The translations under genes and the position numbers were made by a program. The notes below the pieces were generated by a model. It did not search any database, had not been told where the DNA came from, and saw only the letters and a program-made list of their open reading frames with translations. A stretch of DNA of 64,000 bases from Ancylobacter sp. SL191 (GTDB taxonomy: Bacteria > Pseudomonadota > Alphaproteobacteria > Rhizobiales > Xanthobacteraceae): the NCBI RefSeq assembly GCF_026625645.1, contig NZ_CP113056.1, positions 1,897,001-1,961,000 of the forward strand, in the 5' to 3' direction. This document shows, in pieces, positions 1-64,000 of the stretch (the first letter of the stretch is position 1; each line of letters starts with the position of its first letter).

Positions 1-354
1 GCCGGTGTCGAGATAGATCAGCATCAGCGGCGCGATGGCGATGATCGGCGTCACCTGAAGGATCACCGCGATGGGGAACAGCGAGAATTCGATGATGCGC
101 GAGGAGGCGAAGATGAGCGCCAGCGCCACCCCGCCCACCACGGCGAAGAATAGGGCGAGCCCCGTCGTGCGCAGCGTCACCAGCATGGAGTTGAGCAGCA
201 CCACATGATCCTTGATGAGCGTCTGGGCGACCAGAGCCGGGCTCGGCAGGATGTAGGGCGGCAGGTCGTTGAGGCGCACGATCAGATCCCAGCCGGCGAC
301 CGCAAGCGCCAGCACGGCGAGGGGCATCAGCCAGCGGAACGGGGAATGCTCCAT
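1..354 (-). CDS. ABC transporter inner-membrane permease (partial, C-terminus off the window)
   Basis: The reading frame starts at the ATG at 354 and runs off the left edge, leaving about 118 residues. The N-terminus has a hydrophobic helix (PLAVLALAVAGWDLIV), then LPPYILPSPALVAQTL, then a second helix and an ILQVTPIIAIAPL segment. This is the layout of SsuC/TauC/ThiX-type permeases, whose conserved coupling loop begins near that point. It lies 15 bases downstream of the ATPase gene and is the third gene of an operon reading binding protein, ATPase, permease. The substrate cannot be read from this fragment. Confidence 0.85.
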   Translation of the reverse strand, partial: MEHSPFRWLMPLAVLALAVAGWDLIVRLNDLPPYILPSPALVAQTLIKDHVVLLNSMLVTLRTTGLALFFAVVGGVALALIFASSRIIEFSLFPIAVILQVTPIIAIAPLMLIYLDTG

Positions 355-369
355 ACGCTCACCCCGCCG

Positions 370-1161
370 CTAGCCGGCTTCCATGGCGCGGGCGAGCGCC
401 AGCGACGCCTCCCGGCACAGGCCGGCATATTCCGGCGAGGTGCGGAACGCCTCGTCGCGCGGCTGGTTCGGGTCGATCTCCAGCTCCGCCGCGATGCGGC
501 CGGGGCGCGCGCGGAAGACCAGGATGCGCGAGGAGAGGTAGACGGATTCGAACACTGAATGGGTAACGAAGACGATGGTGCAGCCGAGCCGGCGCCACAC
601 CTCCAGAAGATCATTGTTCAGCTTGAAGCGGGTGATCTCGTCGAGCGCGGCGAAGGGCTCGTCCATCAGCAGCAGGCTCGGGCGCGTGACGAGGGCGCGG
701 GCGATGGAGACGCGCATCTTCATGCCGCCGGACAGTTCGCGCGGATAGGCGTCGCGGAAGGCGGACAAGCCGACCATTTCGAGCGCTTCCTCGATGGCGG
801 GCGTCGCCGCCTTGCGGCTCGTGCCGGCGAGGCGCAGCGGCAGGTAGACATTGCCGAAGACGCTGGCCCAAGGCATCAGCGTCGGTTCCTGAAAGACGAA
901 GCCGATGGAGGGGCGCGCCGCCGCGCCGGCCGGCCAGTCGATACGCCCGCTGGTGGGTTCGGACAGGCCGGCGATGAGGCGCAACGCGGTGGATTTGCCG
1001 CAGCCGGAGGGCCCGAGCAGGGAGAGGAACTCGCCCTGTCGCACCTGCATGTTCAATCCTTCAAGCGCCGTCACCGCATTGGCGAAGCGCTTCTCGACGC
1101 CGGACAGCGCGAGGAGGGGGAGGGTTTGGGTGGCGGCGTCGGCGGTCAGGACGTCTGTCAT
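370..1161 (-). CDS. ABC transporter ATP-binding protein (nitrate/taurine/THI5-type importer)
   Basis: This is the ATPase subunit that powers the importer. It has Walker A (GPSGCGKST), the signature LSGGMKMRVSIARAL, Walker B (LLLMDEPFAALDE) and a switch histidine in VTHS. The family is SsuB/TauB/NrtD-like. The ATG at 1161 is chosen because family members start shortly before this point. A GTG at 1194, behind a GAAGAG ribosome-site-like stretch, would add 11 residues and cannot be excluded. It lies between the binding-protein and permease genes. The C-terminal tail after the nucleotide-binding domain is short, with no extra domain. Confidence 0.88.
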   Translation of the reverse strand: MTDVLTADAATQTLPLLALSGVEKRFANAVTALEGLNMQVRQGEFLSLLGPSGCGKSTALRLIAGLSEPTSGRIDWPAGAAARPSIGFVFQEPTLMPWASVFGNVYLPLRLAGTSRKAATPAIEEALEMVGLSAFRDAYPRELSGGMKMRVSIARALVTRPSLLLMDEPFAALDEITRFKLNNDLLEVWRRLGCTIVFVTHSVFESVYLSSRILVFRARPGRIAAELEIDPNQPRDEAFRTSPEYAGLCREASLALARAMEAG

Positions 1162-1232
1162 CTTCAGGCAGCATTCCCGGCGAAGAGCCGTCACCGCTCT
1201 TCAATTGCGAGGCGTTGCAAAGGCGGCACAGG

Positions 1233-2246
1233 CTACTTCGCGAGATCCTTGCCCACGCCCTTGTTCACGAATTGCAGCGTATAGGATTTCTTGTAATCGA
1301 TGTCGCCGTTCACCACGCCGGCGCGCACCATCTTGTCGAAGAAGCTCTTGATTTTGGCGTCCGTCATGGCGCCGACGCCGAGCGTCTTGCTGTCCCCTGA
1401 ATCGACGATGCCATACTCCTTCAGCTTGGCGATGGAGAAGGCGATCATCTCATCCGTCATTTCCGGATTGTCCTTCTTGATCAGCGCATTCGCCTTGGCG
1501 TTGTCGCCATAGAGATAATTGTACCAGCCGATGATCGAGGCATCGACGAAGCGCTGCACCAGATCGGGGTTGGACTTCACCAACTCGCTGCGGGTCTCGA
1601 TCGTCGTCGAGTAGGTGTCGAAGCCCTGATCGGCCAGCAGGAAGAGCGACGGCTTGAACTTGCCCTCCTTCTCCACCGCATAGGGCTCGGAGGTGATGTA
1701 GCCCTGCATGGCGCTGTTCTTGTCGGCGAGGAAGGGCGCGACGTTGAAGGTGTAGGGCTTCACCTGATTTTCCGAGAAGCCGAAATCCTTCACCAGCCAC
1801 TGATAGTAGCTCGCCAGACCCTCCTTGGAGATGAACAGGGTGCGGGTCTTCAGATCCTCGAACTTGGTCACGTCCGGGTGGGCGATGAGAACCTGCGGAT
1901 CCTTCTGGAACAGGGCGGCGACGATGACGGTGGGGATGCCCTCCTTCACCGAGTCGAACGCCTGCAGCATGTTGGCGCCCATGTAGAAATCTATCTTGCC
2001 GACAGGGAGCAGCAGGCGGTTATTGGCCTGCGGGCCGCCCGGCAGGATGGTGACGTTCAGCCCGTATTTCGCATAGGTGCCGTCCACGACCGCCTGGTAG
2101 AAGCCGCCATGCTCGGCCTGCGCCACCCAATTGGTGCCGAAGGTCACCTTGTCGGCGGCGAGGGCAGGGGCGGCAAAGGCGGCGCAGGCGAGGGCCGCCA
2201 GGGCGGCGATCCGAGGAAAACGCAGGCGCGGAAGACGCAGGCGCAT
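1233..2246 (-). CDS. ABC transporter substrate-binding protein, NMT1/THI5-like
   Basis: This is a periplasmic solute-binding protein that delivers its ligand to the permease encoded downstream. An Ala-rich signal peptide ends at ALAADK. The mature protein opens TFGTNWVAQAEHGGFYQAV and carries ILPGGPQANNRLL, the pattern of the NMT1/THI5-like clan, which includes thiamine-pyrimidine, riboflavin and sulfonate binders. The ATG at 2246 has GGAG seven bases upstream. The ATG at 2258 would add four residues and has no ribosome site. The neighbouring RidA, creatininase and Ldh-type genes hint at a nitrogen-containing ligand, but this is inference. Confidence 0.82.
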   Translation of the reverse strand: MRLRLPRLRFPRIAALAALACAAFAAPALAADKVTFGTNWVAQAEHGGFYQAVVDGTYAKYGLNVTILPGGPQANNRLLLPVGKIDFYMGANMLQAFDSVKEGIPTVIVAALFQKDPQVLIAHPDVTKFEDLKTRTLFISKEGLASYYQWLVKDFGFSENQVKPYTFNVAPFLADKNSAMQGYITSEPYAVEKEGKFKPSLFLLADQGFDTYSTTIETRSELVKSNPDLVQRFVDASIIGWYNYLYGDNAKANALIKKDNPEMTDEMIAFSIAKLKEYGIVDSGDSKTLGVGAMTDAKIKSFFDKMVRAGVVNGDIDYKKSYTLQFVNKGVGKDLAK

Positions 2247-2407
2247 CGATGTCTCCATCCGGTGCGAAGAGCGGCGATCAGGGGTGAGGGCGAAGCACTG
2301 CCACCATGATAGGCGAGCTTAATACGGATGCACATAGGGCTTGGATGGGCTCGTCGCATCCGGCGCGACGATTGCGCCGAGGCCCGCCCGCGCCTAGCCT
2401 TGCCCCC

Positions 2408-2797
2408 ATGCTTCGCCATCTGATCCCCGTCGCTGTCCGCCGCCCCTTCGCCCGCTACAGCCACGCTGTCGAGGTGCCCGCCAGCGCGCGACTGCTGCTG
2501 GTGTCCGGCCAACTCGGCATCACGGAGGATGATGTGATCCCCGAGGATGTGGAAGCGCAGGCCGTGCTGTGTTTCCGCGCGATCCGCGCCTGCCTGGCCG
2601 AAGCCGGCATGGGGCCGGGCGACATTGTCCGCCTCAATGCCTATGTCACCGACCGGGCCTATCTTGCCGGCTACATGGCGGCGCGGGACCGCTTCATCGT
2701 CGATCCGCCGCCGGCCTCGACGCTGATGATCGTGTCCGGTTTCGCCCGGCCGGAATTCAAGGTCGAGATCGAGGCGCTGGCGGCGAAGGCGGATTGA
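2408..2797 (+). CDS. RidA family (YjgF/YER057c/UK114) protein
   Basis: The 129-residue product fits the RidA fold, which hydrolyses reactive enamines and imines or acts in pathway-specific deamination (RutC type). Visible family features are the beta-strand LLLVSGQLGITEDD, CFRAIRACLAEAGMGPGDIV, and the closing PPPASTLMIVSGFARPEFKVEIEA. In this family the final EIEA segment and a preceding arginine form the active site at the trimer interface. The ATG at 2408 is used because upstream in-frame residues do not resemble the family. It is divergent from the ABC importer and upstream of the creatininase gene, so it may serve the same catabolic route. Confidence 0.85.
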   Translation: MLRHLIPVAVRRPFARYSHAVEVPASARLLLVSGQLGITEDDVIPEDVEAQAVLCFRAIRACLAEAGMGPGDIVRLNAYVTDRAYLAGYMAARDRFIVDPPPASTLMIVSGFARPEFKVEIEALAAKAD

Positions 2798-2805
2798 AAA
2801 ATCTG

Positions 2806-2853
2806 GAGTATTTTCTCTTCGCGAAAGTCGACCAACTTTCGCGGAAAATGCTC
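2806..2853. repeat. Interspersed palindromic element after the RidA gene
   Basis: A 48-base imperfect inverted repeat begins GAGTATTTTC and ends GAAAATGCTC. The inner arms CGCGAAAGT and ACTTTCGCG flank a short centre. No T-run follows, so it is a poor factor-independent terminator. From memory, similar GAGCATTTTC-type palindromes are scattered between genes in several Rhizobiales genomes. It may act as a transcript-end hairpin for the RidA gene, or be a mobile short repeat. Confidence 0.6.
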
Positions 2854-2887
2854 TAGAACCGCGCCGTCACGAACCGGATCGCCCGCC

Positions 2888-3706
2888 ATGCCGCCCAAAC
2901 GCTTCTGGACCGAACTCACCTGGACCGATTTTCAGGCCGGGGACACAGCGAACTGGATCGCCGTTCTGCCAGTGGCGGCGGTGGAGCAGCATGGGCCGCA
3001 TCTGCCGGTCGGCGTCGATGCGTTCATCGGCGAGGGCTATCTGAAGGAGGTAGCCCGCCTGCTGCCGGACGACATTCCGGCGGTCTTCCTGCCGATGCAG
3101 GCCATCGGCAAGTCGAACGAGCATCTGTTCTATCCGGGCACGCTGACGCTTTCCTCCGAGACGGTGATCCGAGCTTGGACCGAGATCGGCGAGAGCGTCT
3201 ACCGCGCCGGCGTGCGCAAGCTGGTCATCGTCAATTCGCATGGCGGCAATGTCTCGGTGATCGACATCGTGGCGCGTGAGCTGCGGGCGCGCCTCGGCAT
3301 GCTGGCGGTCCACGTCTCCTGGCACCGCTTCGGTTACCCGGAAGGGCTGTTCTCGGCGCAGGAGCGCCAGCACGGCATTCATGCCGGTGGGGTCGAGACC
3401 TCGCTGATGATGAATTTCCGGCCCGACACGGTGCGGACAAGCGAAATCGCCGACTTTCCGCCGGTGACGCTCGGCATGGAGCAGGAATTCGCCTTCCTGC
3501 GCGCCGGCAGCCCGGCCGGCTTCGGCTGGATGGCGCAGGACATCCAGCCCACCGGCGCCATGGGCGATGCCACGCAGGCGAGCCCCGAGAAGGGCGAGAC
3601 CTGCGCCCATTTCGGCGCCCGCGCCTTTGTCGAGCTGCTGGCCGATGTGCAGCGCTTCGACCTCGCCCGCCTGCCGGCTGGTCCGCTTGGCGGGAGCGCG
3701 CTCTGA
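2888..3706 (+). CDS. Creatininase family amidohydrolase
   Basis: This 272-residue protein belongs to the creatinine amidohydrolase family, binuclear metal enzymes opening cyclic amides or related C-N bonds. Metal-binding motifs are intact: EQHGPHLPVGVD near residue 37, NSHGGN near 117, and HAGGVETS near 165. Length matches the family (about 240-280). Its stop codon overlaps the next start by one base (TGATG), so it is translationally coupled to the Ldh-type dehydrogenase. Family members act on creatinine, formamidopyrimidine intermediates or peptides, so the substrate is unknown. The THI5-type importer nearby fits a small nitrogenous ring compound (inference). Confidence 0.87.
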   Translation: MPPKRFWTELTWTDFQAGDTANWIAVLPVAAVEQHGPHLPVGVDAFIGEGYLKEVARLLPDDIPAVFLPMQAIGKSNEHLFYPGTLTLSSETVIRAWTEIGESVYRAGVRKLVIVNSHGGNVSVIDIVARELRARLGMLAVHVSWHRFGYPEGLFSAQERQHGIHAGGVETSLMMNFRPDTVRTSEIADFPPVTLGMEQEFAFLRAGSPAGFGWMAQDIQPTGAMGDATQASPEKGETCAHFGARAFVELLADVQRFDLARLPAGPLGGSAL

Positions 3707-4746
3707 TGGAAGGTGCGATCGCTGGCGTACCGCTCCCCGAAATGGAACTGAGCGTGGAGGAGGCGCGCGCCTATGCCGCCCGCGTGCTCGAGCATTTCAA
3801 CACAGCGCCGGAGAATGCCTGCATCACCGCGGCGGCGCTGGTGGCGGCGGAGGCGGATGGGCTCGGCACCCATGGCCTTGCCCGCCTGCCGAGCTATTGT
3901 GCCATGGTGGCGGCCGGCAAGATCGACGGCCATGCCGTGCCGCGCGCCCAGCGCCTGACGCCGGCGCTGGTGGCCGTGGATGCCGGAAACGGCTTCGCCT
4001 ATCCCGCCATCGAGCAGGGCCTGCCGCTGCTGGCGGAGGCCGCGCGCGAGAGCGGTATCGGGCTGCTGGCGATCCGCCGCTCCAGCCATTTCGGCGTGGC
4101 CGGCCAGCCGGTGGAGGCGCTGGCCACGGGCGGGCTGGTCGGGCTCGCCTTCGCCAATGCTTCCGCCTCGATCGCGCCCTGGGGCGGCAAGAAGGCGGTG
4201 TTCGGCACCAACCCGATCGCCTTCGCCACGCCGCTGAAGGATCGCCCGCCGGCGGTGGTGGATTTGTCTGTGGCCAAGGTGGCGCGCGGCAACATCCTCG
4301 CCGCCGTGCAGCGGGGCGACGCCTCCATTCCCGAGGGCTGGGCCTTCGACGTGGACGGCAACCCGACCACCGACGCCAAGAGCGCGCTCGCCGGGACCAT
4401 GGTGCCGATGGGCGATGCCAAGGGCACGGCGCTCGCTTTCATCATCGAGGTGATGGCGGCGGCGCTGACGGCCTCGACCTTTTCCTTCGACGCGCCCAGC
4501 TTCTTCGATGGCAAGGGCCCGCCGGCGGCCGTTGGGCAGATCATCATCGCCATCGACCCCGGTCGGCTGGCGGGGGACGCCTATCTCGACCATCTGGAGC
4601 GCCTCGCCGCCGCCATCGAGCGCGAGCCGGGCGCGCGGCTGCCGGGCACACGGCGGCTCACCAACCGCTCCCGTGCCGCCCGGCACGGGGTCAAGGTTGG
4701 CGCGGCGCTGCGCCGGGCGCTTGCCGGGATGGGCTTTCCGGACTGA
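3706..4746 (+). CDS. Ldh family malate/lactate/ureidoglycolate-type NAD(P)-dependent dehydrogenase
   Basis: A 346-residue member of the Ldh2/malate/L-sulfolactate dehydrogenase family, which oxidises 2-hydroxy acids with NAD(P). Recognisable features are EADGLGTHGLARLPSY near residue 50, the catalytic-histidine segment RRSSHFGVAG near 123, and FGTNPIAFATPL near 166, followed by the KGTALAFIIEV segment. The start codon overlaps the creatininase stop by one base. Family members include AllD (ureidoglycolate dehydrogenase). With a creatininase-like hydrolase and RidA next door, use on a nitrogen-containing hydroxy acid is plausible but not shown. It is followed by a convergent phosphoribosyltransferase gene. 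Confidence 0.86.
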   Translation: MEGAIAGVPLPEMELSVEEARAYAARVLEHFNTAPENACITAAALVAAEADGLGTHGLARLPSYCAMVAAGKIDGHAVPRAQRLTPALVAVDAGNGFAYPAIEQGLPLLAEAARESGIGLLAIRRSSHFGVAGQPVEALATGGLVGLAFANASASIAPWGGKKAVFGTNPIAFATPLKDRPPAVVDLSVAKVARGNILAAVQRGDASIPEGWAFDVDGNPTTDAKSALAGTMVPMGDAKGTALAFIIEVMAAALTASTFSFDAPSFFDGKGPPAAVGQIIIAIDPGRLAGDAYLDHLERLAAAIEREPGARLPGTRRLTNRSRAARHGVKVGAALRRALAGMGFPD

Positions 4747-4764
4747 GCGCCGGCGCACGCGCCG

Positions 4765-5484
4765 TCAGGCGGGCAGGGTCGACCAATCCGGATACCAGCC
4801 GCCCTCGCCCTTGCGGAACAGCGGGCAGGAGATCGGCGCGTGAACGAGGCCCGGCCAGGCCGGGTCTATGGCGCCGAGCGTCTTCTGCCAGACATTGGTT
4901 TCCCTGATCGCGGTGGCGACGCCGACGACATTGGCGCCGATCCGCCGCATCAGCTCCAGCTCAGCGGAGACCGTACCACCGGTGGAGATGACGTCCTCGA
5001 CCAGCAGCACGCGCTTGTCTTCCAGCCGCTCCAGCAGGCGCGGATCGATGAACACCGTCTTGGGCTTGAGCGGGCTGGTGATGGAGATCACCGGGATGGA
5101 GAGTTCGTCCTCGAACCAGAATTTGCGCGAATAGCTCAGCGGCACATAGTGCGGGTGGCCGAGCTTCTTCGCCACCGAGGCGGCGAGCACCATGCCGAGC
5201 GTCGGCATGCCGACGACGATCTCCGGCGCGAGGTGGCGCACCTGATCCGCGATGGCGGTGGAGAGCCGGTCTTCCAGCTCGAAGGAGTTCTCGGTGATGC
5301 AGAGATAGGCGATGGCCGTCTCGAAATCAGGCGGCAGGGCGAGGAAGGGCAGGTCGGCCCAGTCACCGTCCGGCAGCCGGACGGGGTACCTGTCGCGATA
5401 GGGCGGGGGCCCGAGTTCCGGCAGTTCGGCGGCGGGAATGATGCGGTCGCGGTAGCTGCCGCGGTCAGAATAGGTCAGGGGCAT
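4765..5484 (-). CDS. Purine/pyrimidine-type phosphoribosyltransferase
   Basis: The PRPP-binding loop VLLVEDVISTGGTVSAEL near residue 155 marks a type I phosphoribosyltransferase, which transfers the phosphoribosyl of PRPP to a nucleobase. MPTLGMVLAASVAKKLG supplies the first phosphate-binding segment. The 239-residue length exceeds plain adenine phosphoribosyltransferase (about 180) through N- and C-terminal extensions (PYRDRYPVRLPDG; CPLFRKGEGGWYPDW). The ATG at 5484 has GGAG five bases upstream. An in-frame start at 5532 would add 16 residues without a ribosome site. Base specificity cannot be assigned. It lies downstream of ppa on the same strand, with a terminator hairpin between. Confidence 0.82.
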   Translation of the reverse strand: MPLTYSDRGSYRDRIIPAAELPELGPPPYRDRYPVRLPDGDWADLPFLALPPDFETAIAYLCITENSFELEDRLSTAIADQVRHLAPEIVVGMPTLGMVLAASVAKKLGHPHYVPLSYSRKFWFEDELSIPVISITSPLKPKTVFIDPRLLERLEDKRVLLVEDVISTGGTVSAELELMRRIGANVVGVATAIRETNVWQKTLGAIDPAWPGLVHAPISCPLFRKGEGGWYPDWSTLPA

Positions 5485-5532
5485 GGGCACTCCGGCATGG
5501 GGGTGCGCTCCCACCAGCAACCAGAATGCCAA

Positions 5533-5558
5533 AGGCCGCCGGGATGAGCCGGCGGCCT
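5533..5558 (-). terminator. Hairpin terminator after ppa
   Basis: A perfect 10-base stem (AGGCCGCCGG / CCGGCGGCCT) surrounds a six-base loop, 34 bases beyond the ppa stop. On the minus strand it is followed by TTTGG, a short T tract. It probably ends ppa transcription before the phosphoribosyltransferase gene. Confidence 0.7.
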
Positions 5559-5592
5559 ACGTTCTCAGGCGTCGCGGCCGAAGCCGAGCGCC

Positions 5593-6120
5593 TCACTTCT
5601 TGGCGTTGGCGATCGACTGGAGGATGATCTCGCGGGCGCGGTCGACGCCTTCCCAATCGGCGACGCTGACCTTCTTGCCCTTCTCCAGATCCTTGTAGTG
5701 AGTGAAGAAGTGGGCCACCTGCTCAAGGACGAGCGGCGGCAGATCATCGCAGCTCTTGACCTTGGAGTGGTAGGGGTAGACCGAGTCCGCCGGCACGGCG
5801 AGGATCTTCTCGTCGCCGCCCTTCTCGTCGGTCATCATCAGCACGCCGACTGGGCGCGCGGCGATGACGGAGCCGGCCAGAAGCGGGATCGGCGAGACGA
5901 CGATGATGTCGAGCGGGTCGCCATCGTCACCCAGCGTGTTGGGGATGAAGCCGTAATTGCCCGGATAGAACATCGGCGTGTGCAGGAAGCGGTCGACGAA
6001 GAGCGCGCCCGACTCCTTGTCGAGCTCATACTTCACCGGCGCGCCGCCGGCCGGGATTTCGATGATGGCGTGAACCTCGTCGGGGGGATTCGGGCCGATC
6101 GAGATGCGTGAAATGTCCAT
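5593..6120 (-). CDS. ppa: Inorganic pyrophosphatase
   Basis: This is the soluble family I pyrophosphatase, which hydrolyses PPi to two phosphates and drives nucleotide and activated-acid synthesis forward. The 175-residue length matches the bacterial enzyme. Conserved features include the opening IEIPAGGAPVKYELDKESG, the mid-protein YPGNYGFIPNTL, and the metal site DGDPLDIIVV. The start at 6120 has GGGAG nine bases upstream. The gene is divergent from the zinc locus, so the 6121-6345 spacer holds both promoters. Confidence 0.95.
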   Translation of the reverse strand: MDISRISIGPNPPDEVHAIIEIPAGGAPVKYELDKESGALFVDRFLHTPMFYPGNYGFIPNTLGDDGDPLDIIVVSPIPLLAGSVIAARPVGVLMMTDEKGGDEKILAVPADSVYPYHSKVKSCDDLPPLVLEQVAHFFTHYKDLEKGKKVSVADWEGVDRAREIILQSIANAKK

Positions 6121-6273
6121 GAACGGGCTCCCAGGTCGAACAGGCCGGCCGCGCCGGCGGGCAAAGTCGGCCCTCTATTAAGTCGGCGCGGCGACGGCGT
6201 CGAGACGGGAAAGCACCATCCCTTCGATGGGAGCCGCCCGTCGGCGTGTCGGTCACGGCTGCGAGGTGGCGCT

Positions 6274-6321
6274 GATATAAAGTATCGAAGGGCTGGACGG
6301 GCAAGTGGGATATGATGTATC
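6274..6321. promoter_or_regulatory. Paired GATA-N5-TATC sites upstream of the zinc-uptake operon (candidate Zur operators)
   Basis: Two 13-base sites, GATATAAAGTATC at 6274-6286 and GATATGATGTATC at 6309-6321, share GATA/TATC arms with five bases between. They are 35 bases apart, centre to centre. The second ends 24 bases before the first gene of the operon. AT-rich palindromes of this kind fit Fur/Zur family operators as a class, and a Zur-like gene lies at 30655-31320. That Zur binds here is inference. Confidence 0.5.
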
Positions 6322-6345
6322 AGATGTGCCCACGGAGTTGTCTTC

Positions 6346-6678
6346 ATGCCCGCCTTGCCAAAGCTCGCTGCCCCCTCCCACGGTCACCTCAATGACGAAG
6401 GAGCGGCGCAGGGCGAGGGTGCCGTAACGGCATCGGGGCGTCTGGCCAACGATGCCGTTTCCGCGCATCGCCATGCCCATGGGCACGGATCGGCGCATAC
6501 TCATGCACTTCATCACGGCCACTCCCATTCCCATGCGCCGGGCCAGCGCCACCCCATGGCCGAGCCCGGCTTCTCGCTTCTGCGCCTGTCGGTATGGCAG
6601 CGGCTCGCCATCGCCCTGCCGCTGACCGTGCTGCTCTGGGCGGCGGCGATCGCGGTGATTTCCGGTGGGGGGCTGTGA
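6346..6678 (+). CDS. Histidine-rich single-pass membrane protein of the zinc-uptake operon
   Basis: This 110-residue protein has a soluble N-terminal part with a dense histidine cluster around residues 40-70 (AHRHAHGHGSAHTHALHHG then HSHSHAPGQRH). One C-terminal transmembrane helix (LAIALPLTVLLWAAAIAVI) ends in GGGL. It has no recognised enzymatic domain. The stop overlaps the znuC start (TGATG), and candidate operators lie just upstream, so it is the first gene of the zinc operon. A role as a membrane-anchored zinc buffer or donor for the transporter is likely but inferred. Topology (His-rich side in or out) cannot be fixed from sequence; without a signal peptide, a cytoplasmic N-terminus is more probable. 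Confidence 0.75.
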   Translation: MPALPKLAAPSHGHLNDEGAAQGEGAVTASGRLANDAVSAHRHAHGHGSAHTHALHHGHSHSHAPGQRHPMAEPGFSLLRLSVWQRLAIALPLTVLLWAAAIAVISGGGL

Positions 6679-7421
6679 TGGGCAAGGTACTCGCCTTTCG
6701 CGACCTCACCCTCGGCTATGAGCGCCACCCGGCGGTGCATCACCTCCAGGGCGAGGTGGGCGAGGGTGCGCTGCTCGCGGTCTGCGGTCCCAATGGCGCG
6801 GGTAAGTCGACGCTGCTCAAGGGCATCGCCGGTGTGCTGACGCCGCTCGCCGGCGGCATCGACTGCACGGTTGCCGCGCGCGACATCGCCTATCTGCCGC
6901 AGGCAGCGGAGATCGACCGCTCGTTCCCGATCGACGTCTATGATCTTGTGTCCATGGGACTTTGGCACCGCGCCGGTCTCTTCGGCGGTATCGGCCGGGC
7001 GGATCGGCACAGGATCGAGCAGGCTATCGCCGCTGTCGGTCTCGAAGGCTTCGAACGCCGGCCCATCGGCACGCTGTCGGGCGGGCAGATGCAGCGCACG
7101 CTGTTCGCACGGCTGCTGCTGCAGGAGGCGCGGCTGATCCTGCTGGACGAGCCCTTCACAGCGCTCGATGCCGGCACCATCGCCGATCTCGTCGCGCTGG
7201 TGGAGCGCTGGCATGGCGAGGGGCGGACCATCCTTGCCGTGCTGCACGATCTCGAGCTGGTGCGCAGCCATTTCCCGCAGACGCTGCTGCTCGCCCGCGA
7301 GCCGGTCGCCTGGGGCGAGACGCGCGAGGTGCTGACCACCGCGAATCTCTCCGCCGCCCGCCGCATGTGCGAGGCCTGGGACGATGCCGCCCCGTTCTGC
7401 GCGCCGGAGCAGGCGGCATGA
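6678..7421 (+). CDS. znuC: Zinc ABC transporter ATP-binding protein
   Basis: This is the ATPase of a ZnuABC/AztABC-type zinc importer. Walker A is GPNGAGKST, the signature is LSGGQMQRTLFARLLLQ, Walker B is LILLDEPFTALD, and the switch histidine is in VLHD. At 247 residues it matches the family. The ATG at 6678 overlaps the previous stop. An in-frame ATG at 6594 would add residues that only shadow the upstream gene. Its stop overlaps the znuB start by four bases (ATGA). Assignment to zinc rather than manganese rests on the His-rich partner, the His-rich loop of ZnuA and the downstream CobW gene. Confidence 0.9.
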   Translation: MGKVLAFRDLTLGYERHPAVHHLQGEVGEGALLAVCGPNGAGKSTLLKGIAGVLTPLAGGIDCTVAARDIAYLPQAAEIDRSFPIDVYDLVSMGLWHRAGLFGGIGRADRHRIEQAIAAVGLEGFERRPIGTLSGGQMQRTLFARLLLQEARLILLDEPFTALDAGTIADLVALVERWHGEGRTILAVLHDLELVRSHFPQTLLLAREPVAWGETREVLTTANLSAARRMCEAWDDAAPFCAPEQAA

Positions 7422-8287
7422 TCTACGAGTACCTGATCGCCCCCTTTGCCGAGTTCGATTTCATGCGCCGCGCGCTGGTTGGCGCGCTGGCCCTGTCGGT
7501 CGGCGCCGGTCCCATTGGCGTTCTCATGATGCTGCGCCGGATGAGTCTGGCCGGTGACGCCATGGCGCACGCCATCCTGCCGGGTGCGGCGGTCGGCTTC
7601 CTCGCCGCCGGGCTCAACCTCTTCGCCATGACCATTGGCGGCCTTGTCGCCGGCTTCGCGGTTGCGATCGGCGCCGGTGCGGTGGCGCGGGCCACACAGA
7701 TGAAGGAGGACGCGGCCCTTGCCGCCTTCTACCTCATCTCGCTGGCGCTCGGCGTGCTGCTGGTCTCGCTGCGCGGCTCCAATGTCGACCTGCTGCACGT
7801 GCTGTTCGGCACGGTGCTGGCGCTGGACGACGCGACGCTGCTGCTCATCGTGTCCATCTCCAGCTTCTCGCTGCTGGCGCTGGCCGTGCTCTGGCGCCCG
7901 CTGGTGCTGGAGAGTGTCGATTCCGGCTTCCTGCGCTCGGTCAGCCGGGCCGGGGCGCCGACCCATCTCGTCTTCCTGGCGCTGGTGGTGCTGAACCTCG
8001 TCGGCGGCTTCCATGCGCTGGGCACGCTGCTCGCGGTCGGCATGATGATGCTGCCCGCCGCAGCGGCACGGTTCTGGACGCGCGAGCTCACCGCCATGGT
8101 CGGTCTGTCGGTGCTGGTGGCGGCGCTCTCCGGCGTCATCGGCCTCCTGTTCTCCTATCACGCGGGCGTGCCCTCGGGCCCGTCCATCATCCTCGTCGCC
8201 GGCGCGAGCTACGCGCTGTCTGTCCTGTTCGGGCCGGTGGGAGGGCTGCTTCCGCGCCTCGTACCGCGCCGCCATCTCGAAGCCTGA
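7418..8287 (+). CDS. znuB: Zinc ABC transporter permease
   Basis: An integral membrane subunit of 289 residues in the ABC-3 (ZnuB/MntB) family, with about eight hydrophobic helices. Typical signatures are RRMSLAGDAMAHAILPG near residue 40, LLHVLFGTVLALDD near 130, and LLAVGMMMLPAAAARFW near 210. It starts inside the last codons of znuC (ATGA overlap) and precedes znuA by 11 bases, so the three are one operon. Confidence 0.9.
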   Translation: MIYEYLIAPFAEFDFMRRALVGALALSVGAGPIGVLMMLRRMSLAGDAMAHAILPGAAVGFLAAGLNLFAMTIGGLVAGFAVAIGAGAVARATQMKEDAALAAFYLISLALGVLLVSLRGSNVDLLHVLFGTVLALDDATLLLIVSISSFSLLALAVLWRPLVLESVDSGFLRSVSRAGAPTHLVFLALVVLNLVGGFHALGTLLAVGMMMLPAAAARFWTRELTAMVGLSVLVAALSGVIGLLFSYHAGVPSGPSIILVAGASYALSVLFGPVGGLLPRLVPRRHLEA

Positions 8288-8298
8288 GGAGAATTCCC

Positions 8299-9234
8299 AT
8301 GCTGTCCCGCCGTTATCTCATCGCCGCGGCCATGGCCGTTGGCCTCGCCGGTCCGGCCTTCGCGCAGGATGCCGCGCCTGCCACCAAGCTCCCCGTCGTC
8401 GCCTCCTTCTCCATCCTCGGCGACTTCGTGAAGGAGGTTGGCGGCGACCGCATCGCCGTGTCGACCCTCGTCGGGCCGAATGGCGACGCGCATGTGTTCC
8501 AGCCGGCCCCGGCCGACGCCAAGAAGGTCGCGGCCGCCAAGGTTGTGTTCGTCAACGGCCTCGGCTTCGAGGGTTGGATGAACCGCCTCATCAAGGCCTC
8601 CGGCACAAAGGCGACCATCGTCGTGGCGACCAAGGGTGTCGCCCCACGCAAGATGGAAGAGGAAGAGGGCGGCCATGACCATGGCAAGGACGCCCATGCC
8701 CATGAAGAGACCGACCCTCATGCCTGGCAGTCGGTCGCCAATGCCAAGCTCTATGTCGCCAATGTCCGCGACGGGCTGATTGCCGCCGATCCGGCCGGCA
8801 AGGCGACCTATGAGGCCAATGCGACCGCCTATCTGGCCAAGCTCGACGCGCTCGACGCCGAGGTGAAGGCGGCGATCGCCACCATTCCCGCCGAACGCCG
8901 TCGCATCATCACCTCGCATGACGCCTTCGGCTATTTCGGCGCCGCCTACGGCATGGAATTCATCGCGCCGCAGGGCGTGTCGACCGAAGCCGAGGCCTCG
9001 GCCAAGGACGTCGCCAAGATCATCCGCCAGATCAAGACGGAGAAGATCCCGGCGGTGTTCATGGAGAACATTTCCGATCCGCGCCTCGTCAAGCGCATCG
9101 CCGACGAGACCGGCGCCAAGATCGGCGGCGAGGTCTATTCCGACGCGCTCTCCGATGACAAAGGCCCGGCGAGCACCTACATCGACATGATCGAGAACAA
9201 CATCCGCGCGTTTTCCTCGGCGCTGTCGAGCTGA
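8299..9234 (+). CDS. znuA: Zinc ABC transporter periplasmic binding protein
   Basis: A cluster A-I (ZnuA/AztC/TroA) periplasmic metal-binding protein of 311 residues. It has a signal peptide ending AFAQD and metal-ligand histidines in GDAHVFQP, ETDPHAWQS and TSHDAFGYF, plus the acidic ligand near SDALSDDKGP. A flexible loop near residues 118-136 (EEEEGGHDHGKDAHAHEE) is rich in His and acid residues, a hallmark of zinc rather than manganese binders. The start has GAGGAG eight bases upstream. It passes Zn(II) to ZnuB. Confidence 0.92.
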   Translation: MLSRRYLIAAAMAVGLAGPAFAQDAAPATKLPVVASFSILGDFVKEVGGDRIAVSTLVGPNGDAHVFQPAPADAKKVAAAKVVFVNGLGFEGWMNRLIKASGTKATIVVATKGVAPRKMEEEEGGHDHGKDAHAHEETDPHAWQSVANAKLYVANVRDGLIAADPAGKATYEANATAYLAKLDALDAEVKAAIATIPAERRRIITSHDAFGYFGAAYGMEFIAPQGVSTEAEASAKDVAKIIRQIKTEKIPAVFMENISDPRLVKRIADETGAKIGGEVYSDALSDDKGPASTYIDMIENNIRAFSSALSS

Positions 9235-9240
9235 CCCTTT

Positions 9241-9258
9241 TCCGGGGCGTTCCCCGGA
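9241..9258 (+). terminator. Hairpin after znuA
   Basis: TCCGGGG and CCCCGGA form a perfect seven-base stem with a CGTT loop, six bases after the znuA stop. There is no T-run after it, so it may be an attenuating or RNA-stabilising hairpin rather than a full terminator. The CobW gene follows 81 bases later on the same strand. Confidence 0.4.
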
Positions 9259-9275
9259 CATCGCTGGAGCTAGCA

Positions 9276-9308
9276 ATCCCGGATCTCCGCGCGGCGGTGG
9301 TCCGGGAT
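9276..9308. repeat. REP-like inverted repeat between znuA and the CobW gene
   Basis: ATCCCGGA at 9276-9283 and TCCGGGAT at 9301-9308 form an eight-base inverted repeat, followed by GACG. The same arms recur at 10381-10413, marking a repeated intergenic element. Confidence 0.55.
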
Positions 9309-9339
9309 GACGCGTTTGAGACGACCTTTGGAGTGGCCT

Positions 9340-10314
9340 ATGCCCGACACCCAGTCCGACAAGATCCCCGTCACCGTGCTGACCGGCTATCTCGGCGCCG
9401 GCAAGACGACGCTGCTGAACCGCATCCTGTCCGAGTCGCACGGCAAGAAGTACGCCGTCGTGGTGAACGAGTTCGGCGAGATCGGCATCGACAACGACCT
9501 GGTGGTCGGGGCCGATGAAGAAGTGTTCGAGATGAACAATGGCTGCATCTGCTGCACGGTGCGCGGCGATCTGATCCGCATCATCGACGGCCTGCTGCGC
9601 CGCAAGGGCGATTTCGACGGCATCATCGTCGAGACCACCGGCCTTGCCGACCCGGCCCCGGTCGCCCAGACCTTCTTCGTCGACGAGACGGTCGGCGCCA
9701 AGACCACGCTCGACGCGGTGGTGACGGTGGCTGATGCCAAATGGCTGAAGGACCGGCTGAAGGACGCGCCGGAGGCGAAGAACCAGATCGCCTTTGCCGA
9801 TGTGATCCTGCTCAACAAGACCGACCTCGTCTCGGAGACCGAGCTGAAGGACGTGGAGATGCGCATCCGCGCCATCAACCCCTTCGCGCGCATCCACCAC
9901 ACCCAGCGTTCCAACATCGCCATCGACAAGGTGCTCGGCCAGGGCGCGTTCGACCTCGACCGCATCCAGGCCATTGACCCGGACTTTCTGGAGGGCGGTC
10001 ACAAGCACTTCCACGACGAGGACATGCAGTCCTATTCCTTCTCGTCGGACAAGCCGCTGAACCCGGACAAGTTCTTCCCGTGGATCCAGGAGCTGACCCA
10101 GCGCGAGGGGCCGAACATCCTGCGCTCCAAGGGCATCCTCGCCTTCAAGGACGACCCAGACCGTTTCGTGTTCCAGGGCGTTCACATGATCCTCGATGGC
10201 GATCACCAGCGCCCCTGGCGGGCGGATGAGGCCAAGCTCAGCCGCATCGTCTTCATCGGCCGCAAGCTTGACCGCGCCGCGCTTGAAGCGGGCTTCCTCT
10301 CCTGCGTGGCATGA
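9340..10314 (+). CDS. CobW/COG0523 family GTP-binding metallochaperone
   Basis: A G3E-family P-loop GTPase of 324 residues. It has Walker A GYLGAGKTT, the metal-binding CXCC motif in NNGCICCTVRGDL near residue 65, VETTGLADP, and the base-recognition motif NKTD. A His/Asp-rich stretch (GGHKHFHDEDMQ) lies before the C-terminal CobW_C domain. COG0523 proteins of this type (ZigA, ZNG1) deliver zinc to client proteins. The ATG at 9340 has GGAG a few bases upstream; the ATG at 9307 lies in the repeat. Its place after znuA and before a WD40 gene points to zinc allocation, an inference. Confidence 0.88.
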   Translation: MPDTQSDKIPVTVLTGYLGAGKTTLLNRILSESHGKKYAVVVNEFGEIGIDNDLVVGADEEVFEMNNGCICCTVRGDLIRIIDGLLRRKGDFDGIIVETTGLADPAPVAQTFFVDETVGAKTTLDAVVTVADAKWLKDRLKDAPEAKNQIAFADVILLNKTDLVSETELKDVEMRIRAINPFARIHHTQRSNIAIDKVLGQGAFDLDRIQAIDPDFLEGGHKHFHDEDMQSYSFSSDKPLNPDKFFPWIQELTQREGPNILRSKGILAFKDDPDRFVFQGVHMILDGDHQRPWRADEAKLSRIVFIGRKLDRAALEAGFLSCVA

Positions 10315-10326
10315 CCGCTGCCCATC

Positions 10327-10413
10327 ATCCCGGCCGGTGCCCCGCACCGCGCCGGGATCGTCGTGCCGTCCCCCGACCCGATCCCGGACACGGCCTGACG
10401 GCCGTTCCGGGAT
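10327..10413. repeat. Pair of REP-like palindromes between the CobW and WD40 genes
   Basis: The first palindrome has ATCCCGGC at 10327-10334 and GCCGGGAT at 10351-10358, with an inner CGGTG/CACCG stem. The second has ATCCCGGA at 10381-10388 and TCCGGGAT at 10406-10413, with inner GGCC arms. The two are arranged head to tail and share the CATCCCGG / CCGGGATGACG style of the other repeats in this window. Confidence 0.65.
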
Positions 10414-10502
10414 GACGTCTGTCTGGGGCGCACTGCCCCACCCGTGACGTCCGGCGCGAATTGGGTTAACCCCACAGCGTCCCCACGAAAGCCGATCCCC
10501 CC

Positions 10503-11501
10503 ATGGCCGTCCTTCCTTCGACCCCGTCTTCCCTGACCTCCCGCCTCAATGCGCTCGATCTCGGCGCCAGCGTCGTTGGCGTGCGCTTTCTCGGCGGGGC
10601 GGCGGGCTTCGTTCTCGGCAATGGCGAGATCGTGCTGGCCGAGCGGGGCGAGGAGACACGGGTGCGCGCTCATGCCGGGGCGGTGCTGTCGGTCGCGGGA
10701 GACGCCCGGCGCATCCTCACCGGCGGCGATGACGGGCGCGTGGTGGCGGTGCGCGGCGATGCATCGGTCGAGACGCTGGCCGAGCAGAAGGGCCGCTGGA
10801 TCGACCAGGTGGCGACGGCCAATGATGGCGCCTTCGCCTTCTCCGCCGGCAAGACCGCGCATTTCCGGCCGGTGAAAGGCGAAGCTAAATCGCTGGACTT
10901 GCCCTCCACCGTTGGCGGACTCGCTTTTGCGCCCAAGGGCACGCGCCTCGCTGTCGCCCATTATGGCGGCGTGACGTTGTGGTTTCCCAACGCGCAGGCC
11001 AAGCCCGAGGTGCTGGAGTGGAAGGGCTCGCATCGCGGCGTGGTCTGGCACCCAGAAGGGCGTTTCGTCGTCACCACCATGCAGGAGGCGACGCTGCATG
11101 GCTGGCGGCTGCCCGACGGCGCCAATATGCGCATGTCCGGCTACCCTTCGCGGGTGCGTTCGCTGGAGTTCACCGCCGGCGGGCGCTTCCTCGCCACCTC
11201 GGGCTCGGCGGAGGTGATCCTCTGGCCCTTCGGCAGCAAGGAAGGGCCGATGGGCAAGCAGCCGGTGATGCTGGCGCCGCGCGATGTGCGGGTGTCCTGC
11301 GTCGCCACGCACCCCAAGGACGAGGTGTTTGCCTGCGGCTATGAGGATGGTCTCGTGCTCATGGTTCGCATTGCCGACGGCGCCGAGATCCTGCTGCGCG
11401 CCCCGACCGGCAGCCCGGTGACCGCGCTCGCCTTCCGCGCCGATGGCGGCGCGTTGGCCCTTGGCGATGAGGCCGGCAAGGCTGGGTTGCTGTCCTTCTA
11501 A
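10503..11501 (+). CDS. WD40-repeat beta-propeller protein
   Basis: The 332-residue product is made of WD40-like repeats of about 40 residues, for example HAGAVLSVAGDARRILTGG, GLAFAPKGTRLAVAHYGG, GVVWHPEGRFVVTTMQ, LEFTAGGRFLATSGS and TALAFRADGGALALGDE. It therefore probably folds as a single propeller. No signal peptide or membrane segment is visible, so it should be cytoplasmic. It follows the CobW gene on the same strand, and this CobW-WD40 pairing is, from memory, common in Rhizobiales. A scaffold or partner role for the zinc GTPase is inferred. It differs from the periplasmic zinc chaperone AztD in lacking an export signal. Confidence 0.8.
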   Translation: MAVLPSTPSSLTSRLNALDLGASVVGVRFLGGAAGFVLGNGEIVLAERGEETRVRAHAGAVLSVAGDARRILTGGDDGRVVAVRGDASVETLAEQKGRWIDQVATANDGAFAFSAGKTAHFRPVKGEAKSLDLPSTVGGLAFAPKGTRLAVAHYGGVTLWFPNAQAKPEVLEWKGSHRGVVWHPEGRFVVTTMQEATLHGWRLPDGANMRMSGYPSRVRSLEFTAGGRFLATSGSAEVILWPFGSKEGPMGKQPVMLAPRDVRVSCVATHPKDEVFACGYEDGLVLMVRIADGAEILLRAPTGSPVTALAFRADGGALALGDEAGKAGLLSF

Positions 11502-11705
11502 GTGCAGCTTCCGGCTGAATATTGCTAGATGTGACAGACGGTTAGCCAGTGGTTCTGTGTCGATCGGGCCACACAGCCCGGCTTTTGTGACCTCGTGGAC
11601 GACGCCGGCAGCTGGAGGGGCGAAAACCCGTCCGGCTGTCACCCAACCGTCATCTGCCGCCGCTACCCGCAGGCTTGGGGATTTTCAGGTCTGGGGATAT
11701 TTTCG

Positions 11706-14700
11706 ATGAACCGTTTCTTCGTGTCGACGAGCATGCGCGCGCTCGCCGCGGCCGGTGTCATGCTTGCTGCGCCTCTGGGTGCGTGGGCGAGCGATTTCAA
11801 CGTGACGACCGCGACCACCACGCAGCAAACGGTCTCCGGCGCCAATGTCGGCACCGTCACCAGCTCCGGCTCGATCACCACCTCGGGCGTCGCGGTGCTG
11901 TGGAACGGCGCAGCGACCGGCACCGGTGTCAGCATCACTAATGACGGCACGATCGGCAGCACGGGCGGACGCGCCTTCGACACCAGCGGCTCGTCGATCA
12001 CCGGCATCTACACGCTGGTGAACAACGGCACGATCTCCTCGTCCAACGACACGTTCCGCATCAATGACGACTTCGCCAATGGCACGCTCAACGTGACCAA
12101 TTATGGCACCATGACTTCGGCTACCGGGCAGGTGTTCGACCTTGCCAATGTCACCGCCGTAACCGCCGTGGTGACCATCACCAATTACGGCACGCTGCAA
12201 TCCGGTACGGCCGACGTGGTGCGTCCGGGCGCCGGCGGCACCGTCATCAATTACGGGCGCATCGAGGCGACCGATCTGACCAGCGACGGCGACGGCGTGG
12301 ACTTCCAGACCGCCGGCGGCACGGTCGTCAACAAGACCGGCGGCGTGATCCTTGGCGCCAAGCACGGCATCACCGGCGACGGCGCCACTACCGTCACCAA
12401 CGAGGTCGGGGCGAGCATTACCGGCCAGAACGGCTCGGGCATCAATATCGACAGCACCGGTTCCACATTGGTGACCATCACCAATTACGGCACGATCACC
12501 GGCGCCGTGACGGGCCTCCTCGACGATGACGGCGCGGCCGATGGCGTGCCGGACGGCGATGGCGACGGCATTGATGTCGACGGCCAGATTCTGCTGCACA
12601 ATTACGGTACGGTGCAGGGCACCGGCGCGACCGGCACCAATGACGGCATCCCCAACACGGCGGACGGCATCGCGGCGGGCGGCGGCACGATCTACAACTA
12701 CGCCGGCGCCGTGATCGAAGCCTATGACAACTACCCGAACGACGGTTCCGACGATGTCGGCCGCGCGATCCTGATCGACGACAGCAATGGCGGCGCGGCA
12801 CCCTTCGCGACTACCATCATCAATCAGGGCACCATCCGTTCGGACGGTGTCGCCATCACGCTGGTCGGCGACAACAACGACACGATCGAGAATTACAGCG
12901 TCATCTCCAGCGACGACGCCAAGGCCGTCGACATGGGCGGCGGCGATGACCTGTTCATCTACCATATCGGCAGCTCGGTGACCGGTTACGTGACCGGCGG
13001 GGCGGGCACCGATACGTTCGAGCTCGCCGGCACCGGCAGCTTCGACCTCTCGCTGCTCGGCACCAGCGCGCAGTACCGCGACTTCGAGGCGCTGCTGATC
13101 GCCGAAGGCGCGGTCATCACCGCGACCGGGACCAGCGACTTCGCCGGCACGCTTGAGATCGACGGCAGCCTGACGCTCAACGGCTCCCTCGCGGCGGCGG
13201 GCTTCACCATCGCGGATGGCGCGACGCTGACCGGCAACTCGACGGTAGCGAGCCTCACCGTGGAGAATGGCGGCACCGTCTCGCCGGGCAACTCCATCGG
13301 CACGGTGACCGTGACCGGTACCGCGACCTTCAACACCGGCTCGACCTATGTGGTGGAGATCGACCAGACCTCGTCCGACCAGATCGTCGCCGGCACGCTG
13401 GCGCTGAACGGCGGCACGGTGCAGTTGTCCTCTTCCGGCCCGCTGAACGCTGGTGCGGTCTACACGATCATCAGTGCGAGCAGCACCACCACATCGGGCA
13501 CCCAGTTCGACACGCTGGTGAGCCCCGACTATCTCTTCATCACCCCGACGCTCGGCCGTGACGGCGCCTCCGTGACGCTGACGCTGACCCGCAACGGCAC
13601 GAGCTTCGCGAGCTACGCCCAGACCGCCAACCAGGCGGCGGTGGCGAATGCGCTGGAGGCGGGCGGCACGGCGGCGTCCTATCTCACGGCCGCGACCACA
13701 TCGACCGACACCAGCCAGTTCGCGACGGGGTTCGACCTGCTCTCCGGCGAGGTGCATGCCTCGGTCGGCAACACGCTCTACACCCAGTCGACGCTGATCG
13801 GCGACACGCTCGCCGCCCGCCTGCGCCAGAGCGCCCCGACGGGGAGCAGCCCGGCGATGGCGGCGCTCTCCGCTGGTGGGCCGGCGCTGGCCTATGCCGC
13901 GCCGAGCGCCACCAAGAGCCCGATCGTCACCAAGGCGCCCGTGGCCGCCCCCGCAGGCCCGGTCTATGCCGCCTGGGCACAGGGTTTTGGCCAGTGGAGC
14001 ACGGCGGACGGCACGGGCAACTCGGCCGAGATCGACAGCTCGCTCGGCGGCTTCCTTGCCGGCGCGGATGTGACGCTCGATGCCAGCACCTTCGGCTTCG
14101 CGGCGGGTTACGTCTCGGCCAATACCGATGTCGATGCCCGGCTCAGCAGCGCCGACACCTCGACCTTCGTGATCGCCGCCTATGCCGGCACCAGCCTCGA
14201 GAATTTCCGCCTGCGCGGCGGCGCCTCCTATGGCTGGACCGACACCGACACGCAGCGCACGGCGAGCTTCATGGGCCTCACCCAGTCGCTCACCGCTTCC
14301 TATGATGGCGGCACGGCGAATGTCTTCATCGAGGCGGCCTATGCGGCGGAGATGAACTCCATTGCCTTCGAGCCCTTCGCCCAGATGGCGTGGAGCTGGA
14401 TCGACACGGACAGCTTCACCGAGAGCGGCGGCAGCATGGCCCTCTCCTCGGACGGGCTGTCCTTCGACGTGCCCTATTCGACGCTCGGCCTGCGCCTTGC
14501 CACCTCCATCGAGATGGGGTCGGCGGTGGCGACGCCGCATGCCAGCCTCGGCTGGCGCCACGCCTTCGGCGACATCACGCCGGAAGCGGCCATGGCCTTC
14601 GCCGAGACCGGCGCCGGCTTCGCGGTGCAGGGCGCGCCGATTGCCGAGGACAGCTTCGTTCTTGGCGCCGGCATCGACGTGAAGCTCGGCAACGGCCTCA

Positions 14701-14783
14701 GCCTGAACATCGGCTATGAGGGCGAGTTCGCCAGCGATGTCGAGACCAACGCCGTGCGCGGCGGGCTGGTCTACCGCTTCTGA
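11706..14783 (+). CDS. Autotransporter (type Va) with beta-helix passenger
   Basis: A 1025-residue protein with a signal peptide ending GAWASD. The passenger (about 27-740) is built from degenerate strands such as ITNYGTI, VTNYGTM, NKTGGVI and VENGGTVSPGNSIGT, the last being a typical autotransporter-repeat sequence. The C-terminal translocator barrel (about 750-1025) begins near YAAWAQGFGQW and ends LVYRF, the C-terminal aromatic signal for BAM. The start at 11706 is chosen because the upstream in-frame 37 residues carry no signal. Passenger function is unknown; adhesion is usual for such helices. No protease or lipase motif was seen. Confidence 0.88.
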   Translation: MNRFFVSTSMRALAAAGVMLAAPLGAWASDFNVTTATTTQQTVSGANVGTVTSSGSITTSGVAVLWNGAATGTGVSITNDGTIGSTGGRAFDTSGSSITGIYTLVNNGTISSSNDTFRINDDFANGTLNVTNYGTMTSATGQVFDLANVTAVTAVVTITNYGTLQSGTADVVRPGAGGTVINYGRIEATDLTSDGDGVDFQTAGGTVVNKTGGVILGAKHGITGDGATTVTNEVGASITGQNGSGINIDSTGSTLVTITNYGTITGAVTGLLDDDGAADGVPDGDGDGIDVDGQILLHNYGTVQGTGATGTNDGIPNTADGIAAGGGTIYNYAGAVIEAYDNYPNDGSDDVGRAILIDDSNGGAAPFATTIINQGTIRSDGVAITLVGDNNDTIENYSVISSDDAKAVDMGGGDDLFIYHIGSSVTGYVTGGAGTDTFELAGTGSFDLSLLGTSAQYRDFEALLIAEGAVITATGTSDFAGTLEIDGSLTLNGSLAAAGFTIADGATLTGNSTVASLTVENGGTVSPGNSIGTVTVTGTATFNTGSTYVVEIDQTSSDQIVAGTLALNGGTVQLSSSGPLNAGAVYTIISASSTTTSGTQFDTLVSPDYLFITPTLGRDGASVTLTLTRNGTSFASYAQTANQAAVANALEAGGTAASYLTAATTSTDTSQFATGFDLLSGEVHASVGNTLYTQSTLIGDTLAARLRQSAPTGSSPAMAALSAGGPALAYAAPSATKSPIVTKAPVAAPAGPVYAAWAQGFGQWSTADGTGNSAEIDSSLGGFLAGADVTLDASTFGFAAGYVSANTDVDARLSSADTSTFVIAAYAGTSLENFRLRGGASYGWTDTDTQRTASFMGLTQSLTASYDGGTANVFIEAAYAAEMNSIAFEPFAQMAWSWIDTDSFTESGGSMALSSDGLSFDVPYSTLGLRLATSIEMGSAVATPHASLGWRHAFGDITPEAAMAFAETGAGFAVQGAPIAEDSFVLGAGIDVKLGNGLSLNIGYEGEFASDVETNAVRGGLVYRF

Positions 14784-14908
14784 GCACCCGAGGCGGCGGG
14801 GCGTTTCCCGCCGCCTTCCCGGACGCCCGGCATTTCCGCAACGGTACCTCTACCGCACTGCGGCAAATGGGATAGGCTGGCACTTCCGCAGGAGAGGAAC
14901 CGAGCGCC

Positions 14909-15649
14909 ATGAAGATCGAGGACGTCCGCCGCACCGCCTATTCCATGCCGCTGACCAACCCGGCCTATCCGGTGGGGCCCTATCATTTCTTCAACCGCGA
15001 ATACCTCATCATCACCTACCGCACCGATCCGGCGGCGCTGGAGAAGGTGGTGCCCGAGCCGCTTAAGGTGACCGATCCGATCGTCAAATATGAGTTCATC
15101 CGCATGCCGGATTCCACCGGCTTCGGCGACTACACCGAGACCGGGCAGGTGATCCCGGTGGAGTTCGAGGGCCGCAAGGGCGGCTTCGTCCACTCCATGT
15201 ATCTCGACGATGAAGCCCCCATCGCCGGCGGGCGCGAACTCTGGGGCTTCCCCAAGAAGCTCGCCAAGCCGCGCTTCAAGGTGGAGAGCGACGTGCTGGT
15301 GGCCGATCTGCACTATGGCAGCGTGCTCTGCGCCTCCGGCACCATGGGTTACAAGTACAAGACCGCCGACCATGACGCGGTGATGGCCTCCATGCTCGCC
15401 CCGAGCTGGCTGCTCAAGATCATCCCGCATGTCGACGGCAGCGCGCGCATCCTCGAACTGGTCGAGTATTATCTTGAGGAGGTCACCATCAAGGAGGCGT
15501 GGACCGGCCCGGCGGCGCTCGGCCTCTTCCCGCATGCCATCTGCGATGTCGCCAAGCTGCCGGTGCTCGAGGTGCTCTCCGCCGTCCACATCAAGGCCGA
15601 CCTGACGCTCGGACTCGGCAAGGTGGTGCACGACTATCTGAAGGATTGA
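14909..15649 (+). CDS. adc: Acetoacetate decarboxylase
   Basis: A 246-residue member of the acetoacetate decarboxylase family, which converts acetoacetate to acetone and CO2 through a Schiff base. The catalytic-lysine segment [12 protein letters not shown] is intact near residue 112, matching the lysine pair of the clostridial enzyme. [20 protein letters not shown] and LVEYYLEEV are further family segments. GCAGGAGAG precedes the start. No CoA-transferase genes are adjacent, though a 3-hydroxybutyrate dehydrogenase lies at 32136, so ketone-body or PHB breakdown is a possible context. Confidence 0.9.
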
Positions 15650-15656
15650 CGCGGCC

Positions 15657-16649
15657 TCAGCCGAGCCCCAGCCGCTCGGCCGCCATGAAGCCGAACATCA
15701 GCGCGAGGCCGAAGGCGATGAGGGCGAGCGCGGCGAGAAATTCGACGCCGCGCAGCACCACCGCCCCGCTCGTGCCCCGGCGGGTGGCAGCGAGCCTCAC
15801 CGCCGCGTGCTTGGCGAAGACCGCGAGCGCGGCGATGGCGCTTACGGTGATCGCCGTGCCCACGCCCATCAGCAGGGTGGAGGCGGCGCCGACCCAGAAG
15901 ATGCCCTGCGTCAGCGCGAAGACCAGCACGAGGATCGCCCCCGTGCAGGGCCTCAGGCCGACCGAGAACACCGCGCCCCACCATTCCCGCCAGCCGCCAC
16001 CTTTGGGCAGCGTCTCGGGCGCGGGCATATGGCCGTGCCCGTCCTCGCAGCCGCAGTCATCGCCATGCACATGGTCCGGCTGCCCGCGCCAGGCGGCAAC
16101 GAGCGCGCGGCCTTTGGCATAAGCGAGGCGCAGGCCGATCAGCACGATGAGGCCATAGGCGGCGAGTTCGATGAGGTAGACCGCCCGACTCATCGTCGCG
16201 GCGGTGGCGCCGATCAGCACAGCGAAGATGGCGGCGACAAGGATGGCTGTCAGCGCCTGTGCGAAGGCGCTGGCGAAGGCGAGGCCGATGCCGCGCTTCA
16301 GCGTCGCCTCATTGGCGAGCAGATAGGAGGAGATCACCGCCTTGCCGTGGCCGGGACCGGCAGCGTGGAACACGCCATAGGCGAAGGAGATGCCGCCGAG
16401 CAGGAAGACGGCGTGGCCGTCCTGCTTGGAGGCGCGCACGGCACCGGTCAGCAGCCGGTAGAACTCGGCCTGCTTGGCGAGGATGAAGCCGGCGATGCCG
16501 CCGACATCGCCCGGCACATTGCCCGAGGGCACGGGCGCCCCGACACCGAAGGGCGACTGGGCAAGGGCGGGATGGGCGAAAAGAAGCGCGGCGAGCCCGG
16601 CCATCGCGCCCGTCACCACCAGCGCGCTAACCGGGAGGTGAGGCTTCAC
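15657..16649 (-). CDS. zevB: NicO/RcnA-type metal permease, ZevB-like
   Basis: A 330-residue membrane protein with an N-terminal signal-like helix and about six transmembrane segments. The family motif is FHAAGPGHGKAVISSYLLAN near residue 94. A His/Cys-rich cytoplasmic or periplasmic loop (HVHGDDCGCEDGHGH) lies near residue 195, and GLRPCTGAILVLVFAL follows near 232. NicO family members move Ni/Co, but those paired with a DUF1007 gene resemble ZevB of Haemophilus influenzae, linked to zinc uptake. It overlaps the DUF1007 gene by four bases (ATGA). Metal and direction are not provable from sequence. Confidence 0.8.
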   Translation of the reverse strand: MKPHLPVSALVVTGAMAGLAALLFAHPALAQSPFGVGAPVPSGNVPGDVGGIAGFILAKQAEFYRLLTGAVRASKQDGHAVFLLGGISFAYGVFHAAGPGHGKAVISSYLLANEATLKRGIGLAFASAFAQALTAILVAAIFAVLIGATAATMSRAVYLIELAAYGLIVLIGLRLAYAKGRALVAAWRGQPDHVHGDDCGCEDGHGHMPAPETLPKGGGWREWWGAVFSVGLRPCTGAILVLVFALTQGIFWVGAASTLLMGVGTAITVSAIAALAVFAKHAAVRLAATRRGTSGAVVLRGVEFLAALALIAFGLALMFGFMAAERLGLG

Positions 16650-17290
16650 GAGCAGGTCACCGTCACGCGGTTGGCGAATTGCGAGCCGAAATTGCTCGCC
16701 GAGGTCAGCGCGTTGAAGAAGCCTTCCGACAGCGTGGTGGTGCCCGTCGCCGGGTCCGGCCGGTGCAGCGCGAGCGAGCAGCCGGCGGAGTCGCCCGCCA
16801 GCTTGATCGGATCGTCGTCGGCCAGCGCGAAGGCGACGAAATAGGTGGGATCGTAGACGTCAATCGTCGTCGAACCCTTCTTTGCCTCCGGCTCGGCGAG
16901 CGGAAGGGTAAAGTGCAGCGTCAGCGACGTCCCGTCATAGGTGAGGGAGTAGTCCTTGGGCGGGGCGAAGCCGATCGCCTGCTTGCCGCGCTTGGCATAG
17001 GTGAAATAGTCGAATTCCTTGAGGGAATCGATGTTCACCTGGGCGAGTTCCTTCAGCGTCTTCTCGCTGGGCTTGCCGTCCGGCCCGGTCTCCAGTCCCT
17101 GTAGCGCGTAGCTGGAGAAGCCCTCGTCGAAGGTCCAGTCGTGGCGCACGCCGGTGAGCCGGCCATCCGGCGCATAATCGAGCTCGGCATTCACCGTGAC
17201 CCAGACATGGGGATGGGCAAAGGCCGGGGCGACGAGCCCGCACAGCACCAGAACCGCCCCGAGAAATCGCCGGATCATCCGCATCATCAC
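16646..17290 (-). CDS. zevA: DUF1007 periplasmic protein, ZevA-like
   Basis: A 214-residue secreted protein. The signal peptide ends VAPAFA, and the mature chain should start HPHVWVTV, placing histidines at positions 1 and 3. Family segments include DWTFDEGFSSYALQGL, FDYFTYAKRGKQ and YDPTYFVAFALADDDP, and two cysteines lie near the C-terminus. DUF1007 proteins pair with NicO permeases (ZevA/ZevB). Here the genes overlap by four bases, so they form one unit. A periplasmic metal-delivery role is known for the Haemophilus pair and inferred here. Confidence 0.8.
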   Translation of the reverse strand: MMMRMIRRFLGAVLVLCGLVAPAFAHPHVWVTVNAELDYAPDGRLTGVRHDWTFDEGFSSYALQGLETGPDGKPSEKTLKELAQVNIDSLKEFDYFTYAKRGKQAIGFAPPKDYSLTYDGTSLTLHFTLPLAEPEAKKGSTTIDVYDPTYFVAFALADDDPIKLAGDSAGCSLALHRPDPATGTTTLSEGFFNALTSASNFGSQFANRVTVTCS

Positions 17291-17414
17291 CCTTGCCGCA
17301 CCGCGCTCCCGCAGCGCACCGAATCTTCGCTGCCGAGTTCGGCGGAATGGTGACCGGTTCGGGGGCGGGGGCCAAGGGGGCTAAGGCAGGGTGCTTGCAA
17401 AGCCCCCAAACGCA

Positions 17415-17443
17415 ATCACCCCCGAGCAGGGCTCGGGGGTGAT
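17415..17443 (-). terminator. Strong hairpin terminator after asd
   Basis: A perfect 13-base stem (ATCACCCCCGAGC / GCTCGGGGGTGAT) with a three-base loop lies about 45 bases beyond the asd stop on the minus strand. A GCGTTTGGG tail gives only a short T tract. Confidence 0.7.
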
Positions 17444-17488
17444 GATGTCAGCGTGTTCGGAGGCTCATCAGCCCCCGCTGGGCTGGCC

Positions 17489-18526
17489 TCAGGCCGCCTT
17501 GGCGGACTTGGGCTGGAGCAGCTTGCGGTTGATCAGCGCCTCGGCGATCTGGACCGCGTTGAGCGCGGCGCCCTTGCGCAGATTGTCCGACACGCACCAG
17601 AAGGAGAGGCCGTTCTCCACCGTCGCATCCTCGCGGATGCGCGAGATGTAGGTCGCGTCCTCGCCGGCCGCCTCGTAGGGCGTGATGTAGCCGCCTGGCT
17701 CGCGCTTATCGACCACCAGGATGCCCGGCGCGGCGCGCAGGGCCGCGGTAGCCTCCTCGACGGTGATCGGATTCTCGAACTCGACGTTGACGGCTTCCGA
17801 GTGCGAGATGAAGACAGGAACGCGGACGGCGGTGCAGGTCAGCTTGATCTTGGGATCAAGGATCTTCTTGGTCTCCACCATCACCTTCCATTCCTCCTTC
17901 GTGTAGCCGTCTTCCATGAAGACGTCGATGTGAGGAATGACGTTGAAGGCGATGCGCTTGGGGAACTTCTTAGCCTCTACCGGGTCCGACACGAAGACGG
18001 CGCGGGTCTGCGCGAACAGCTCATCCATGGCGTCCTTGCCGGCGCCGGAGACCGACTGGTAGGTCGCCACGACCACGCGCTTGATGGTCGCCAGATCGTG
18101 CAGCGGCTTCAGCGCCACGACGAGCTGGGCGGTCGAGCAGTTCGGGTTGGCGATGATGTTCTTCTTGGTGAAGCCGGCGAGGGCGTCGGCATTCACCTCG
18201 GGAACCACCAGCGGCACATCGGAATCATAGCGCCAGGCCGAGGAGTTATCGATCACCACGCAGCCCTGGCGGCCGATCTTGGGCGACCACTCCTTGGAGA
18301 CGTCGCCACCGGCCGACATCAGGCAGATGTCGGTGTCCGAGAAGTCATAATTCTCAAGGGCTTTGCACTTCAGGGTCTTGTCGCCGAAGGAGACCTCCGT
18401 TCCCACCGAACGGCGGGAGGCGAGCGCGACGACCTCGTCCGCGGGAAAACCGCGTTCGGCGAGAATGTCGAGCATTTCGCGGCCCACATTGCCCGTGGCA
18501 CCGACGATAGCGACCTTGTAGCCCAT
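17489..18526 (-). CDS. asd: Aspartate-semialdehyde dehydrogenase
   Basis: The enzyme reduces aspartyl phosphate to aspartate semialdehyde with NADPH, the branch point to lysine/diaminopimelate, threonine and methionine. The N-terminal Rossmann motif is VAIVGATGNVGREML. The catalytic cysteine lies in NPNCSTAQLVV near residue 132, and the active-site histidine region is CTAVRVPVFISHSEAV. The 345-residue length matches the family. The ATG at 18526 has AGGAGAG seven bases upstream; the longer in-frame extension to 18721 is unsupported. It is a single-gene unit with its own terminator. Confidence 0.95.
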   Translation of the reverse strand: MGYKVAIVGATGNVGREMLDILAERGFPADEVVALASRRSVGTEVSFGDKTLKCKALENYDFSDTDICLMSAGGDVSKEWSPKIGRQGCVVIDNSSAWRYDSDVPLVVPEVNADALAGFTKKNIIANPNCSTAQLVVALKPLHDLATIKRVVVATYQSVSGAGKDAMDELFAQTRAVFVSDPVEAKKFPKRIAFNVIPHIDVFMEDGYTKEEWKVMVETKKILDPKIKLTCTAVRVPVFISHSEAVNVEFENPITVEEATAALRAAPGILVVDKREPGGYITPYEAAGEDATYISRIREDATVENGLSFWCVSDNLRKGAALNAVQIAEALINRKLLQPKSAKAA

Positions 18527-18875
18527 TGTGTCTCTCCTGACGGCCCTGCCATTCACAGGCTCGGGCGAGGGCGGGCTTTTACGCCGAAAGGCGGATGAGA
18601 GCAAGGTTTCGCCCGCGCCCGCGCGCCTTTGCGACGCTGCCCTCGCCGCGCGCCTCTGCCGCAACGTCACTGCGGCCGGAAGTGAGGATGGAACCACCGC
18701 CGGGCATCGCGGTTGTTCCATACCTCCATCAGGCGCCGGATGAGCCGTCGCGACCCCGCTCTATTATGCAACCTCGTACGATTTCCAGTTGTACGCGCCG
18801 GGGTCCACGCCGCGCCCGCGATGTCTAAAAGCATCCCAAACGGTATCGCCGGGCGGACATTGTCCTATTCTGATG

Positions 18876-18881
18876 TATAAT
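18876..18881 (+). promoter_or_regulatory. Candidate -10 element for the rpf response-regulator operon
   Basis: A perfect TATAAT lies 30 bases before the response-regulator start, in a short AT-rich stretch within the 384-base gap 18527-18910. No convincing TTGACA-like -35 is found at 16-18 bases spacing (the sequence there is GCGGAC), so activation or another sigma factor is possible. The rest of the gap is GC-rich and shows no gene. Confidence 0.4.
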
Positions 18882-18910
18882 ATGCGCGAAGACCGTTCAC
18901 AGGCCCCAGA

Positions 18911-21049
18911 GTGATGCCCGCGGTACTAATAATTGACGACAGTACGACCAATCGACGCATTTACTCGGAGTTGGCACGCCAGCTTGAGCCTAATGTTTAC
19001 GTGGAGATGTTCGAGAACGGAGCCGAGGCTCTGGAATGGTTGGTGGAGCATCGCGCTGATCTGATCATAACAGATTACAAGATGCCTAAAATGAACGGCG
19101 CCGAGCTGGTCCGCGCCGTTCGTGCCCTGCCGCATCTGCGCGACGTGCCCATCATTGTCGTGACCGCCTATGACGACCGCAAGTTTCGCGTTGCCTCGCT
19201 GGAGGCCGGCGCGACAGATTTTCTGCTGAGCCCGGTGGATCACGTCGAGTTTCTGGCGCGATCGCGAAACCTGTTGAAGCTGCGTCGGCAGCACCTGTTG
19301 CTTGCGGACAGGGCCGAGCAACTGGAGATCAACCTGACCGCAAAGGACCAGTTGCTGCGCGCAAGTCGCGAGGCGCTGGCCCAAGTCATCGACACCGTGC
19401 CCGCTTTCATCAGCGCGTCCGATCTCGATGGCCGCTGCGTGCTGGTGAATGTCCAGCAGGCGGCGTCCATCGGCAAGGTTCCGAACGACCTCGTCGGGCA
19501 GCCGATCGAATCGTTGATCGGTGAGGAGCGCGGGCTTGTCAGCCGTCAGCTTGACCAGATCGTGCTCAGGACAGGAAAGGCGATCGCGCCCCGCGAGGAA
19601 GAGGTCGTCACACCTGGCGGCGACCACTACATCTACCTGACCAACAAGGCGCCGCTGCATGACGGCGCGGGCCGGATCAGCGGCATTCTGACCACCTCGA
19701 TCGACGTGACCCAGCGCCGGCAGATTGAGCTGCGGCTGGAGTATCTGGCCAACCACGATTCGCTGACGGGGCTTCCGAACCGGCTTCTGCTCCGCGATCA
19801 CCTGCGCCGCGAGCTCGCGCGCGGCCGGCGTGGCAATCAGAGCTTCGCGCTGCATTTCATCGATCTGGACCGGTTCAAGGCAATCAATGATGCCCACGGG
19901 CATCACCGGGGCGACCAGCTGCTGCAGGATGTGGCGGAGAGCCTCACGCGCCTGCTCGGTCCGGGCCTGACCGTGGCGCGCCTCGGCGGCGATGAGTTCG
20001 CGGTGCTGCAGCCCGACATTAACGGGCCGGAGGATGCGGAGCGGCTGGCCGTCACGATCCTGAGGATGCTCATTGGCGAGGATGAGAATTCGTCCTCCCC
20101 GCGTATCGGGGCGAGCATCGGCATCACGGTTGCCCCTCTCGACGGCGCTGACCCCGACGACCTGCTGCGCAATTCCGACCAGGCGATGTATCTGGCCAAG
20201 TCGGTCGGCGGCAACACGGTGCGCTTCTTCGCCGCCGATATGGCGCCGCTCGCCAGCCAGCGGGCCCAGATGGAAAGCGACATGCGCGACGCCCTGAAGC
20301 GCCGCGAATTCCTGCTCCACTACCAGCCGCTGGTCGATCTGCGCAGCGGCGATGTCATCGGGACCGAGGCCCTGCTGCGCTGGGCGCACCCACAGCATGG
20401 CCTGCTGGCGCCGGGCGCGTTCCTGAGCCTCGCCGAAGAAAGCGGGCTGATCGTGCCGATCAATGAATGGGTTCTGCGCGAGGCGTGCCGCCAGGGCACG
20501 GTGTGGCGGCAGGCGGGCTTGGGCGATCTGCGCATGGCCGTGAACCTGTCCCCCGTGCAGTTCCGGCGGCAGAAGGTCGGCGAGCTCGTCCGCAGCGTGA
20601 TCGAGGAGAGCGGCTTTGCCCCCGAGCTTCTCGACCTCGAACTGACCGAAGGCATTCTCATCGACTATAATGAGACGGTGTCCGAGCAGATGCGCCTGCT
20701 GCGCTCGCTCGGCGTGAGCCTCTCGGTGGATGACTTCGGGACAGGCTACTCGTCGCTGAACTACATCCGCAATTTTCCGCTGCAGCGCCTGAAGATCGAC
20801 CGGTCCTTCGTGAAGGATCTGGCCATCGACCCGCGTGCGCTCGCCATCGTGCGGACCATCATCGAGCTCGGCCACAACCTCAATCTGAAGGTTCTGGCCG
20901 AGGGCGTCGAGGAGGCGAGCCAGCTTCAGACCCTCCGCGCGGAGGGGTGTGACGAGGTGCAGGGGTACTATTTCAGCCGGCCCGTGCCGGCGGACATGTT
21001 TGTCCAGTGGCTGTCGCACCGGGAGGGTGGGACCAACCCGACGCCATGA
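18911..21049 (+). CDS. Response regulator with PAS, GGDEF and EAL domains (RpfG-position c-di-GMP enzyme)
   Basis: A 712-residue cytoplasmic regulator. The receiver domain (1-120) has acidic D9/D10 and phospho-acceptor D55 (LIITDYKMP), and T85 is present. Where receivers have the conserved lysine of the KP pair it has S107 (FLLSPVD). A PAS-like segment (about 155-270) precedes GGDEF (280-445, RLGGDEFAV at 357-365, no RxxD inhibitory site seen) and EAL (455-705, TEALLRW, VDDFGTGYSS, LAEGVEE). Both c-di-GMP synthesis and breakdown motifs are intact. The receiver resembles that of RpfG. It starts at GTG 18911 or ATG 18914 and lies 14 bases before the RpfC-like kinase gene. Confidence 0.9.
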   Translation: MMPAVLIIDDSTTNRRIYSELARQLEPNVYVEMFENGAEALEWLVEHRADLIITDYKMPKMNGAELVRAVRALPHLRDVPIIVVTAYDDRKFRVASLEAGATDFLLSPVDHVEFLARSRNLLKLRRQHLLLADRAEQLEINLTAKDQLLRASREALAQVIDTVPAFISASDLDGRCVLVNVQQAASIGKVPNDLVGQPIESLIGEERGLVSRQLDQIVLRTGKAIAPREEEVVTPGGDHYIYLTNKAPLHDGAGRISGILTTSIDVTQRRQIELRLEYLANHDSLTGLPNRLLLRDHLRRELARGRRGNQSFALHFIDLDRFKAINDAHGHHRGDQLLQDVAESLTRLLGPGLTVARLGGDEFAVLQPDINGPEDAERLAVTILRMLIGEDENSSSPRIGASIGITVAPLDGADPDDLLRNSDQAMYLAKSVGGNTVRFFAADMAPLASQRAQMESDMRDALKRREFLLHYQPLVDLRSGDVIGTEALLRWAHPQHGLLAPGAFLSLAEESGLIVPINEWVLREACRQGTVWRQAGLGDLRMAVNLSPVQFRRQKVGELVRSVIEESGFAPELLDLELTEGILIDYNETVSEQMRLLRSLGVSLSVDDFGTGYSSLNYIRNFPLQRLKIDRSFVKDLAIDPRALAIVRTIIELGHNLNLKVLAEGVEEASQLQTLRAEGCDEVQGYYFSRPVPADMFVQWLSHREGGTNPTP

Positions 21050-21063
21050 GGTAAGGTGCCGCC

Positions 21064-23544
21064 ATGCGATCCGCCCCGCTCCAGCGCCGCCTGATGTCAC
21101 CGATTCACTGGATCGCGAGCCGCCTGCGCAACCGCGCGGACAGCGAGCACGAGATGAGCTTCAACCGGCTCATCTTTGCCTTCATCATCGTCATCGTTCT
21201 GGCGGTGAACAGCACGACCAGCGACGTCCATGAGTCGCTGCGGGTGATGGCGCTGTACATCGTGCTGGCGCTCGGTGTCCTCGGCCACATCCTCATCCGC
21301 CCTGCCATATCGCGGGCGCGGCGGGTGTTCGCGCTGCTGCTGGATTGCGGGTTTCTCGGCTGGCAGCTGCATCTGGGCGGCGAGGTTGCTGCGCTGTTCT
21401 ACCCGATCTATCTCTGGGTCATCTTCGGCAACGGCTTCCGCTTCGGTGTTGCCGCCCTCCTGACGGCGATACCCGTTGCCGTGCTCAGCTTCGCGACGGT
21501 CATGTGGACCACGCCGTTCTGGCGGGACCAGTGGCACCTGTCCCTCGGTCTGCTAGTCGGCCTTGTCATTCTGCCGGCCTATGCCGGAACCCTCATCCGC
21601 AAATTGTCGACGGCGACCAAGGTGGCGGAGGAGGCGAGCCAGGCCAAGAGTCTGTTCCTGGCGAGCGTCAGCCATGAGCTGCGCACCCCGCTCACCGCCA
21701 TCGTCGGCATGACCGGCCTGCTCCGCGGAACGCCGCTGGCGCGGGATCAGCGCGAGATGGTCGACACCGTCGATGTCGCGACCCGTTCCCTGCGGACCCT
21801 CATCGACGGGCTGCTCGATCTCTCCCGCATCGAGGCCGGGCGCATGCCGGTTCCGCATGCAGCCTTCGATCTCGTCGCGCTGCTGGTCGACGCCCGCCGG
21901 CTGGTCGAGGGGCAGGCGCGCGAGCGCGGACTAAGCTTCAACCTTCATGTGACGCCGCGCACGCCGCTCGATCTCGTCGGCAGCCGCCAGCACCTGCATG
22001 AAGTGTTGCTCAACCTCGCCGGCAATGCGGTGAAATTCACCGAGAAGGGCGGCGTGACCATCGCCGTCGACACCGAGCCTCGGGAGAACGGCCGGCTGAC
22101 CCTCATTATCGAGGTCAGCGACACAGGGATCGGCATCGCCCGCGCCGATCAGGAGCGGATCTTCGAGGACTTCACCCAGGCCGATGCCAGCATCCTCAAC
22201 CGTTTCGGCGGCACCGGCCTCGGCCTCGCGATCACCCGCCGGCTAGTCGCCCTCATGGGGGGCATCATCTCCGTGGACAGCGAGCCGGGCGTCGGGAGCA
22301 CGTTTCGACTGGAAGTGCCAATCGACGGCGCCATCCTCGACGCGGCCCATGCCACACGGGATGCCCCTCCCGTTCTGGTCTGCCGTGATACCGCCCCGCT
22401 CGCCCCGCTGCTCGACACTCTGAGTGAACTCGATCTGCCGCCCGTGATCGCCGATCTCCGGCTCGGGCCGGCCCGGATGTTCTCCCCACAGGCGGCGGGC
22501 GCTGTCCGGCTTCTGTATGAACCGGACACGCGCAACCTTGCTTTGCCGGCGCCTCCCGCCAACTCCCCGCCGCCCGTGCTCGTTCGGCCCGCATCCGAGC
22601 CGGGACTGCCGCCGCTGGAGCTGCGCCGGCTTTATGCGAGCGTGCTCGATGTGGGAGCGCCCGTCCATGAGGTGCAGCGCGCATTGAGACTGGCCCGCCG
22701 CCTTGGCGTGGCCGCGTCACTTGAGGCCGAACCGGCCCCGCCGGTGCCCCGCCTCGCCTGCCAGCTCCTTTTGGTGGACGACAACCGCGTCAACCAGCGT
22801 GTTTTCCAGCGCATTCTGGAGGGCGCCGGCCACAAGGTGCGCGTGGCGGAAACCGGCGAGCAGGCGCTCGACCTTCTCTCGGATGATGCCGACGCGTTCG
22901 ATCTGGTGCTGATGGACTTCAACATGCCCGACATGGACGGGCTGGAAGCCAGCAAGCTCTACCGGATGATGTCGACCGGCGATAATCGCCTGCCCATCGT
23001 CGGCCTCACGGCGGACGCTACCGCGCTCGGTGACAGCCGGTGGCGCGATGCCGGCATGGATGACTGTCTGATCAAGCCGGTGGAGCCGGGTGTTCTTCTG
23101 GCGATGATCGACCGCCGCGCGCGGGCCGGTGATGCCCCGGCGCCGCTGCGGGAGAATGGGGGAAGTCTCGCCTATCTCGACAGCCCGCTGCGGCCGCTGG
23201 ATGACGAGGCCATTGAGAGCCTGTGCCGCCTCGGCGGGCCGCATTTCGCGGCCGAGCTGATGGAGGATTATCTCGAGGATGCGCAGGCCATCATCGGGAG
23301 GCTCACCGCCACGGCCCGGCGGGGCGATGTGATCGGTTTCCGCAACGAGGCGCATGCGCTGCAAAGCAGCTCCGCCAATGTCGGCGCGCTGGCCCTCAGC
23401 GCCCTGTGTCAGCCCTGGCGCGACCTGCGCGGGGATGAGCTTCGCGCCCGCGCCGACGACCTTGATCGTCTGGCGCAACATCAGTTGGCCCGCACCCGCG
23501 TGGCGATGCGGGCCTGTTCGGTGCGCCTGAAGAATGCGGGATAG
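21064..23544 (+). CDS. rpfC: RpfC-like hybrid sensor histidine kinase for a DSF-type signal
   Basis: The 826-residue protein has an N-terminal sensor region (about 20-180) with several transmembrane helices. It contains NRADSEHE and LGGEVAA plus [12 protein letters not shown], segments that match my recollection of the RpfC input region. HisKA carries H204 ([14 protein letters not shown]), and HATPase has [18 protein letters not shown] and GGTGLGLA. A receiver (about 566-690) has [10 protein letters not shown], a phospho-Asp in [11 protein letters not shown], and a KPVEP lysine. A C-terminal HPt domain has its histidine near 763 ([15 protein letters not shown]). Xanthomonas RpfC has the same domain order. 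A GAGGTAAGG site precedes the start at 21064. It is convergent with the rpfF-like gene. Confidence 0.9.
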
Positions 23545-23586
23545 ACGCCCCCGGCGGCCCCAGAGCCGCCAGGGGCAGGTGGCGTG

Positions 23587-24552
23587 TCACTCGGCGGCCG
23601 TCAGCAGCGGCATGGGCGACTGAAGCCCGGCAAGCCGCTTATTCTGGGCGGCGCAGAGCCGGTCCATCTTCCGCAGATCGGCCTCGGTCAGGTTCAGGGC
23701 GGCCTCGGCCCAGATGTCGACCACGTCGATCAGCTCCGCCAGCGTCACCGGGTTCACCCGGCGACGTGCCCGGTAGACGGCGAGGTGCGCGTTATGCTTG
23801 CGGCTGTGGCGCGCAATGTAGTCCATCGCCGCCTGCTGGCCTTGCCCGTCCTCGGCGAGCACGTCGACCACGCCCATGGCGTGCAGTTCCTCGGCGGTAT
23901 GGACCCGGCCGGAGAGAATGAGCGCTTCCGCCTTTGCCCGGTCCATACGCCGCGACAGGAAGCTGTAGGCGCCCATGCCGGGGAACATGTTGAACAGGAT
24001 TTCCGGCAGGCCCATCTTGGCGCTGCGTTCGGCCACGATCAGGTCGAAGGACAGCGCATGCTCGAAGCCGCCTCCCAGCGCGTCGCCCTGCACCAGCGCC
24101 ATGGTGACGACGGGGCTGTCGAAGGCCACCGCATTGCGGTGAATGGCGGTGACGGCGACATGCCCATAATGGCGCATCGCCGCGAGGTCGCGGGTGCGGA
24201 TCCGCGCGGCGAAATGCCCGAGATCGCCGCCGAGATTGTAAATGCCGGGCACGTCCGAGGCCATGACGAACCAGGAGAAGGGGGCCGCCGCCGGGTCCGG
24301 GAGATCGGCGAAGCTGCGGGTGATGGCCCCCTGCAGGCAACTGATGTCGTGCATCAGTTCATGCGTATAGGACGGCTTTCCAACCGGTCGCATGAACGTC
24401 CAGCAAATCGAGTTCACCGTATCGATGCTGAGGCGAAGGTTAGCATAGCCGTTGCCATGTATGGCTTGAACGGCCTCTTCTTGGGCGTGGGTGGCGGGAA
24501 GGGCGGTGACGTCAACCGCGCCGGCGACATGATTCAGGGCAATCAGGGACAC
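23587..24552 (-). CDS. rpfF: RpfF-like DSF synthase (crotonase family)
   Basis: A 321-residue crotonase-fold enzyme matching RpfF, which makes cis-2-unsaturated fatty acid (DSF) signals from acyl-ACP by dehydration and thioesterase action. Diagnostic segments are YNLGGDLGHF, VQGDALGGGFEHALS, MGLPEILFNMFPGMGAYSF, AEELHAMGVVDVLAEDGQG and LRKMDRLCAAQNKRL. The two catalytic glutamates, E164 (GGGFE) and E184 (GLPE), are 20 residues apart, as are E141 and E161 in Xanthomonas RpfF. Ordinary enoyl-CoA hydratases lack the NLGGDL and FPGMGAYSF signatures. The GTG at 24552 has GGAG seven bases upstream; an ATG at 24627 would add 25 residues without a ribosome site. It is convergent with rpfC. Confidence 0.92.
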   Translation of the reverse strand: MSLIALNHVAGAVDVTALPATHAQEEAVQAIHGNGYANLRLSIDTVNSICWTFMRPVGKPSYTHELMHDISCLQGAITRSFADLPDPAAAPFSWFVMASDVPGIYNLGGDLGHFAARIRTRDLAAMRHYGHVAVTAIHRNAVAFDSPVVTMALVQGDALGGGFEHALSFDLIVAERSAKMGLPEILFNMFPGMGAYSFLSRRMDRAKAEALILSGRVHTAEELHAMGVVDVLAEDGQGQQAAMDYIARHSRKHNAHLAVYRARRRVNPVTLAELIDVVDIWAEAALNLTEADLRKMDRLCAAQNKRLAGLQSPMPLLTAAE

Positions 24553-25267
24553 GATCTCGCTCCATGGTGGGTGAGGTGAGGAAGCCCTACCCGGCGCGTG
24601 GCGGCGCCCGGGCAGTTCACCTTCCATTAGGCGTGGCGCGGCGCCCGAGAGCCAGAAGTTATTCAGTCAATGGCTGCAATTTGTTGACATTGATACTCAT
24701 TACAACTTAGGCGGCGCAAAGAACACCGATAACAACTTGGACAGTTGGATCCAAAGGTAGCGGGCTCTTCTAAGCAGCGGCAGCCACCAGGCGTGGCCCG
24801 CGCTCTGCAGCAAGGCGCTTGCGAAATGACGCAGCGGCAATGTTCGGTTCGGCCACGCGGCCCGACTCATCGCCTGATTATGCGATCTATGGAAACCCCG
24901 CAGAAGTAACTTGTAACACCACACTCAGTCATTCTGAGCTAGAACATTGTCACCTGATGTTAGCGCAACTTCATCAGGCTCGGCTGGGGCGCTGACCCAT
25001 GACTTCACCCGTCGAACAGCGCCCCAGTCACCCTTCCGAGAAGCAAATAAGGCCAGTCATAGTGACGCGTATGCGTCGCAGTGGCATGCAGCGTCATGTG
25101 TCATATCAAAATAATACATAAGCGAAATGCTCGGACACGTATGCGCAGTAAAATAGCCTGAAATCGGTCGATTATCGTGCGACGGACGAAAGCCCCGGGG
25201 ATTTTGCCGTCTCGGACGGCTCGATCGCGCCGGGGTCATGAAATAAATCGGCGCTGAGTGGTGTAAT
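24553..25267. other. AT-enriched intergenic region between rpfF and the BamA gene; no gene seen
   Basis: This 715-base stretch has noticeably more A+T than its surroundings. Small ORFs at 24700-24924 and 25057-25239 have no ribosome sites or recognisable sequence. It must hold the promoters of the divergent rpfF and BamA genes. One element, TGACATTGATACTCA near 24684-24698, fits a TGA-N9-TCA pattern like RirA-type iron boxes, but the motif is short and the match may be chance. CTCAG-N5-CTGAG near 24925 is another small inverted repeat. Confidence 0.5.
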
Positions 25268-27730
25268 ATGACGTGTAACGACCAGGGACTTGGCGCAAGA
25301 TTAATTCACGCATTGCTCATCATACTGGTCGCCGTTTTATTCTATACGATAGGGGATGCCGCGCAGGCGCGACTATACGCGGCGGCTGGGCCGACGCAAG
25401 AGGCCTCCTCCATCGTCGTTGAGGGTAATCAGCGTGTGGATTCGGAGACGATCCGCTCCTATTTCGCGTCGAAGCCGGGCGAGGCGCTGACGCCGGCCAA
25501 GATCGACGAGGGGCTGAAGGCGCTCTACGCGACCGGCCTTTTTTCGGACGTCAATGTCAGCCGCAGCGGCAATCGCCTCGTGGTGCGCGTGACCGAGAAC
25601 GAGGTCATCAACCGCGTGGCGTTTGAGGGCAATCGCAAGATCAAGGACGAGCAGCTCGCCAGCGAGGTTCAGTCCAAGGCCCGCGCGCCGTTCTCCAAGA
25701 CCACGGTGCAGGCCGACACCCAGCGCATCATCGAACTCTACCGCCGCTCGGGCCGCTACGACGTGAAGGTCGTGCCGAAGACCATCGAGCGCGGGCAGGG
25801 CCGTGTCGACCTCGTCTTCGAGATCACCGAGGGCGAGAAGCTCGGCGTCGCCGGCATCGTCTTCGTCGGTAACAAGGCCTTCTCCGAGTACAAGCTCAAG
25901 GAAGAGCTGACCACGACCGAGACCAACTGGCTGTCCTGGATCAAGAACACCGACGTCTATGATGTCGATCGCATCAATTCCGACCAGGAGCTGCTGCGCC
26001 GGTTCTACCTGCGTCACGGCTATGCCGATTTCCGCATCGTCTCGGTGACGGCGGATCTCGACCGCGGCAAGAACGGCTTCATCCTGACCTATGTCATCGA
26101 CGAGGGTCCGCAGTACCGCGTCGGCACGGTGGATGTCGTCTCCAACATCAAGGACGTCGATCCGGCCCGCATCCGCGCGGCGCTGCGCGTGCAGAAGGGT
26201 CAGGTCTACAACGCCGAGCTGGTCGAGAAGTCGGTCGAGAACGCCACGATCGAGGTGTCGAAGAGCGGCTATGCCTTCGCCCAGGTGCGCCCGCGCGGCG
26301 ACCGCGACGTGCAGACCCGCACAATCTCGCTGGTCTTCGCCGTCGAGGAGGGCCCGCGCGTCTATATTGAGCGCATCGAGATCCGCGGCAACACCCGCAC
26401 CCGCGACTGGGTCATCCGTCGCGAGTTCGATCTGGCGGAAGGCGATGCCTATAACCGCGTGCTGATCGACCGCGCCGAACGCCGCCTGCGCAACCTCGGC
26501 TACTTCAAGGACGTGAAGATCACGAATGAACCCGGCACAGCCCCGGATCGGGTGGTTCTGGTCGTGCAGGTCGAGGACCAGCCCACGGGCGAGTTCTCCA
26601 TCTCCGGGGGCTATTCGACCTCCGACGGGTTCATCGGCGAGGTTGCGGTGTCGGAGAAGAACTTCCTCGGTCGCGGTCAATATGTCCGCATAGCGGGCTC
26701 GCTGGGCGAGGACACGCAGGGGCTCGATTTCAATTTCACCGAACCGTATTTCCTCGATTCCCGCGTCGCCGCCGGCTTCGACCTCTACTGGAAGGAGACG
26801 ACCGCGACCTCGACCAGCCCCTATGACACGAGCACGGTCGGCGGCACGCTGCGCGCGGCCCTGCCGCTCACGGACGAGTTCACCCTCGGCCTGCGCTACA
26901 GCCTGTATCAGAAAGAGATCACGATCGACGAAGACACGATCGAGGATTACGGCACGCCGTCCTGGGCGCTGCTGGAGGTGAACGGCGATCCGGCCATCAC
27001 CTCGGCCATCGGCTACACGCTCACCTACAACATGCTCGACAACAATAACGGCCCTTCGAACGGCTATCTGCTGGAGTTCAAGCAGGATATGGCCGGGCTG
27101 GGCGGCGATGTGAATTATATCCGCTCGACCTTCGACTCGCGGTTTTATTTCCCGGTCTATGGCGACGTCACCTTCATGGTGCGTGGCCAGGGCGGCAACA
27201 TCGCCTCGTGGGGCGGCGAGGATCTGCGCATCCTCGACAATTTCTTCAAGGGCCCGGATCTGGTGCGCGGCTTCAAGTCGAACGGCATCGGACCCCGCGA
27301 CCTCGCCTCGGGCTGCAGCGACGGCGTGTGCGACAGCTCCGACGCCGATGCGCTGGGCGGCACGGTCTATTGGGGCGCCTCGGCCGAGATGCAGTTCCCG
27401 CTCACCTTCATGCCGAAGGAAATGGGCCTGACGGCTGCCGTGTTCGCCGATGCCGGCTCGATGTGGGACTATCAGGGCGGAACGACCTTCGAGAATGTCT
27501 CCGGCTGGCAGGACAGCCTGACGGACTGCTCGGCCATCGCCGGCTCCAAGACCAAGGGCTATAACAATGTCTGCGTGGCGGACAGCGACTCGATCCGCTC
27601 CTCGGTCGGTGTCAGCCTGATCTGGAAGTCGCCCTTCGGCCCGCTGCGCTTCGATTATGCGTGGGTGCTGACCAAGGAAGATTACGACCAGACGCAGGCT
27701 TTCCGCTTCAGCGGCGGCACCAAGTTCTAG
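25268..27730 (+). CDS. bamA: BamA-type outer-membrane protein assembly factor
   Basis: An Omp85 insertase of 820 residues. A signal-like helix (LLIILVAVLFYTI) precedes five POTRA domains (about 45-420), for example IVVEGNQRVDSETIRSYF, RVAFEGNRKIKDEQLASEV and IEIRGNTRTRDWVIRREF. The 16-strand barrel (about 430-820) contains the conserved loop-6 motif LVRGFKSNGIGPRD and ends RFSGGTKF with a C-terminal aromatic. It folds outer-membrane proteins such as the autotransporter and OmpW in this window. Unusually, the dxr/cdsA/rseP/skp/lpxD neighbours of the housekeeping bamA are absent, and the first codons sit in AT-rich DNA. It may be a second copy. Confidence 0.88.
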   Translation: MTCNDQGLGARLIHALLIILVAVLFYTIGDAAQARLYAAAGPTQEASSIVVEGNQRVDSETIRSYFASKPGEALTPAKIDEGLKALYATGLFSDVNVSRSGNRLVVRVTENEVINRVAFEGNRKIKDEQLASEVQSKARAPFSKTTVQADTQRIIELYRRSGRYDVKVVPKTIERGQGRVDLVFEITEGEKLGVAGIVFVGNKAFSEYKLKEELTTTETNWLSWIKNTDVYDVDRINSDQELLRRFYLRHGYADFRIVSVTADLDRGKNGFILTYVIDEGPQYRVGTVDVVSNIKDVDPARIRAALRVQKGQVYNAELVEKSVENATIEVSKSGYAFAQVRPRGDRDVQTRTISLVFAVEEGPRVYIERIEIRGNTRTRDWVIRREFDLAEGDAYNRVLIDRAERRLRNLGYFKDVKITNEPGTAPDRVVLVVQVEDQPTGEFSISGGYSTSDGFIGEVAVSEKNFLGRGQYVRIAGSLGEDTQGLDFNFTEPYFLDSRVAAGFDLYWKETTATSTSPYDTSTVGGTLRAALPLTDEFTLGLRYSLYQKEITIDEDTIEDYGTPSWALLEVNGDPAITSAIGYTLTYNMLDNNNGPSNGYLLEFKQDMAGLGGDVNYIRSTFDSRFYFPVYGDVTFMVRGQGGNIASWGGEDLRILDNFFKGPDLVRGFKSNGIGPRDLASGCSDGVCDSSDADALGGTVYWGASAEMQFPLTFMPKEMGLTAAVFADAGSMWDYQGGTTFENVSGWQDSLTDCSAIAGSKTKGYNNVCVADSDSIRSSVGVSLIWKSPFGPLRFDYAWVLTKEDYDQTQAFRFSGGTKF

Positions 27731-27792
27731 GCGGGCCGCCGCCCAAGAACGTCATCATCCCCACCTCTCCCCCGGTCCTCCCGCCCTCACAC

Positions 27793-27885
27793 CGTCATCC
27801 CCGGGCTTGACCCGGGGATCCACGACTTCGGCCGGGCACGACGGAAGAGAAGACGTGGATGGCCGGATCAAGTCCGGCCATGACG
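27793..27885. repeat. Long palindromic repeat unit, isolated copy
   Basis: A 93-base element starts CGTCATCCCCGGGCTTGA and ends with GGCCGGATCAAGTCCGGCC followed by ATGACG. The left half contains CCCGGGCTTGACCCGGGG and the right half GGCCGGATCAAGTCCGGCC, two internal hairpins, and the outer CGTCAT/ATGACG ends pair. The same element recurs four times at 28607-29201. Translated, it gives GLDPGIHD / AGLDPAIHV peptides often misannotated as small proteins in this order. Confidence 0.8.
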
Positions 27886-28606
27886 TCGTGAGGGAGGGGA
27901 ACGCCTTCCGCGCTACGCGGAGCCTGCTTTGGGCTTGTCGAAAGCGAGACCCTCACGCCCGCACCCTCACCGCCCGCACCAAAACCCCCGCGCCGCTGTC
28001 GCGGCCGGGGCTCTGCACCGTTCCCATCCGCCCTTGAGGGGCGCGCGGGGCACCGGGGCGGACGCCAACGGCGGCCGCCTGCACCTTTGTTTTGAAAGGT
28101 GGTGCAAGCCTTCACTCAGCCAACCGAAACGCCGACCCGGCGCCCCGCACGCGGTGTTTTATGGCTTGCTCCGAATGGCCCCTGGAGGAGTCAGACTTGC
28201 TATCCTCCACTGAAGGCGGCGCCCACGCGCCAAAAAGCGCGTAGCATCCCGCCCGTGAACGGCGCTACGCCGCACGGGAACACCCGACTTGGGCCGCGAC
28301 GCCGCCGGGTGCGTTACTCCCGCCGACGCCGCCACCGCCCCCATCCCCCACGCCGGCCGCTCCGGACGCACCCCTCGGTGAGGACAGGTGCGGGCAGGAT
28401 GACGGAGATTGGGGTGAATGTCTAGGTTTATTTTCCTAGGAAGCTCTGTCGCCACGCCGCAGGCACTCCAACGGATGACGATCCCGGCTCTCCGGCTTCG
28501 CCTCCGGCCGGGATGACGGCATCTTTGTGAAGCGTCAACCCGGACGGCCAAAGGCCGATCCGGGATCGCGTGCCGTCATGCTCACGCGGTCGCCCTCCCA
28601 GAACGC
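27886..28606. other. Gene-free spacer with degenerate repeats
   Basis: No coding region is supported in this stretch. ORFs on both strands are Arg/Pro-rich and lack ribosome sites. A REP-like palindrome lies at 28481-28513 (ATCCCGGC and GGCCGGGAT arms, then GACGG), followed by a further GGACGGCC-AAAG-GGCC-type hairpin near 28540-28565. A TTTATTTTCCTAGG stretch near 28428 is the only AT-rich part. Confidence 0.6.
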
Positions 28607-29201
28607 CGTCATCCCCGGACTTGATCCGGGGATCCACGACTTGGGGCCGTGCGCGGCGAGCCAAGTCGTGGATGGCCGGATCAAGTCCGGCCATGACGTC
28701 GTTAAGGGTGGCGGCGTCGCCCCCGAGGTTGGGTACCCGTTCCGTCCCCGCGCGTCCCGCCCTCACGCCGTCATCCCCGTCCCCGGACTTGATCCGGGGA
28801 TCAGCCCGGGGATCCACGACTTCAGCCGGGCGCGACGGGAGGTAAGACGTGGATGGCCGGATCAAGTCCGGCCATGACGGTGTGAGGGAGTGCGGCGTCG
28901 CCCGAGGTTGGGTGCCTTTCCCGTCCCGCGCGTCCCACCTTCCCGCCGTCATCCCCGGGCTTGACCCGGGGATCCATGACTTCAGCCGGGCGCGACGGGA
29001 GGTAAGACGTGGATGGCCGGATCAAGTCCGGCCATGACGGTGTGCGGGGTGGCGGCGCCGCGCCCGAGGTTGGGTGCCTTTCCCGTCCCGCGCGTCCCAC
29101 CTTCCCGCCGTCATCCCCGGGCTTGACCCGGGGATCCACGACTTGGGCTGGGCGCGACGGAAGGGACGTCGTGGATGGCCGGATCAAGTCCGGCCATGAC
29201 G
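28607..29201. repeat. Tandem array of four 162-base units, each containing a long palindrome
   Basis: The 93-base palindrome of 27793-27885 starts again at 28607, 28769, 28947 and 29109. Spacings are 162, 178 and 162 bases. The 178-base unit carries a short internal duplication of GGGGATC-type sequence near 28797-28815. The roughly 70 bases between palindromes are also repeated (GGCGTCGC, CGAGGTTGGGT, CCGTCC-CGCGCGTCCC), so whole units were duplicated in tandem. The last unit ends 41 bases before the ispG stop on the opposite strand, so ispG transcripts run into the array. Apparent ORFs across it are repeat-derived. Confidence 0.85.
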
Positions 29202-29242
29202 GTGCGCGGGAGGCGTGACGTCGCGCGGGGCAGCGCCCCTTC

Positions 29243-30559
29243 TCACTCCGCCGCGTCGACGCCCTCGGTGGGCGTGGCGCGGCTGCCGACGCCAAACCGG
29301 CGTTCGACATAGTCCTCGACGATCTTCTTGAAGTCCTCGCGCAGCGTCGGGCCGCGCAGGGTCATCGCCTTCTTGCCGTCGAGATAGACCGGGGCGGTGG
29401 GGAATTCGCCGGTGCCGGGCAGCGAGATGCCGATATCGGCGTGCTTGGATTCCCCGGGCCCGTTGACGATGCAGCCCATCACCGCGACGTTCAGCGTCTC
29501 GACGCCGGGATAGCGCGTCTTCCAGCCGGGCATGGAGGTGCGGATGAAATCCTGCACCTCGAAGGCGAGCTCCTGGAAAGTGGTGGAGGTGGTGCGCCCG
29601 CAGCCCGGGCAGGCGGCGACCAGCGGCACGAAGGTGCGCAGGCCCATGGTCTGGAGCATTTCCTGCGCCACCGTCACCTCGCGGGTGCGGTCGCCGCCGG
29701 GCTCGGGGGTGAGCGAGACGCGGATCGTGTCGCCGATGCCCTGCTGCAGCAGCACGCCCATCGATGCGGCGGAGGCGACGATGCCCTTCGAGCCCATGCC
29801 CGCCTCGGTGAGGCCGAGATGCAGCGCATAGTCCGAGCGGCGGGCGAGCTCGGCGTAGACGGTGATGAGATCCTGCACCGCCGAGACCTTGGCGGAGAGG
29901 ATGATGCGGTTCTTCGGCAGGCCGATCTCCTCGGCGAGCGCGGCCGAGAGCAGGGCCGAGCGCACCAGCGCCTCGCGCGTCACCGCGCGGGCCTGCGCCG
30001 GGCGGGGCAGGCGGGCGTTCTGGTCCATCAGTTCGGTGAGCAGATCCTCGTCGAGCGAGCCCCAGTTTGCGCCAATGCGCACCGGCTTGTCGTGCTTGAT
30101 CGCCTGCTCGACGATGGTGGTGAAGTGCCGGTCGCGCTTCTGCCCGAAGCCGACATTGCCGGGATTGATGCGGTACTTGTCGAGCGCCGCCGCGCAGTCC
30201 GGGTACTTGGTCAGCAGAAGGTGGCCATTATAGTGGAAGTCGCCGACCAGCGGGGTATCGAGCCCCATCTTCAGGAGGCGCTCCTTGATGGCCGGAACGG
30301 CCAGGGCTGATTCCTCGCGGTCCACCGTGATGCGCACCACTTCCGAACCGGCGCGGGCGAGCGCGGCGACCTGACGGGCGGTGCCTTCGGCATCGGCCGT
30401 GTCGGTATTGGTCATGGACTGGACAACGACCGGGGCGCCGCCGCCCACCGTGATCGACCCGACCTTCACCGCGACGGTCTGGCGGCGCGGCGCGGGGCCG
30501 GCAGCCTCCAGCTCCGGCGCGACGATGGTGGCCAGCGTTTCGGCCATCGGGTCGGTCAT
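29243..30559 (-). CDS. ispG: 4-hydroxy-3-methylbut-2-en-1-yl diphosphate synthase (flavodoxin/ferredoxin)
   Basis: An iron-sulfur enzyme of the MEP isoprenoid pathway converting MEcPP to HMBPP. The N-terminal TIM-barrel has [15 protein letters not shown] and the [16 protein letters not shown] segment. The C-terminal 4Fe-4S domain has [15 protein letters not shown] and the third cysteine in [14 protein letters not shown]. Length 438 is normal for alphaproteobacteria. The short C-terminal tail after VERRFGVG is variable. It is convergent with the repeat-filled region and divergent from nothing nearby; the Zur-like gene upstream reads in the same direction. Confidence 0.95.
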
Positions 30560-30654
30560 CGCTTCGCTCTCGCTTCGACAAGGGCCGCCGGGCCCGGCGC
30601 CTCATGGAATATCGGGTTAAGCCGGCCCGCGCGGGCCGTCAACAGGCCGCGCCA

Positions 30655-31320
30655 TCAAGGTGTGGCGAGCGGGGAGGCGGTCCCGCTGGCGGTCGCGTCC
30701 GGCGTGTTCGCCGCCACGTCGCGGCAGCGCGCGCAGGTGCCGGCGATTTCCAGAACCGGGGTGCGCGGGGCAAAGCCGGCGGCGCGCGTGGCCCAGGCGA
30801 GATCGCGGCCAATGGCGTGCGAGGCGACCTCGGAGGTGAGCCCGCAGCTCTCGCAGATGAGGAAGACGATGACATCGTCCGGTCCATGCGCCCGGCCGCA
30901 GGCGAGATAGGCGTTGCGGCTCTCGATGCGATGGGCGAGGCCCTGCGCGACGAGGAAATCCAGCGCGCGATAGACCGACATGGGCGGGGGCTTGTCGCCG
31001 GCGATGCCGAGCCGCTCCACCAGCTCATAGGCGCCGAGCGGCACATGGCTGTCGGCGAGCTGTTCCAGCACGCGCCGGCGCAGCGGGGTCAGCCGCGCCC
31101 CGCTCCTGGCGCAGGCCTGCTCGAACCGCGCCATCGCGCCGGCGACGCAGGCGGCGTGGTCATGGTCATGGCCCGCCTCGGGCGCGGCACCGTGACCATG
31201 GTGATGGCCATGGTCATGGCCGTGCCCGTGGCCGTCGCCATGCGGATCGGCGGGGCGCGGCGCGTCGTCGTGCGGGGCGTCGTCGTGCGGGGCGTCGTCG
31301 TGCGGGGAATGAACCGTCAT
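30655..31320 (-). CDS. zur: Fur family transcriptional regulator, Zur-like, with His-rich N-terminus
   Basis: A 221-residue Fur-family repressor. The winged helix begins RLTPLRRRVLEQLADSH and includes PPMSVYRALDFLVAQGLAHR. The structural zinc site is formed by CESCG and the C-terminal CARC pair. The HGPDD/VIVFLIC and ASHAIG segments fit Zur rather than Fur. The N-terminal 55 or so residues are a His/Asp-rich extension (three HDDAP repeats, then HGHGHDHGHHHGHG) absent from typical Zur (about 150-170). The ATG at 31320 is used; 31356 would add 12 residues. It is the likely regulator of the zinc operons at 6346 and 17290, an inference. Confidence 0.85.
   Translation of the reverse strand: MTVHSPHDDAPHDDAPHDDAPRPADPHGDGHGHGHDHGHHHGHGAAPEAGHDHDHAACVAGAMARFEQACARSGARLTPLRRRVLEQLADSHVPLGAYELVERLGIAGDKPPPMSVYRALDFLVAQGLAHRIESRNAYLACGRAHGPDDVIVFLICESCGLTSEVASHAIGRDLAWATRAAGFAPRTPVLEIAGTCARCRDVAANTPDATASGTASPLATP
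31264..31308. repeat. Three 15-base tandem repeats inside zur
   Basis: GTCGTCGTGCGGGGC occurs three times in tandem (last base differs in the third), encoding HDDAP x3 on the minus strand in the His-rich N-terminus. Copy number could vary between strains without a frameshift. Confidence 0.85.
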
Positions 31321-31534
31321 GGCCCCAATATAGTCCCTCGCGCCGTCCGCCACCATGAGGGGGCGATGTGTGAATCACGTCGCGCGTCTGTCATCGGCAC
31401 GCGGCAGGTGGGGATGGCGCGCCCCGCCATCGCATCTCGGATTCTCTGGCGCGGGCGCCACACCAAACTACCGGCTTGAGCGGCTTCCTGCGCCGTCGCA
31501 GGATGGGCCGCTGGGCTTAACCATTGGGGGTTTC

Positions 31535-31990
31535 ATGCGCTCGTTCAAACTTCTTCTCGTCGTTGCTCTCGCGCTGCCGCTGGCGGCCTGTTTCGAGGGG
31601 CCTGCGGGTCCGCCCGGCCCGGCCGGGGCCAAGGGCGATGCCGGTGCGCCGGGTGTGGCGGGCCCGGCCGGTCCCGCTGGTCCTGCGGGCGCGCCCGGTC
31701 CTGCCGGTCCCGCTGGTGCGGCGGGCGTGGCGGGCCCTGCCGGCCCGGCTGGTCCCGCGGGCGCTGCGGGCACGCCCGGCTCGGCGCAGATCGCGGTGCG
31801 GGCGAGCGATTGCCCGGCGGCGGGCTGCGTCGCCAGCTGCGACACGGGCGAGAGCGTCATCGGCGGCTACTGCCTCAACCCGCAGCGCGGCTTCCAGCAC
31901 ATCGCTTCCTTCGCCGAGGATGGCGGCAAGACCGTCGTCGAATGCGAGCATCAGGTGAAGCAGGTGGTGGCGGTCTGCCTCAAGCCGTGA
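31535..31990 (+). CDS. Collagen-like lipoprotein
   Basis: A 151-residue secreted protein. The signal peptide ends in a lipobox (LPLAAC), so it should be lipid-anchored. Residues about 22-82 are an uninterrupted Gly-X-Y run rich in GPA, with GAKGDAGAPG in the middle, predicted to form a collagen-type triple helix. The C-terminal domain has cysteines in DCPAAGCVASCDTGE, GGYCLNP, VVECEHQ and AVCLKP, suggesting a disulfide-stabilised globular cap. The start is placed at the ATG that gives a proper signal peptide. Function is unknown; surface exposure is inferred. Confidence 0.78.
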   Translation: MRSFKLLLVVALALPLAACFEGPAGPPGPAGAKGDAGAPGVAGPAGPAGPAGAPGPAGPAGAAGVAGPAGPAGPAGAAGTPGSAQIAVRASDCPAAGCVASCDTGESVIGGYCLNPQRGFQHIASFAEDGGKTVVECEHQVKQVVAVCLKP

Positions 31991-32135
31991 TGGCTTCCGG
32001 TAAACAGGCGGTTGCGTCGGCGGTTTTCGCGGCGCACCATCGTCCGGGAAGGGCCTGACGAAACGTCATGCCGAATGCGTAGAGTGCGACGGGCGGCCCG
32101 TGCCGCCCGTCCGGTCACAGAATGGGGAAGCGCCT

Positions 32136-32921
32136 ATGTCCTTGAAGGGTAAGAACGCCGTCATCACCGGCTCCACCAGCGGCATCGGCCTCGCCATTGC
32201 CCGTGGCCTCGCCGCCGAGGGCGTCAATGTCACGCTGAACGGCTTTGGCGATGCGGCGGCGATCGAGACGGAGCGCGCGGGCATCGAGAGCGAGTTCGGG
32301 GTGAAGGCGATCTATTCCGGCGCCGATCTCACCAAGGGCTCCGAATGCGCCGCGCTGGTGGCGTTCGCCGAGACGGAGCTCGGCTCGGTCGATATCCTCG
32401 TGAACAATGCCGGCGTGCAGCATGTCGCGCCGATCGAGGAATTCCCGGACGACAAGTGGGATCTCATCATCGCGCTGAACCTCTCGGCCGCCTTCCACGC
32501 CATCAAGGCCGCCGTGCCGGGCATGAAGGCGCGCAAATGGGGCCGCATCATCAACACCGCCTCGGCCCATGCGCTGGTCGCCTCGCCCTATAAGGCGGCC
32601 TATGTCTCGGCCAAGCACGGCATTGCCGGCCTGACCAAGACGGTGGCGCTGGAGACGGCGACCTTCGGCATCACCGCCAACGCCATCTGCCCGGGCTATG
32701 TGTGGACGCCGCTCGTCGAGAAGCAGATCCCCGACACCGCCAAGGCGCGCGGCATGACCGAGGAGCAGGTGAAGAAGGACGTGCTGCTCGCCGCGCAGCC
32801 GACCAAGGAATTCGTCACGGTGGAGGAAGTGGCGGCGCTCGCCGTGTTCCTCGCCTCCGACGCGGCGCGCTCCATCACCGGCTCGCTGCAGCAGATCGAC
32901 GGCGGCTGGGTCGCCGAGTAG
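32136..32921 (+). CDS. bdhA: 3-hydroxybutyrate dehydrogenase
   Basis: A short-chain dehydrogenase of 261 residues that interconverts (R)-3-hydroxybutyrate and acetoacetate with NAD. Visible motifs are the cofactor loop TGSTSGIGLAIA, NNAGVQHVAPIEEFP (a BdhA signature), and the catalytic YKAAYVSAKHG tyrosine/lysine. CPGYVWTPLVEKQIP and the closing ITGSLQQIDGGW are further SDR/BdhA features. The ATG at 32136 has GGGGAAG upstream. It is 16 bases before the patatin gene and probably in one operon. It fits PHB turnover. Confidence 0.92.
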   Translation: MSLKGKNAVITGSTSGIGLAIARGLAAEGVNVTLNGFGDAAAIETERAGIESEFGVKAIYSGADLTKGSECAALVAFAETELGSVDILVNNAGVQHVAPIEEFPDDKWDLIIALNLSAAFHAIKAAVPGMKARKWGRIINTASAHALVASPYKAAYVSAKHGIAGLTKTVALETATFGITANAICPGYVWTPLVEKQIPDTAKARGMTEEQVKKDVLLAAQPTKEFVTVEEVAALAVFLASDAARSITGSLQQIDGGWVAE

Positions 32922-32937
32922 GCGGGAGGATCGCGGC

Positions 32938-34614
32938 GTGGCCGAAGATAACAAGCCCGCGCGGGCTCGCCGCGCCACCTCCGCCCGCCGCGCCGGCACG
33001 ACGGCGCCCACCCGCGAGACCGCGCCTGCGCAGGCTCCCGTGACAGCGGCACCCGCCGCGGCCGTGCGCGCACCCGCGACGACGCCCAAGGTGGCTGCCA
33101 AGGCGGCTCCCAAAGTGGCTTCCGAGACGCGCGCCAAACCGGCCGCCAAACCGGTAGCCAAGCCGGTAGCCAAGTCATCGGCGGTGGCCGCGACCCCGGT
33201 GGCAGCGCCCGCCGCCACCCCGCCCGCCGCGACCACGCCGGATGCCAAGCCCGCTCCCGCCCGACGGGCGGCGGCGAAGGCGGCGCCGGCGGAGACGGTG
33301 GCGGCTCCCCCCACGGGAGACGCCCAGACCCGCAAGCCGGCCCCGTCGCGCGGCAAGGCCAAGGTCTCCGCCACGCCGTCCGCCAAATCGCCCAAGGCGG
33401 TCGCCAAACCTGCCGCCAAGGCGGCGTCGACTGACGCTGACACCAAGAGCGACACCAAACCCGCGCCCAAAACGGCGACCGCCGAGGCGGCAGCGGGGGC
33501 GCTGTCGACACCCGCCGGCCCCGCTGTGGTGAAGGGCGCCGCTGATGCGCCCGAGCCCCATCCGCACAAGCCCGGCGCGGCGGCGCTGAAGCCCTTGAAC
33601 CTCGCGCTGCAGGGCGGCGGCGCGCATGGCGCCTTCACCTGGGGCGTGCTCGACCGGCTGCTGGAGGATGGCCGCATCGCCGTCGAAGGCATTTCCGGCA
33701 CCAGCGCCGGGGCGATGAACGCCGCCGTGCTGGCGACCGGCCTCGCCAAGGACGGCAATGAGGGCGGGCGCCGGGCGCTCGAGGCCTATTGGCGCGATGT
33801 CTCCAAGGACGGGCGCACCAGCCCGCTCCAGCGCACGCTGCTCGACCGGCTGATGGGCAACTGGTCGCTCAACAGCAACCCGAGCTACATCGCCTTCGAC
33901 ATGATGAGCCGGTTCCTGTCGCCCTATGATTTCAACCCGCTCAACATCAACCCGCTGATGGAGCTGATCGAGCGGCATGTGGATTTTCCGGCGCTGCAAT
34001 CCTGCCGGCATGTGCATGTCTTCGTCAGCGCCACCAATGTCCATACCGGCAAGGCCCGCATCTTCGCCCGGCACGAGCTGACGCCGGAGGCCATTATGGC
34101 CTCGGCCTGCCTGCCCTTCATGTTCCAGGCGGTGGAGATCGACGGCGTGCCCTATTGGGATGGCGGCTATATGGGCAATCCGGCGCTCTACCCATTCTAT
34201 AACGCGGTGAAGACCGACGACATTCTGCTCGTGCAGATCAACCCGATCATCCGCCGCGAGACGCCGAAGACGGCGCGCGACATCAGCAACCGGATGAACG
34301 AGATCACCTTCAACGCCTCGCTGCTGGCGCAGCTGCGCGCGGCCGAATTCGTCACCCGTCTGCTCAAGCATGGCAGCCTGAAGAAGAAGGGCGACGGCAT
34401 CGACGGCTATCGCGACCTGCGGCTGCACCGCATTGACGGGGCGGAGAAGCTGGTGGCGCTCGATGCTTCCACCAAGATGAACGCGGAATGGGAGTTCCTC
34501 GTCTATCTCAAGGAGATCGGCCGCGAGGCGGCGGATGTCTTCCTCGCCCGCCACTTCGACGATATCGGCGTGCGCTCGACGCTCGATGTGAGCGACGAGC
34601 TGCGGCGCAGCTAG
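32938..34614 (+). CDS. Patatin-like phospholipase with Ala/Pro/Lys-rich N-terminal region
   Basis: A 558-residue protein in two parts. Residues 1 to about 215 are low-complexity Ala/Pro/Lys/Thr (repeats such as KPAAKPVAKPVAK and KVAAKAAPKVA), like histone-H1 or PhaF-type tails. From about 220 comes a patatin domain with oxyanion loop QGGGAHGAF, nucleophile GTSAGAMNAA, and the dyad aspartate in YWDGGYMGNP. This serine-aspartate lipid acyl hydrolase probably acts on lipids or PHB-related esters. It starts at GTG 32938 with GGAGG ten bases upstream, directly after bdhA. No signal peptide is seen. Confidence 0.88.
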   Translation: MAEDNKPARARRATSARRAGTTAPTRETAPAQAPVTAAPAAAVRAPATTPKVAAKAAPKVASETRAKPAAKPVAKPVAKSSAVAATPVAAPAATPPAATTPDAKPAPARRAAAKAAPAETVAAPPTGDAQTRKPAPSRGKAKVSATPSAKSPKAVAKPAAKAASTDADTKSDTKPAPKTATAEAAAGALSTPAGPAVVKGAADAPEPHPHKPGAAALKPLNLALQGGGAHGAFTWGVLDRLLEDGRIAVEGISGTSAGAMNAAVLATGLAKDGNEGGRRALEAYWRDVSKDGRTSPLQRTLLDRLMGNWSLNSNPSYIAFDMMSRFLSPYDFNPLNINPLMELIERHVDFPALQSCRHVHVFVSATNVHTGKARIFARHELTPEAIMASACLPFMFQAVEIDGVPYWDGGYMGNPALYPFYNAVKTDDILLVQINPIIRRETPKTARDISNRMNEITFNASLLAQLRAAEFVTRLLKHGSLKKKGDGIDGYRDLRLHRIDGAEKLVALDASTKMNAEWEFLVYLKEIGREAADVFLARHFDDIGVRSTLDVSDELRRS

Positions 34615-34622
34615 GCCCTGAG

Positions 34623-34653
34623 CCCGATCGGATGTCCTCGACATCCGATCGGG
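34623..34653 (+). terminator. Terminator between the patatin gene and the convergent protease gene
   Basis: A perfect 14-base stem (CCCGATCGGATGTC / GACATCCGATCGGG) with a CTC loop follows the patatin stop by nine bases. It is followed by TTCGCTTTCTTT. It likely ends the bdhA-patatin operon. Confidence 0.82.
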
Positions 34654-34663
34654 TTCGCTTTCT

Positions 34664-36985
34664 TTATCCGTCGCAGGGACCGGCGGCGTCGGAATGACGG
34701 ATGTTGATCGACTTGAGGAACTTCAGAACCTCATCGGTGGCGATCGCGTAATTGAATTTCGAGGTGTCGCCGCGCGCCTTGCCGCCCGCGACATTCAGCA
34801 CCGCCTGTGAGCCGGCATAATGCAGCCCGACCACGTCGCCACAGGCATTGGTGACGGGAGAGCCGGAATTGCCGCCCGAGGTTTCCAGCCCTTCCTGAAT
34901 GTTGCGCAGGCCGGTCTTGCTGTCCACGAACACAGATTGGACATGCCCGAAATCAAATTTCGGCGCCGGAATGTCGTCGATGCCGGGAATACGATTCTGG
35001 CTGATGATCTCGAAGAAGCGCTCGGAGGAGCGGTCCACCTGCGAGGCGCGGCCGGGGAAACCGCCAATCGCCACCGGCTCGCCCTCGCGGACGGTCGGGT
35101 TGAAATTCAGATACCGGTCCGCCGTCCAGTTCACGGTTTCGAGGACGGCGGCATCAATGCCGACCCCTTTGTCGGTCATGCCGATACCGACAACATTGGC
35201 CGCCCGCACGCCGTAGCGCCGGCTGGCGACCACCACGCGCTTGGCGTCCATGACAACATGCGCGTTGGTCAGGATGTAGCCGGTTCCAATCAGGAAGCCG
35301 GTGCCCGAATTGCCGCTCGCCGGATCGTAGACGGAGACGATGGAATCCTTGATCAGGCTGGCGATCTCGGCATTGCTGAGCGTCCTGCGCAGCGGGACGC
35401 TTGCCGCCGAGGTTCCGCCGGCAAGCGCGGCAACCTCGGACGCCGGCGCCGCGGCCGGCTTCTCGGGGGCGGAGGGTCCGGGAGTCGCCACGATGGTCTC
35501 GGGCGCCGCCGGCGTATCGAGCTGCGGGATCAGCGTCGCCTCCGTCGCGGCGGCGACCTGCACCCGGTCCGGGCGCCCCAGCGCATCGGCAATGCCGGCG
35601 AAAGCGGCGATGTCCGCCATTGTCAGGGCCAGCGCCACCGGCGCGTCGCCCGGCGCTTCGGCCGGTCCCGCCGCGGTTTTGGTCGAGGCGTCTTGCGTTG
35701 CGGTATCGGCGCTTGCTGCGTCGGGGGACGCGGCGAGCAGATCCGGCAGGAGGGCGGGGGGAGGAGCTGCCGGCTGATCGACGGTGAGGCCGGCCAGATA
35801 GCGGTACCACTGCTCGGCCGCTTCGCCATCGCGTGGCTCGCCCAGGCCGAGGGCGAGAGAGGCCGCAATGAATTCGCCATAGGCGGGGCGGCCGAGGGCG
35901 GCCAACGCCAGGGCCGCGGCATTGACGATGCCGGCGTCGCGTTCGTTGAGGCCGACGCCGGTGCAGGCGAGGAAGTCCTGCATCGCCTTGGCCTTCACCG
36001 TTTCCGACAGCGCCCCGTAGCGGGTGCCGAGATCGCCGATGGTGGCAGCCGGGTCGGCCTCGGCCAGATCGCCCGCCATGCCCGCCACGGCGTCGCGGAC
36101 CTTGCCGCACTGGGCCAGCAGCAGCTCCACATTCACGTCGCCGGCCGATTCGATGGCCGCATTGCCGGCCTCGGTCGCGATTGCGAAGCTGCGGCAGAAA
36201 TGAGCCCGCAATGCCGCTTCGCTCTCCGGCGTGCCGGCCTTCTTCACGGCACGGCGGCCGATGCAGACGTCATTATAGGCCAGCTCCGGCGTCTCCCCCG
36301 CGGTATCGGCGGGAGTGAGCGCGGCCAGTATGGGGGCGGGGGATGGCGTGGTGGAGCCCGCCGCCGGTGTCCCCGCCAGCGCGGGACCGACAGCGGGAAC
36401 GGCCGCAACGGGACCGGCTACCGCGGCTTGTGCGGGCGTGCCGTCATCCGGCGTGCGTGAAATGGCGGCGAAGAGCTGGTCGACGCCGGGGTCGCTGCGC
36501 GGCACGTTGCCGCCCGGACCGGCGGTCCCCTTGGTCTCGGCATAGGCCTGCATCAGCACGTCATATTGGACCTGCGTCAGCGTGCCTGTCGGCTCGACAT
36601 CCAGCGTCTTCTGGAAGGCGGCCACGGCGCGCCGCGTGCCCGGGCCGTTCTTCCCGTCCACGGCGCCATTGTAAAAGGTGAAAAATTTCAAGGCGGTCTG
36701 GATGTTGACCGTGGTCTGGTCGACGACGACCGGCGCTGGCTTCGGCGGCTTGGTGCGGCGGTTGGCGGGCTGGCCGGGGTTGCGCGCCATGGCGTTGCCG
36801 GTCATCACCCCCAGCGCAAAGCCCACCGCCCCGCCGGCAAGTGCAGCGCCGACGTCACCCCCGTGAGCGTCGGTCACCGGCACCAGCAGGAGGCTGGTGC
36901 AGAGAAGAACGGCAGGCACGCCCCGTCTCCGCGGGTGGGAGCTCGGATCGACACGCGCACGCCCGAGGTTCCACGTCCCGTTCAT
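34664..36985 (-). CDS. Peptidoglycan-binding, trypsin-like (S1) serine protease
   Basis: A 773-residue exported protein. A hydrophobic segment (VPAVLLCTSLLLVPV) near residues 23-38 acts as signal or anchor, followed by GGAVGFALGVMTG. A PG_binding_1-type domain is near 90-150 (YNGAVDGKNGPGTRRAVAAF). A long Ala/Pro-rich middle with helical and cysteine-bearing segments leads to a C-terminal trypsin-like domain (about 545-770). Its triad is H in ILTNAHVV, D in GIDAAVLE, and S in TSGGNSGSPV. A two-cysteine pair near the end may form a disulfide. The role is probably envelope protein cleavage. It is convergent with the patatin gene. Confidence 0.83.
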   Translation of the reverse strand: MNGTWNLGRARVDPSSHPRRRGVPAVLLCTSLLLVPVTDAHGGDVGAALAGGAVGFALGVMTGNAMARNPGQPANRRTKPPKPAPVVVDQTTVNIQTALKFFTFYNGAVDGKNGPGTRRAVAAFQKTLDVEPTGTLTQVQYDVLMQAYAETKGTAGPGGNVPRSDPGVDQLFAAISRTPDDGTPAQAAVAGPVAAVPAVGPALAGTPAAGSTTPSPAPILAALTPADTAGETPELAYNDVCIGRRAVKKAGTPESEAALRAHFCRSFAIATEAGNAAIESAGDVNVELLLAQCGKVRDAVAGMAGDLAEADPAATIGDLGTRYGALSETVKAKAMQDFLACTGVGLNERDAGIVNAAALALAALGRPAYGEFIAASLALGLGEPRDGEAAEQWYRYLAGLTVDQPAAPPPALLPDLLAASPDAASADTATQDASTKTAAGPAEAPGDAPVALALTMADIAAFAGIADALGRPDRVQVAAATEATLIPQLDTPAAPETIVATPGPSAPEKPAAAPASEVAALAGGTSAASVPLRRTLSNAEIASLIKDSIVSVYDPASGNSGTGFLIGTGYILTNAHVVMDAKRVVVASRRYGVRAANVVGIGMTDKGVGIDAAVLETVNWTADRYLNFNPTVREGEPVAIGGFPGRASQVDRSSERFFEIISQNRIPGIDDIPAPKFDFGHVQSVFVDSKTGLRNIQEGLETSGGNSGSPVTNACGDVVGLHYAGSQAVLNVAGGKARGDTSKFNYAIATDEVLKFLKSINIRHSDAAGPCDG

Positions 36986-37133
36986 CGCTGCCCCCCAGCT
37001 GCTTGGCGGTGCCTGAGTATGATTTCTGGCCCGGTGATGTGCAACCCGCGCGCCTTGCTTTCTTTACTCTTCGTCAATCAGTCGCGCCCGCCCGCCTCTC
37101 GACGGGCCGGCCGCTTTGTGGTGTTGAGGGAGC

Positions 37134-37916
37134 ATGAGCGCACGCGCCCCCCTTTTCTCCGCCCCCAATCCGTCGGCATCGGCCGCCCCGGCGGCGTTCG
37201 ACATCACCGCCCGCGTGCTGCACCGGGACGGGATGATGCTCATCATCGACAAGCCGGCAGGGCTCGCCGTCCACAAGGGGCCGAAGGGCGGGGAGACGCT
37301 GGCCGATTACCTCGGCGCGCTCAGCTTCGGCCTGCCCAACGCGCCCGAACTCGCCCACCGGCTCGACAAGGACACCTCGGGCTGCCTCGTGCTTGGCCGA
37401 CACCGCAAGGCGCTGGCCGATCTCGGCAAGGCCTTCGCCGATGGCTCGGTGCGCAAGACCTATATGGCGGTGGTGCGCGGCGTGCCGGGTGAGCCGCGCG
37501 GGCGGATCGAGCTCAAGCTCGCCAAGCGTTCGCCGACGCGCGGCTGGTGGATGGCGGTGGACCCGAAGGGGCAGGACGCCATCAGCGAATGGCAGATGCT
37601 GGCGGCGGGCGAGGGTTTTGCCGTGCTGGCGCTTTCCCCGCTCACCGGGCGCACGCACCAGCTGCGCGTGCATCTCGACGCCATCGGCCACCCGATCCTC
37701 GGTGATCCCATCTATGGCGGTGGTTCGCGCCTGCCGGGCGGGCCGATCCTGCATCTGCATGCCCGCCGCGTGGTGGTGCCGCAGAACAAGGGCCGCGATC
37801 CCGTCGAGGCCCGGGCGGCGCTGCCCGCCCATATGCGCGCGACGCTGGAGCAGGCGGGCATGGACCCCGCCGCGCTGGAAGCGGCGGCGGACGGGATCAC
37901 CTTCTCGCCGCGCTGA
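37134..37916 (+). CDS. RluA-family RNA pseudouridine synthase
   Basis: A 260-residue enzyme converting specific uridines of rRNA or tRNA to pseudouridine. The catalytic aspartate is in HRLDKDTSGCLVLGR near residue 83. The start of the fold, DGMMLIIDKPAGLAVHKGP, and the LSPLTGRTHQLRVHLDAIGHPILGDP region are intact. No S4 domain is seen at the N-terminus, as in RluA/TruC/YqcB-type members, so the target site cannot be named. The gene ends six bases before the convergent glk stop, leaving no room for a terminator. Confidence 0.88.
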   Translation: MSARAPLFSAPNPSASAAPAAFDITARVLHRDGMMLIIDKPAGLAVHKGPKGGETLADYLGALSFGLPNAPELAHRLDKDTSGCLVLGRHRKALADLGKAFADGSVRKTYMAVVRGVPGEPRGRIELKLAKRSPTRGWWMAVDPKGQDAISEWQMLAAGEGFAVLALSPLTGRTHQLRVHLDAIGHPILGDPIYGGGSRLPGGPILHLHARRVVVPQNKGRDPVEARAALPAHMRATLEQAGMDPAALEAAADGITFSPR

Positions 37917-37922
37917 ACCTCG

Positions 37923-38894
37923 TCAGACGAGATGCAGGCCGGGCTTCAGGCTGCGCGCCATGCGGGCGCCGAGCTGGCCGCAGCCGATGAGGCCGGGGGT
38001 GGGGTGAGTGATGATGTTCACCGCCATGCCGGCGAGCCGTGCCTCATGCGGCGGGTGCTCCTCGAACGCTTCGCGGAAGGGCGAGGCGGCGAAAAAGGGC
38101 GCGAGCCCGGCCGAGACGCCGCCGGCGAGGAAGACGCCGCCGCGCGCGTTGAAGGTGAGGGCGAGGTCGCCGGCGATGCGGCCGAAGATGCGCAGGAACA
38201 GGTTGCAGGTGGCGAGCGCGCCATCATCGCCCCGCCCGGCGGCGGCGATCACGGCCTCGGGCGCGATCGCCTCGCCGGTGGAGATGCGGTGGATGCGGGC
38301 AAGACCCGAGCCTGACAGCGCGTGCTCGACCACGACCGGGCCAAGCTCGCCGACCATATGAGCGAGCAGGCGCGCTTCCTCGGCGTCCGTGGCGCCGAGC
38401 CGGGAGCGTCCGCCCTCGCCGGTGATGACCGCCGGTAGGCGGCCGGACTGGATGAGGCCGGCGACACCGAAGCCGGTGCCGGGACCGCAGATCAGCACCG
38501 GGCCGCGCGGCTCGGACAGACCCTCGCCGACCGGGATGAGATCGCCCGTGCCGAGCGCGGTGACACCATGCGCCAGCGCCTCGAAATCATTCACCGCGGC
38601 GAATTTCTGCCAGCCGAAATAGCGGCGGATGGCGCGCTTGGAGAAGGACCAGTCGCGGTTGGTGAGCTTGACGAATTCCGCATCCGCCGGGCCCGCCACC
38701 GCCAGCACCGCCCCGCCAATGGCGGCGACCACCGCCGGGTCGCGCGTGGCAAGGTCCGCCTCGATCATCGCCTCGAAGCCCGTGAAGCTGTCGTTGCGGT
38801 GGATCTGGATGTCGGTCGGGATGCCATCGACGCCCGCGAGGGCCAGCCGGGACGAGGTGCCGCCAATGTCGGCAATGAGTATCAGGTGGGCCAT
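37923..38894 (-). CDS. glk: Glucokinase
   Basis: A 323-residue Glk-family kinase that phosphorylates glucose with ATP. It has ADIGGTSSRLAL near residue 7, the sugar-binding NDFEALAHG near 100, and CGPGTGFGVAGLI near 130. TGEGGRSRLGATDAEE near 155 gives the glucose-contacting glutamate, and VFLAGGVSAGLAPFF is the adenosine-side loop. The ATG at 38894 opens directly onto the fold; longer in-frame extensions are Arg/Pro-rich and unsupported. It is divergent from rsmB across a 293-base spacer in which no gene is seen. Confidence 0.9.
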   Translation of the reverse strand: MAHLILIADIGGTSSRLALAGVDGIPTDIQIHRNDSFTGFEAMIEADLATRDPAVVAAIGGAVLAVAGPADAEFVKLTNRDWSFSKRAIRRYFGWQKFAAVNDFEALAHGVTALGTGDLIPVGEGLSEPRGPVLICGPGTGFGVAGLIQSGRLPAVITGEGGRSRLGATDAEEARLLAHMVGELGPVVVEHALSGSGLARIHRISTGEAIAPEAVIAAAGRGDDGALATCNLFLRIFGRIAGDLALTFNARGGVFLAGGVSAGLAPFFAASPFREAFEEHPPHEARLAGMAVNIITHPTPGLIGCGQLGARMARSLKPGLHLV

Positions 38895-39187
38895 AAATCC
38901 GATGCCAATCCACGCTTGTCCGACACGAGCCGATGAGCCGGCCGGCGAGGCCGGACCGACTCGCCGGGCCGGCCGCTCCGAGGTGGCCCGATAGGAACCA
39001 ATCTCGGGCCCTTCGACAAGGCCCGCAAGGGGCGCGACGAAGGGGGAGGGGTAGCCGGCCCGCCTTCCCACAAGTCGTGGGGGCGGCGTCCGGTTCACGC
39101 CGCGCGGTGCGGCACGATGCACCCGTGCGGGCCGGCGAGGGGGTGCGACGGTTGCGTTCGCGCCCGCGCCGGCCTAGTGGCTTGGCG

Positions 39188-40552
39188 ATGAACGATACAC
39201 CCAGCGCCCCGCGCCGCCCCGCCCGCTCCGGTCCCGCCCGCTCCACCTCCGGCGGTTCGCCCGGCGGCTCCCCCGGTCTTGCCGTGCGCCGCGCGGCGGC
39301 GGATGCGGTCGATGCCGTGCTGGAGAAGGGGCGCCCGCTGGAAGAGGCGCTGGAGCGGCTGACGCGCGACCTCGACGACCGCGACCGTTCGCTCGCCCGC
39401 ATGATCGCCGCGACCACGCTGCGCCGGCTCGGCAGCCTCGGCGCGCTGGTGCGTTCCACGCTGGAGCGCGGCCTGCCGGAGAAGGCGGGGCGGGTCGAGA
39501 CCATCCTGCTGATCAGCGCGGCGCAGATTCTGTTCATGGACGTGCCGGACCATGCGGCGGTTTCCACCGGCGTCGATCTCGCCGGCGAGAGCGCGGCGAC
39601 CGCCGGCTTCAAGGGGCTGGTCAACGCCGTGCTGCGGCGGATCGCCCGCGAGGGCCGCGCCGCGCTGCCCGATGTCGCCGACCAGCCGCTCTGGATGATC
39701 GAGGGCTGGACGAGCGCCTATGGCGCCCCCGCCGCGCAGGCGATTTCCCGCGCGCTGGCGCAGGAGGCGGGGCTCGATCTGACGCCCCGCGCCGATGCCG
39801 CCGCATGGGCGGAAAAGCTCGGCGGCACGCTGCTGCCGACCGGCACCATCCGCCTCATCGAGGCCGGCAATGTCACCGCTTTGCCGGGCTTCGCCGAGGG
39901 CGCCTGGTGGGTGCAGGACGCCGCCGCCGCTTTGCCGGCGCGGCTGCTGAGGGCCGGGCCGGGCCAGCGCGTGGCGGATCTCTGTGCCGCACCGGGCGGC
40001 AAGACCGCGCAGCTCGCCGCCACCGGCGCGCAGGTGGTGGCGGTCGACCGCGCCGCCCCGCGGCTGAAGCGGCTCACGGAGAATCTCGACCGGCTGGGCC
40101 TCGTGGCGGAGGTCGTCGAGGCCGATGCGGCGAGTTGGAAGGGTGGGGAGTTCGACGGCGTGCTGATCGACGCGCCCTGTTCGGCCACAGGCACGATCCG
40201 CCGCCACCCCGATGTCGCCTGGTCGAAGGCGCCGGGTGACATTGCCAGCCTCAGTGCGCTGCAGGCCCGCATCCTCGCCAATGCCGCCGGGCTGGTGAAG
40301 CCGGGCGGGCTGCTGGTCTATTCCACCTGCTCGCTGGAGCCGGAGGAGGGCGAGCGCCAGATCGAGGCGCTGCTCGCCGCGCGCGCCGATTTCGAGCGCG
40401 TGCCGGTGACGCCCGGCGAGGCGGGCATCGCGGCCGAGTGGATCAACGCGGCGGGCGAGGTGCGCACGCTGCCCACCCATCTGCCGGACGAGGATCCGCG
40501 CCGGGCCGGGCTCGACGGCTTCTTCGCCGCCCGCCTGCGCCGCACGGTGTGA
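39188..40552 (+). CDS. rsmB: 16S rRNA (cytosine-967-C5)-methyltransferase
   Basis: The 454-residue protein has an N-terminal NusB-like domain (about 25-165; RRAAADAVDAVLEKGRPLEE, DRSLARMIAATTLRRLG). A Rossmann methyltransferase domain follows with DLCAAPGGKTAQLA as the SAM site. The two catalytic cysteines are in DAPCSATGTIRRHP and VYSTCSLEPEEGE. The order and length fit RsmB/Sun. The ATG at 39188 avoids an Arg-rich upstream frame. It is followed after 174 bases (no gene seen) by the heparinase-like gene. Confidence 0.92.
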   Translation: MNDTPSAPRRPARSGPARSTSGGSPGGSPGLAVRRAAADAVDAVLEKGRPLEEALERLTRDLDDRDRSLARMIAATTLRRLGSLGALVRSTLERGLPEKAGRVETILLISAAQILFMDVPDHAAVSTGVDLAGESAATAGFKGLVNAVLRRIAREGRAALPDVADQPLWMIEGWTSAYGAPAAQAISRALAQEAGLDLTPRADAAAWAEKLGGTLLPTGTIRLIEAGNVTALPGFAEGAWWVQDAAAALPARLLRAGPGQRVADLCAAPGGKTAQLAATGAQVVAVDRAAPRLKRLTENLDRLGLVAEVVEADAASWKGGEFDGVLIDAPCSATGTIRRHPDVAWSKAPGDIASLSALQARILANAAGLVKPGGLLVYSTCSLEPEEGERQIEALLAARADFERVPVTPGEAGIAAEWINAAGEVRTLPTHLPDEDPRRAGLDGFFAARLRRTV

Positions 40553-40726
40553 CGCTACGGAAGAGGGCGCGGCTGGACCTTCCCGTTCGCTCGGGTAATG
40601 TCGCGCCCCGACGGGGGCGTCGGCCGGCGCGGGAATCATCCGCGATTCGGCTGCTCCTCGCCCGCACCAACCGGATAGCTGAGGGGACAGGCGGCTCTTG
40701 AGGCACAGCAGGGGGACGAGGCGCTG

Positions 40727-42445
40727 ATGGCCCGCGAGGTCTATGCGGACCGCGCGCGTCTGGCGGGGTTCATCGCCGAATCCGGCTGGCGGCGCCTGCG
40801 GGCCTGGGCGCTCACCCAGCGCTGGTACCCGTGGCGGTCGCGTTCCGTGCCGGTGCCGGCGCGGCTTCTGCTCGCCCCGCATGATCTGCGCACCGGCGAC
40901 CCCACCCGCGCCGCCGAGTTCTATTCCGGCCGCTTCGCCTTTGCCGGCAAGGCGGTGCTGACCGACGGCCTCTCGCCCTTCGAGATCGAGCCGCCCTCGC
41001 GCGAATGGGCGGAGGAGCTGATGGGCTTTGGCTGGCTGCGCCACATGCAGGCCGCTGGCACGCCGATCGCCCGCGCCAATGCCCGCGCGCTGGTCGGCGA
41101 CTGGATTTCGCTGAGCTGCCACCGCCTGCCGGCGGCCACCCTGCCGGAGGTCGCCGCGCGCCGCGTCATCAGCTGGCTCACCCAGGCGCCGCTGATCCTG
41201 CAGGATGCCGACGCCGCCTTTCACCGCCGCTTCATCCGCAGCCTCACCGCGCAGGTGCGCTATGTGAAGGGCGCCGGGGCGCAGGCCCGCGACGGGCGCC
41301 CGCGTCTTGCCTGCGCGCTGGCTCTCGCCTTTGCCAGCCTGTGCATGGCCGACCAGCCCAAGCTGATGCGCAGCGCGCAGAAGCGGCTGGTGGAGGAGCT
41401 GGACCGTCTCGTGCTCGCCGATGGCGGACCGGCGACGCGCAATCCCGGCCTGCTGATCGACCTGCTGCTCGACCTACTGCCGCTGCGCCAGTGCTATGGC
41501 GCGCGCCATCTGCCACCGCCGCCCGCGCTGCTCAACGCCATCGACCGGATGATGCCGATGCTGCGCTTCTTCCGCCATGGCGACGGCGCCTTCGCCCATT
41601 TCAACGGCATGGGCCCGACCCCGGCGGACTGGCTCGCCACCGTGCTCGCCTATGACGATGCGCGCGGACGCCCGCTCTCCAACGCGCCCTATTCCGGCTA
41701 TCAGCGCATGGAAGCGGCCGGGACGATCCTCATCGCCGACACCGGCGCGCCGCCGCCCCCGCCGCTGAGCCATGAGGCCCATGCCGGGTGCCTCGCCTTC
41801 GAGATGTCGGCGGGGCGCAACCGCCTCGTCATCAATTGCGGCATGCCGGCCATTAGTCGGGACGAGTGGCGCCCCATCGCCCGTCAGACGGCGGCGCATT
41901 CCACCGCCGTGATCGAGGAGACCTCCTCCTGCCGCTTTGTCGCCAGCGGGCTGCTGCGCCGCATCTGCGGCACGCCGGTGCTGGACGGGCCGGCGCAGCT
42001 TCATGTCGACCGGATGGAGCGCGGCGGGGCGGAGGTGCTGCGGGCGAGCCATGACGGCTATGCGCGGCGCTTCGGCATTATTCACCAGCGCTCCTGGCGG
42101 CTGTCGCCGGATGGCGCGCGGCTCGATGGCGAGGATCTGTTCCGCCCGGTCGAAGGTGAAAGCCTGCCGGGCGGCGGGCGCGACCATTACGCGCTGCGCT
42201 TCCACCTGCACCCGCTCGTGCAGCCCTCGCGCGCGGCGGACGGGCATACGGTGATCCTCAAACTGCCGGATGGCGACGACTGGGCGTTCACCGCGCCGGA
42301 CTGCACGGTGGCGATCGAAGAGAGCATCGTCTTTGCCGCCAGCGGCGGCCCGCGCCGCACCGAACAGCTCGTCATTGCCGGGCGCGCCGGTGAGGCGCCG
42401 CGCGTCGAATGGACCTTCGTGCGGGTGAAGGCGTTGCGGGGATAG
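40727..42445 (+). CDS. Heparinase II/III family protein
   Basis: A 572-residue protein matching the heparinase II/III-like family common in Rhizobiales. It has an alpha-toroid-like N-terminal half (GRFAFAGKAVLTDGLSPFEI, FIRSLTAQVRYVKG, LLDLLPLRQCYG) and a beta-rich C-terminal half (RNRLVINCGMP, AHSTAVIEETSSC, HDGYARRFGIIHQR). HGDGAFAHFNG in between carries a conserved histidine and tyrosine environment typical of the lyase superfamily. No signal peptide is seen, so export is uncertain. The substrate may be an acidic polysaccharide. It sits between rsmB and purH. Confidence 0.83.
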   Translation: MAREVYADRARLAGFIAESGWRRLRAWALTQRWYPWRSRSVPVPARLLLAPHDLRTGDPTRAAEFYSGRFAFAGKAVLTDGLSPFEIEPPSREWAEELMGFGWLRHMQAAGTPIARANARALVGDWISLSCHRLPAATLPEVAARRVISWLTQAPLILQDADAAFHRRFIRSLTAQVRYVKGAGAQARDGRPRLACALALAFASLCMADQPKLMRSAQKRLVEELDRLVLADGGPATRNPGLLIDLLLDLLPLRQCYGARHLPPPPALLNAIDRMMPMLRFFRHGDGAFAHFNGMGPTPADWLATVLAYDDARGRPLSNAPYSGYQRMEAAGTILIADTGAPPPPPLSHEAHAGCLAFEMSAGRNRLVINCGMPAISRDEWRPIARQTAAHSTAVIEETSSCRFVASGLLRRICGTPVLDGPAQLHVDRMERGGAEVLRASHDGYARRFGIIHQRSWRLSPDGARLDGEDLFRPVEGESLPGGGRDHYALRFHLHPLVQPSRAADGHTVILKLPDGDDWAFTAPDCTVAIEESIVFAASGGPRRTEQLVIAGRAGEAPRVEWTFVRVKALRG

Positions 42446-42553
42446 GCGGCCTTACGGCGCACGCAGGGCTGCTCTACGCCCCTCCCGGTTCACGCGCGGG
42501 CGCAGACGTGATAGGGCGGCGCCCTGTTTTTCCCCGTTGCGAAATGGCCAGCC

Positions 42554-44143
42554 ATGACCACCGATGTCCGCTCCGTCAGCCGCGCGCTGCTCTCCGTCTC
42601 CGACAAGACCGGCCTCGTGGCCTTCGCGCAGGCGCTCGCCGGCCATGGCGTCGAGCTGGTCTCGACCGGCGGCACGCGCAAGGCGCTGGCGGAAGCGGGG
42701 CTGAAGGTGCTGGATGTGGCCGAGCTCACCGGCTTTCCCGAGATGATGGACGGGCGGGTGAAGACGCTGCACCCGACTGTCCATGGCGGCATCCTCGCCA
42801 TTCGCGACAATGCCGAGCATCAGGCCTCGATGAAGGAACACGGCATCGGGCCGATCGACCTCGTCGTGGTGAATCTCTACCCATTCGAGGCGACCGTCGC
42901 GCGCGGCGGCGACTATGACGACTGCGTGGAGAATATCGACATTGGTGGGCCGGCAATGATCCGCGCCGCCGCCAAGAACCACGCCGATGTCGCCGTCGTC
43001 GTCGATCCCACTGACTACCAGACCGTGCTGGACGATCTCGCCGCCCATGGCGGCACGCGCTTCCTCACCCGCCGGGGCCTTGCCCAGCGCGCCTATGCCC
43101 GGACCGCCAGCTATGACGCGGCGATCACCACGTGGTTCGCCAAGGTGGCGGAAGAGGACGCGCCGCAGACCCGGCTGTTCTCCGGCACGCTCGCCGAGGC
43201 GCTGCGCTATGGCGAGAACCCGCACCAGAGCGCGGCCTTTTATGTCGGCGGCGCGGCCCGTCCCGGTGTCGCCACGGCCCGGCAGATCCAGGGCAAGTCG
43301 CTCTCCTACAACAACCTCAACGACACCGATGCGGCGTTTGAAGCTGTGGCCGAGTTCGACCCGGCGCGCGCGGCGGCGGTGGTGATCGTCAAGCACGCCA
43401 ATCCCTGCGGCGTGGCCGAAGGGGCGACGCTGGAGGAAGCCTACCGCAAGGCGCTGGCCTGCGACCCGACCTCGGCCTTTGGCGGCATTGTCGCGATGAA
43501 CCGCACGCTCGACGCGGCGGCGGCGCGGGCCATGGTGGACATCTTCACCGAGGTGATCGTCGCCCCCGAGGCGACCGAGGAAGCCATCGCCATTGTCGGC
43601 GCCAAGAAGAATTTGCGCCTGCTGGTCACCGGCGCGTTGCCCGATCCGCGCGCCGGTGGTGTTGCCGTGAAGTCGCTGGCCGGCGGGTTGCTGGTGCAGT
43701 CGCGCGACAATGCGGTGGTCGACGACATGGAGCTGAAGGTCGTCACCAAGCGCGCGCCCACCAACGCGGAACTTGCCGATCTCGCCTTCGCCTTCCGCGT
43801 CGCCAAGCATGTGAAGTCGAACGCCATCGTCTACGCCAAGGATCTCGCCACCGTGGGCATCGGCGCCGGGCAGATGAGCCGGGTGGATTCGGCCCGCATC
43901 GCCGCGCGCAAGGCCATCGACGCGGCCGAGGCGGCGGGTCTCGCGGAGCCGCTGACCAAGGGCTGCGTGGTCGCTTCCGACGCCTTCTTCCCCTTTGCCG
44001 ACGGGCTCATCACCGCCATCGAGGCGGGGGCGACGGCGGTGATCCAGCCGGGCGGCTCGATCCGCGACGCCGATGTGATCGCGGCGGCGGATGCGGCGGG
44101 CATCGCCATGGTATTCACCGGCGTGCGGCACTTCCGGCACTGA
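42554..44143 (+). CDS. purH: Bifunctional AICAR transformylase / IMP cyclohydrolase
   Basis: The enzyme catalyses the last two steps of IMP synthesis. The N-terminal IMP cyclohydrolase/MGS-like domain (1-200) has [27 protein letters not shown] and [13 protein letters not shown]. The C-terminal transformylase domain has the catalytic lysine-histidine in [14 protein letters not shown] and the [13 protein letters not shown] segment [14 protein letters not shown]. The end, [14 protein letters not shown] and FTGVRHFRH, is family-typical. The length of 529 is standard. The following spacer (44144-44250) holds a weak hairpin and a possible LysR operator. Confidence 0.95.
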
Positions 44144-44172
44144 GTGAGGCGTATCGTTCGTTTTCGACGAAC

Positions 44173-44186
44173 GTTATGACCATAAC
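44173..44186. promoter_or_regulatory. Palindrome upstream of the YeiH gene (candidate LysR operator)
   Basis: GTTATGACCATAAC is a perfect 6-2-6 inverted repeat in a short AT-rich spacer, 65 bases before the YeiH-type transporter start. A LysR-type regulator is encoded just downstream in the same operon. LysR proteins bind T-N-A palindromes, so self-control is plausible but not shown. Confidence 0.4.
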
Positions 44187-44250
44187 TATGCGTTGGATCG
44201 AACAATAACGGGCGTGTCATGGCTTCGTCGTGAAGACGGAGGCGACTGCC

Positions 44251-45279
44251 ATGACCATGCCTGTGCTGACCAGCCGGCCCGCGCACCCCTTCCTGTCCGG
44301 CGCGGCGAACCTCGTGCCGGGGCTGCTGCTGACCGGTGGCATCGCCGCCGTGGCCTTCGGGCTGCGGCAATTGCCGGGCCTCCAGCTCTTCAGCCCGCTG
44401 ATCCTTGCCATCGTGCTGGGCATGGCGCTGCACAATCTCGTCGGCACGCCCGTCGTCGCCAAGCCCGGCGTGACCTTCACCCTGCGGCGCATCCTGCGGG
44501 CGGCCATCGTGCTGCTCGGGCTTCAGCTTACCGCGGCGCAAATCGTCGAGGTCGGCGTGGCCGGTGTGGCGGTGATCGCGCTGACGCTGGTCGCGACCTT
44601 CCTGTTCACCGTGCGCCTCGGCCGGCTGCTCGGCGTCGACGCCCCGCTGGCGCAGCTCATCGCGGCGGGAACCTCGATCTGTGGCGCCTCGGCGGTGATC
44701 GCCACCAATACGGTGACGCGCGCGCCGGATGAGGATGTCGCCTATGCGGTGGCCTGCGTCACCGTCTTCGGCTCCATCGCCATGTTCCTCTACCCGCTGC
44801 TGCCCGGCCTGCTGCACCTCACCCCGCGCGCCTATGGGCTGTGGGCCGGCGCCTCGATCCATGAGGTCGCGCAGGTTGTGGCGGCCGCCTATCAGGACGG
44901 GCAGGCGGCGGGCGAGTTCGGCACAATCGCCAAGCTGACGCGGGTGATGATGCTGGCGCCGGTGGTGCTGACCCTCGGCTTCCTCGCCAGCCGTCGCGCC
45001 GGGGCCGGGACGGAAACGGCCCGGCCGCCCGTGCCGTGGTTCGTGCTGGGCTTCATCGCCATGATCGCGTTCAACAGCCTCGTCACCGTGCCGGCGGAGA
45101 TGAAGACCGTGCTCGTCGGCCTCACCACCTTCCTGCTGTCGATGGCGCTGGCGGCGATGGGGCTGGAGACCGACATCCGCCGGCTGCGGGCGAAGGGGCT
45201 GCGCCCGTTGCTGCTGGGCCTCGCCGCCTTTGCCTTTGTCGGCAGCTTCAGCCTAATGCTGGTGATGACCATCGGCTAA
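44251..45279 (+). CDS. yeiH: YeiH family (UPF0324) putative sulfate exporter
   Basis: A 342-residue membrane protein with about ten helices. Family signatures are [16 protein letters not shown] near residue 50, [19 protein letters not shown] near 75, [15 protein letters not shown] near 140 and [14 protein letters not shown] near 205. This family is annotated as a putative sulfate exporter; its substrate is not firmly known. The ATG at 44251 has GGAGG eight bases upstream, better than the GTG at 44230. The LysR gene follows 18 bases later, echoing the E. coli yeiH-yeiE pairing. Confidence 0.88.
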
Positions 45280-45297
45280 GGGCTTTCGGACGGCGCC

Positions 45298-46179
45298 ATG
45301 ACGCTTGAGCAGTTGCGCATCTTCGTGGCGGTGGCCGAGCGCGAGCATCTCACAAAGGCGGCGCAGGCGCTGAACCTGACGCAATCGGCCACCAGCGCCG
45401 CCATCGCGACGCTGGAAGCCACCCACGCGACCCGGCTGTTCGACCGGATCGGCCGGCGCATCGCGCTCACCGAGGCCGGGCGGCTGCTGCTGGTGGAGGC
45501 GCGGGCGGTGCTCGCCCGTGTCGCGGCGGCCGAGCAGGTGCTGGTGGACCTCTCCGGCCTTACGCGCGGGCGGCTGGCGCTGGCCGGCAGCCAGACGGTC
45601 GCCAATTACTGGCTGCCGGAGATCGTCCAGCGCTACCGCGCGCTCTATCCCGGCATCGAGGTGCGGATCGAGATCGGCAATAGCGATGAGGTCGCCGCCC
45701 GCGTGCGCGACGGAGCCGCCGATCTCGGCATCGTCGAGGGCGGTGGCGAGGACGGCGCGCTGGCGGCGCGGCCGGTGGCGGAGGACGAGATGGTGCTCGT
45801 CGCCCCGGTGGTGCATCCCTGGACATGGAAGCCGCCCCGCACGGCGGAGGCGCTTGGCGCAGGGCCGTGGGTGCTGCGCGAGCCGGGCTCGGGCACGCGG
45901 GCGATCTTCGAGGCCTATCTGGCCGCGCGGGGGCTGGCGCCGGGGGCGTTGAACATCGTTCTGGAATATCCGTCCAACGAGGCGATCCGGGCGGCGGTCG
46001 AGGCGGGGAGCGGGGCGACGGTGATCTCCCGCCGCGTCGTCGACAGCGCGATCCGGGCCGGCACCATGGCGCTGATCGACCTGCCCATGCCCTCGCGCCG
46101 CTTCATCGCGCTCAATCACCGCGAGCGTTACATGACGCGCGCGGCGCAGGCTTTTCTCGATCTGGTCGGGCCAGCCTGA
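45298..46179 (+). CDS. LysR family transcriptional regulator (CbbR/CysL/YeiE-like)
   Basis: A 293-residue regulator. The N-terminal winged helix is MTLEQLRIFVAVAEREHLTK... with ALNLTQSATSAAIATLE as recognition region. The effector domain begins near residue 90 with RLALAGSQTVANYWLPEIV and includes EVRIEIGNSDEVAARV, typical of CbbR/CysL/YeiE members. It probably senses an anion or metabolite tied to the adjacent YeiH transporter. It shares an operon with yeiH and may bind the palindrome at 44173-44186. It is convergent with ompW across a terminator. Confidence 0.87.
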   Translation: MTLEQLRIFVAVAEREHLTKAAQALNLTQSATSAAIATLEATHATRLFDRIGRRIALTEAGRLLLVEARAVLARVAAAEQVLVDLSGLTRGRLALAGSQTVANYWLPEIVQRYRALYPGIEVRIEIGNSDEVAARVRDGAADLGIVEGGGEDGALAARPVAEDEMVLVAPVVHPWTWKPPRTAEALGAGPWVLREPGSGTRAIFEAYLAARGLAPGALNIVLEYPSNEAIRAAVEAGSGATVISRRVVDSAIRAGTMALIDLPMPSRRFIALNHRERYMTRAAQAFLDLVGPA

Positions 46180-46200
46180 GCCCGGCGCTGGCGCCACGCA

Positions 46201-46226
46201 AAAGGGCCGGATCGCTCCGGCCCTTT
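46201..46226. terminator. Bidirectional terminator between the LysR gene and ompW
   Basis: AAAGGGCCGGA and TCCGGCCCTTT form a perfect 11-base stem with a TCGC loop. A-runs on one side and T-runs on the other serve both strands. It lies between two convergent genes, 21 bases after each stop. Confidence 0.88.
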
Positions 46227-46246
46227 CGACACCCTAAGCGGACGGC

Positions 46247-46957
46247 TCAGAACTTGTAGGTGACGCCGACGCCGACGATCCACGGGTTGAGGTCGGCGGT
46301 GCCGGTCAGCGGCGTGCCGGCCACGGTCACGTCGAAGTCCGGCTGGAGGAAGAGCTTCTTGAGGTCGACGTTGATGCCCCAGTGCTCGTCGAGCATGTAG
46401 TCGAAGCCGACCTGCAGGGCCCAGCCCCAGGTGTCGTGTACATCCAGCGAGTCGGCCGAATCCGCCTGCTGGTCGAAGAAGAAGGTGTAGTTGATGCCGG
46501 CGCCGACATAGGGCTTGAACGCGCCGAAATCGGTGAAGTGATACTGCAGCGTCAGGGTCGGCGGCAGCAGCCACACTTCGCCGATCTTGCCGAGGCTCGA
46601 GAGCGAGCCCTCGCCGTTGATGTCATGCGGCGTGACGCCGAGGATGAGTTCGGCCGCCCAGTTCTTGGTGAAGAAGTAGGTGATGTCGAGTTCGGGAACC
46701 ACCGAGTCGGAATAGCTGAGATCCGAGCCCGACACGCCGTTCACCGTGCCACCGCTCTCCGGAATGACGCCGAGCACGCGCACGCGGATCATCCACGGGT
46801 TGAACTCTTCCACCGGGGCCGGCGCCTTGAAGACCGGGGCCGGAGTGGCGCCCAGATCCGCGGCACTGGCCAGATCAAGCGCGGCGAAAGAGGTGGTGGT
46901 GGCGAGCACCGCGCCCAGCGCGGCGAGCGTGTTGATGATGTTGTGGCGCGTGGACAT
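46247..46957 (-). CDS. ompW: OmpW family outer-membrane protein
   Basis: A 236-residue eight-stranded beta-barrel protein. A signal peptide ends near SAADLG. Family segments are FNPWMIRVRVLGVIPE, VPELDITYFFTKNWAAELI, LLPPTLTLQYHF, FKPYVGAGINYTFFFD and GFDYMLDEHWGINVDLKKLF. The protein ends GVGVTYKF with a terminal aromatic. The ATG at 46957 has AGGGGAT upstream; an extension to 47119 is unsupported. OmpW barrels are proposed channels for small hydrophobic molecules. Confidence 0.92.
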   Translation of the reverse strand: MSTRHNIINTLAALGAVLATTTSFAALDLASAADLGATPAPVFKAPAPVEEFNPWMIRVRVLGVIPESGGTVNGVSGSDLSYSDSVVPELDITYFFTKNWAAELILGVTPHDINGEGSLSSLGKIGEVWLLPPTLTLQYHFTDFGAFKPYVGAGINYTFFFDQQADSADSLDVHDTWGWALQVGFDYMLDEHWGINVDLKKLFLQPDFDVTVAGTPLTGTADLNPWIVGVGVTYKF

Positions 46958-47190
46958 GCGCGATCCCCTTGAATTCCCAGCCCCGGCCTCATGTCCGGTA
47001 CACGGCGCTATTCCTGAAGCGGGACGCGGCGACGGCGTTTGATTCATGTCAACCGTGTGGCGGGCGGGACGGAAGTGTGACCGCAGTGCAACAATCGTAG
47101 GCGGTGCCGTCACCTTCACGACAGGTATAGGATGCAGAAAAGCATCGCGGCCGCACCATCGGCGGCACGCGGGAGATGTGGAGGATAATG

Positions 47191-50100
47191 ATGGGCGTGG
47201 AAGGATTTCTCTCGACCGAGGACGAGCGCGCGGCGCGCCAGCTGGTCGAGCAGGCCGATCTCATCCTGCAGGCGCGCGACGGCGACATTCCGCCGCTGTT
47301 CGCCAGCCGGCTGTTCGGACGGGCCGTGGCCGAGGATGTGCGGCTCTACACGCCGCATGAGCTGGCGGCGCTGGCGCAGCGCGCCTACGCCCATCTTGCC
47401 CGCCGTAGCCCCGGCACCGCCGATGTCCGCGTCGAGATCCCCGAGGCGGAAGGCGAGCGCCTGGCCAGGGTCAGCGTCGTCGAGATCGTCAATGACGACA
47501 TGCCCTTCCTGCTCGATTCGGTGATGGCGGCGCTCAATGCGCGCGGCCTGACCGCGTCGCTGGTGGTCCATCCGCTGCTGGCGGTGGAACGCAATTCGGC
47601 CGGCATGCTGGAAGGCGTGTCCGGCACCGATTCGCCCGCCGGCCAGCGCGCCCGGCGTGAGAGCCTCATTCACATCCATGTCGCGCGCATTGAGAATGAA
47701 GGCGAACGCGCCGCCATCGCGGCCGAGCTCACCCTCGTGCTGGCGCGTGTGCGCGCGGCGGTGCGCGACTGGAAGGCGATGACCGGGCAGGTGCGCGCCA
47801 CGCAGGCGGACCTCGCCAATGCCCCGCCGAGCGTGCCCCGCGAGGAAGTCGAGGAAGCCAGCGCCTTCCTCGAATGGCTGCTCACCGGCAATTTCACCTT
47901 CCTCGGCTGCCGGCATTATGACGCGCGGCCCAGCGCCGACGGCGCGGTGACGGTGGCGAATTTCGACCGTCGCATGGCCGATGCGCTGGGCGTGCTGGCG
48001 GATGAGGAGTTTCGCCTGTTCCGCCGCGCCAGCGATGCGCGTGCGGTGAGCACGGACCTCGCCGACGTGCTGGCCGAGGCGACGCCGCTCATCATTACCA
48101 AATCGCGCACCCTTTCCGTGGTGCACCGGCGCGCCTGGATCGATGTCGTCGTCATCAAGCGTTACGACGCGGAGGGGCGCGTCATTGGCGGGCTGGCTCT
48201 GGCCGGCCTGTTCACCAACACCGCCTATACCGGCTCCGTGCGAGCCATCCCAATCCTGCGGCGCAAAGCGGCGGCGGTGCTGGTGCGTGCCGGATTCGTG
48301 CCGGACAGCCATTCGGGCCGGGCGCTGGTGAAGGTGCTGGAGAGCTTCCCGCGCGACGATCTGTTCCAGATGGACCCGGAGACGCTCTACCAGTTCGCCA
48401 TCGCGGTGCTGCAGCTGGACGAGCACCCGCGCGTGCGCGTTCTCGCCTGGCGCGACCGCTTCGCCCGCTTCATGTCGGTGCTGGTCTTCGTGCCGCGCGA
48501 CCGCTACGGCTCGGAGGTGCGCGAGGAGATCGGCGCGCTGCTGGAAACCTCCTTCGGTGGGCAGGTCGCGGCCTCGCGCCCGCTCTTCCTCGAAGGGCCG
48601 CTGACGCGGGTGCATGTCATTGTCGAGCTGACCGGCGAGGCCGCGCGCGAGCCGGGCCGCGTCGAACTTGAAGAGGCGGTAGCGGGCATCATCCGCACCT
48701 GGGACGATGCCTTCGCGGCCGCTCTCGGGCTGGTGTTCTCACCCGGTCAGGCCACGCTGCTGGCGCGTCGCTATGGCGAGGCGTTCCCGGCGGGCTACCA
48801 GAGCGGCTACACGCCGGAGGAGGCGCTGGGGGATCTGCGGCTCGTCGAGCGGCTCAGCGAGGCCAATCCGGTCGCGGTCGAGTTCCACCGCCCGGCGGCT
48901 GTGCAGGGGCGCGAGCGGATCGCGCTCAAGGTGTTCAGCCATGGTGTGCCGCGCCTGCTCTCCGAGCGGGTGCCGATGCTGGAGGCCATGGGCTTCATTG
49001 TCGTCGACGAACGCACCTTCACCATCTCGCCGGAGGGCCGGGAGCCGGTCTACCTGCACGACATGGTGCTGGGGCGCCGGGGCGGCGGGGCGATCGAGCT
49101 CGAATCGCTGGAGAGCCGGCTGCACGCCACGCTGATGGCGGTGCTGCGCGGGCAGGCGGAAAGCGACGGCTTCAACGCGCTGGCGCTCAACGCCCGCCTC
49201 GGCTGGCGCGACATTGCGCTGCTGCGCACGCTGGCGCGTTATCTGCGCCAGATCGGCCTGCCCTTCAGCCAGGATTACCTCTGGGCGACGCTGAACGGCC
49301 ATGCGGCCCTCGTCGACCGGCTGGTGGCGCTGTTCCATGCCCGTTTCGAGCCGGGCGCGGATGAGGGGCGCGGGGCGCGGGAAGCGGCGATCCGCGAGGA
49401 GATCGAGGCGGCGCTCGCCGACGTGCAGAGCCTCGACGAGGACCGCATCCTGCGCCACTTCGCCAATCTCATCGGCGCGGCGGTGCGCACCAACTTCTTC
49501 CAGATCACCGAGGAGGGCGGCCCGCGCCCGACCATCGCGATCAAGTTCCGCAGCCGCGAGGTTGAGGGGCTGCCGCTGCCGCGCCCGCTCTTCGAGATCT
49601 TCGTGCATTCCCCCCGCGTGGAGGGCATCCATCTGCGATTCGGCCGGGTGGCGCGCGGCGGCTTGCGCTGGTCGGACCGGCCGCAGGATTTCCGTACCGA
49701 GGTGCTCGGCCTCGTCAAGGCGCAGCAGGTCAAGAACGCGGTCATCGTCCCGGTCGGCGCCAAGGGCGGCTTCGTGCCCAAGCAACTGCCGAGCGGGCCG
49801 CGCGACGCCATCCAGGCCGAGGGGACGGAGGCCTACAAGCTGTTCGTCACCAGCCTGCTGGAGGTGACCGACAACATCGAGGGCACGGAGATTGTCCACC
49901 CGGCGCATACGGTGCGCCATGACGAGGACGACCCCTATCTGGTCGTCGCCGCCGACAAGGGGACGGCGACCTTCTCCGACACCGCCAACGCCATCTCGCA
50001 GGCGCGCGGCTTCTGGCTGGGCGACGCCTTCGCCTCGGGCGGCTCGGTCGGTTACGACCACAAGGCCATGGGCATCACCGCGCGCGGCGCGTGGGAAGCG

Positions 50101-52047
50101 GTGCGCCGGCATTTCCGCGAGATGAATGTCGACATTCGCGTGACGCCTTTCACCGTGGCGGGTGTCGGCGACATGTCGGGCGACGTGTTCGGCAACGGCA
50201 TGATGCTGGAGACCACCATCAAGCTGGTCGCCGCCTTCGATCACCGCGACATCTTCCTCGATCCCAGCCCCGATCCCGTGGCCTCGCTCAAGGAGCGCCA
50301 GCGTCTGTTCGCCCTGCCGCGTTCCTCCTGGCAGGACTATGACAAGTCGCTGATCTCCTCGGGCGGCGGGGTGTTCTCGCGCAGCGCCAAGAGCATTCCG
50401 CTCAGCCCGGCGGTGCGCGAGGCGCTCGGCATCGACAAGAGCTCGGCCTCGCCCGCCGAGGTGATGAGCGCGATCCTGCGCGCGCCGGTCGACCTGCTCT
50501 GGTTCGGCGGCATCGGCACCTATATCCGTGCCTCCGCCGAGACCGACGCGCAGGCCGGCGACCGCGCCAATGACGCCATCCGCATCGCCGGCGCGGAGGT
50601 GCGCGCCAAGGTGGTCGGCGAGGGCGCCAATCTCGGCGTGACCCAGCGCGCGCGCATCGAGGCCGCCCGGCGTGGCATCCGCCTCAACACCGACGCCATC
50701 GACAATTCGGCTGGCGTGAACACTTCGGACGTTGAGGTGAACATCAAGATCGCGCTGGTGCCCGCCGCGCGCGACGGCCGGCTCGACGCCGACAGCCGCA
50801 AGGCGCTGCTCGCCTCAATGACCGATGAGGTGGCCGCGCTGGTGCTGCGCAACAACTACCTGCAGACGCTCGCCCTCTCGCTCGCCGAGCGGCGGGCGCT
50901 GGACGAGCTCGGCTTCCACCAGCGGCTGATGCAGCAGCTTGAAGTGCGCGGCCTGCTCGACCGCACGGTGGAGTATCTGCCGGGCGATGCGGAGCTGAAC
51001 GAGCGGCGCGGGCGCGGCGAGGGTCTCAGCCGGCCCGAGCTCGCGGTGCTGCTGGCCTATGCCAAGCTTACCGCCCATTCCGACCTGCTCGACACCGACG
51101 TGCCGGATGATCCCTATCTCGCCCGCGAACTCGCCGCCTATTTCCCGCCGGAGCTGAATGCCCGCTTCGCCGACGGCATTGACGGCCACCGGCTGCGGCG
51201 CGACATCATCGCCACGCGCCTGTGCAACGCCATGATCAACCATGGCGGGCCGGCTTTTGTGGCCCGGCTCACCGACGAGACCGGCGCCGATGTCGGCTCC
51301 ATCGCCAAGGCCTATGCGGCGACGCGCGACAGCTTCGGCCTCGGGGCTCTGGAGAACGAGATCGACGCGCTGGACGGCACCGTGCCGGGCGCGGTGCAGC
51401 TCGCCCTCTATGCGGCGGTCAAGGACATGCTGCTCGACCGCACCGTGTGGTTCCTGCGCAATGTCGATCTGCGCCAGAGCCTTGATGAGCTGGTCTCCCA
51501 CTACTCGGCCGGCATCGGCCCGGTGGAAGACGTGCTGGGCGGCGTGGTGCGCGAACTCGTGCCGGAAGAGACGCGGGCGACCCATGACGCCCATGTCGCC
51601 GCGTGGACACAGGCCGGCGTGCCGGAGGCGCTGGCCCGGCGCATCGCGCGGCTCTCGGCCATCGAGAGCTCGACCGACATTGTCATGATCGCTGACCGCA
51701 CCAATTCCGCGATCAGCGATGTGGCAACGACCTTCTTCGCCGTCGGCCTGCATTTCCGGCTCGACCGGATCCTGGGCCCGGCGCAGGCGCTCTCCGTGCC
51801 CGACTATTATGACCGGCTCGCGCTGGAGCGGGCGCTCGCCGCCTTCGAGATCGCGGTGCGGCGACTGACGGCTGAAGTCATCACCGAGCACGGGCCGGGC
51901 GCGGCGGGTGTCGCGGCCTGGGCGGCGGCGCGTGGCGCGGTGGTGGAGCGGGCACGCAACGGCGTCTATGAGATCGTCGGCTCGGGGCTTTCCGTGTCGA
52001 AGCTCTCGGTGGCCGCGAGCCTGATCGGCGATCTCGTGCGGGCCTGA
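47191..52047 (+). CDS. gdhB: Large NAD-specific glutamate dehydrogenase (180-kDa class)
   Basis: A protein of about 1618 residues that oxidises glutamate to 2-oxoglutarate and ammonia with NAD. The N-terminal half holds ACT-type regulatory segments (VEIVNDDMPFLLDSVMAAL near 95; VLVFVPRDRYGSEVREEI). The catalytic core begins near residue 800 with GRVARGGLRWSDRPQDFRTE and VIVPVGAKGGFVPKQLP, then the NAD domain (DMSGDVFGNGMML; FGGIGTYIRASAET; KVVGEGANLGVTQRARIE). A helical C-terminal domain follows. Length matches the class. Starts at 47176, 47188 and 47191 are in frame; GGAGG at 47179-47183 favours 47188 or 47191. Confidence 0.93.
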   Translation: MGVEGFLSTEDERAARQLVEQADLILQARDGDIPPLFASRLFGRAVAEDVRLYTPHELAALAQRAYAHLARRSPGTADVRVEIPEAEGERLARVSVVEIVNDDMPFLLDSVMAALNARGLTASLVVHPLLAVERNSAGMLEGVSGTDSPAGQRARRESLIHIHVARIENEGERAAIAAELTLVLARVRAAVRDWKAMTGQVRATQADLANAPPSVPREEVEEASAFLEWLLTGNFTFLGCRHYDARPSADGAVTVANFDRRMADALGVLADEEFRLFRRASDARAVSTDLADVLAEATPLIITKSRTLSVVHRRAWIDVVVIKRYDAEGRVIGGLALAGLFTNTAYTGSVRAIPILRRKAAAVLVRAGFVPDSHSGRALVKVLESFPRDDLFQMDPETLYQFAIAVLQLDEHPRVRVLAWRDRFARFMSVLVFVPRDRYGSEVREEIGALLETSFGGQVAASRPLFLEGPLTRVHVIVELTGEAAREPGRVELEEAVAGIIRTWDDAFAAALGLVFSPGQATLLARRYGEAFPAGYQSGYTPEEALGDLRLVERLSEANPVAVEFHRPAAVQGRERIALKVFSHGVPRLLSERVPMLEAMGFIVVDERTFTISPEGREPVYLHDMVLGRRGGGAIELESLESRLHATLMAVLRGQAESDGFNALALNARLGWRDIALLRTLARYLRQIGLPFSQDYLWATLNGHAALVDRLVALFHARFEPGADEGRGAREAAIREEIEAALADVQSLDEDRILRHFANLIGAAVRTNFFQITEEGGPRPTIAIKFRSREVEGLPLPRPLFEIFVHSPRVEGIHLRFGRVARGGLRWSDRPQDFRTEVLGLVKAQQVKNAVIVPVGAKGGFVPKQLPSGPRDAIQAEGTEAYKLFVTSLLEVTDNIEGTEIVHPAHTVRHDEDDPYLVVAADKGTATFSDTANAISQARGFWLGDAFASGGSVGYDHKAMGITARGAWEAVRRHFREMNVDIRVTPFTVAGVGDMSGDVFGNGMMLETTIKLVAAFDHRDIFLDPSPDPVASLKERQRLFALPRSSWQDYDKSLISSGGGVFSRSAKSIPLSPAVREALGIDKSSASPAEVMSAILRAPVDLLWFGGIGTYIRASAETDAQAGDRANDAIRIAGAEVRAKVVGEGANLGVTQRARIEAARRGIRLNTDAIDNSAGVNTSDVEVNIKIALVPAARDGRLDADSRKALLASMTDEVAALVLRNNYLQTLALSLAERRALDELGFHQRLMQQLEVRGLLDRTVEYLPGDAELNERRGRGEGLSRPELAVLLAYAKLTAHSDLLDTDVPDDPYLARELAAYFPPELNARFADGIDGHRLRRDIIATRLCNAMINHGGPAFVARLTDETGADVGSIAKAYAATRDSFGLGALENEIDALDGTVPGAVQLALYAAVKDMLLDRTVWFLRNVDLRQSLDELVSHYSAGIGPVEDVLGGVVRELVPEETRATHDAHVAAWTQAGVPEALARRIARLSAIESSTDIVMIADRTNSAISDVATTFFAVGLHFRLDRILGPAQALSVPDYYDRLALERALAAFEIAVRRLTAEVITEHGPGAAGVAAWAAARGAVVERARNGVYEIVGSGLSVSKLSVAASLIGDLVRA

Positions 52048-52079
52048 GGCCGGCTCGTCGTCCGCACAACTGGTCGGCC

Positions 52080-52847
52080 TCAGGCCGGCCAGTTCACCGG
52101 CGGCAGCGCCTCCAGCGCCGGGCGGGCGAAGAGGTAGCCCTGCGCCAGCGGGATGCCGAGGGCGCGCAACGCCGCGAGCTCGGCAGGAGTTTCCACCCCT
52201 TCGGCGATGAGCGTGATGCCCAGTTCGGTGGCGAGACCCACCAGCGCTCGCAGGATCGCCTGCTGGCGCGGCGCCGCCTCGACCCCGCGCACCAGCTTCA
52301 TGTCGATCTTCACCACGTCGGGGGTTAGGTCCGCCAGCAGGTTGAGCCCGGCAAAGCCGGCGCCGAAATCATCAATGGCGACGGTAAAGCCGAGGCCGCG
52401 ATAGGCGGTGACGATGTCTTCGAGGTGCGCGGCGTCGATGACCCGCTCATTCTCGGTGAACTCGAACATCAGCCGGCTCGGGTCGAAACGGTGCTGCCGG
52501 CACGCCTGCAGCGTGGCGCGGATGCAGGTCTCCGCGCGGTAGACCGCGTTGGGCTGGAAATTGACCGAGAGAAGTGAGCCGTCCTCAGGAAACAGCCGGC
52601 TGGCCAGTTCGATCGCCTTGGCGCGGCAGTCCTGATCGAAGCGGTAGCGATTGGCGTCGGTCACCTTTGCCAGAATATCCCCGGCGGGTTCACCGGCGGG
52701 TCCGCGCACCAGCGCCTCGTGGGCCCATACGCGGCGGGCGGCGATGTCCACGATGGGCTGGAACGCCATGGTGAAGCCGAAGTCCAGCGGCTCTCCCTGA
52801 CAGCCTTCACAAAGACGATTGGGCACGGCTATCCACGCTCCGACCAA
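52080..52847 (-). CDS. EAL domain protein (YcgF/BluF-type c-di-GMP phosphodiesterase)
   Basis: A 255-residue protein that is essentially one EAL domain. It has FQPIVDIAARRVWAHEALVRG with the EAL motif, LSVNFQPNAV, MFEFTENERV, VAIDDFGAGFAG, VVKIDMKLVRG and LIAEGVETPAELA. The residues needed for metal binding and catalysis appear present, so c-di-GMP hydrolysis is likely. A short N-terminus has CEGCQ, a possible metal or redox site. It is convergent with the GDH gene, with only 32 bases between, and next to the AT-rich TIR island. Confidence 0.86.
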   Translation of the reverse strand: MVGAWIAVPNRLCEGCQGEPLDFGFTMAFQPIVDIAARRVWAHEALVRGPAGEPAGDILAKVTDANRYRFDQDCRAKAIELASRLFPEDGSLLSVNFQPNAVYRAETCIRATLQACRQHRFDPSRLMFEFTENERVIDAAHLEDIVTAYRGLGFTVAIDDFGAGFAGLNLLADLTPDVVKIDMKLVRGVEAAPRQQAILRALVGLATELGITLIAEGVETPAELAALRALGIPLAQGYLFARPALEALPPVNWPA

Positions 52848-53002
52848 TCTGCGGACACCTATTTCATTGTGGGTTACTCAAGCCTTTCGATATCGGCGTC
52901 AAAGCGAAAGACGGATCTAATATGATAATCCTGCAGTCGACAAGGCTTACTTAGAAAATATTGCACGTCTACGCTTTCGTCGGTAATATTTCTCTATGTC
53001 TA

Positions 53003-53869
53003 TCAAAAAGGCACTTCATCATCAAGACTTAAGTCATTTGCTCTGGCGCGATCAATTTTGAGTCTATCTTCAATAGATTTGATATCGGATATTATACCCC
53101 TTCTGTTCTTGTCGTTTATCGAACGGGTTTCGGCAATTTCTGTTCTTAATGACCCAAGTATATCAAATAAATGACCATAGTCGCTATCCACTAACATTAT
53201 CCTATCAATTATGCTTTCGATTGACTTTATAACAGTTTTATATGCTGTATATTCATATGGTAATGGATTGGCTGTATGATTTGTAGGTTTGTTAGAATTA
53301 ATATTTCTTGTTAATAGTAATATCTCTTCAATTAGATCCCTATCTGATCTTACGTCTTCTTTCTTGCCGTTTTTGCTTTTGTGCTGATTGACCGTGTCTG
53401 TTATGGTTGCGTTGAGATCAGGCCACCATTTTTCGAAAACCGAATTTGCAACTTCTTCATTAAGGCGGTGTTCGCCAATTGCTGAATTCATCATAAGGAA
53501 CAGTTTTTTAGTCTCTTCCTTATCAAATTTTGTCGCTTGGAACTGAGCTAAGGGGCCCGACACGTCTGTTGGCTCCAGGTCAAATAGAATCGGACATACA
53601 TGTGATATGCCAATGCTTCTGGAGACGGCGCCAGCTTCGAACATAATCCAGTTACTATCGAGATTGTCTTTAGTAAGAAAAATCAAACAGATACTAGAAG
53701 AGTGAAGCTCTTTTTCGATTTCAGAGCTCCAGCGCTTGCCCTTTTCTATATCCTTTGGAGAAAAATAGGGCTTTGCAGCCTGAAGGACGCTGGGAATCCA
53801 ATTGTGGTATATTTGTGCAATCTTTTCACTTAATTCGCCGGACCAACTTAGAAAAACTCGCATGGACAT
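53003..53869 (-). CDS. TIR domain protein in an AT-rich island
   Basis: A 288-residue protein. The TIR fold covers about 1-140: MRVFLSWSGELSEKIA (strand A), a VLQAAKPYFSPKDIEKGKRW segment, SSSICLIFLTKDN, then SNWIMFEAGA with the candidate catalytic E78 four residues after W74. This pattern belongs to bacterial TIR proteins that cleave NAD or make cADPR-type signals in anti-phage defence. The C-terminal part (about 160-288) is Lys/Asp-rich and helical, possibly coiled coil, with no recognised domain. Codon use is strikingly AT-rich beside its neighbours, so it was probably acquired. No ThsA or other partner gene lies next to it. Confidence 0.86.
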   Translation of the reverse strand: MSMRVFLSWSGELSEKIAQIYHNWIPSVLQAAKPYFSPKDIEKGKRWSSEIEKELHSSSICLIFLTKDNLDSNWIMFEAGAVSRSIGISHVCPILFDLEPTDVSGPLAQFQATKFDKEETKKLFLMMNSAIGEHRLNEEVANSVFEKWWPDLNATITDTVNQHKSKNGKKEDVRSDRDLIEEILLLTRNINSNKPTNHTANPLPYEYTAYKTVIKSIESIIDRIMLVDSDYGHLFDILGSLRTEIAETRSINDKNRRGIISDIKSIEDRLKIDRARANDLSLDDEVPF

Positions 53870-53875
53870 TAACTC

Positions 53876-53904
53876 CCCGACATATCAGTAGTTGATATGT
53901 CGGG
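53876..53904. repeat. Perfect 12-base inverted repeat overlapping the TIR gene ribosome site
   Basis: CCCGACATATCA and TGATATGTCGGG flank a five-base GTAGT centre. The TIR-proximal arm contains the CCCC that, on the minus strand, is the GGGGAG ribosome site of the TIR gene, whose ATG is at 53869. It lies 25 bases past the acs stop. No T-run follows on either strand, so it is more likely an operator or an RNA hairpin that hides the ribosome site than a standard terminator. Confidence 0.8.
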
Positions 53905-53928
53905 AAGCCTAATTGTCAACGCTGTCAA

Positions 53929-55887
<1,959 letters not shown>

Positions 55888-56039
55888 GGCGTTTACTCCC
55901 CCTTGGGCGGGCACTGGGCGCCGCTCTTGCTCCGGCGCTGAGCGCCGTTTTGCTTTCGCTCGGATTATGGTGACGCGCCCCCGGTGGGACAAGCCAGCGG
56001 CCGCGCGACTTTGGTCGGTATGTAGTTGTCCTGAAAGGC

Positions 56040-56711
56040 TCAGCCAGCCCCCGCGCGCGGACGCCAGATGCTGGTGTGCTTGATCTCGGAATCTTCCAGG
56101 TCGCGCGTCACCGGTACGCCATATTCCGCAATCTTTTCAAGCCGTTCGCGCGGCAGGTAGGAGCGGCCGGGATCGCCGATCCACACCTGCGTGCCGCCCG
56201 CCGCAAGCGCCTCCAGCCAGGCGAAGACGCGGGCGGCGAGGTCGCGCTCATAGGCGATGTCGCCGGCCAGCGCCACGTCCCAGCCGCCGCTCTGGCCGAT
56301 CAGGTCATCGCCGCGCACGGTGAGCGGGGCGGCGCCATTGGCCTGCGCGTTCAGGGCGATGGCGGCCTGCGCGAAGCCGTCAATATCGGCCGCCTCCACA
56401 TGGGCGGCGCCGGCCTTCAGCGCGGCGATGGCGACGAGGCCGGAGCCGGCGGCGAAGTCCAGCACCCGGCGGCCCTGAACAATCCCCGGATTATCAAGGA
56501 CATGGCGCGCCAGCGCCTGCCCGCCGGCCCAGGCGAAGGCCCAGAAGGGCGGGGGCAGGCCGATGGCGCCAAGCTCCTCCTCCGTGCGCTGCCAGATCGG
56601 CAGCGACTCGGCGGCGAGGTGCAGCGAGATTTCCGGCACCAGCGGCACCGGCAGCAGGCGCGTCTCGGCGTGGATGAAGGCGCTCGCGTCGGCGATGCCC
56701 CCGCCGCTCAC
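56040..56711 (-). CDS. Class I SAM-dependent methyltransferase (ETFB-KMT/PrmA-like)
   Basis: A 223-residue methyltransferase. SAM motif I is [21 protein letters not shown] near residue 85, and motif II is VEAADID. The [19 protein letters not shown] segment resembles the DxxY of the ETFB/protein-lysine methyltransferases. [20 protein letters not shown] precedes the core, as in nicotinamide/protein methyltransferases of this group. A GTG at 56711 overlaps the EVE gene stop by four bases (GTGA), giving translational coupling; a start at 56747 is possible but overlaps more. The target is probably a protein lysine. Confidence 0.8.
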
Positions 56712-57127
56712 CGGCCGTGGTCGGCCATCTCCAGCACGATCTCCCATTCGCGGTCGGTGACGGGCTGCACGGAGAGGCGGGAGAAGCGCATCAGCGCCAT
56801 CTCGGCGAGGCGCGGCTCGGACTTGATGGCGGCGAGGGGGACGGGGTTCTTCAACGGTTCGATGGCCTTGATGTCGACCATGACGAACTTGCCGGTGGGG
56901 TCGGAGGGGTCGGGATAGGCCTCCTTGATGACCTCGACGATGCCGACGATCTCCTTGCCCTCGTTGGAGTGGTAGAAGAAGCCGCGATCGCCCAGCTTCA
57001 TCGCCAGAAGCTGCTGCTTGGCCAGATGGTTACGCACGCCGTCCCAATGCGTGCCAGTCGCCCCGGCGGCAATCTGCTGGTCCCAGGACCATTTGAAGGG
57101 TTCGGATTTGTAGAGCCAGTGCGCCAT
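56708..57127 (-). CDS. EVE domain protein (thymocyte nuclear protein 1-like)
   Basis: A 139-residue protein that is a single EVE domain, a PUA-like fold thought to bind modified bases in RNA or DNA. Features are WLYKSEPFKWSWDQQ at the start, WDGVRNHLAKQQLLAMKLGD near 28, and GFFYHSNEGKEIVGIVEV near 49. A GTGA overlap joins it to the methyltransferase gene downstream, and it lies 12 bases beyond the gpsA neighbourhood. Role inferred only from the fold. Confidence 0.87.
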   Translation of the reverse strand: MAHWLYKSEPFKWSWDQQIAAGATGTHWDGVRNHLAKQQLLAMKLGDRGFFYHSNEGKEIVGIVEVIKEAYPDPSDPTGKFVMVDIKAIEPLKNPVPLAAIKSEPRLAEMALMRFSRLSVQPVTDREWEIVLEMADHGR

Positions 57128-57139
57128 GGTCAGGTTCCG

Positions 57140-58129
57140 TTACGCTTCCGCTTTCTGGGGCCGCGCCAGCAGCGACCCGATGGCATCGTCGACGCTGACA
57201 CGCCCCGCCAGCACCGCCTCGACCGCCCGCGCGATGGGCATGTCGATGCCCCGCTCATCGGCCATGGCGACCAGCACGCTGGCGGTCAGCGCGCCCTCGG
57301 CGAGCTTGCCCGTGGGGTGGAAACCCCCGCTTTTCCCGAGGCTTAGCCCCAGCGCGTAATTGCGCGACTGGGCGGTGGAGCAGGTGAGGATGAGATCGCC
57401 GAGGCCGGAAAGGCCCGTCAGCGTCTCGCCGCGCGCGCCATAGGCACGGCCGAAGCGGGTGAGTTCGGCAAAGCCCCGGGCGATGAGGGCGGCGGCGGCG
57501 CTGGCGCCGAGGCCGCGACCGCCGACGATGCCGGCGGCGATGGCGAGCACGTTCTTCGCCGCCCCGCCGATCTCCACGCCCCGCACATCCTCGCTGTGAT
57601 AGAGCCGGAAGGAGGGCGAGCCGAGCGCGGTGGCGAGCGCCTCGGCAATGCTAACCTCTTGAGCCGCCAGTGTTACCGCCGTCGGCAGGCCGGCCGCGAC
57701 ATCGCTCGCGAAGCTCGGGCCGGAGAGGATGGCGGGGAGGCAATGGGGGCAGGCATCGGCCAGAACCTGCGTCATGAACAGTCCGGTGCCGCGCTCGATG
57801 CCCTTGGCGCAGGTGACCAGCGGCGTCCCCTCCTTGAGATGCGGGGCGAGGGCGTGGGCGACCTCCCGGCTCGCCTGCGCCGGTACAACCAGAAGTACGC
57901 AGTCGCAAATGGCCAGTGAGTGCAGTGAGGTGGACAGTGAGACCGATGTGTCCAGCTCGACGCCCGGCAGATGGGCGCTGTTGCGGCGGCTCGCCTCCAT
58001 CGCGGCGATGGCCGCCGCGTCGCGCCCCCAGAGCACCACCGAACGCCCGGCGCGGGCGGCAGCATTGGCGAGCGCGGTGCCCCAGGCGCCGGCCCCGACC
58101 ACGCCGATGCGGGCGAAACGCTCGGGCAT
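57140..58129 (-). CDS. gpsA: Glycerol-3-phosphate dehydrogenase (NAD(P)+)
   Basis: A 329-residue enzyme reducing dihydroxyacetone phosphate to sn-glycerol-3-phosphate for phospholipids. It has the Rossmann motif [30 protein letters not shown] near 112, the catalytic-lysine region [14 protein letters not shown] near 195, and [19 protein letters not shown] near 245. The start overlaps the tsaD stop by one base (TGATG). The same frame stays open far upstream through tsaD, but the sequence there is a shadow. Confidence 0.94.
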
Positions 58130-59190
58130 CAGTCGGCCATCTCCACGCCCGTCACCTCCTCCAGCGGCCAGCGGGCGCGGGGGGCGACGCCGAGGTCGTC
58201 GGTGAGGCCCAGAGCGAGCCGCTCGGCCCCCGCCCAGGCGATCATCGCGCCATTGTCGGTGCAGAGCTCGGGCGGAGGAACGGCGAGGCGGGTGCCACCA
58301 TCGGCGGCGACCTTGTGCAGCACGCGGCGCACCGCCTGGTTGGCGCCGACGCCGCCCGCCAGCACCAGCGCGCTCGGCTTCAGCCCGCGCTCGCGCATGA
58401 CCCTGAGCGCGCAACGTACCCGGTCGGCGAGAATATCGACGATGGCGGCCTGGAAGGAGGCGCACAGGTCGTTCACGTCCTGGTCGCCGAGCGGGGCGAC
58501 CTTGAGCGCTTCCAGCCGCACAGCGGTCTTGAGGCCCGACAGCGAGAAGTCCGGCACCGGCTTGCCATGCAGCGGGCGCGGCAGGGGGAAGCGCGAGGCA
58601 TCCCCGTGCAGCGCCGCGCGCTCCACCGCCGGGCCGCCGGGATAGGGCAGGCCGAGCATCTTCGCCGTCTTGTCGAAGGCCTCGCCGATGGCATCGTCCA
58701 TCGTGCCGCCGAGCTTGTGATACTCGCCCACCCCGGTAACGGCGACGAGCTGGGTGTGCCCGCCCGACACCAGCAGCAGCAGGAAGGGGAAGGGCACGGC
58801 ATCGGTCAGCCGCGCGGTCAGCGCATGGGCTTCCAGATGATTGACCGCGATCAGCGGCTTCTTCGCCGCGAGGGCGATGGCCTTGGCGGTGGTGAGCCCG
58901 ACAATGACGCCGCCGATCAGCCCCGGCCCGGCGGCGGCGGCGATGCCGTCCAGCTCCACCAGCTTGACGCCCGAGGAGCGCAGCGCCCGCTCGATGATGC
59001 GGTCGAGCACTTCCACGTGAGCGCGGGCGGCGATCTCCGGCACCACGCCGCCATAGGCCGCGTGCTCGGCGGTCTGCGACAGCACGATGTTGGACAGGAT
59101 GGTGCCGGAACCGTCCGCGCGACGGCGCACCACGGCCGCGGCGGTCTCGTCGCAGGTGGTTTCGATGCCGAGGAGGAGAAGATCGCGCAT
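58129..59190 (-). CDS. tsaD: tRNA N6-threonylcarbamoyladenosine synthase subunit TsaD
   Basis: A 353-residue TsaD/Kae1/Qri7 family protein that, with TsaB and TsaE, makes t6A37 of tRNAs reading ANN codons. It has [15 protein letters not shown] at the start, the metal-binding [13 protein letters not shown] near 110, [14 protein letters not shown] near 135, [15 protein letters not shown] near 173, and [15 protein letters not shown] near 268. [17 protein letters not shown] follows. It is divergent from hemC and overlaps gpsA by one base. Confidence 0.95.
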
Positions 59191-59253
59191 TGACTTTCCG
59201 GGGTTTGACGGTGTTCTGAACCCGTTCCCGAACCGCTAGCACCGCAGGACGCC

Positions 59254-60192
59254 ATGACGCAATCGCTTCCCCGCCTCCGGCTCGGCACCCGTGGCAGCCC
59301 GCTGGCGCTCTGGCAGGCCCATGCCGTGCGCGATGCGCTGGTGCGCCATCACAAATGGGCGCCTGAAGCGGTCGAGGTGGTGGTGATCCGCACCACCGGG
59401 GACGCCATCACCGACCGGGCGCTGTCGCAGGCCGGTGGCAAGGGGCTTTTCACCAAGGAAATCGAGGAGGCGCTGCTGGAGCGGCGCATCGACCTCGCCG
59501 TGCATTCGGCCAAGGACATGCCGACGCGCCTGCCGGACGGGCTTCACCTCGTCGGCTACCTGCCGCGCGCGGATGTGCGCGACGCGCTGATCCTGCGCGA
59601 GGGCGTGGCGCTGCGCGACCTGCCGGAAGGCGCGAAGGTCGGCACCGCCTCGCTGCGGCGCGAGGCGCAGTTGCGCCGTCTGCGGCCGGACCTTCAGGTC
59701 TCGCTGCTGCGCGGCAATGTGCAGACCCGGCTGAACAAGGTGGAGAGCGGCGAGTTCGACGCGACGCTTCTGGCGCTCGCCGGCCTCACACGTCTCGGCA
59801 TGGCGGACCGGGTGAGCAGCGTGCTGGAGACCGGCGATTTCCTGCCCGCCGTCGGGCAAGGGGCGGTGGCGATCGAGACGCGCCAGCGCGACCTCGCGGT
59901 CGATTCGCTCATCGTGCCGGTCATCTGCCCGGCCACCGGCCTCGCGCTGCGGGTGGAGCGGGCCTATCTCGGCGAGCTCGACGGTTCCTGCCGCACGCCC
60001 ATTGCCGGCCATGCCCAGGTGGTGGGCAACGAGATCCGCTTCCGCGGCGCGGTGCTCTCGCCCGACGGCACGCAATATTACGAGATCGTCCGCCACGGGC
60101 CGCTCAACCGCGCGCTGGAACTCGGCATCGCCGCCGGACACGAGATGCGCGCCATGGTGCCGCCCGACCTGCTCCCGCACGTGGCGCATTAA
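59254..60192 (+). CDS. hemC: Porphobilinogen deaminase (hydroxymethylbilane synthase)
   Basis: A 312-residue enzyme polymerising four porphobilinogens in heme synthesis. It has [17 protein letters not shown] at the start, [16 protein letters not shown] near 61, [13 protein letters not shown] near 84, [11 protein letters not shown] near 131, and [18 protein letters not shown] near 155. The dipyrromethane-cofactor cysteine is in [13 protein letters not shown] near 246. It is divergent from tsaD and opens a hemC-hemD-mic60-hemY cluster. Confidence 0.95.
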
Positions 60193-60202
60193 GGCCGGGC
60201 CG

Positions 60203-60943
60203 GTGGGCGCGCTCACGCGGATTCTGGTCACGCGGCCGCAGCCGGATGCTGAGGCCACCGCCGCGCGGCTGGCGGCGGCGGGGCTCTCCGCGCTGGTCGA
60301 TCCGCTGCTGATCGTCGAGCCGGTCCTTGAGGCGGCACTTCCCGCCGGGCCGCTCGACGCGGTGGCGCTGACCAGCGTGAACGGGGCACGGGCGCTGGCG
60401 GCACGGCCGGAGCTTTCGGCCCTGACGCGGCTGCCGCTCTATGTGGTGGGCCGGCGCACGGCTGCCGTGGCGCCCGAGGGTTTCGCCGACCTCCATGTCG
60501 CCGGCGGGGATGGCGCGGCGCTGGTGGAACTGATCCGCAGGAGCCTGCCGCGCGGGGCCCGCGTGCTGCATGTGGCGGGCGAGGACCGGGCGGTCGATCT
60601 CGGCGCGGCGCTGGCGGGCGACGGGATCGGCGTTGAACTTTTCGTCATCTACCGCGCCGTGCCGGCTCCCGCTCTGGCGCTGGAAACCTGCGCGGCGCTG
60701 GTGGCGGGGCAGATCGACGCGGCCTTTCATTTCTCCCCGCGCACGGCGGCGACGCTGGTGGCCTGCGCCCAAGCGGCGGACAGGGCCGGCGGGCCGGCGG
60801 CAGGCCTCTGCGCGGCGCTGGCGCGGGTCCAGCATCTGTGCTTTTCCGCCAATGTCGCGGCGCCTCTGGCGGGCGCCGGCTGGCCGACGCGCCTCGCCGA
60901 TTCCCCGACGGAAGAGGGCTTGTTCGCGCTGCTCGACCGGTAA
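60203..60943 (+). CDS. hemD: Uroporphyrinogen-III synthase
   Basis: A 246-residue protein, poorly conserved in sequence as is usual for HemD. It begins RILVTRPQPDAEATAARLAA, and has PLDAVALTSVNGARALA near 52, VLHVAGEDRAVDL near 125, and FHFSPRTAATLVAC near 175. These fit the two-domain cyclase fold. It starts at GTG 60203, 10 bases after hemC; longer in-frame starts overlap hemC. Position in the heme cluster supports the call. Confidence 0.85.
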   Translation: MGALTRILVTRPQPDAEATAARLAAAGLSALVDPLLIVEPVLEAALPAGPLDAVALTSVNGARALAARPELSALTRLPLYVVGRRTAAVAPEGFADLHVAGGDGAALVELIRRSLPRGARVLHVAGEDRAVDLGAALAGDGIGVELFVIYRAVPAPALALETCAALVAGQIDAAFHFSPRTAATLVACAQAADRAGGPAAGLCAALARVQHLCFSANVAAPLAGAGWPTRLADSPTEEGLFALLDR

Positions 60944-61040
60944 ACCATGGGGCTCTCCCGAGGTTGCGGCGGGGGCGGGTGCGGTCTATCCCGGGAACCG
61001 AGGGCGGGTCGGCGCTTTATGATCTCGGGGAGGTACGCAC

Positions 61041-62507
61041 GTGGCGAACAAAGACTCCAAACACGAACCCACCGGATCGGCGACCGAGACCGATCACGAG
61101 GCGCTTGAGGCGGGTGCGCGCGGCAAGTCCCGCCGCCGTCCGCCACCGACGCTCGATCTCGCGGCGACCGAAGTGCCGCCGCCCGGCGCCGCCAAGGACA
61201 CGCCGCCGAGCGAGGATACGGCGCCGGCCGAGGTGCCGGTGCTCGATGCCGATGGCGGATCGCTGAAGGATACGGACACCGTGAACACCAAGGACCAGGC
61301 GGACGCCGACGCTGCCGAGAACGCGCCTTCCGAGACCCCGCCGCCCGAACCGGTCCACGCCGCTGAACTGCCGGGCACGCCGGCCGAGGCGCCCGCGCCC
61401 AAGCGGCAGATGGGCCTGGTGACCGGCCTCATTGCCGCGCTGGCCTCCGGCGTCATCGGCGCCGCCGTGGCGCTCGCCGTGGTCAACACCTTCTACAGCG
61501 CCGAGCAGAATGCCGACGCCATCACCCAGCTGGAAGCGCGCGCGCTCGATCTGCGCCAGCGCGTGGAGTCGATGGAAAGCGCCGCGGGCGGTGCCGCGCC
61601 GGCCGCGAACATCAACCTGCCGCAGGATCTGGCGACCCGGCTCGACGCCCTGGAATCCGGCCTCGCCGATGTCGGCGAACGGGTGAACGGGATTGCCGAC
61701 AGCGCCGCTCCCGCTCCCGCCACCTCGCCCGAAGAGGTCGCCGCGCTCGGCAGCCGTCTCGACGCGCTCCAGCAGAAGGTGGATGGCCTGCCCGCGCCCG
61801 CCCCCTCGGTCGCGCCCGAGCAGGTGACGGCGCTGTCCGGCAAGGTCGAGGCGCTGCAGCAGCAGGTCGCGGCCATTCCGGCGCCGCCGCCGGCCGCCTC
61901 GCCGCAGGATCTCGCCACCGCCACCGCCCGCATCAGCGCGCTGGAGCAGCGCCTCGCCACCGTCGCCCAGCAGCAGCAGGCGAGCGGGCAGGGCGCGGCA
62001 CAGCTCGTCGCGCTGAGCGCGCTGCAAGCGGCGGTGAGCGGCGGCCAGCCCTTCACCACCGAACTCAAGGCGACTCGCGCACTGCTCGGCGCCGGCGGCG
62101 AGGGCCTTGCCGCGCTCGAGCCGAAGGCCGCGAGCGGCTACGGCACCGGCCCGGCGCTGGCCGACCAGCTCAAGGCCGCGACCACCCCCGCGCCGTCCGC
62201 CGTGGCGGCGCCGGCCGATGCCGGCGTGCTCGACCGGCTGGTGGAGAGCGCCAAGGGCCTCGTCACCGTCCGCCGCAGCGACGACGCCCCGATGGGCGCC
62301 GATGCCGAAGCGGTCGCCACGGCCCGCGCCCAGCTCCAGCGGAATGACTATGCCGGCGCGCTGGCGACGCTGAACGGCCTGCCGGCCGAGGGCAAATCCG
62401 CCGTCGCGCCGGTGATCGAGAGCCTTGAGCAGCGGCAGGCGGCGCTCGCCACCATTGGCGGGCTGAGCCATCATGTGCTCGCCAGCCTTGCGGGAGGAAC
62501 CCAGTGA
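61041..62507 (+). CDS. mic60: Mic60/mitofilin-like inner-membrane protein
   Basis: A 488-residue protein with an acidic, Pro/Thr-rich N-terminal cytoplasmic part (1-125), one transmembrane helix (GLIAALASGVIGAAVALAVV near 135), and a long coiled-coil region of Leu-Gln-Ala heptads (LEARALDLRQRVESMES; LQQKVDGL; LQQQVAAI). A C-terminal mitofilin-like domain follows (LKATRALLGAGGEGL; LNGLPAEGKS). Alphaproteobacterial Mic60 shapes the inner membrane and is known to sit beside heme genes. It starts at GTG 61041 with GGGGAGG upstream and overlaps hemY by four bases. Confidence 0.82.
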   Translation: MANKDSKHEPTGSATETDHEALEAGARGKSRRRPPPTLDLAATEVPPPGAAKDTPPSEDTAPAEVPVLDADGGSLKDTDTVNTKDQADADAAENAPSETPPPEPVHAAELPGTPAEAPAPKRQMGLVTGLIAALASGVIGAAVALAVVNTFYSAEQNADAITQLEARALDLRQRVESMESAAGGAAPAANINLPQDLATRLDALESGLADVGERVNGIADSAAPAPATSPEEVAALGSRLDALQQKVDGLPAPAPSVAPEQVTALSGKVEALQQQVAAIPAPPPAASPQDLATATARISALEQRLATVAQQQQASGQGAAQLVALSALQAAVSGGQPFTTELKATRALLGAGGEGLAALEPKAASGYGTGPALADQLKAATTPAPSAVAAPADAGVLDRLVESAKGLVTVRRSDDAPMGADAEAVATARAQLQRNDYAGALATLNGLPAEGKSAVAPVIESLEQRQAALATIGGLSHHVLASLAGGTQ

Positions 62508-64000
62508 TCCGCATCGTCGTCTATCTGCTGATCCTCGCCGCCATCGCCTTCGGCGTCGCCTGGCTCGCCGACCGCCCCGGCCAGATCGCCCTCGACTGGC
62601 AGGGCTGGCACATCGAGACCAGCGTGCTGGTCGCCGCCAGCGCGCTGCTGGCGGTGATCGCCGCCGCGATCCTGATCTGGACGCTGCTGCGCTTCATCCT
62701 GCGCTCGCCGGACCTGATCGCCGGCTCTTGGCGCACCCGTCGGCGCAACAAGGGCTGGGCGGCGATCTCGCGTGGCCTGGTCGCGGTCGGCTCGGGCGAC
62801 GTGATGGGCGCGCGCCGCGCCGCCAATGACGCCGAGCGGCTGATGGGCCATGAACCGCTCACCCGCCTGCTCGCCGCTCAGGCGGCGCAGCTTTCCGGCG
62901 ACGCGGCGGGCGCCGAGGCGGCGTTCCGCACCATGGCGGACGCGCCGGGCACCCGCCTGCTCGGCCTGCGCGGCCTCCATGTGGAAGCGCGCCGGCGTGG
63001 CGACGCCAATGCCGCGCTGATGGCGGCGGAAGAAGCCGCGCGGCACGAGCCGGGCCTTGCCTGGGCGGCGGATGCGGTCATCGAGGCGCGCTGCCTCAAG
63101 GGCGACTTCACCGGCGCGCTGGCCATGCTGGAGCGCGAGGCGGCCCATGGCGGGCTCGACCGCGCCGCCCATCGCCGCCGCCGCGCCGTGCTGCTCGCCG
63201 CGCAGGCGCAGGCGATCGAGCTTTCCGACCCCGCCATCGCCCGCGACAAGGCGGTCGAGGCCGCCCGTCTCGCCCCGACCCTGGTGCCCGCCGCTGACAT
63301 TGCCGGCCGCCTGCTCGGCGCTGCCGGCGACACGCGCAAGGCCTCCAAGATCGTCGAGAACGCCTATGCGGCGACCCCGCATCCCGATCTCGCCGAGACC
63401 TATCTGCATCTGCGCCCCGGCGATGCCTCGCGCGAGCGGCTGAAGCGCATCCGCACGCTGACCGCCCGCGCGCCGGCGCACCCGGAGAGCGCCATGGTGC
63501 TCGCCCGCGCGGCCATCGACGCGCTGGAATTCGACGTCGCCCGCACCGCGCTGGCGCCGCTGCTCGGCAACCCGACGCAGCGTGTCTGCCTCTTGATGGC
63601 GGAGCTGGAAGCGGCCGAGCATGGCGATGTCGGCAAGGCCCGCGAATGGACCGCCCGCGCCGTGCGCGCGCAGCAGGATCCGGCCTGGGTGGCCGATGGC
63701 GTGGTGGCGGAAGCCTGGGGGCCGGTCTCGCCGGTCACCGGCAAGCTCGACGCTTTCGAGTGGAAGCTGCCGCCCGGTCTTGCCACGACGCCGATGCTGG
63801 AGAACGAGGCCGAGCGGGTGAAGGCGGCCATCGCCGCCGCCATTGCCGCCCGCCCGGTGGCGGCGCCCGAGGCGCCGGTGGTCGATCTGGCCGGCGAGGA
63901 TCCGGCGCCGCTTGCCCCCGAGGTCGAGCCGCGCCCGGAGGTGATCGACCTCACGCCCGCGCCCGCCAAGGCGGAGAGTGTCAAGGTGGAGGGCAGCAAG
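62504..64000 (+). CDS. hemY: HemY-like TPR membrane protein (partial, C-terminus off the window)
   Basis: At least 499 residues are seen; the frame is still open at the right edge. Two N-terminal transmembrane helices (IVVYLLILAAIAFGVAWLA; VLVAASALLAVIAAAILIWT) are followed by the HemY_N domain and TPR repeats (RTMADAPGTRLLGLRGLH; NAYAATPHPDLAETYLHL). The stretch near 430-499 is Pro/Ala/Glu-rich. It is the tetratricopeptide HemY of proteobacteria, not protoporphyrinogen oxidase. It starts at GTG 62504, overlapping mic60 by four bases. Confidence 0.86.
   Translation, partial: MIRIVVYLLILAAIAFGVAWLADRPGQIALDWQGWHIETSVLVAASALLAVIAAAILIWTLLRFILRSPDLIAGSWRTRRRNKGWAAISRGLVAVGSGDVMGARRAANDAERLMGHEPLTRLLAAQAAQLSGDAAGAEAAFRTMADAPGTRLLGLRGLHVEARRRGDANAALMAAEEAARHEPGLAWAADAVIEARCLKGDFTGALAMLEREAAHGGLDRAAHRRRRAVLLAAQAQAIELSDPAIARDKAVEAARLAPTLVPAADIAGRLLGAAGDTRKASKIVENAYAATPHPDLAETYLHLRPGDASRERLKRIRTLTARAPAHPESAMVLARAAIDALEFDVARTALAPLLGNPTQRVCLLMAELEAAEHGDVGKAREWTARAVRAQQDPAWVADGVVAEAWGPVSPVTGKLDAFEWKLPPGLATTPMLENEAERVKAAIAAAIAARPVAAPEAPVVDLAGEDPAPLAPEVEPRPEVIDLTPAPAKAESVKVEGSK

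What the first reader, a model, noticed from the sequence alone, without database searches (positions are those of the whole stretch)
18911..24552. Complete DSF (Rpf) quorum-sensing module in an alphaproteobacterium, with a GGDEF-EAL regulator instead of RpfG
An RpfF-like synthase (both catalytic Glu residues kept at the RpfF spacing) is convergent with an RpfC-like hybrid kinase, as in Xanthomonas. The gene where rpfG would sit encodes an RpfG-like receiver fused to PAS-GGDEF-EAL. The output would be c-di-GMP synthesis and breakdown rather than HD-GYP hydrolysis. It merges the Xanthomonas two-component design with the PAS-GGDEF-EAL effector type of the Burkholderia RpfR system. I know of few DSF systems described in this order.
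Basis: partly seen in the sequence, partly recalled or inferred. Interest (0 to 1): 0.88.

Follow-up and report, generated by a model that had tools for sequence, protein, structure and literature searches.

The report
Quorum-sensing module with swapped c-di-GMP output
An alphaproteobacterium carries a fatty-acid (DSF-type) cell-to-cell signalling module like that of Xanthomonas, but the protein that should act on the signal has a different enzyme end, and relatives suggest that this end has been exchanged several times behind the same receiver.

Summary
Three genes lie at 18911-24552: a REC-PAS-GGDEF-EAL response regulator, an RpfC-like hybrid kinase in tandem, and a convergent RpfF-like crotonase.

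Best PDB matches of the synthase, by sequence and by fold, are RpfF/DfsA structures. The kinase keeps 4 of 5 membrane-proximal residues that Xanthomonas RpfC needs to sense DSF. The receiver groups with RpfG receivers, apart from 20 other receivers of this genome. The genome has no HD-GYP domain.

The arrangement is widespread. Across 161 loci (some genomes twice), RpfC has near it the same receiver fused to GGDEF-EAL (77), a histidine kinase (25), HD-GYP (8), or no catalytic output (8). The best quick RpfC tree needs 8 changes of output. The window's copy probably came from Acetobacterales by horizontal transfer.

The effector is not RpfR. DSF production, sensing and c-di-GMP turnover are inferred, not shown. 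New variant of a known kind.

The parts
18911..21049 (+). Response regulator REC-PAS-GGDEF-EAL, 712 aa, at the position of rpfG (GTG start; ATG at 18914)
   Evidence: Pfam: Response_reg aa 5-116, PAS_4 161-271, GGDEF 280-435, EAL 457-691; receiver clade with RpfG receivers
18923..19258 (+). RpfG-type receiver; phospho-Asp D55 (codon at 19073); the usual receiver Lys is Ser107 (codon at 19229)
19391..19723 (+). PAS domain (PAS_4), joined to the receiver by one long predicted helix (residues 110-161 of the REC-PAS model)
19748..20215 (+). GGDEF domain, GGDEF motif intact at codon 19985; no RxxD at the usual I-site place
20279..20983 (+). EAL domain, EALLR motif intact (E486, codon at 20366)
21064..23544 (+). 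RpfC-like hybrid histidine kinase, 826 aa (likely start ATG at 21094, 816 aa): membrane sensor, HisKA, HATPase_c, REC, Hpt
21133..21156 (+). N-terminal motif RADSEHEM: Xcc RpfC R15, D17, S18, E19 kept; Q22 replaced by M
22768..23109 (+). Receiver domain of the RpfC-like kinase (D618, codon at 22915); in Xanthomonas the equivalent domain binds RpfF
   Evidence: PMC4504480 passages
23254..23478 (+). Hpt domain (H764, codon at 23353)
23587..24552 (-). RpfF-like DSF synthase candidate, 321 aa from GTG at 24552 (open frame to 24627); catalytic Glu codons at 24061-24063 and 24001-24003

Best explanation
A DSF-type autoinducer circuit. The RpfF-like enzyme makes a cis-2-enoic acid from a 3-hydroxyacyl-ACP (inferred from family). 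The signal acts on the RpfC-like N-terminus next to the membrane and activates the kinase (inferred from conserved sensing residues). Phosphate passes HisKA-REC-Hpt to the RpfG-type receiver of the neighbouring regulator, which through its long helix and PAS sets the balance of GGDEF synthesis and EAL breakdown of c-di-GMP (inferred from intact motifs). So cell density would set c-di-GMP as in Xanthomonas, but through an enzyme that could drive it either way. Shown here: homology, shared receiver, recurring gene set, no HD-GYP domain in the genome. Not shown: signal, phosphotransfer, enzyme activity.
For: PDB hits of the synthase: RpfF/DfsA chains first by sequence (5.6e-48 to 9.5e-46, next crotonase 1.5e-15) and by fold (12 chains at 3.0e-21 to 3.7e-19, next 1.4e-12). 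RpfC sensor motif. Kinase receiver hits RpfC receiver 3m6m_D, among many receivers. Regulator receiver: 41 module receivers, 6 of them from HD-GYP RpfG-type proteins, are one side of a branch, 98/92, against 20 own-genome and 10 RpfC receivers. REC-PAS-GGDEF-EAL proteins group together, 95/98. Gene set in 17 of 38 order loci. No HD_5 match in the genome. Distances of RpfF, RpfC and receiver go together across 111 loci, Spearman 0.54-0.69 (shared ancestry alone also gives this).
Against: The synthase misses NCBI's RpfF equivalog cut-off (200.7 against 550 bits), though synthases of loci with rpfC and an HD-GYP rpfG miss it too (L149 361, L156 236). Q22, needed for full DSF sensing in Xcc, is M here and M, I or L in 70 of 77 GGDEF-EAL loci. 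The receiver lacks the conserved Lys (S or T in 108 of 110 such receivers, 2 unread), so ordinary phospho-switching is uncertain. Two same-genus genomes have no synthase relative at E <= 1e-30, so it is not a core function.
Confidence: 0.68

Rival explanations
1. The RpfF-like enzyme is an acyl-ACP thioesterase or hydratase of fatty-acid metabolism and the kinase reads cellular or environmental fatty acids; there is no dedicated cell-to-cell signal.
For: By NCBIfam cut-offs it is only a crotonase family protein (PRK08788); RpfF enzymes also have broad thioesterase activity (PMC4504480 passages); Q22 replaced.
Against: RpfF-type fold and sequence match; linkage to the RpfC-type sensor in several orders; synthase, kinase and GGDEF-EAL trees place the window's group with the same Acetobacterales relatives.
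Confidence: 0.15
2. The regulator does not work by phosphorylation-driven enzyme switching. The receiver without Lys is a docking module, and REC-PAS is the working part (it binds RpfC, RpfF or a ligand); GGDEF-EAL is one of several add-ons.
For: S or T for Lys in 108 of 110 receivers with GGDEF-EAL, kinase or no output (2 unread) against K in 7 and R in 1 of 8 HD-GYP ones; REC-PAS kept without catalytic output in 7 loci, with GAF-PAS in one; a PAS-like domain of RpfR binds RpfF (PMC6361424 passages).
Against: By pattern match the phospho-Asp is kept in 109 of these 110, and the GGDEF and ExLxR motifs in 70 and 77 of the 77 GGDEF-EAL proteins.
Confidence: 0.12
3. Eavesdropping: the module mainly senses DSF-family acids of other bacteria, and RpfF tunes or titrates the kinase, as the RpfF-RpfC interaction in Xanthomonas and the role of RpfF in Xylella signalling suggest.
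For: Patchy, probably transferred module; RpfF as signalling partner in Xylella (PMC4504480 passages).
Against: Both catalytic Glu are invariant in the 11 synthases aligned.
Confidence: 0.05

Closest known systems
Xanthomonas RpfF/RpfC/RpfG DSF system
   Same: RpfF convergent with rpfC; regulator gene next to rpfC with an RpfG-type receiver; RpfC sensor residues R15, D17, S18, E19; c-di-GMP as expected output
   Different: Output REC-PAS-GGDEF-EAL instead of REC-HD-GYP; receiver Lys is Ser; sensor Q22 is Met; the next long frame beyond rpfF is bamA-like, not an rpfB
Burkholderia/Cronobacter RpfF/RpfR
   Same: RpfF-type synthase and a PAS-GGDEF-EAL protein encoded nearby
   Different: RpfR is a one-component receptor with an N-terminal RpfF-interaction domain (PMC6361424 passages); here an RpfC-type kinase intervenes and the protein starts with a receiver
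Leptospirillum rpfFCG cluster (PMC8357829, passages)
   Same: RpfF, RpfC and regulator in one cluster outside the xanthomonads
   Different: There rpfG is described as HD-GYP and the genes run one way
RpfF loci of other Hyphomicrobiales with a membrane PAS_7-GGDEF-EAL protein (L122 type)
   Same: RpfF-like synthase next to a GGDEF-EAL protein in the same order
   Different: No RpfC and no receiver; the partner has hydrophobic segments at its N-terminus; separate GGDEF-EAL branch

Membership tests
RpfF DSF synthases | Crotonase fold closest to RpfF/DfsA structures | tested here: met
RpfF DSF synthases | Catalytic Glu pair (Xcc E141, E161) and the glycines G85/G86, G138 | tested here: met
   with the alignment; not diagnostic, an ordinary crotonase of this genome has the Glu pair too
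RpfF DSF synthases | NCBIfam NF053515 equivalog cut-off (550 bits) | tested here: not met
   200.7 bits; xanthomonad-type L155 (580) passes, rpfC- and HD-GYP-linked L149 (361) and L156 (236) fail, so the cut-off is narrower than the system. Not filed as that equivalog
RpfF DSF synthases | Makes a cis-2-enoic acid | not testable with these tools
   needs LC-MS
RpfC sensor kinases | Short membrane-proximal sensor with R15, D17, S18, E19, Q22 | tested here: inconclusive
   4 of 5 kept, Q22 to M
RpfC sensor kinases | Membrane sensor plus HisKA, HATPase, REC, Hpt | tested here: met
   a crude hydropathy scan gives five segments, two of them overlapping
RpfG | RpfG-type receiver | tested here: met
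RpfG | HD-GYP output | tested here: not met
   GGDEF-EAL instead; no HD_5 in the genome. Not filed as RpfG
RpfR | N-terminal RpfF-interaction domain, no receiver | tested here: not met
   N-terminus is a receiver. Not filed as RpfR
RpfR | GGDEF-EAL descends from RpfR | not tested
   no Burkholderia RpfR in the trees

The most novel reading that the evidence does not exclude
Alphaproteobacteria hold a large branch of DSF-type signalling, not found described here, built round a constant core, RpfF + RpfC + an RpfG-type receiver that lacks the receiver Lys and mostly carries a PAS, onto which evolution has plugged different outputs: c-di-GMP synthesis and breakdown, a second histidine kinase, or nothing. 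The core, not the output, defines the pathway, and the receiver signals in a non-canonical way, perhaps with the PAS reading the signal or RpfF a second time inside the cell.
Probability: 0.4. Interest if true: 0.78.

Novelty: new variant of a known kind. Interest (0 to 1): 0.62.

Why it matters
DSF signalling is reviewed with two core designs, RpfC/RpfG and RpfR, from plant and human pathogens (PMC4504480 passages). The comparison here points to a third, widespread design in Alphaproteobacteria and a natural series of output swaps behind one receiver. That makes a general question testable: what keeps a quorum-sensing pathway intact when its output enzyme is exchanged.

Tried and rejected
Ordinary enoyl-CoA hydratase: rejected by fold and sequence ranking. 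RpfG elsewhere in the genome: rejected, no HD_5 match (the same search rang in 4 of 14 control genomes). GGDEF-EAL taken from the membrane PAS_7-GGDEF-EAL partners of other RpfF loci: not supported, separate branches. Sensor residue 22 coupled to output type: raw counts look so (Q in 8 of 8 HD-GYP and 23 of 25 kinase loci; M, I or L in 70 of 77 GGDEF-EAL loci), but it changes only twice on the tree and the three independent pairs on supported branches are too few for a test, so it seems to follow RpfC lineage. Native insertion site: five genes from the flanks, among them the asd-like (17489-18721) and bamA-like (25268-27730) ones, were not found beside the module in 21 related loci at E <= 1e-10 (some of these loci are short); no empty site was looked for. 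Promoter and terminator scans gave no clear excess over shuffles. A structure search with the REC-PAS model gave general receiver, sensor kinase and REC-GGDEF matches in the 50 rows listed.

Errors of mine found and mended: the one-clade test that rejected the REC-PAS-GGDEF-EAL group held a wrong label (L217_18 is itself such a protein; corrected). The own-genome receiver controls were partly read in a wrong frame (six flagged for odd letters); one search repeats the test with all 20 in the right frame, with the same outcome.

Full report
What is there. The three open frames are as described. Domains by Pfam: regulator REC-PAS_4-GGDEF-EAL (712 aa); kinase HisKA-HATPase_c-REC-Hpt with a hydrophobic N-terminus (826 aa; an ATG at 21094 would give the 816 aa of database entry P0121); synthase ECH_1. 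Regulator and kinase frames are 14 bases apart; kinase and synthase frames converge with 42 bases between them. The genome is one 4.65-Mb contig with one such synthase; two weaker crotonase matches reach only 2e-12 and 5e-6. The nearest named relatives are Ancylobacter radicis (synthase 90%, kinase 78%, regulator 84% identity) and other Ancylobacter and Kaistia, so the host is probably an Ancylobacter-like member of Xanthobacteraceae (inference).

The synthase. Best PDB sequences are 3m6m (Xanthomonas RpfF), 7zq7 (named RpF-1), 6dgn (Cronobacter RpfF) and 5fus (B. cenocepacia DfsA), E 5.6e-48 to 9.5e-46, followed at a distance by other crotonases from 1.5e-15 (names of 7zq7 and 5fus). The predicted model (mean pLDDT 77.8, 11 sequences) matches twelve chains of these four proteins first, E 3.0e-21 to 3.7e-19, next crotonase 1.4e-12. 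NCBIfam: PRK08788 passed (376 against 177 bits), the RpfF equivalog not (200.7 against 550). As control, the synthase of the xanthomonad-type locus L155 passes (580), but those of L149 (361) and L156 (236), both beside rpfC and an HD-GYP regulator, fail, so this cut-off does not delimit the system.

The kinase. A paper on Xanthomonas RpfC (PMC5391125, passages) reports that R15, D17, S18, E19 and Q22 beside the membrane are needed to sense DSF fully. The window kinase reads RADSEHEM there: four of five kept, Q22 is Met. A database search with its first 200 residues gave 1068 proteins at E <= 0.001; of the best 120 listed, many bear the source name RpfC. Its receiver matches the RpfC receiver of the RpfF-RpfC crystal complex, among many other receivers.

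The regulator. Its receiver scores 86-132 bits against the receivers of 8 HD-GYP proteins beside rpfC and at most 61.3 bits against 20 receivers of its own genome, read in the right frame (one search lists 43 other receiver matches in the genome, of which these 20 were taken); against 10 RpfC receivers at most 54. In a careful tree of 71 receivers the 41 module receivers, whatever their output, are one side of a branch with support 98/92, and in 98% of bootstrap trees. The HD_5 family search found none in this genome. GGDEF and EAL motifs are intact. The REC-PAS model (mean pLDDT 93.4) shows one helix from residue 110 to 161 between the domains. The receiver Lys (its role recalled from CheY) is Ser107. 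Over the loci, this site reads S in 101, T in 7 and is unread in 2 of 110 receivers with GGDEF-EAL, kinase or no output, against K in 7 and R in 1 of 8 HD-GYP ones.

How common, and how it varies. A regulator was counted if its receiver gene lay within about 1.5 kb of rpfC on the same strand or 2.5 kb on either. In a sample of 297 genomes of the order, 39 have the synthase at E <= 1e-40, the window's included. Of these 38 were read with their flanks (G181 was not): 17 have GGDEF-EAL regulator + RpfC + RpfF; 2 have a kinase-output regulator; 14 have RpfF beside a GGDEF-EAL protein without RpfC (one of these, L130, is cut by the contig end); 5 have RpfF without either as a direct neighbour, though L111 has a REC-PAS-GGDEF frame cut by the edge about 7 kb away. 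The class sample with the RpfC sensor rang in 24 of 385 genomes; the 23 besides the window's own were read: 19 kinase output, 3 GGDEF-EAL, 1 no regulator; in 7 of them no RpfF was seen in the stretch. The phylum sample rang in 61 of 398; 20 of its loci were read: 8 HD-GYP, 10 no regulator, 2 GGDEF-EAL. The named collection gave 80 loci, the best of 577: 55 GGDEF-EAL, 8 REC-PAS without catalytic output, 4 kinase, 2 RpfC without regulator, 11 RpfF alone. Together 161 loci, with some genomes twice. Of five kinase-type regulators put to Pfam all have Response_reg and HisKA, four have HATPase_c, L087 lacks it, as does L088; L143 has no PAS hit. L087 and L088 have the regulator gene divergent, 0.7-0.9 kb from rpfC.

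Output swaps. On the best quick RpfC tree (125 rows) the fewest changes of output type are 8 when loci without regulator are left out; many forks of that tree are weak, and starred branches alone force at least 6 changes of the GGDEF-EAL label and 3 of the kinase label, loci without regulator counted. Outputs do not follow RpfC lineage strictly: three loci of one family (L093, L098, L127) combine a Q22-type RpfC with GGDEF-EAL, and two (L087, L088) a Met-type RpfC with a kinase-type regulator. In a careful tree of 54 GGDEF-EAL proteins the 35 REC-PAS-GGDEF-EAL ones are one group, 95/98, so this effector probably arose once and was then moved or lost.

Origin in this genome. In the synthase and kinase trees the Ancylobacter-Kaistia group lies inside an Acetobacterales group with Acidocella and Roseomonas; in the GGDEF-EAL tree it lies with Acidocella too. 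Holding the 39 Hyphomicrobiales RpfC rows together against 26 Acetobacterales and Rhodospirillales rows is rejected (p-AU 2e-7; only rows with GGDEF-EAL or REC-PAS regulators were used, and L182 and L183, gappy, were dropped). In the family sample 8 of 80 genomes have a synthase relative at E <= 1e-30, the seven others at 44-52% identity, and two genomes of the same genus have none. Flank genes of the window's module were not found beside it in 21 related loci.

What is known in print. Ten searches of the open-access library were made. I saw passages of PMC4504480, PMC5391125, PMC9040811, PMC8357829, PMC6361424, PMC8895600 and PMC10226988 and only search listings of the rest. PMC8895600 reports from KEGG that alphaproteobacteria contain the pair RpfC-RpfG; PMC9040811 lists RpfC and RpfG in Acidithiobacillus and Leptospirillum; PMC8357829 describes an HD-GYP rpfG with RpfC in Leptospirillum. 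None of the passages seen describes an RpfC partnered with a REC-PAS-GGDEF-EAL or kinase-output regulator. Most subscription papers and all preprints are outside that library, so absence from print is not shown.

Verdict. The finding is real and its main reading is sound as homology. Function is inferred throughout.

Noticed in passing
window 53003-53869 (-): TIR-domain protein (Pfam TIR_2; PADLOC model TIR-TM, 236 bits) in a G+C dip (0.524 at 52001-54000), between a lone EAL protein (52080-52847) and an acetyl-CoA synthetase-like frame (53929-55992): possible defence gene.
   Followed up: partly
L122, L123, L124, L131, L133-L136, L139-L141, L144, L145: RpfF-like genes next to a protein with 4-8 hydropathy segments, then (Pfam in L122 and L141) PAS_7, GGDEF and EAL, and no RpfC: a possible membrane receptor for a DSF-type signal.
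   Followed up: partly
L191, L195, L196, L199, L202, L204, L208 (Roseomonas and kin): Regulator reduced to REC-PAS with no catalytic output near rpfC and rpfF (Pfam run on L191 only).
   Followed up: partly
L209:6385-8223: RpfG-type receiver fused to PAS-GAF-PAS.
   Followed up: no
L087, L088: Regulator REC-PAS-HisKA without a detected ATPase domain, gene divergent from rpfC.
   Followed up: no
L097:10575-12545, L105:10758-12980: RpfF-like domain at the end of much longer open frames of 656 and 740 aa; Pfam finds only the crotonase domain; the true starts were not sought.
   Followed up: no
L150, L151, L158, L160, L164: RpfF-like proteins beside rpfC in which the second catalytic Glu reads Asp.
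   Followed up: no
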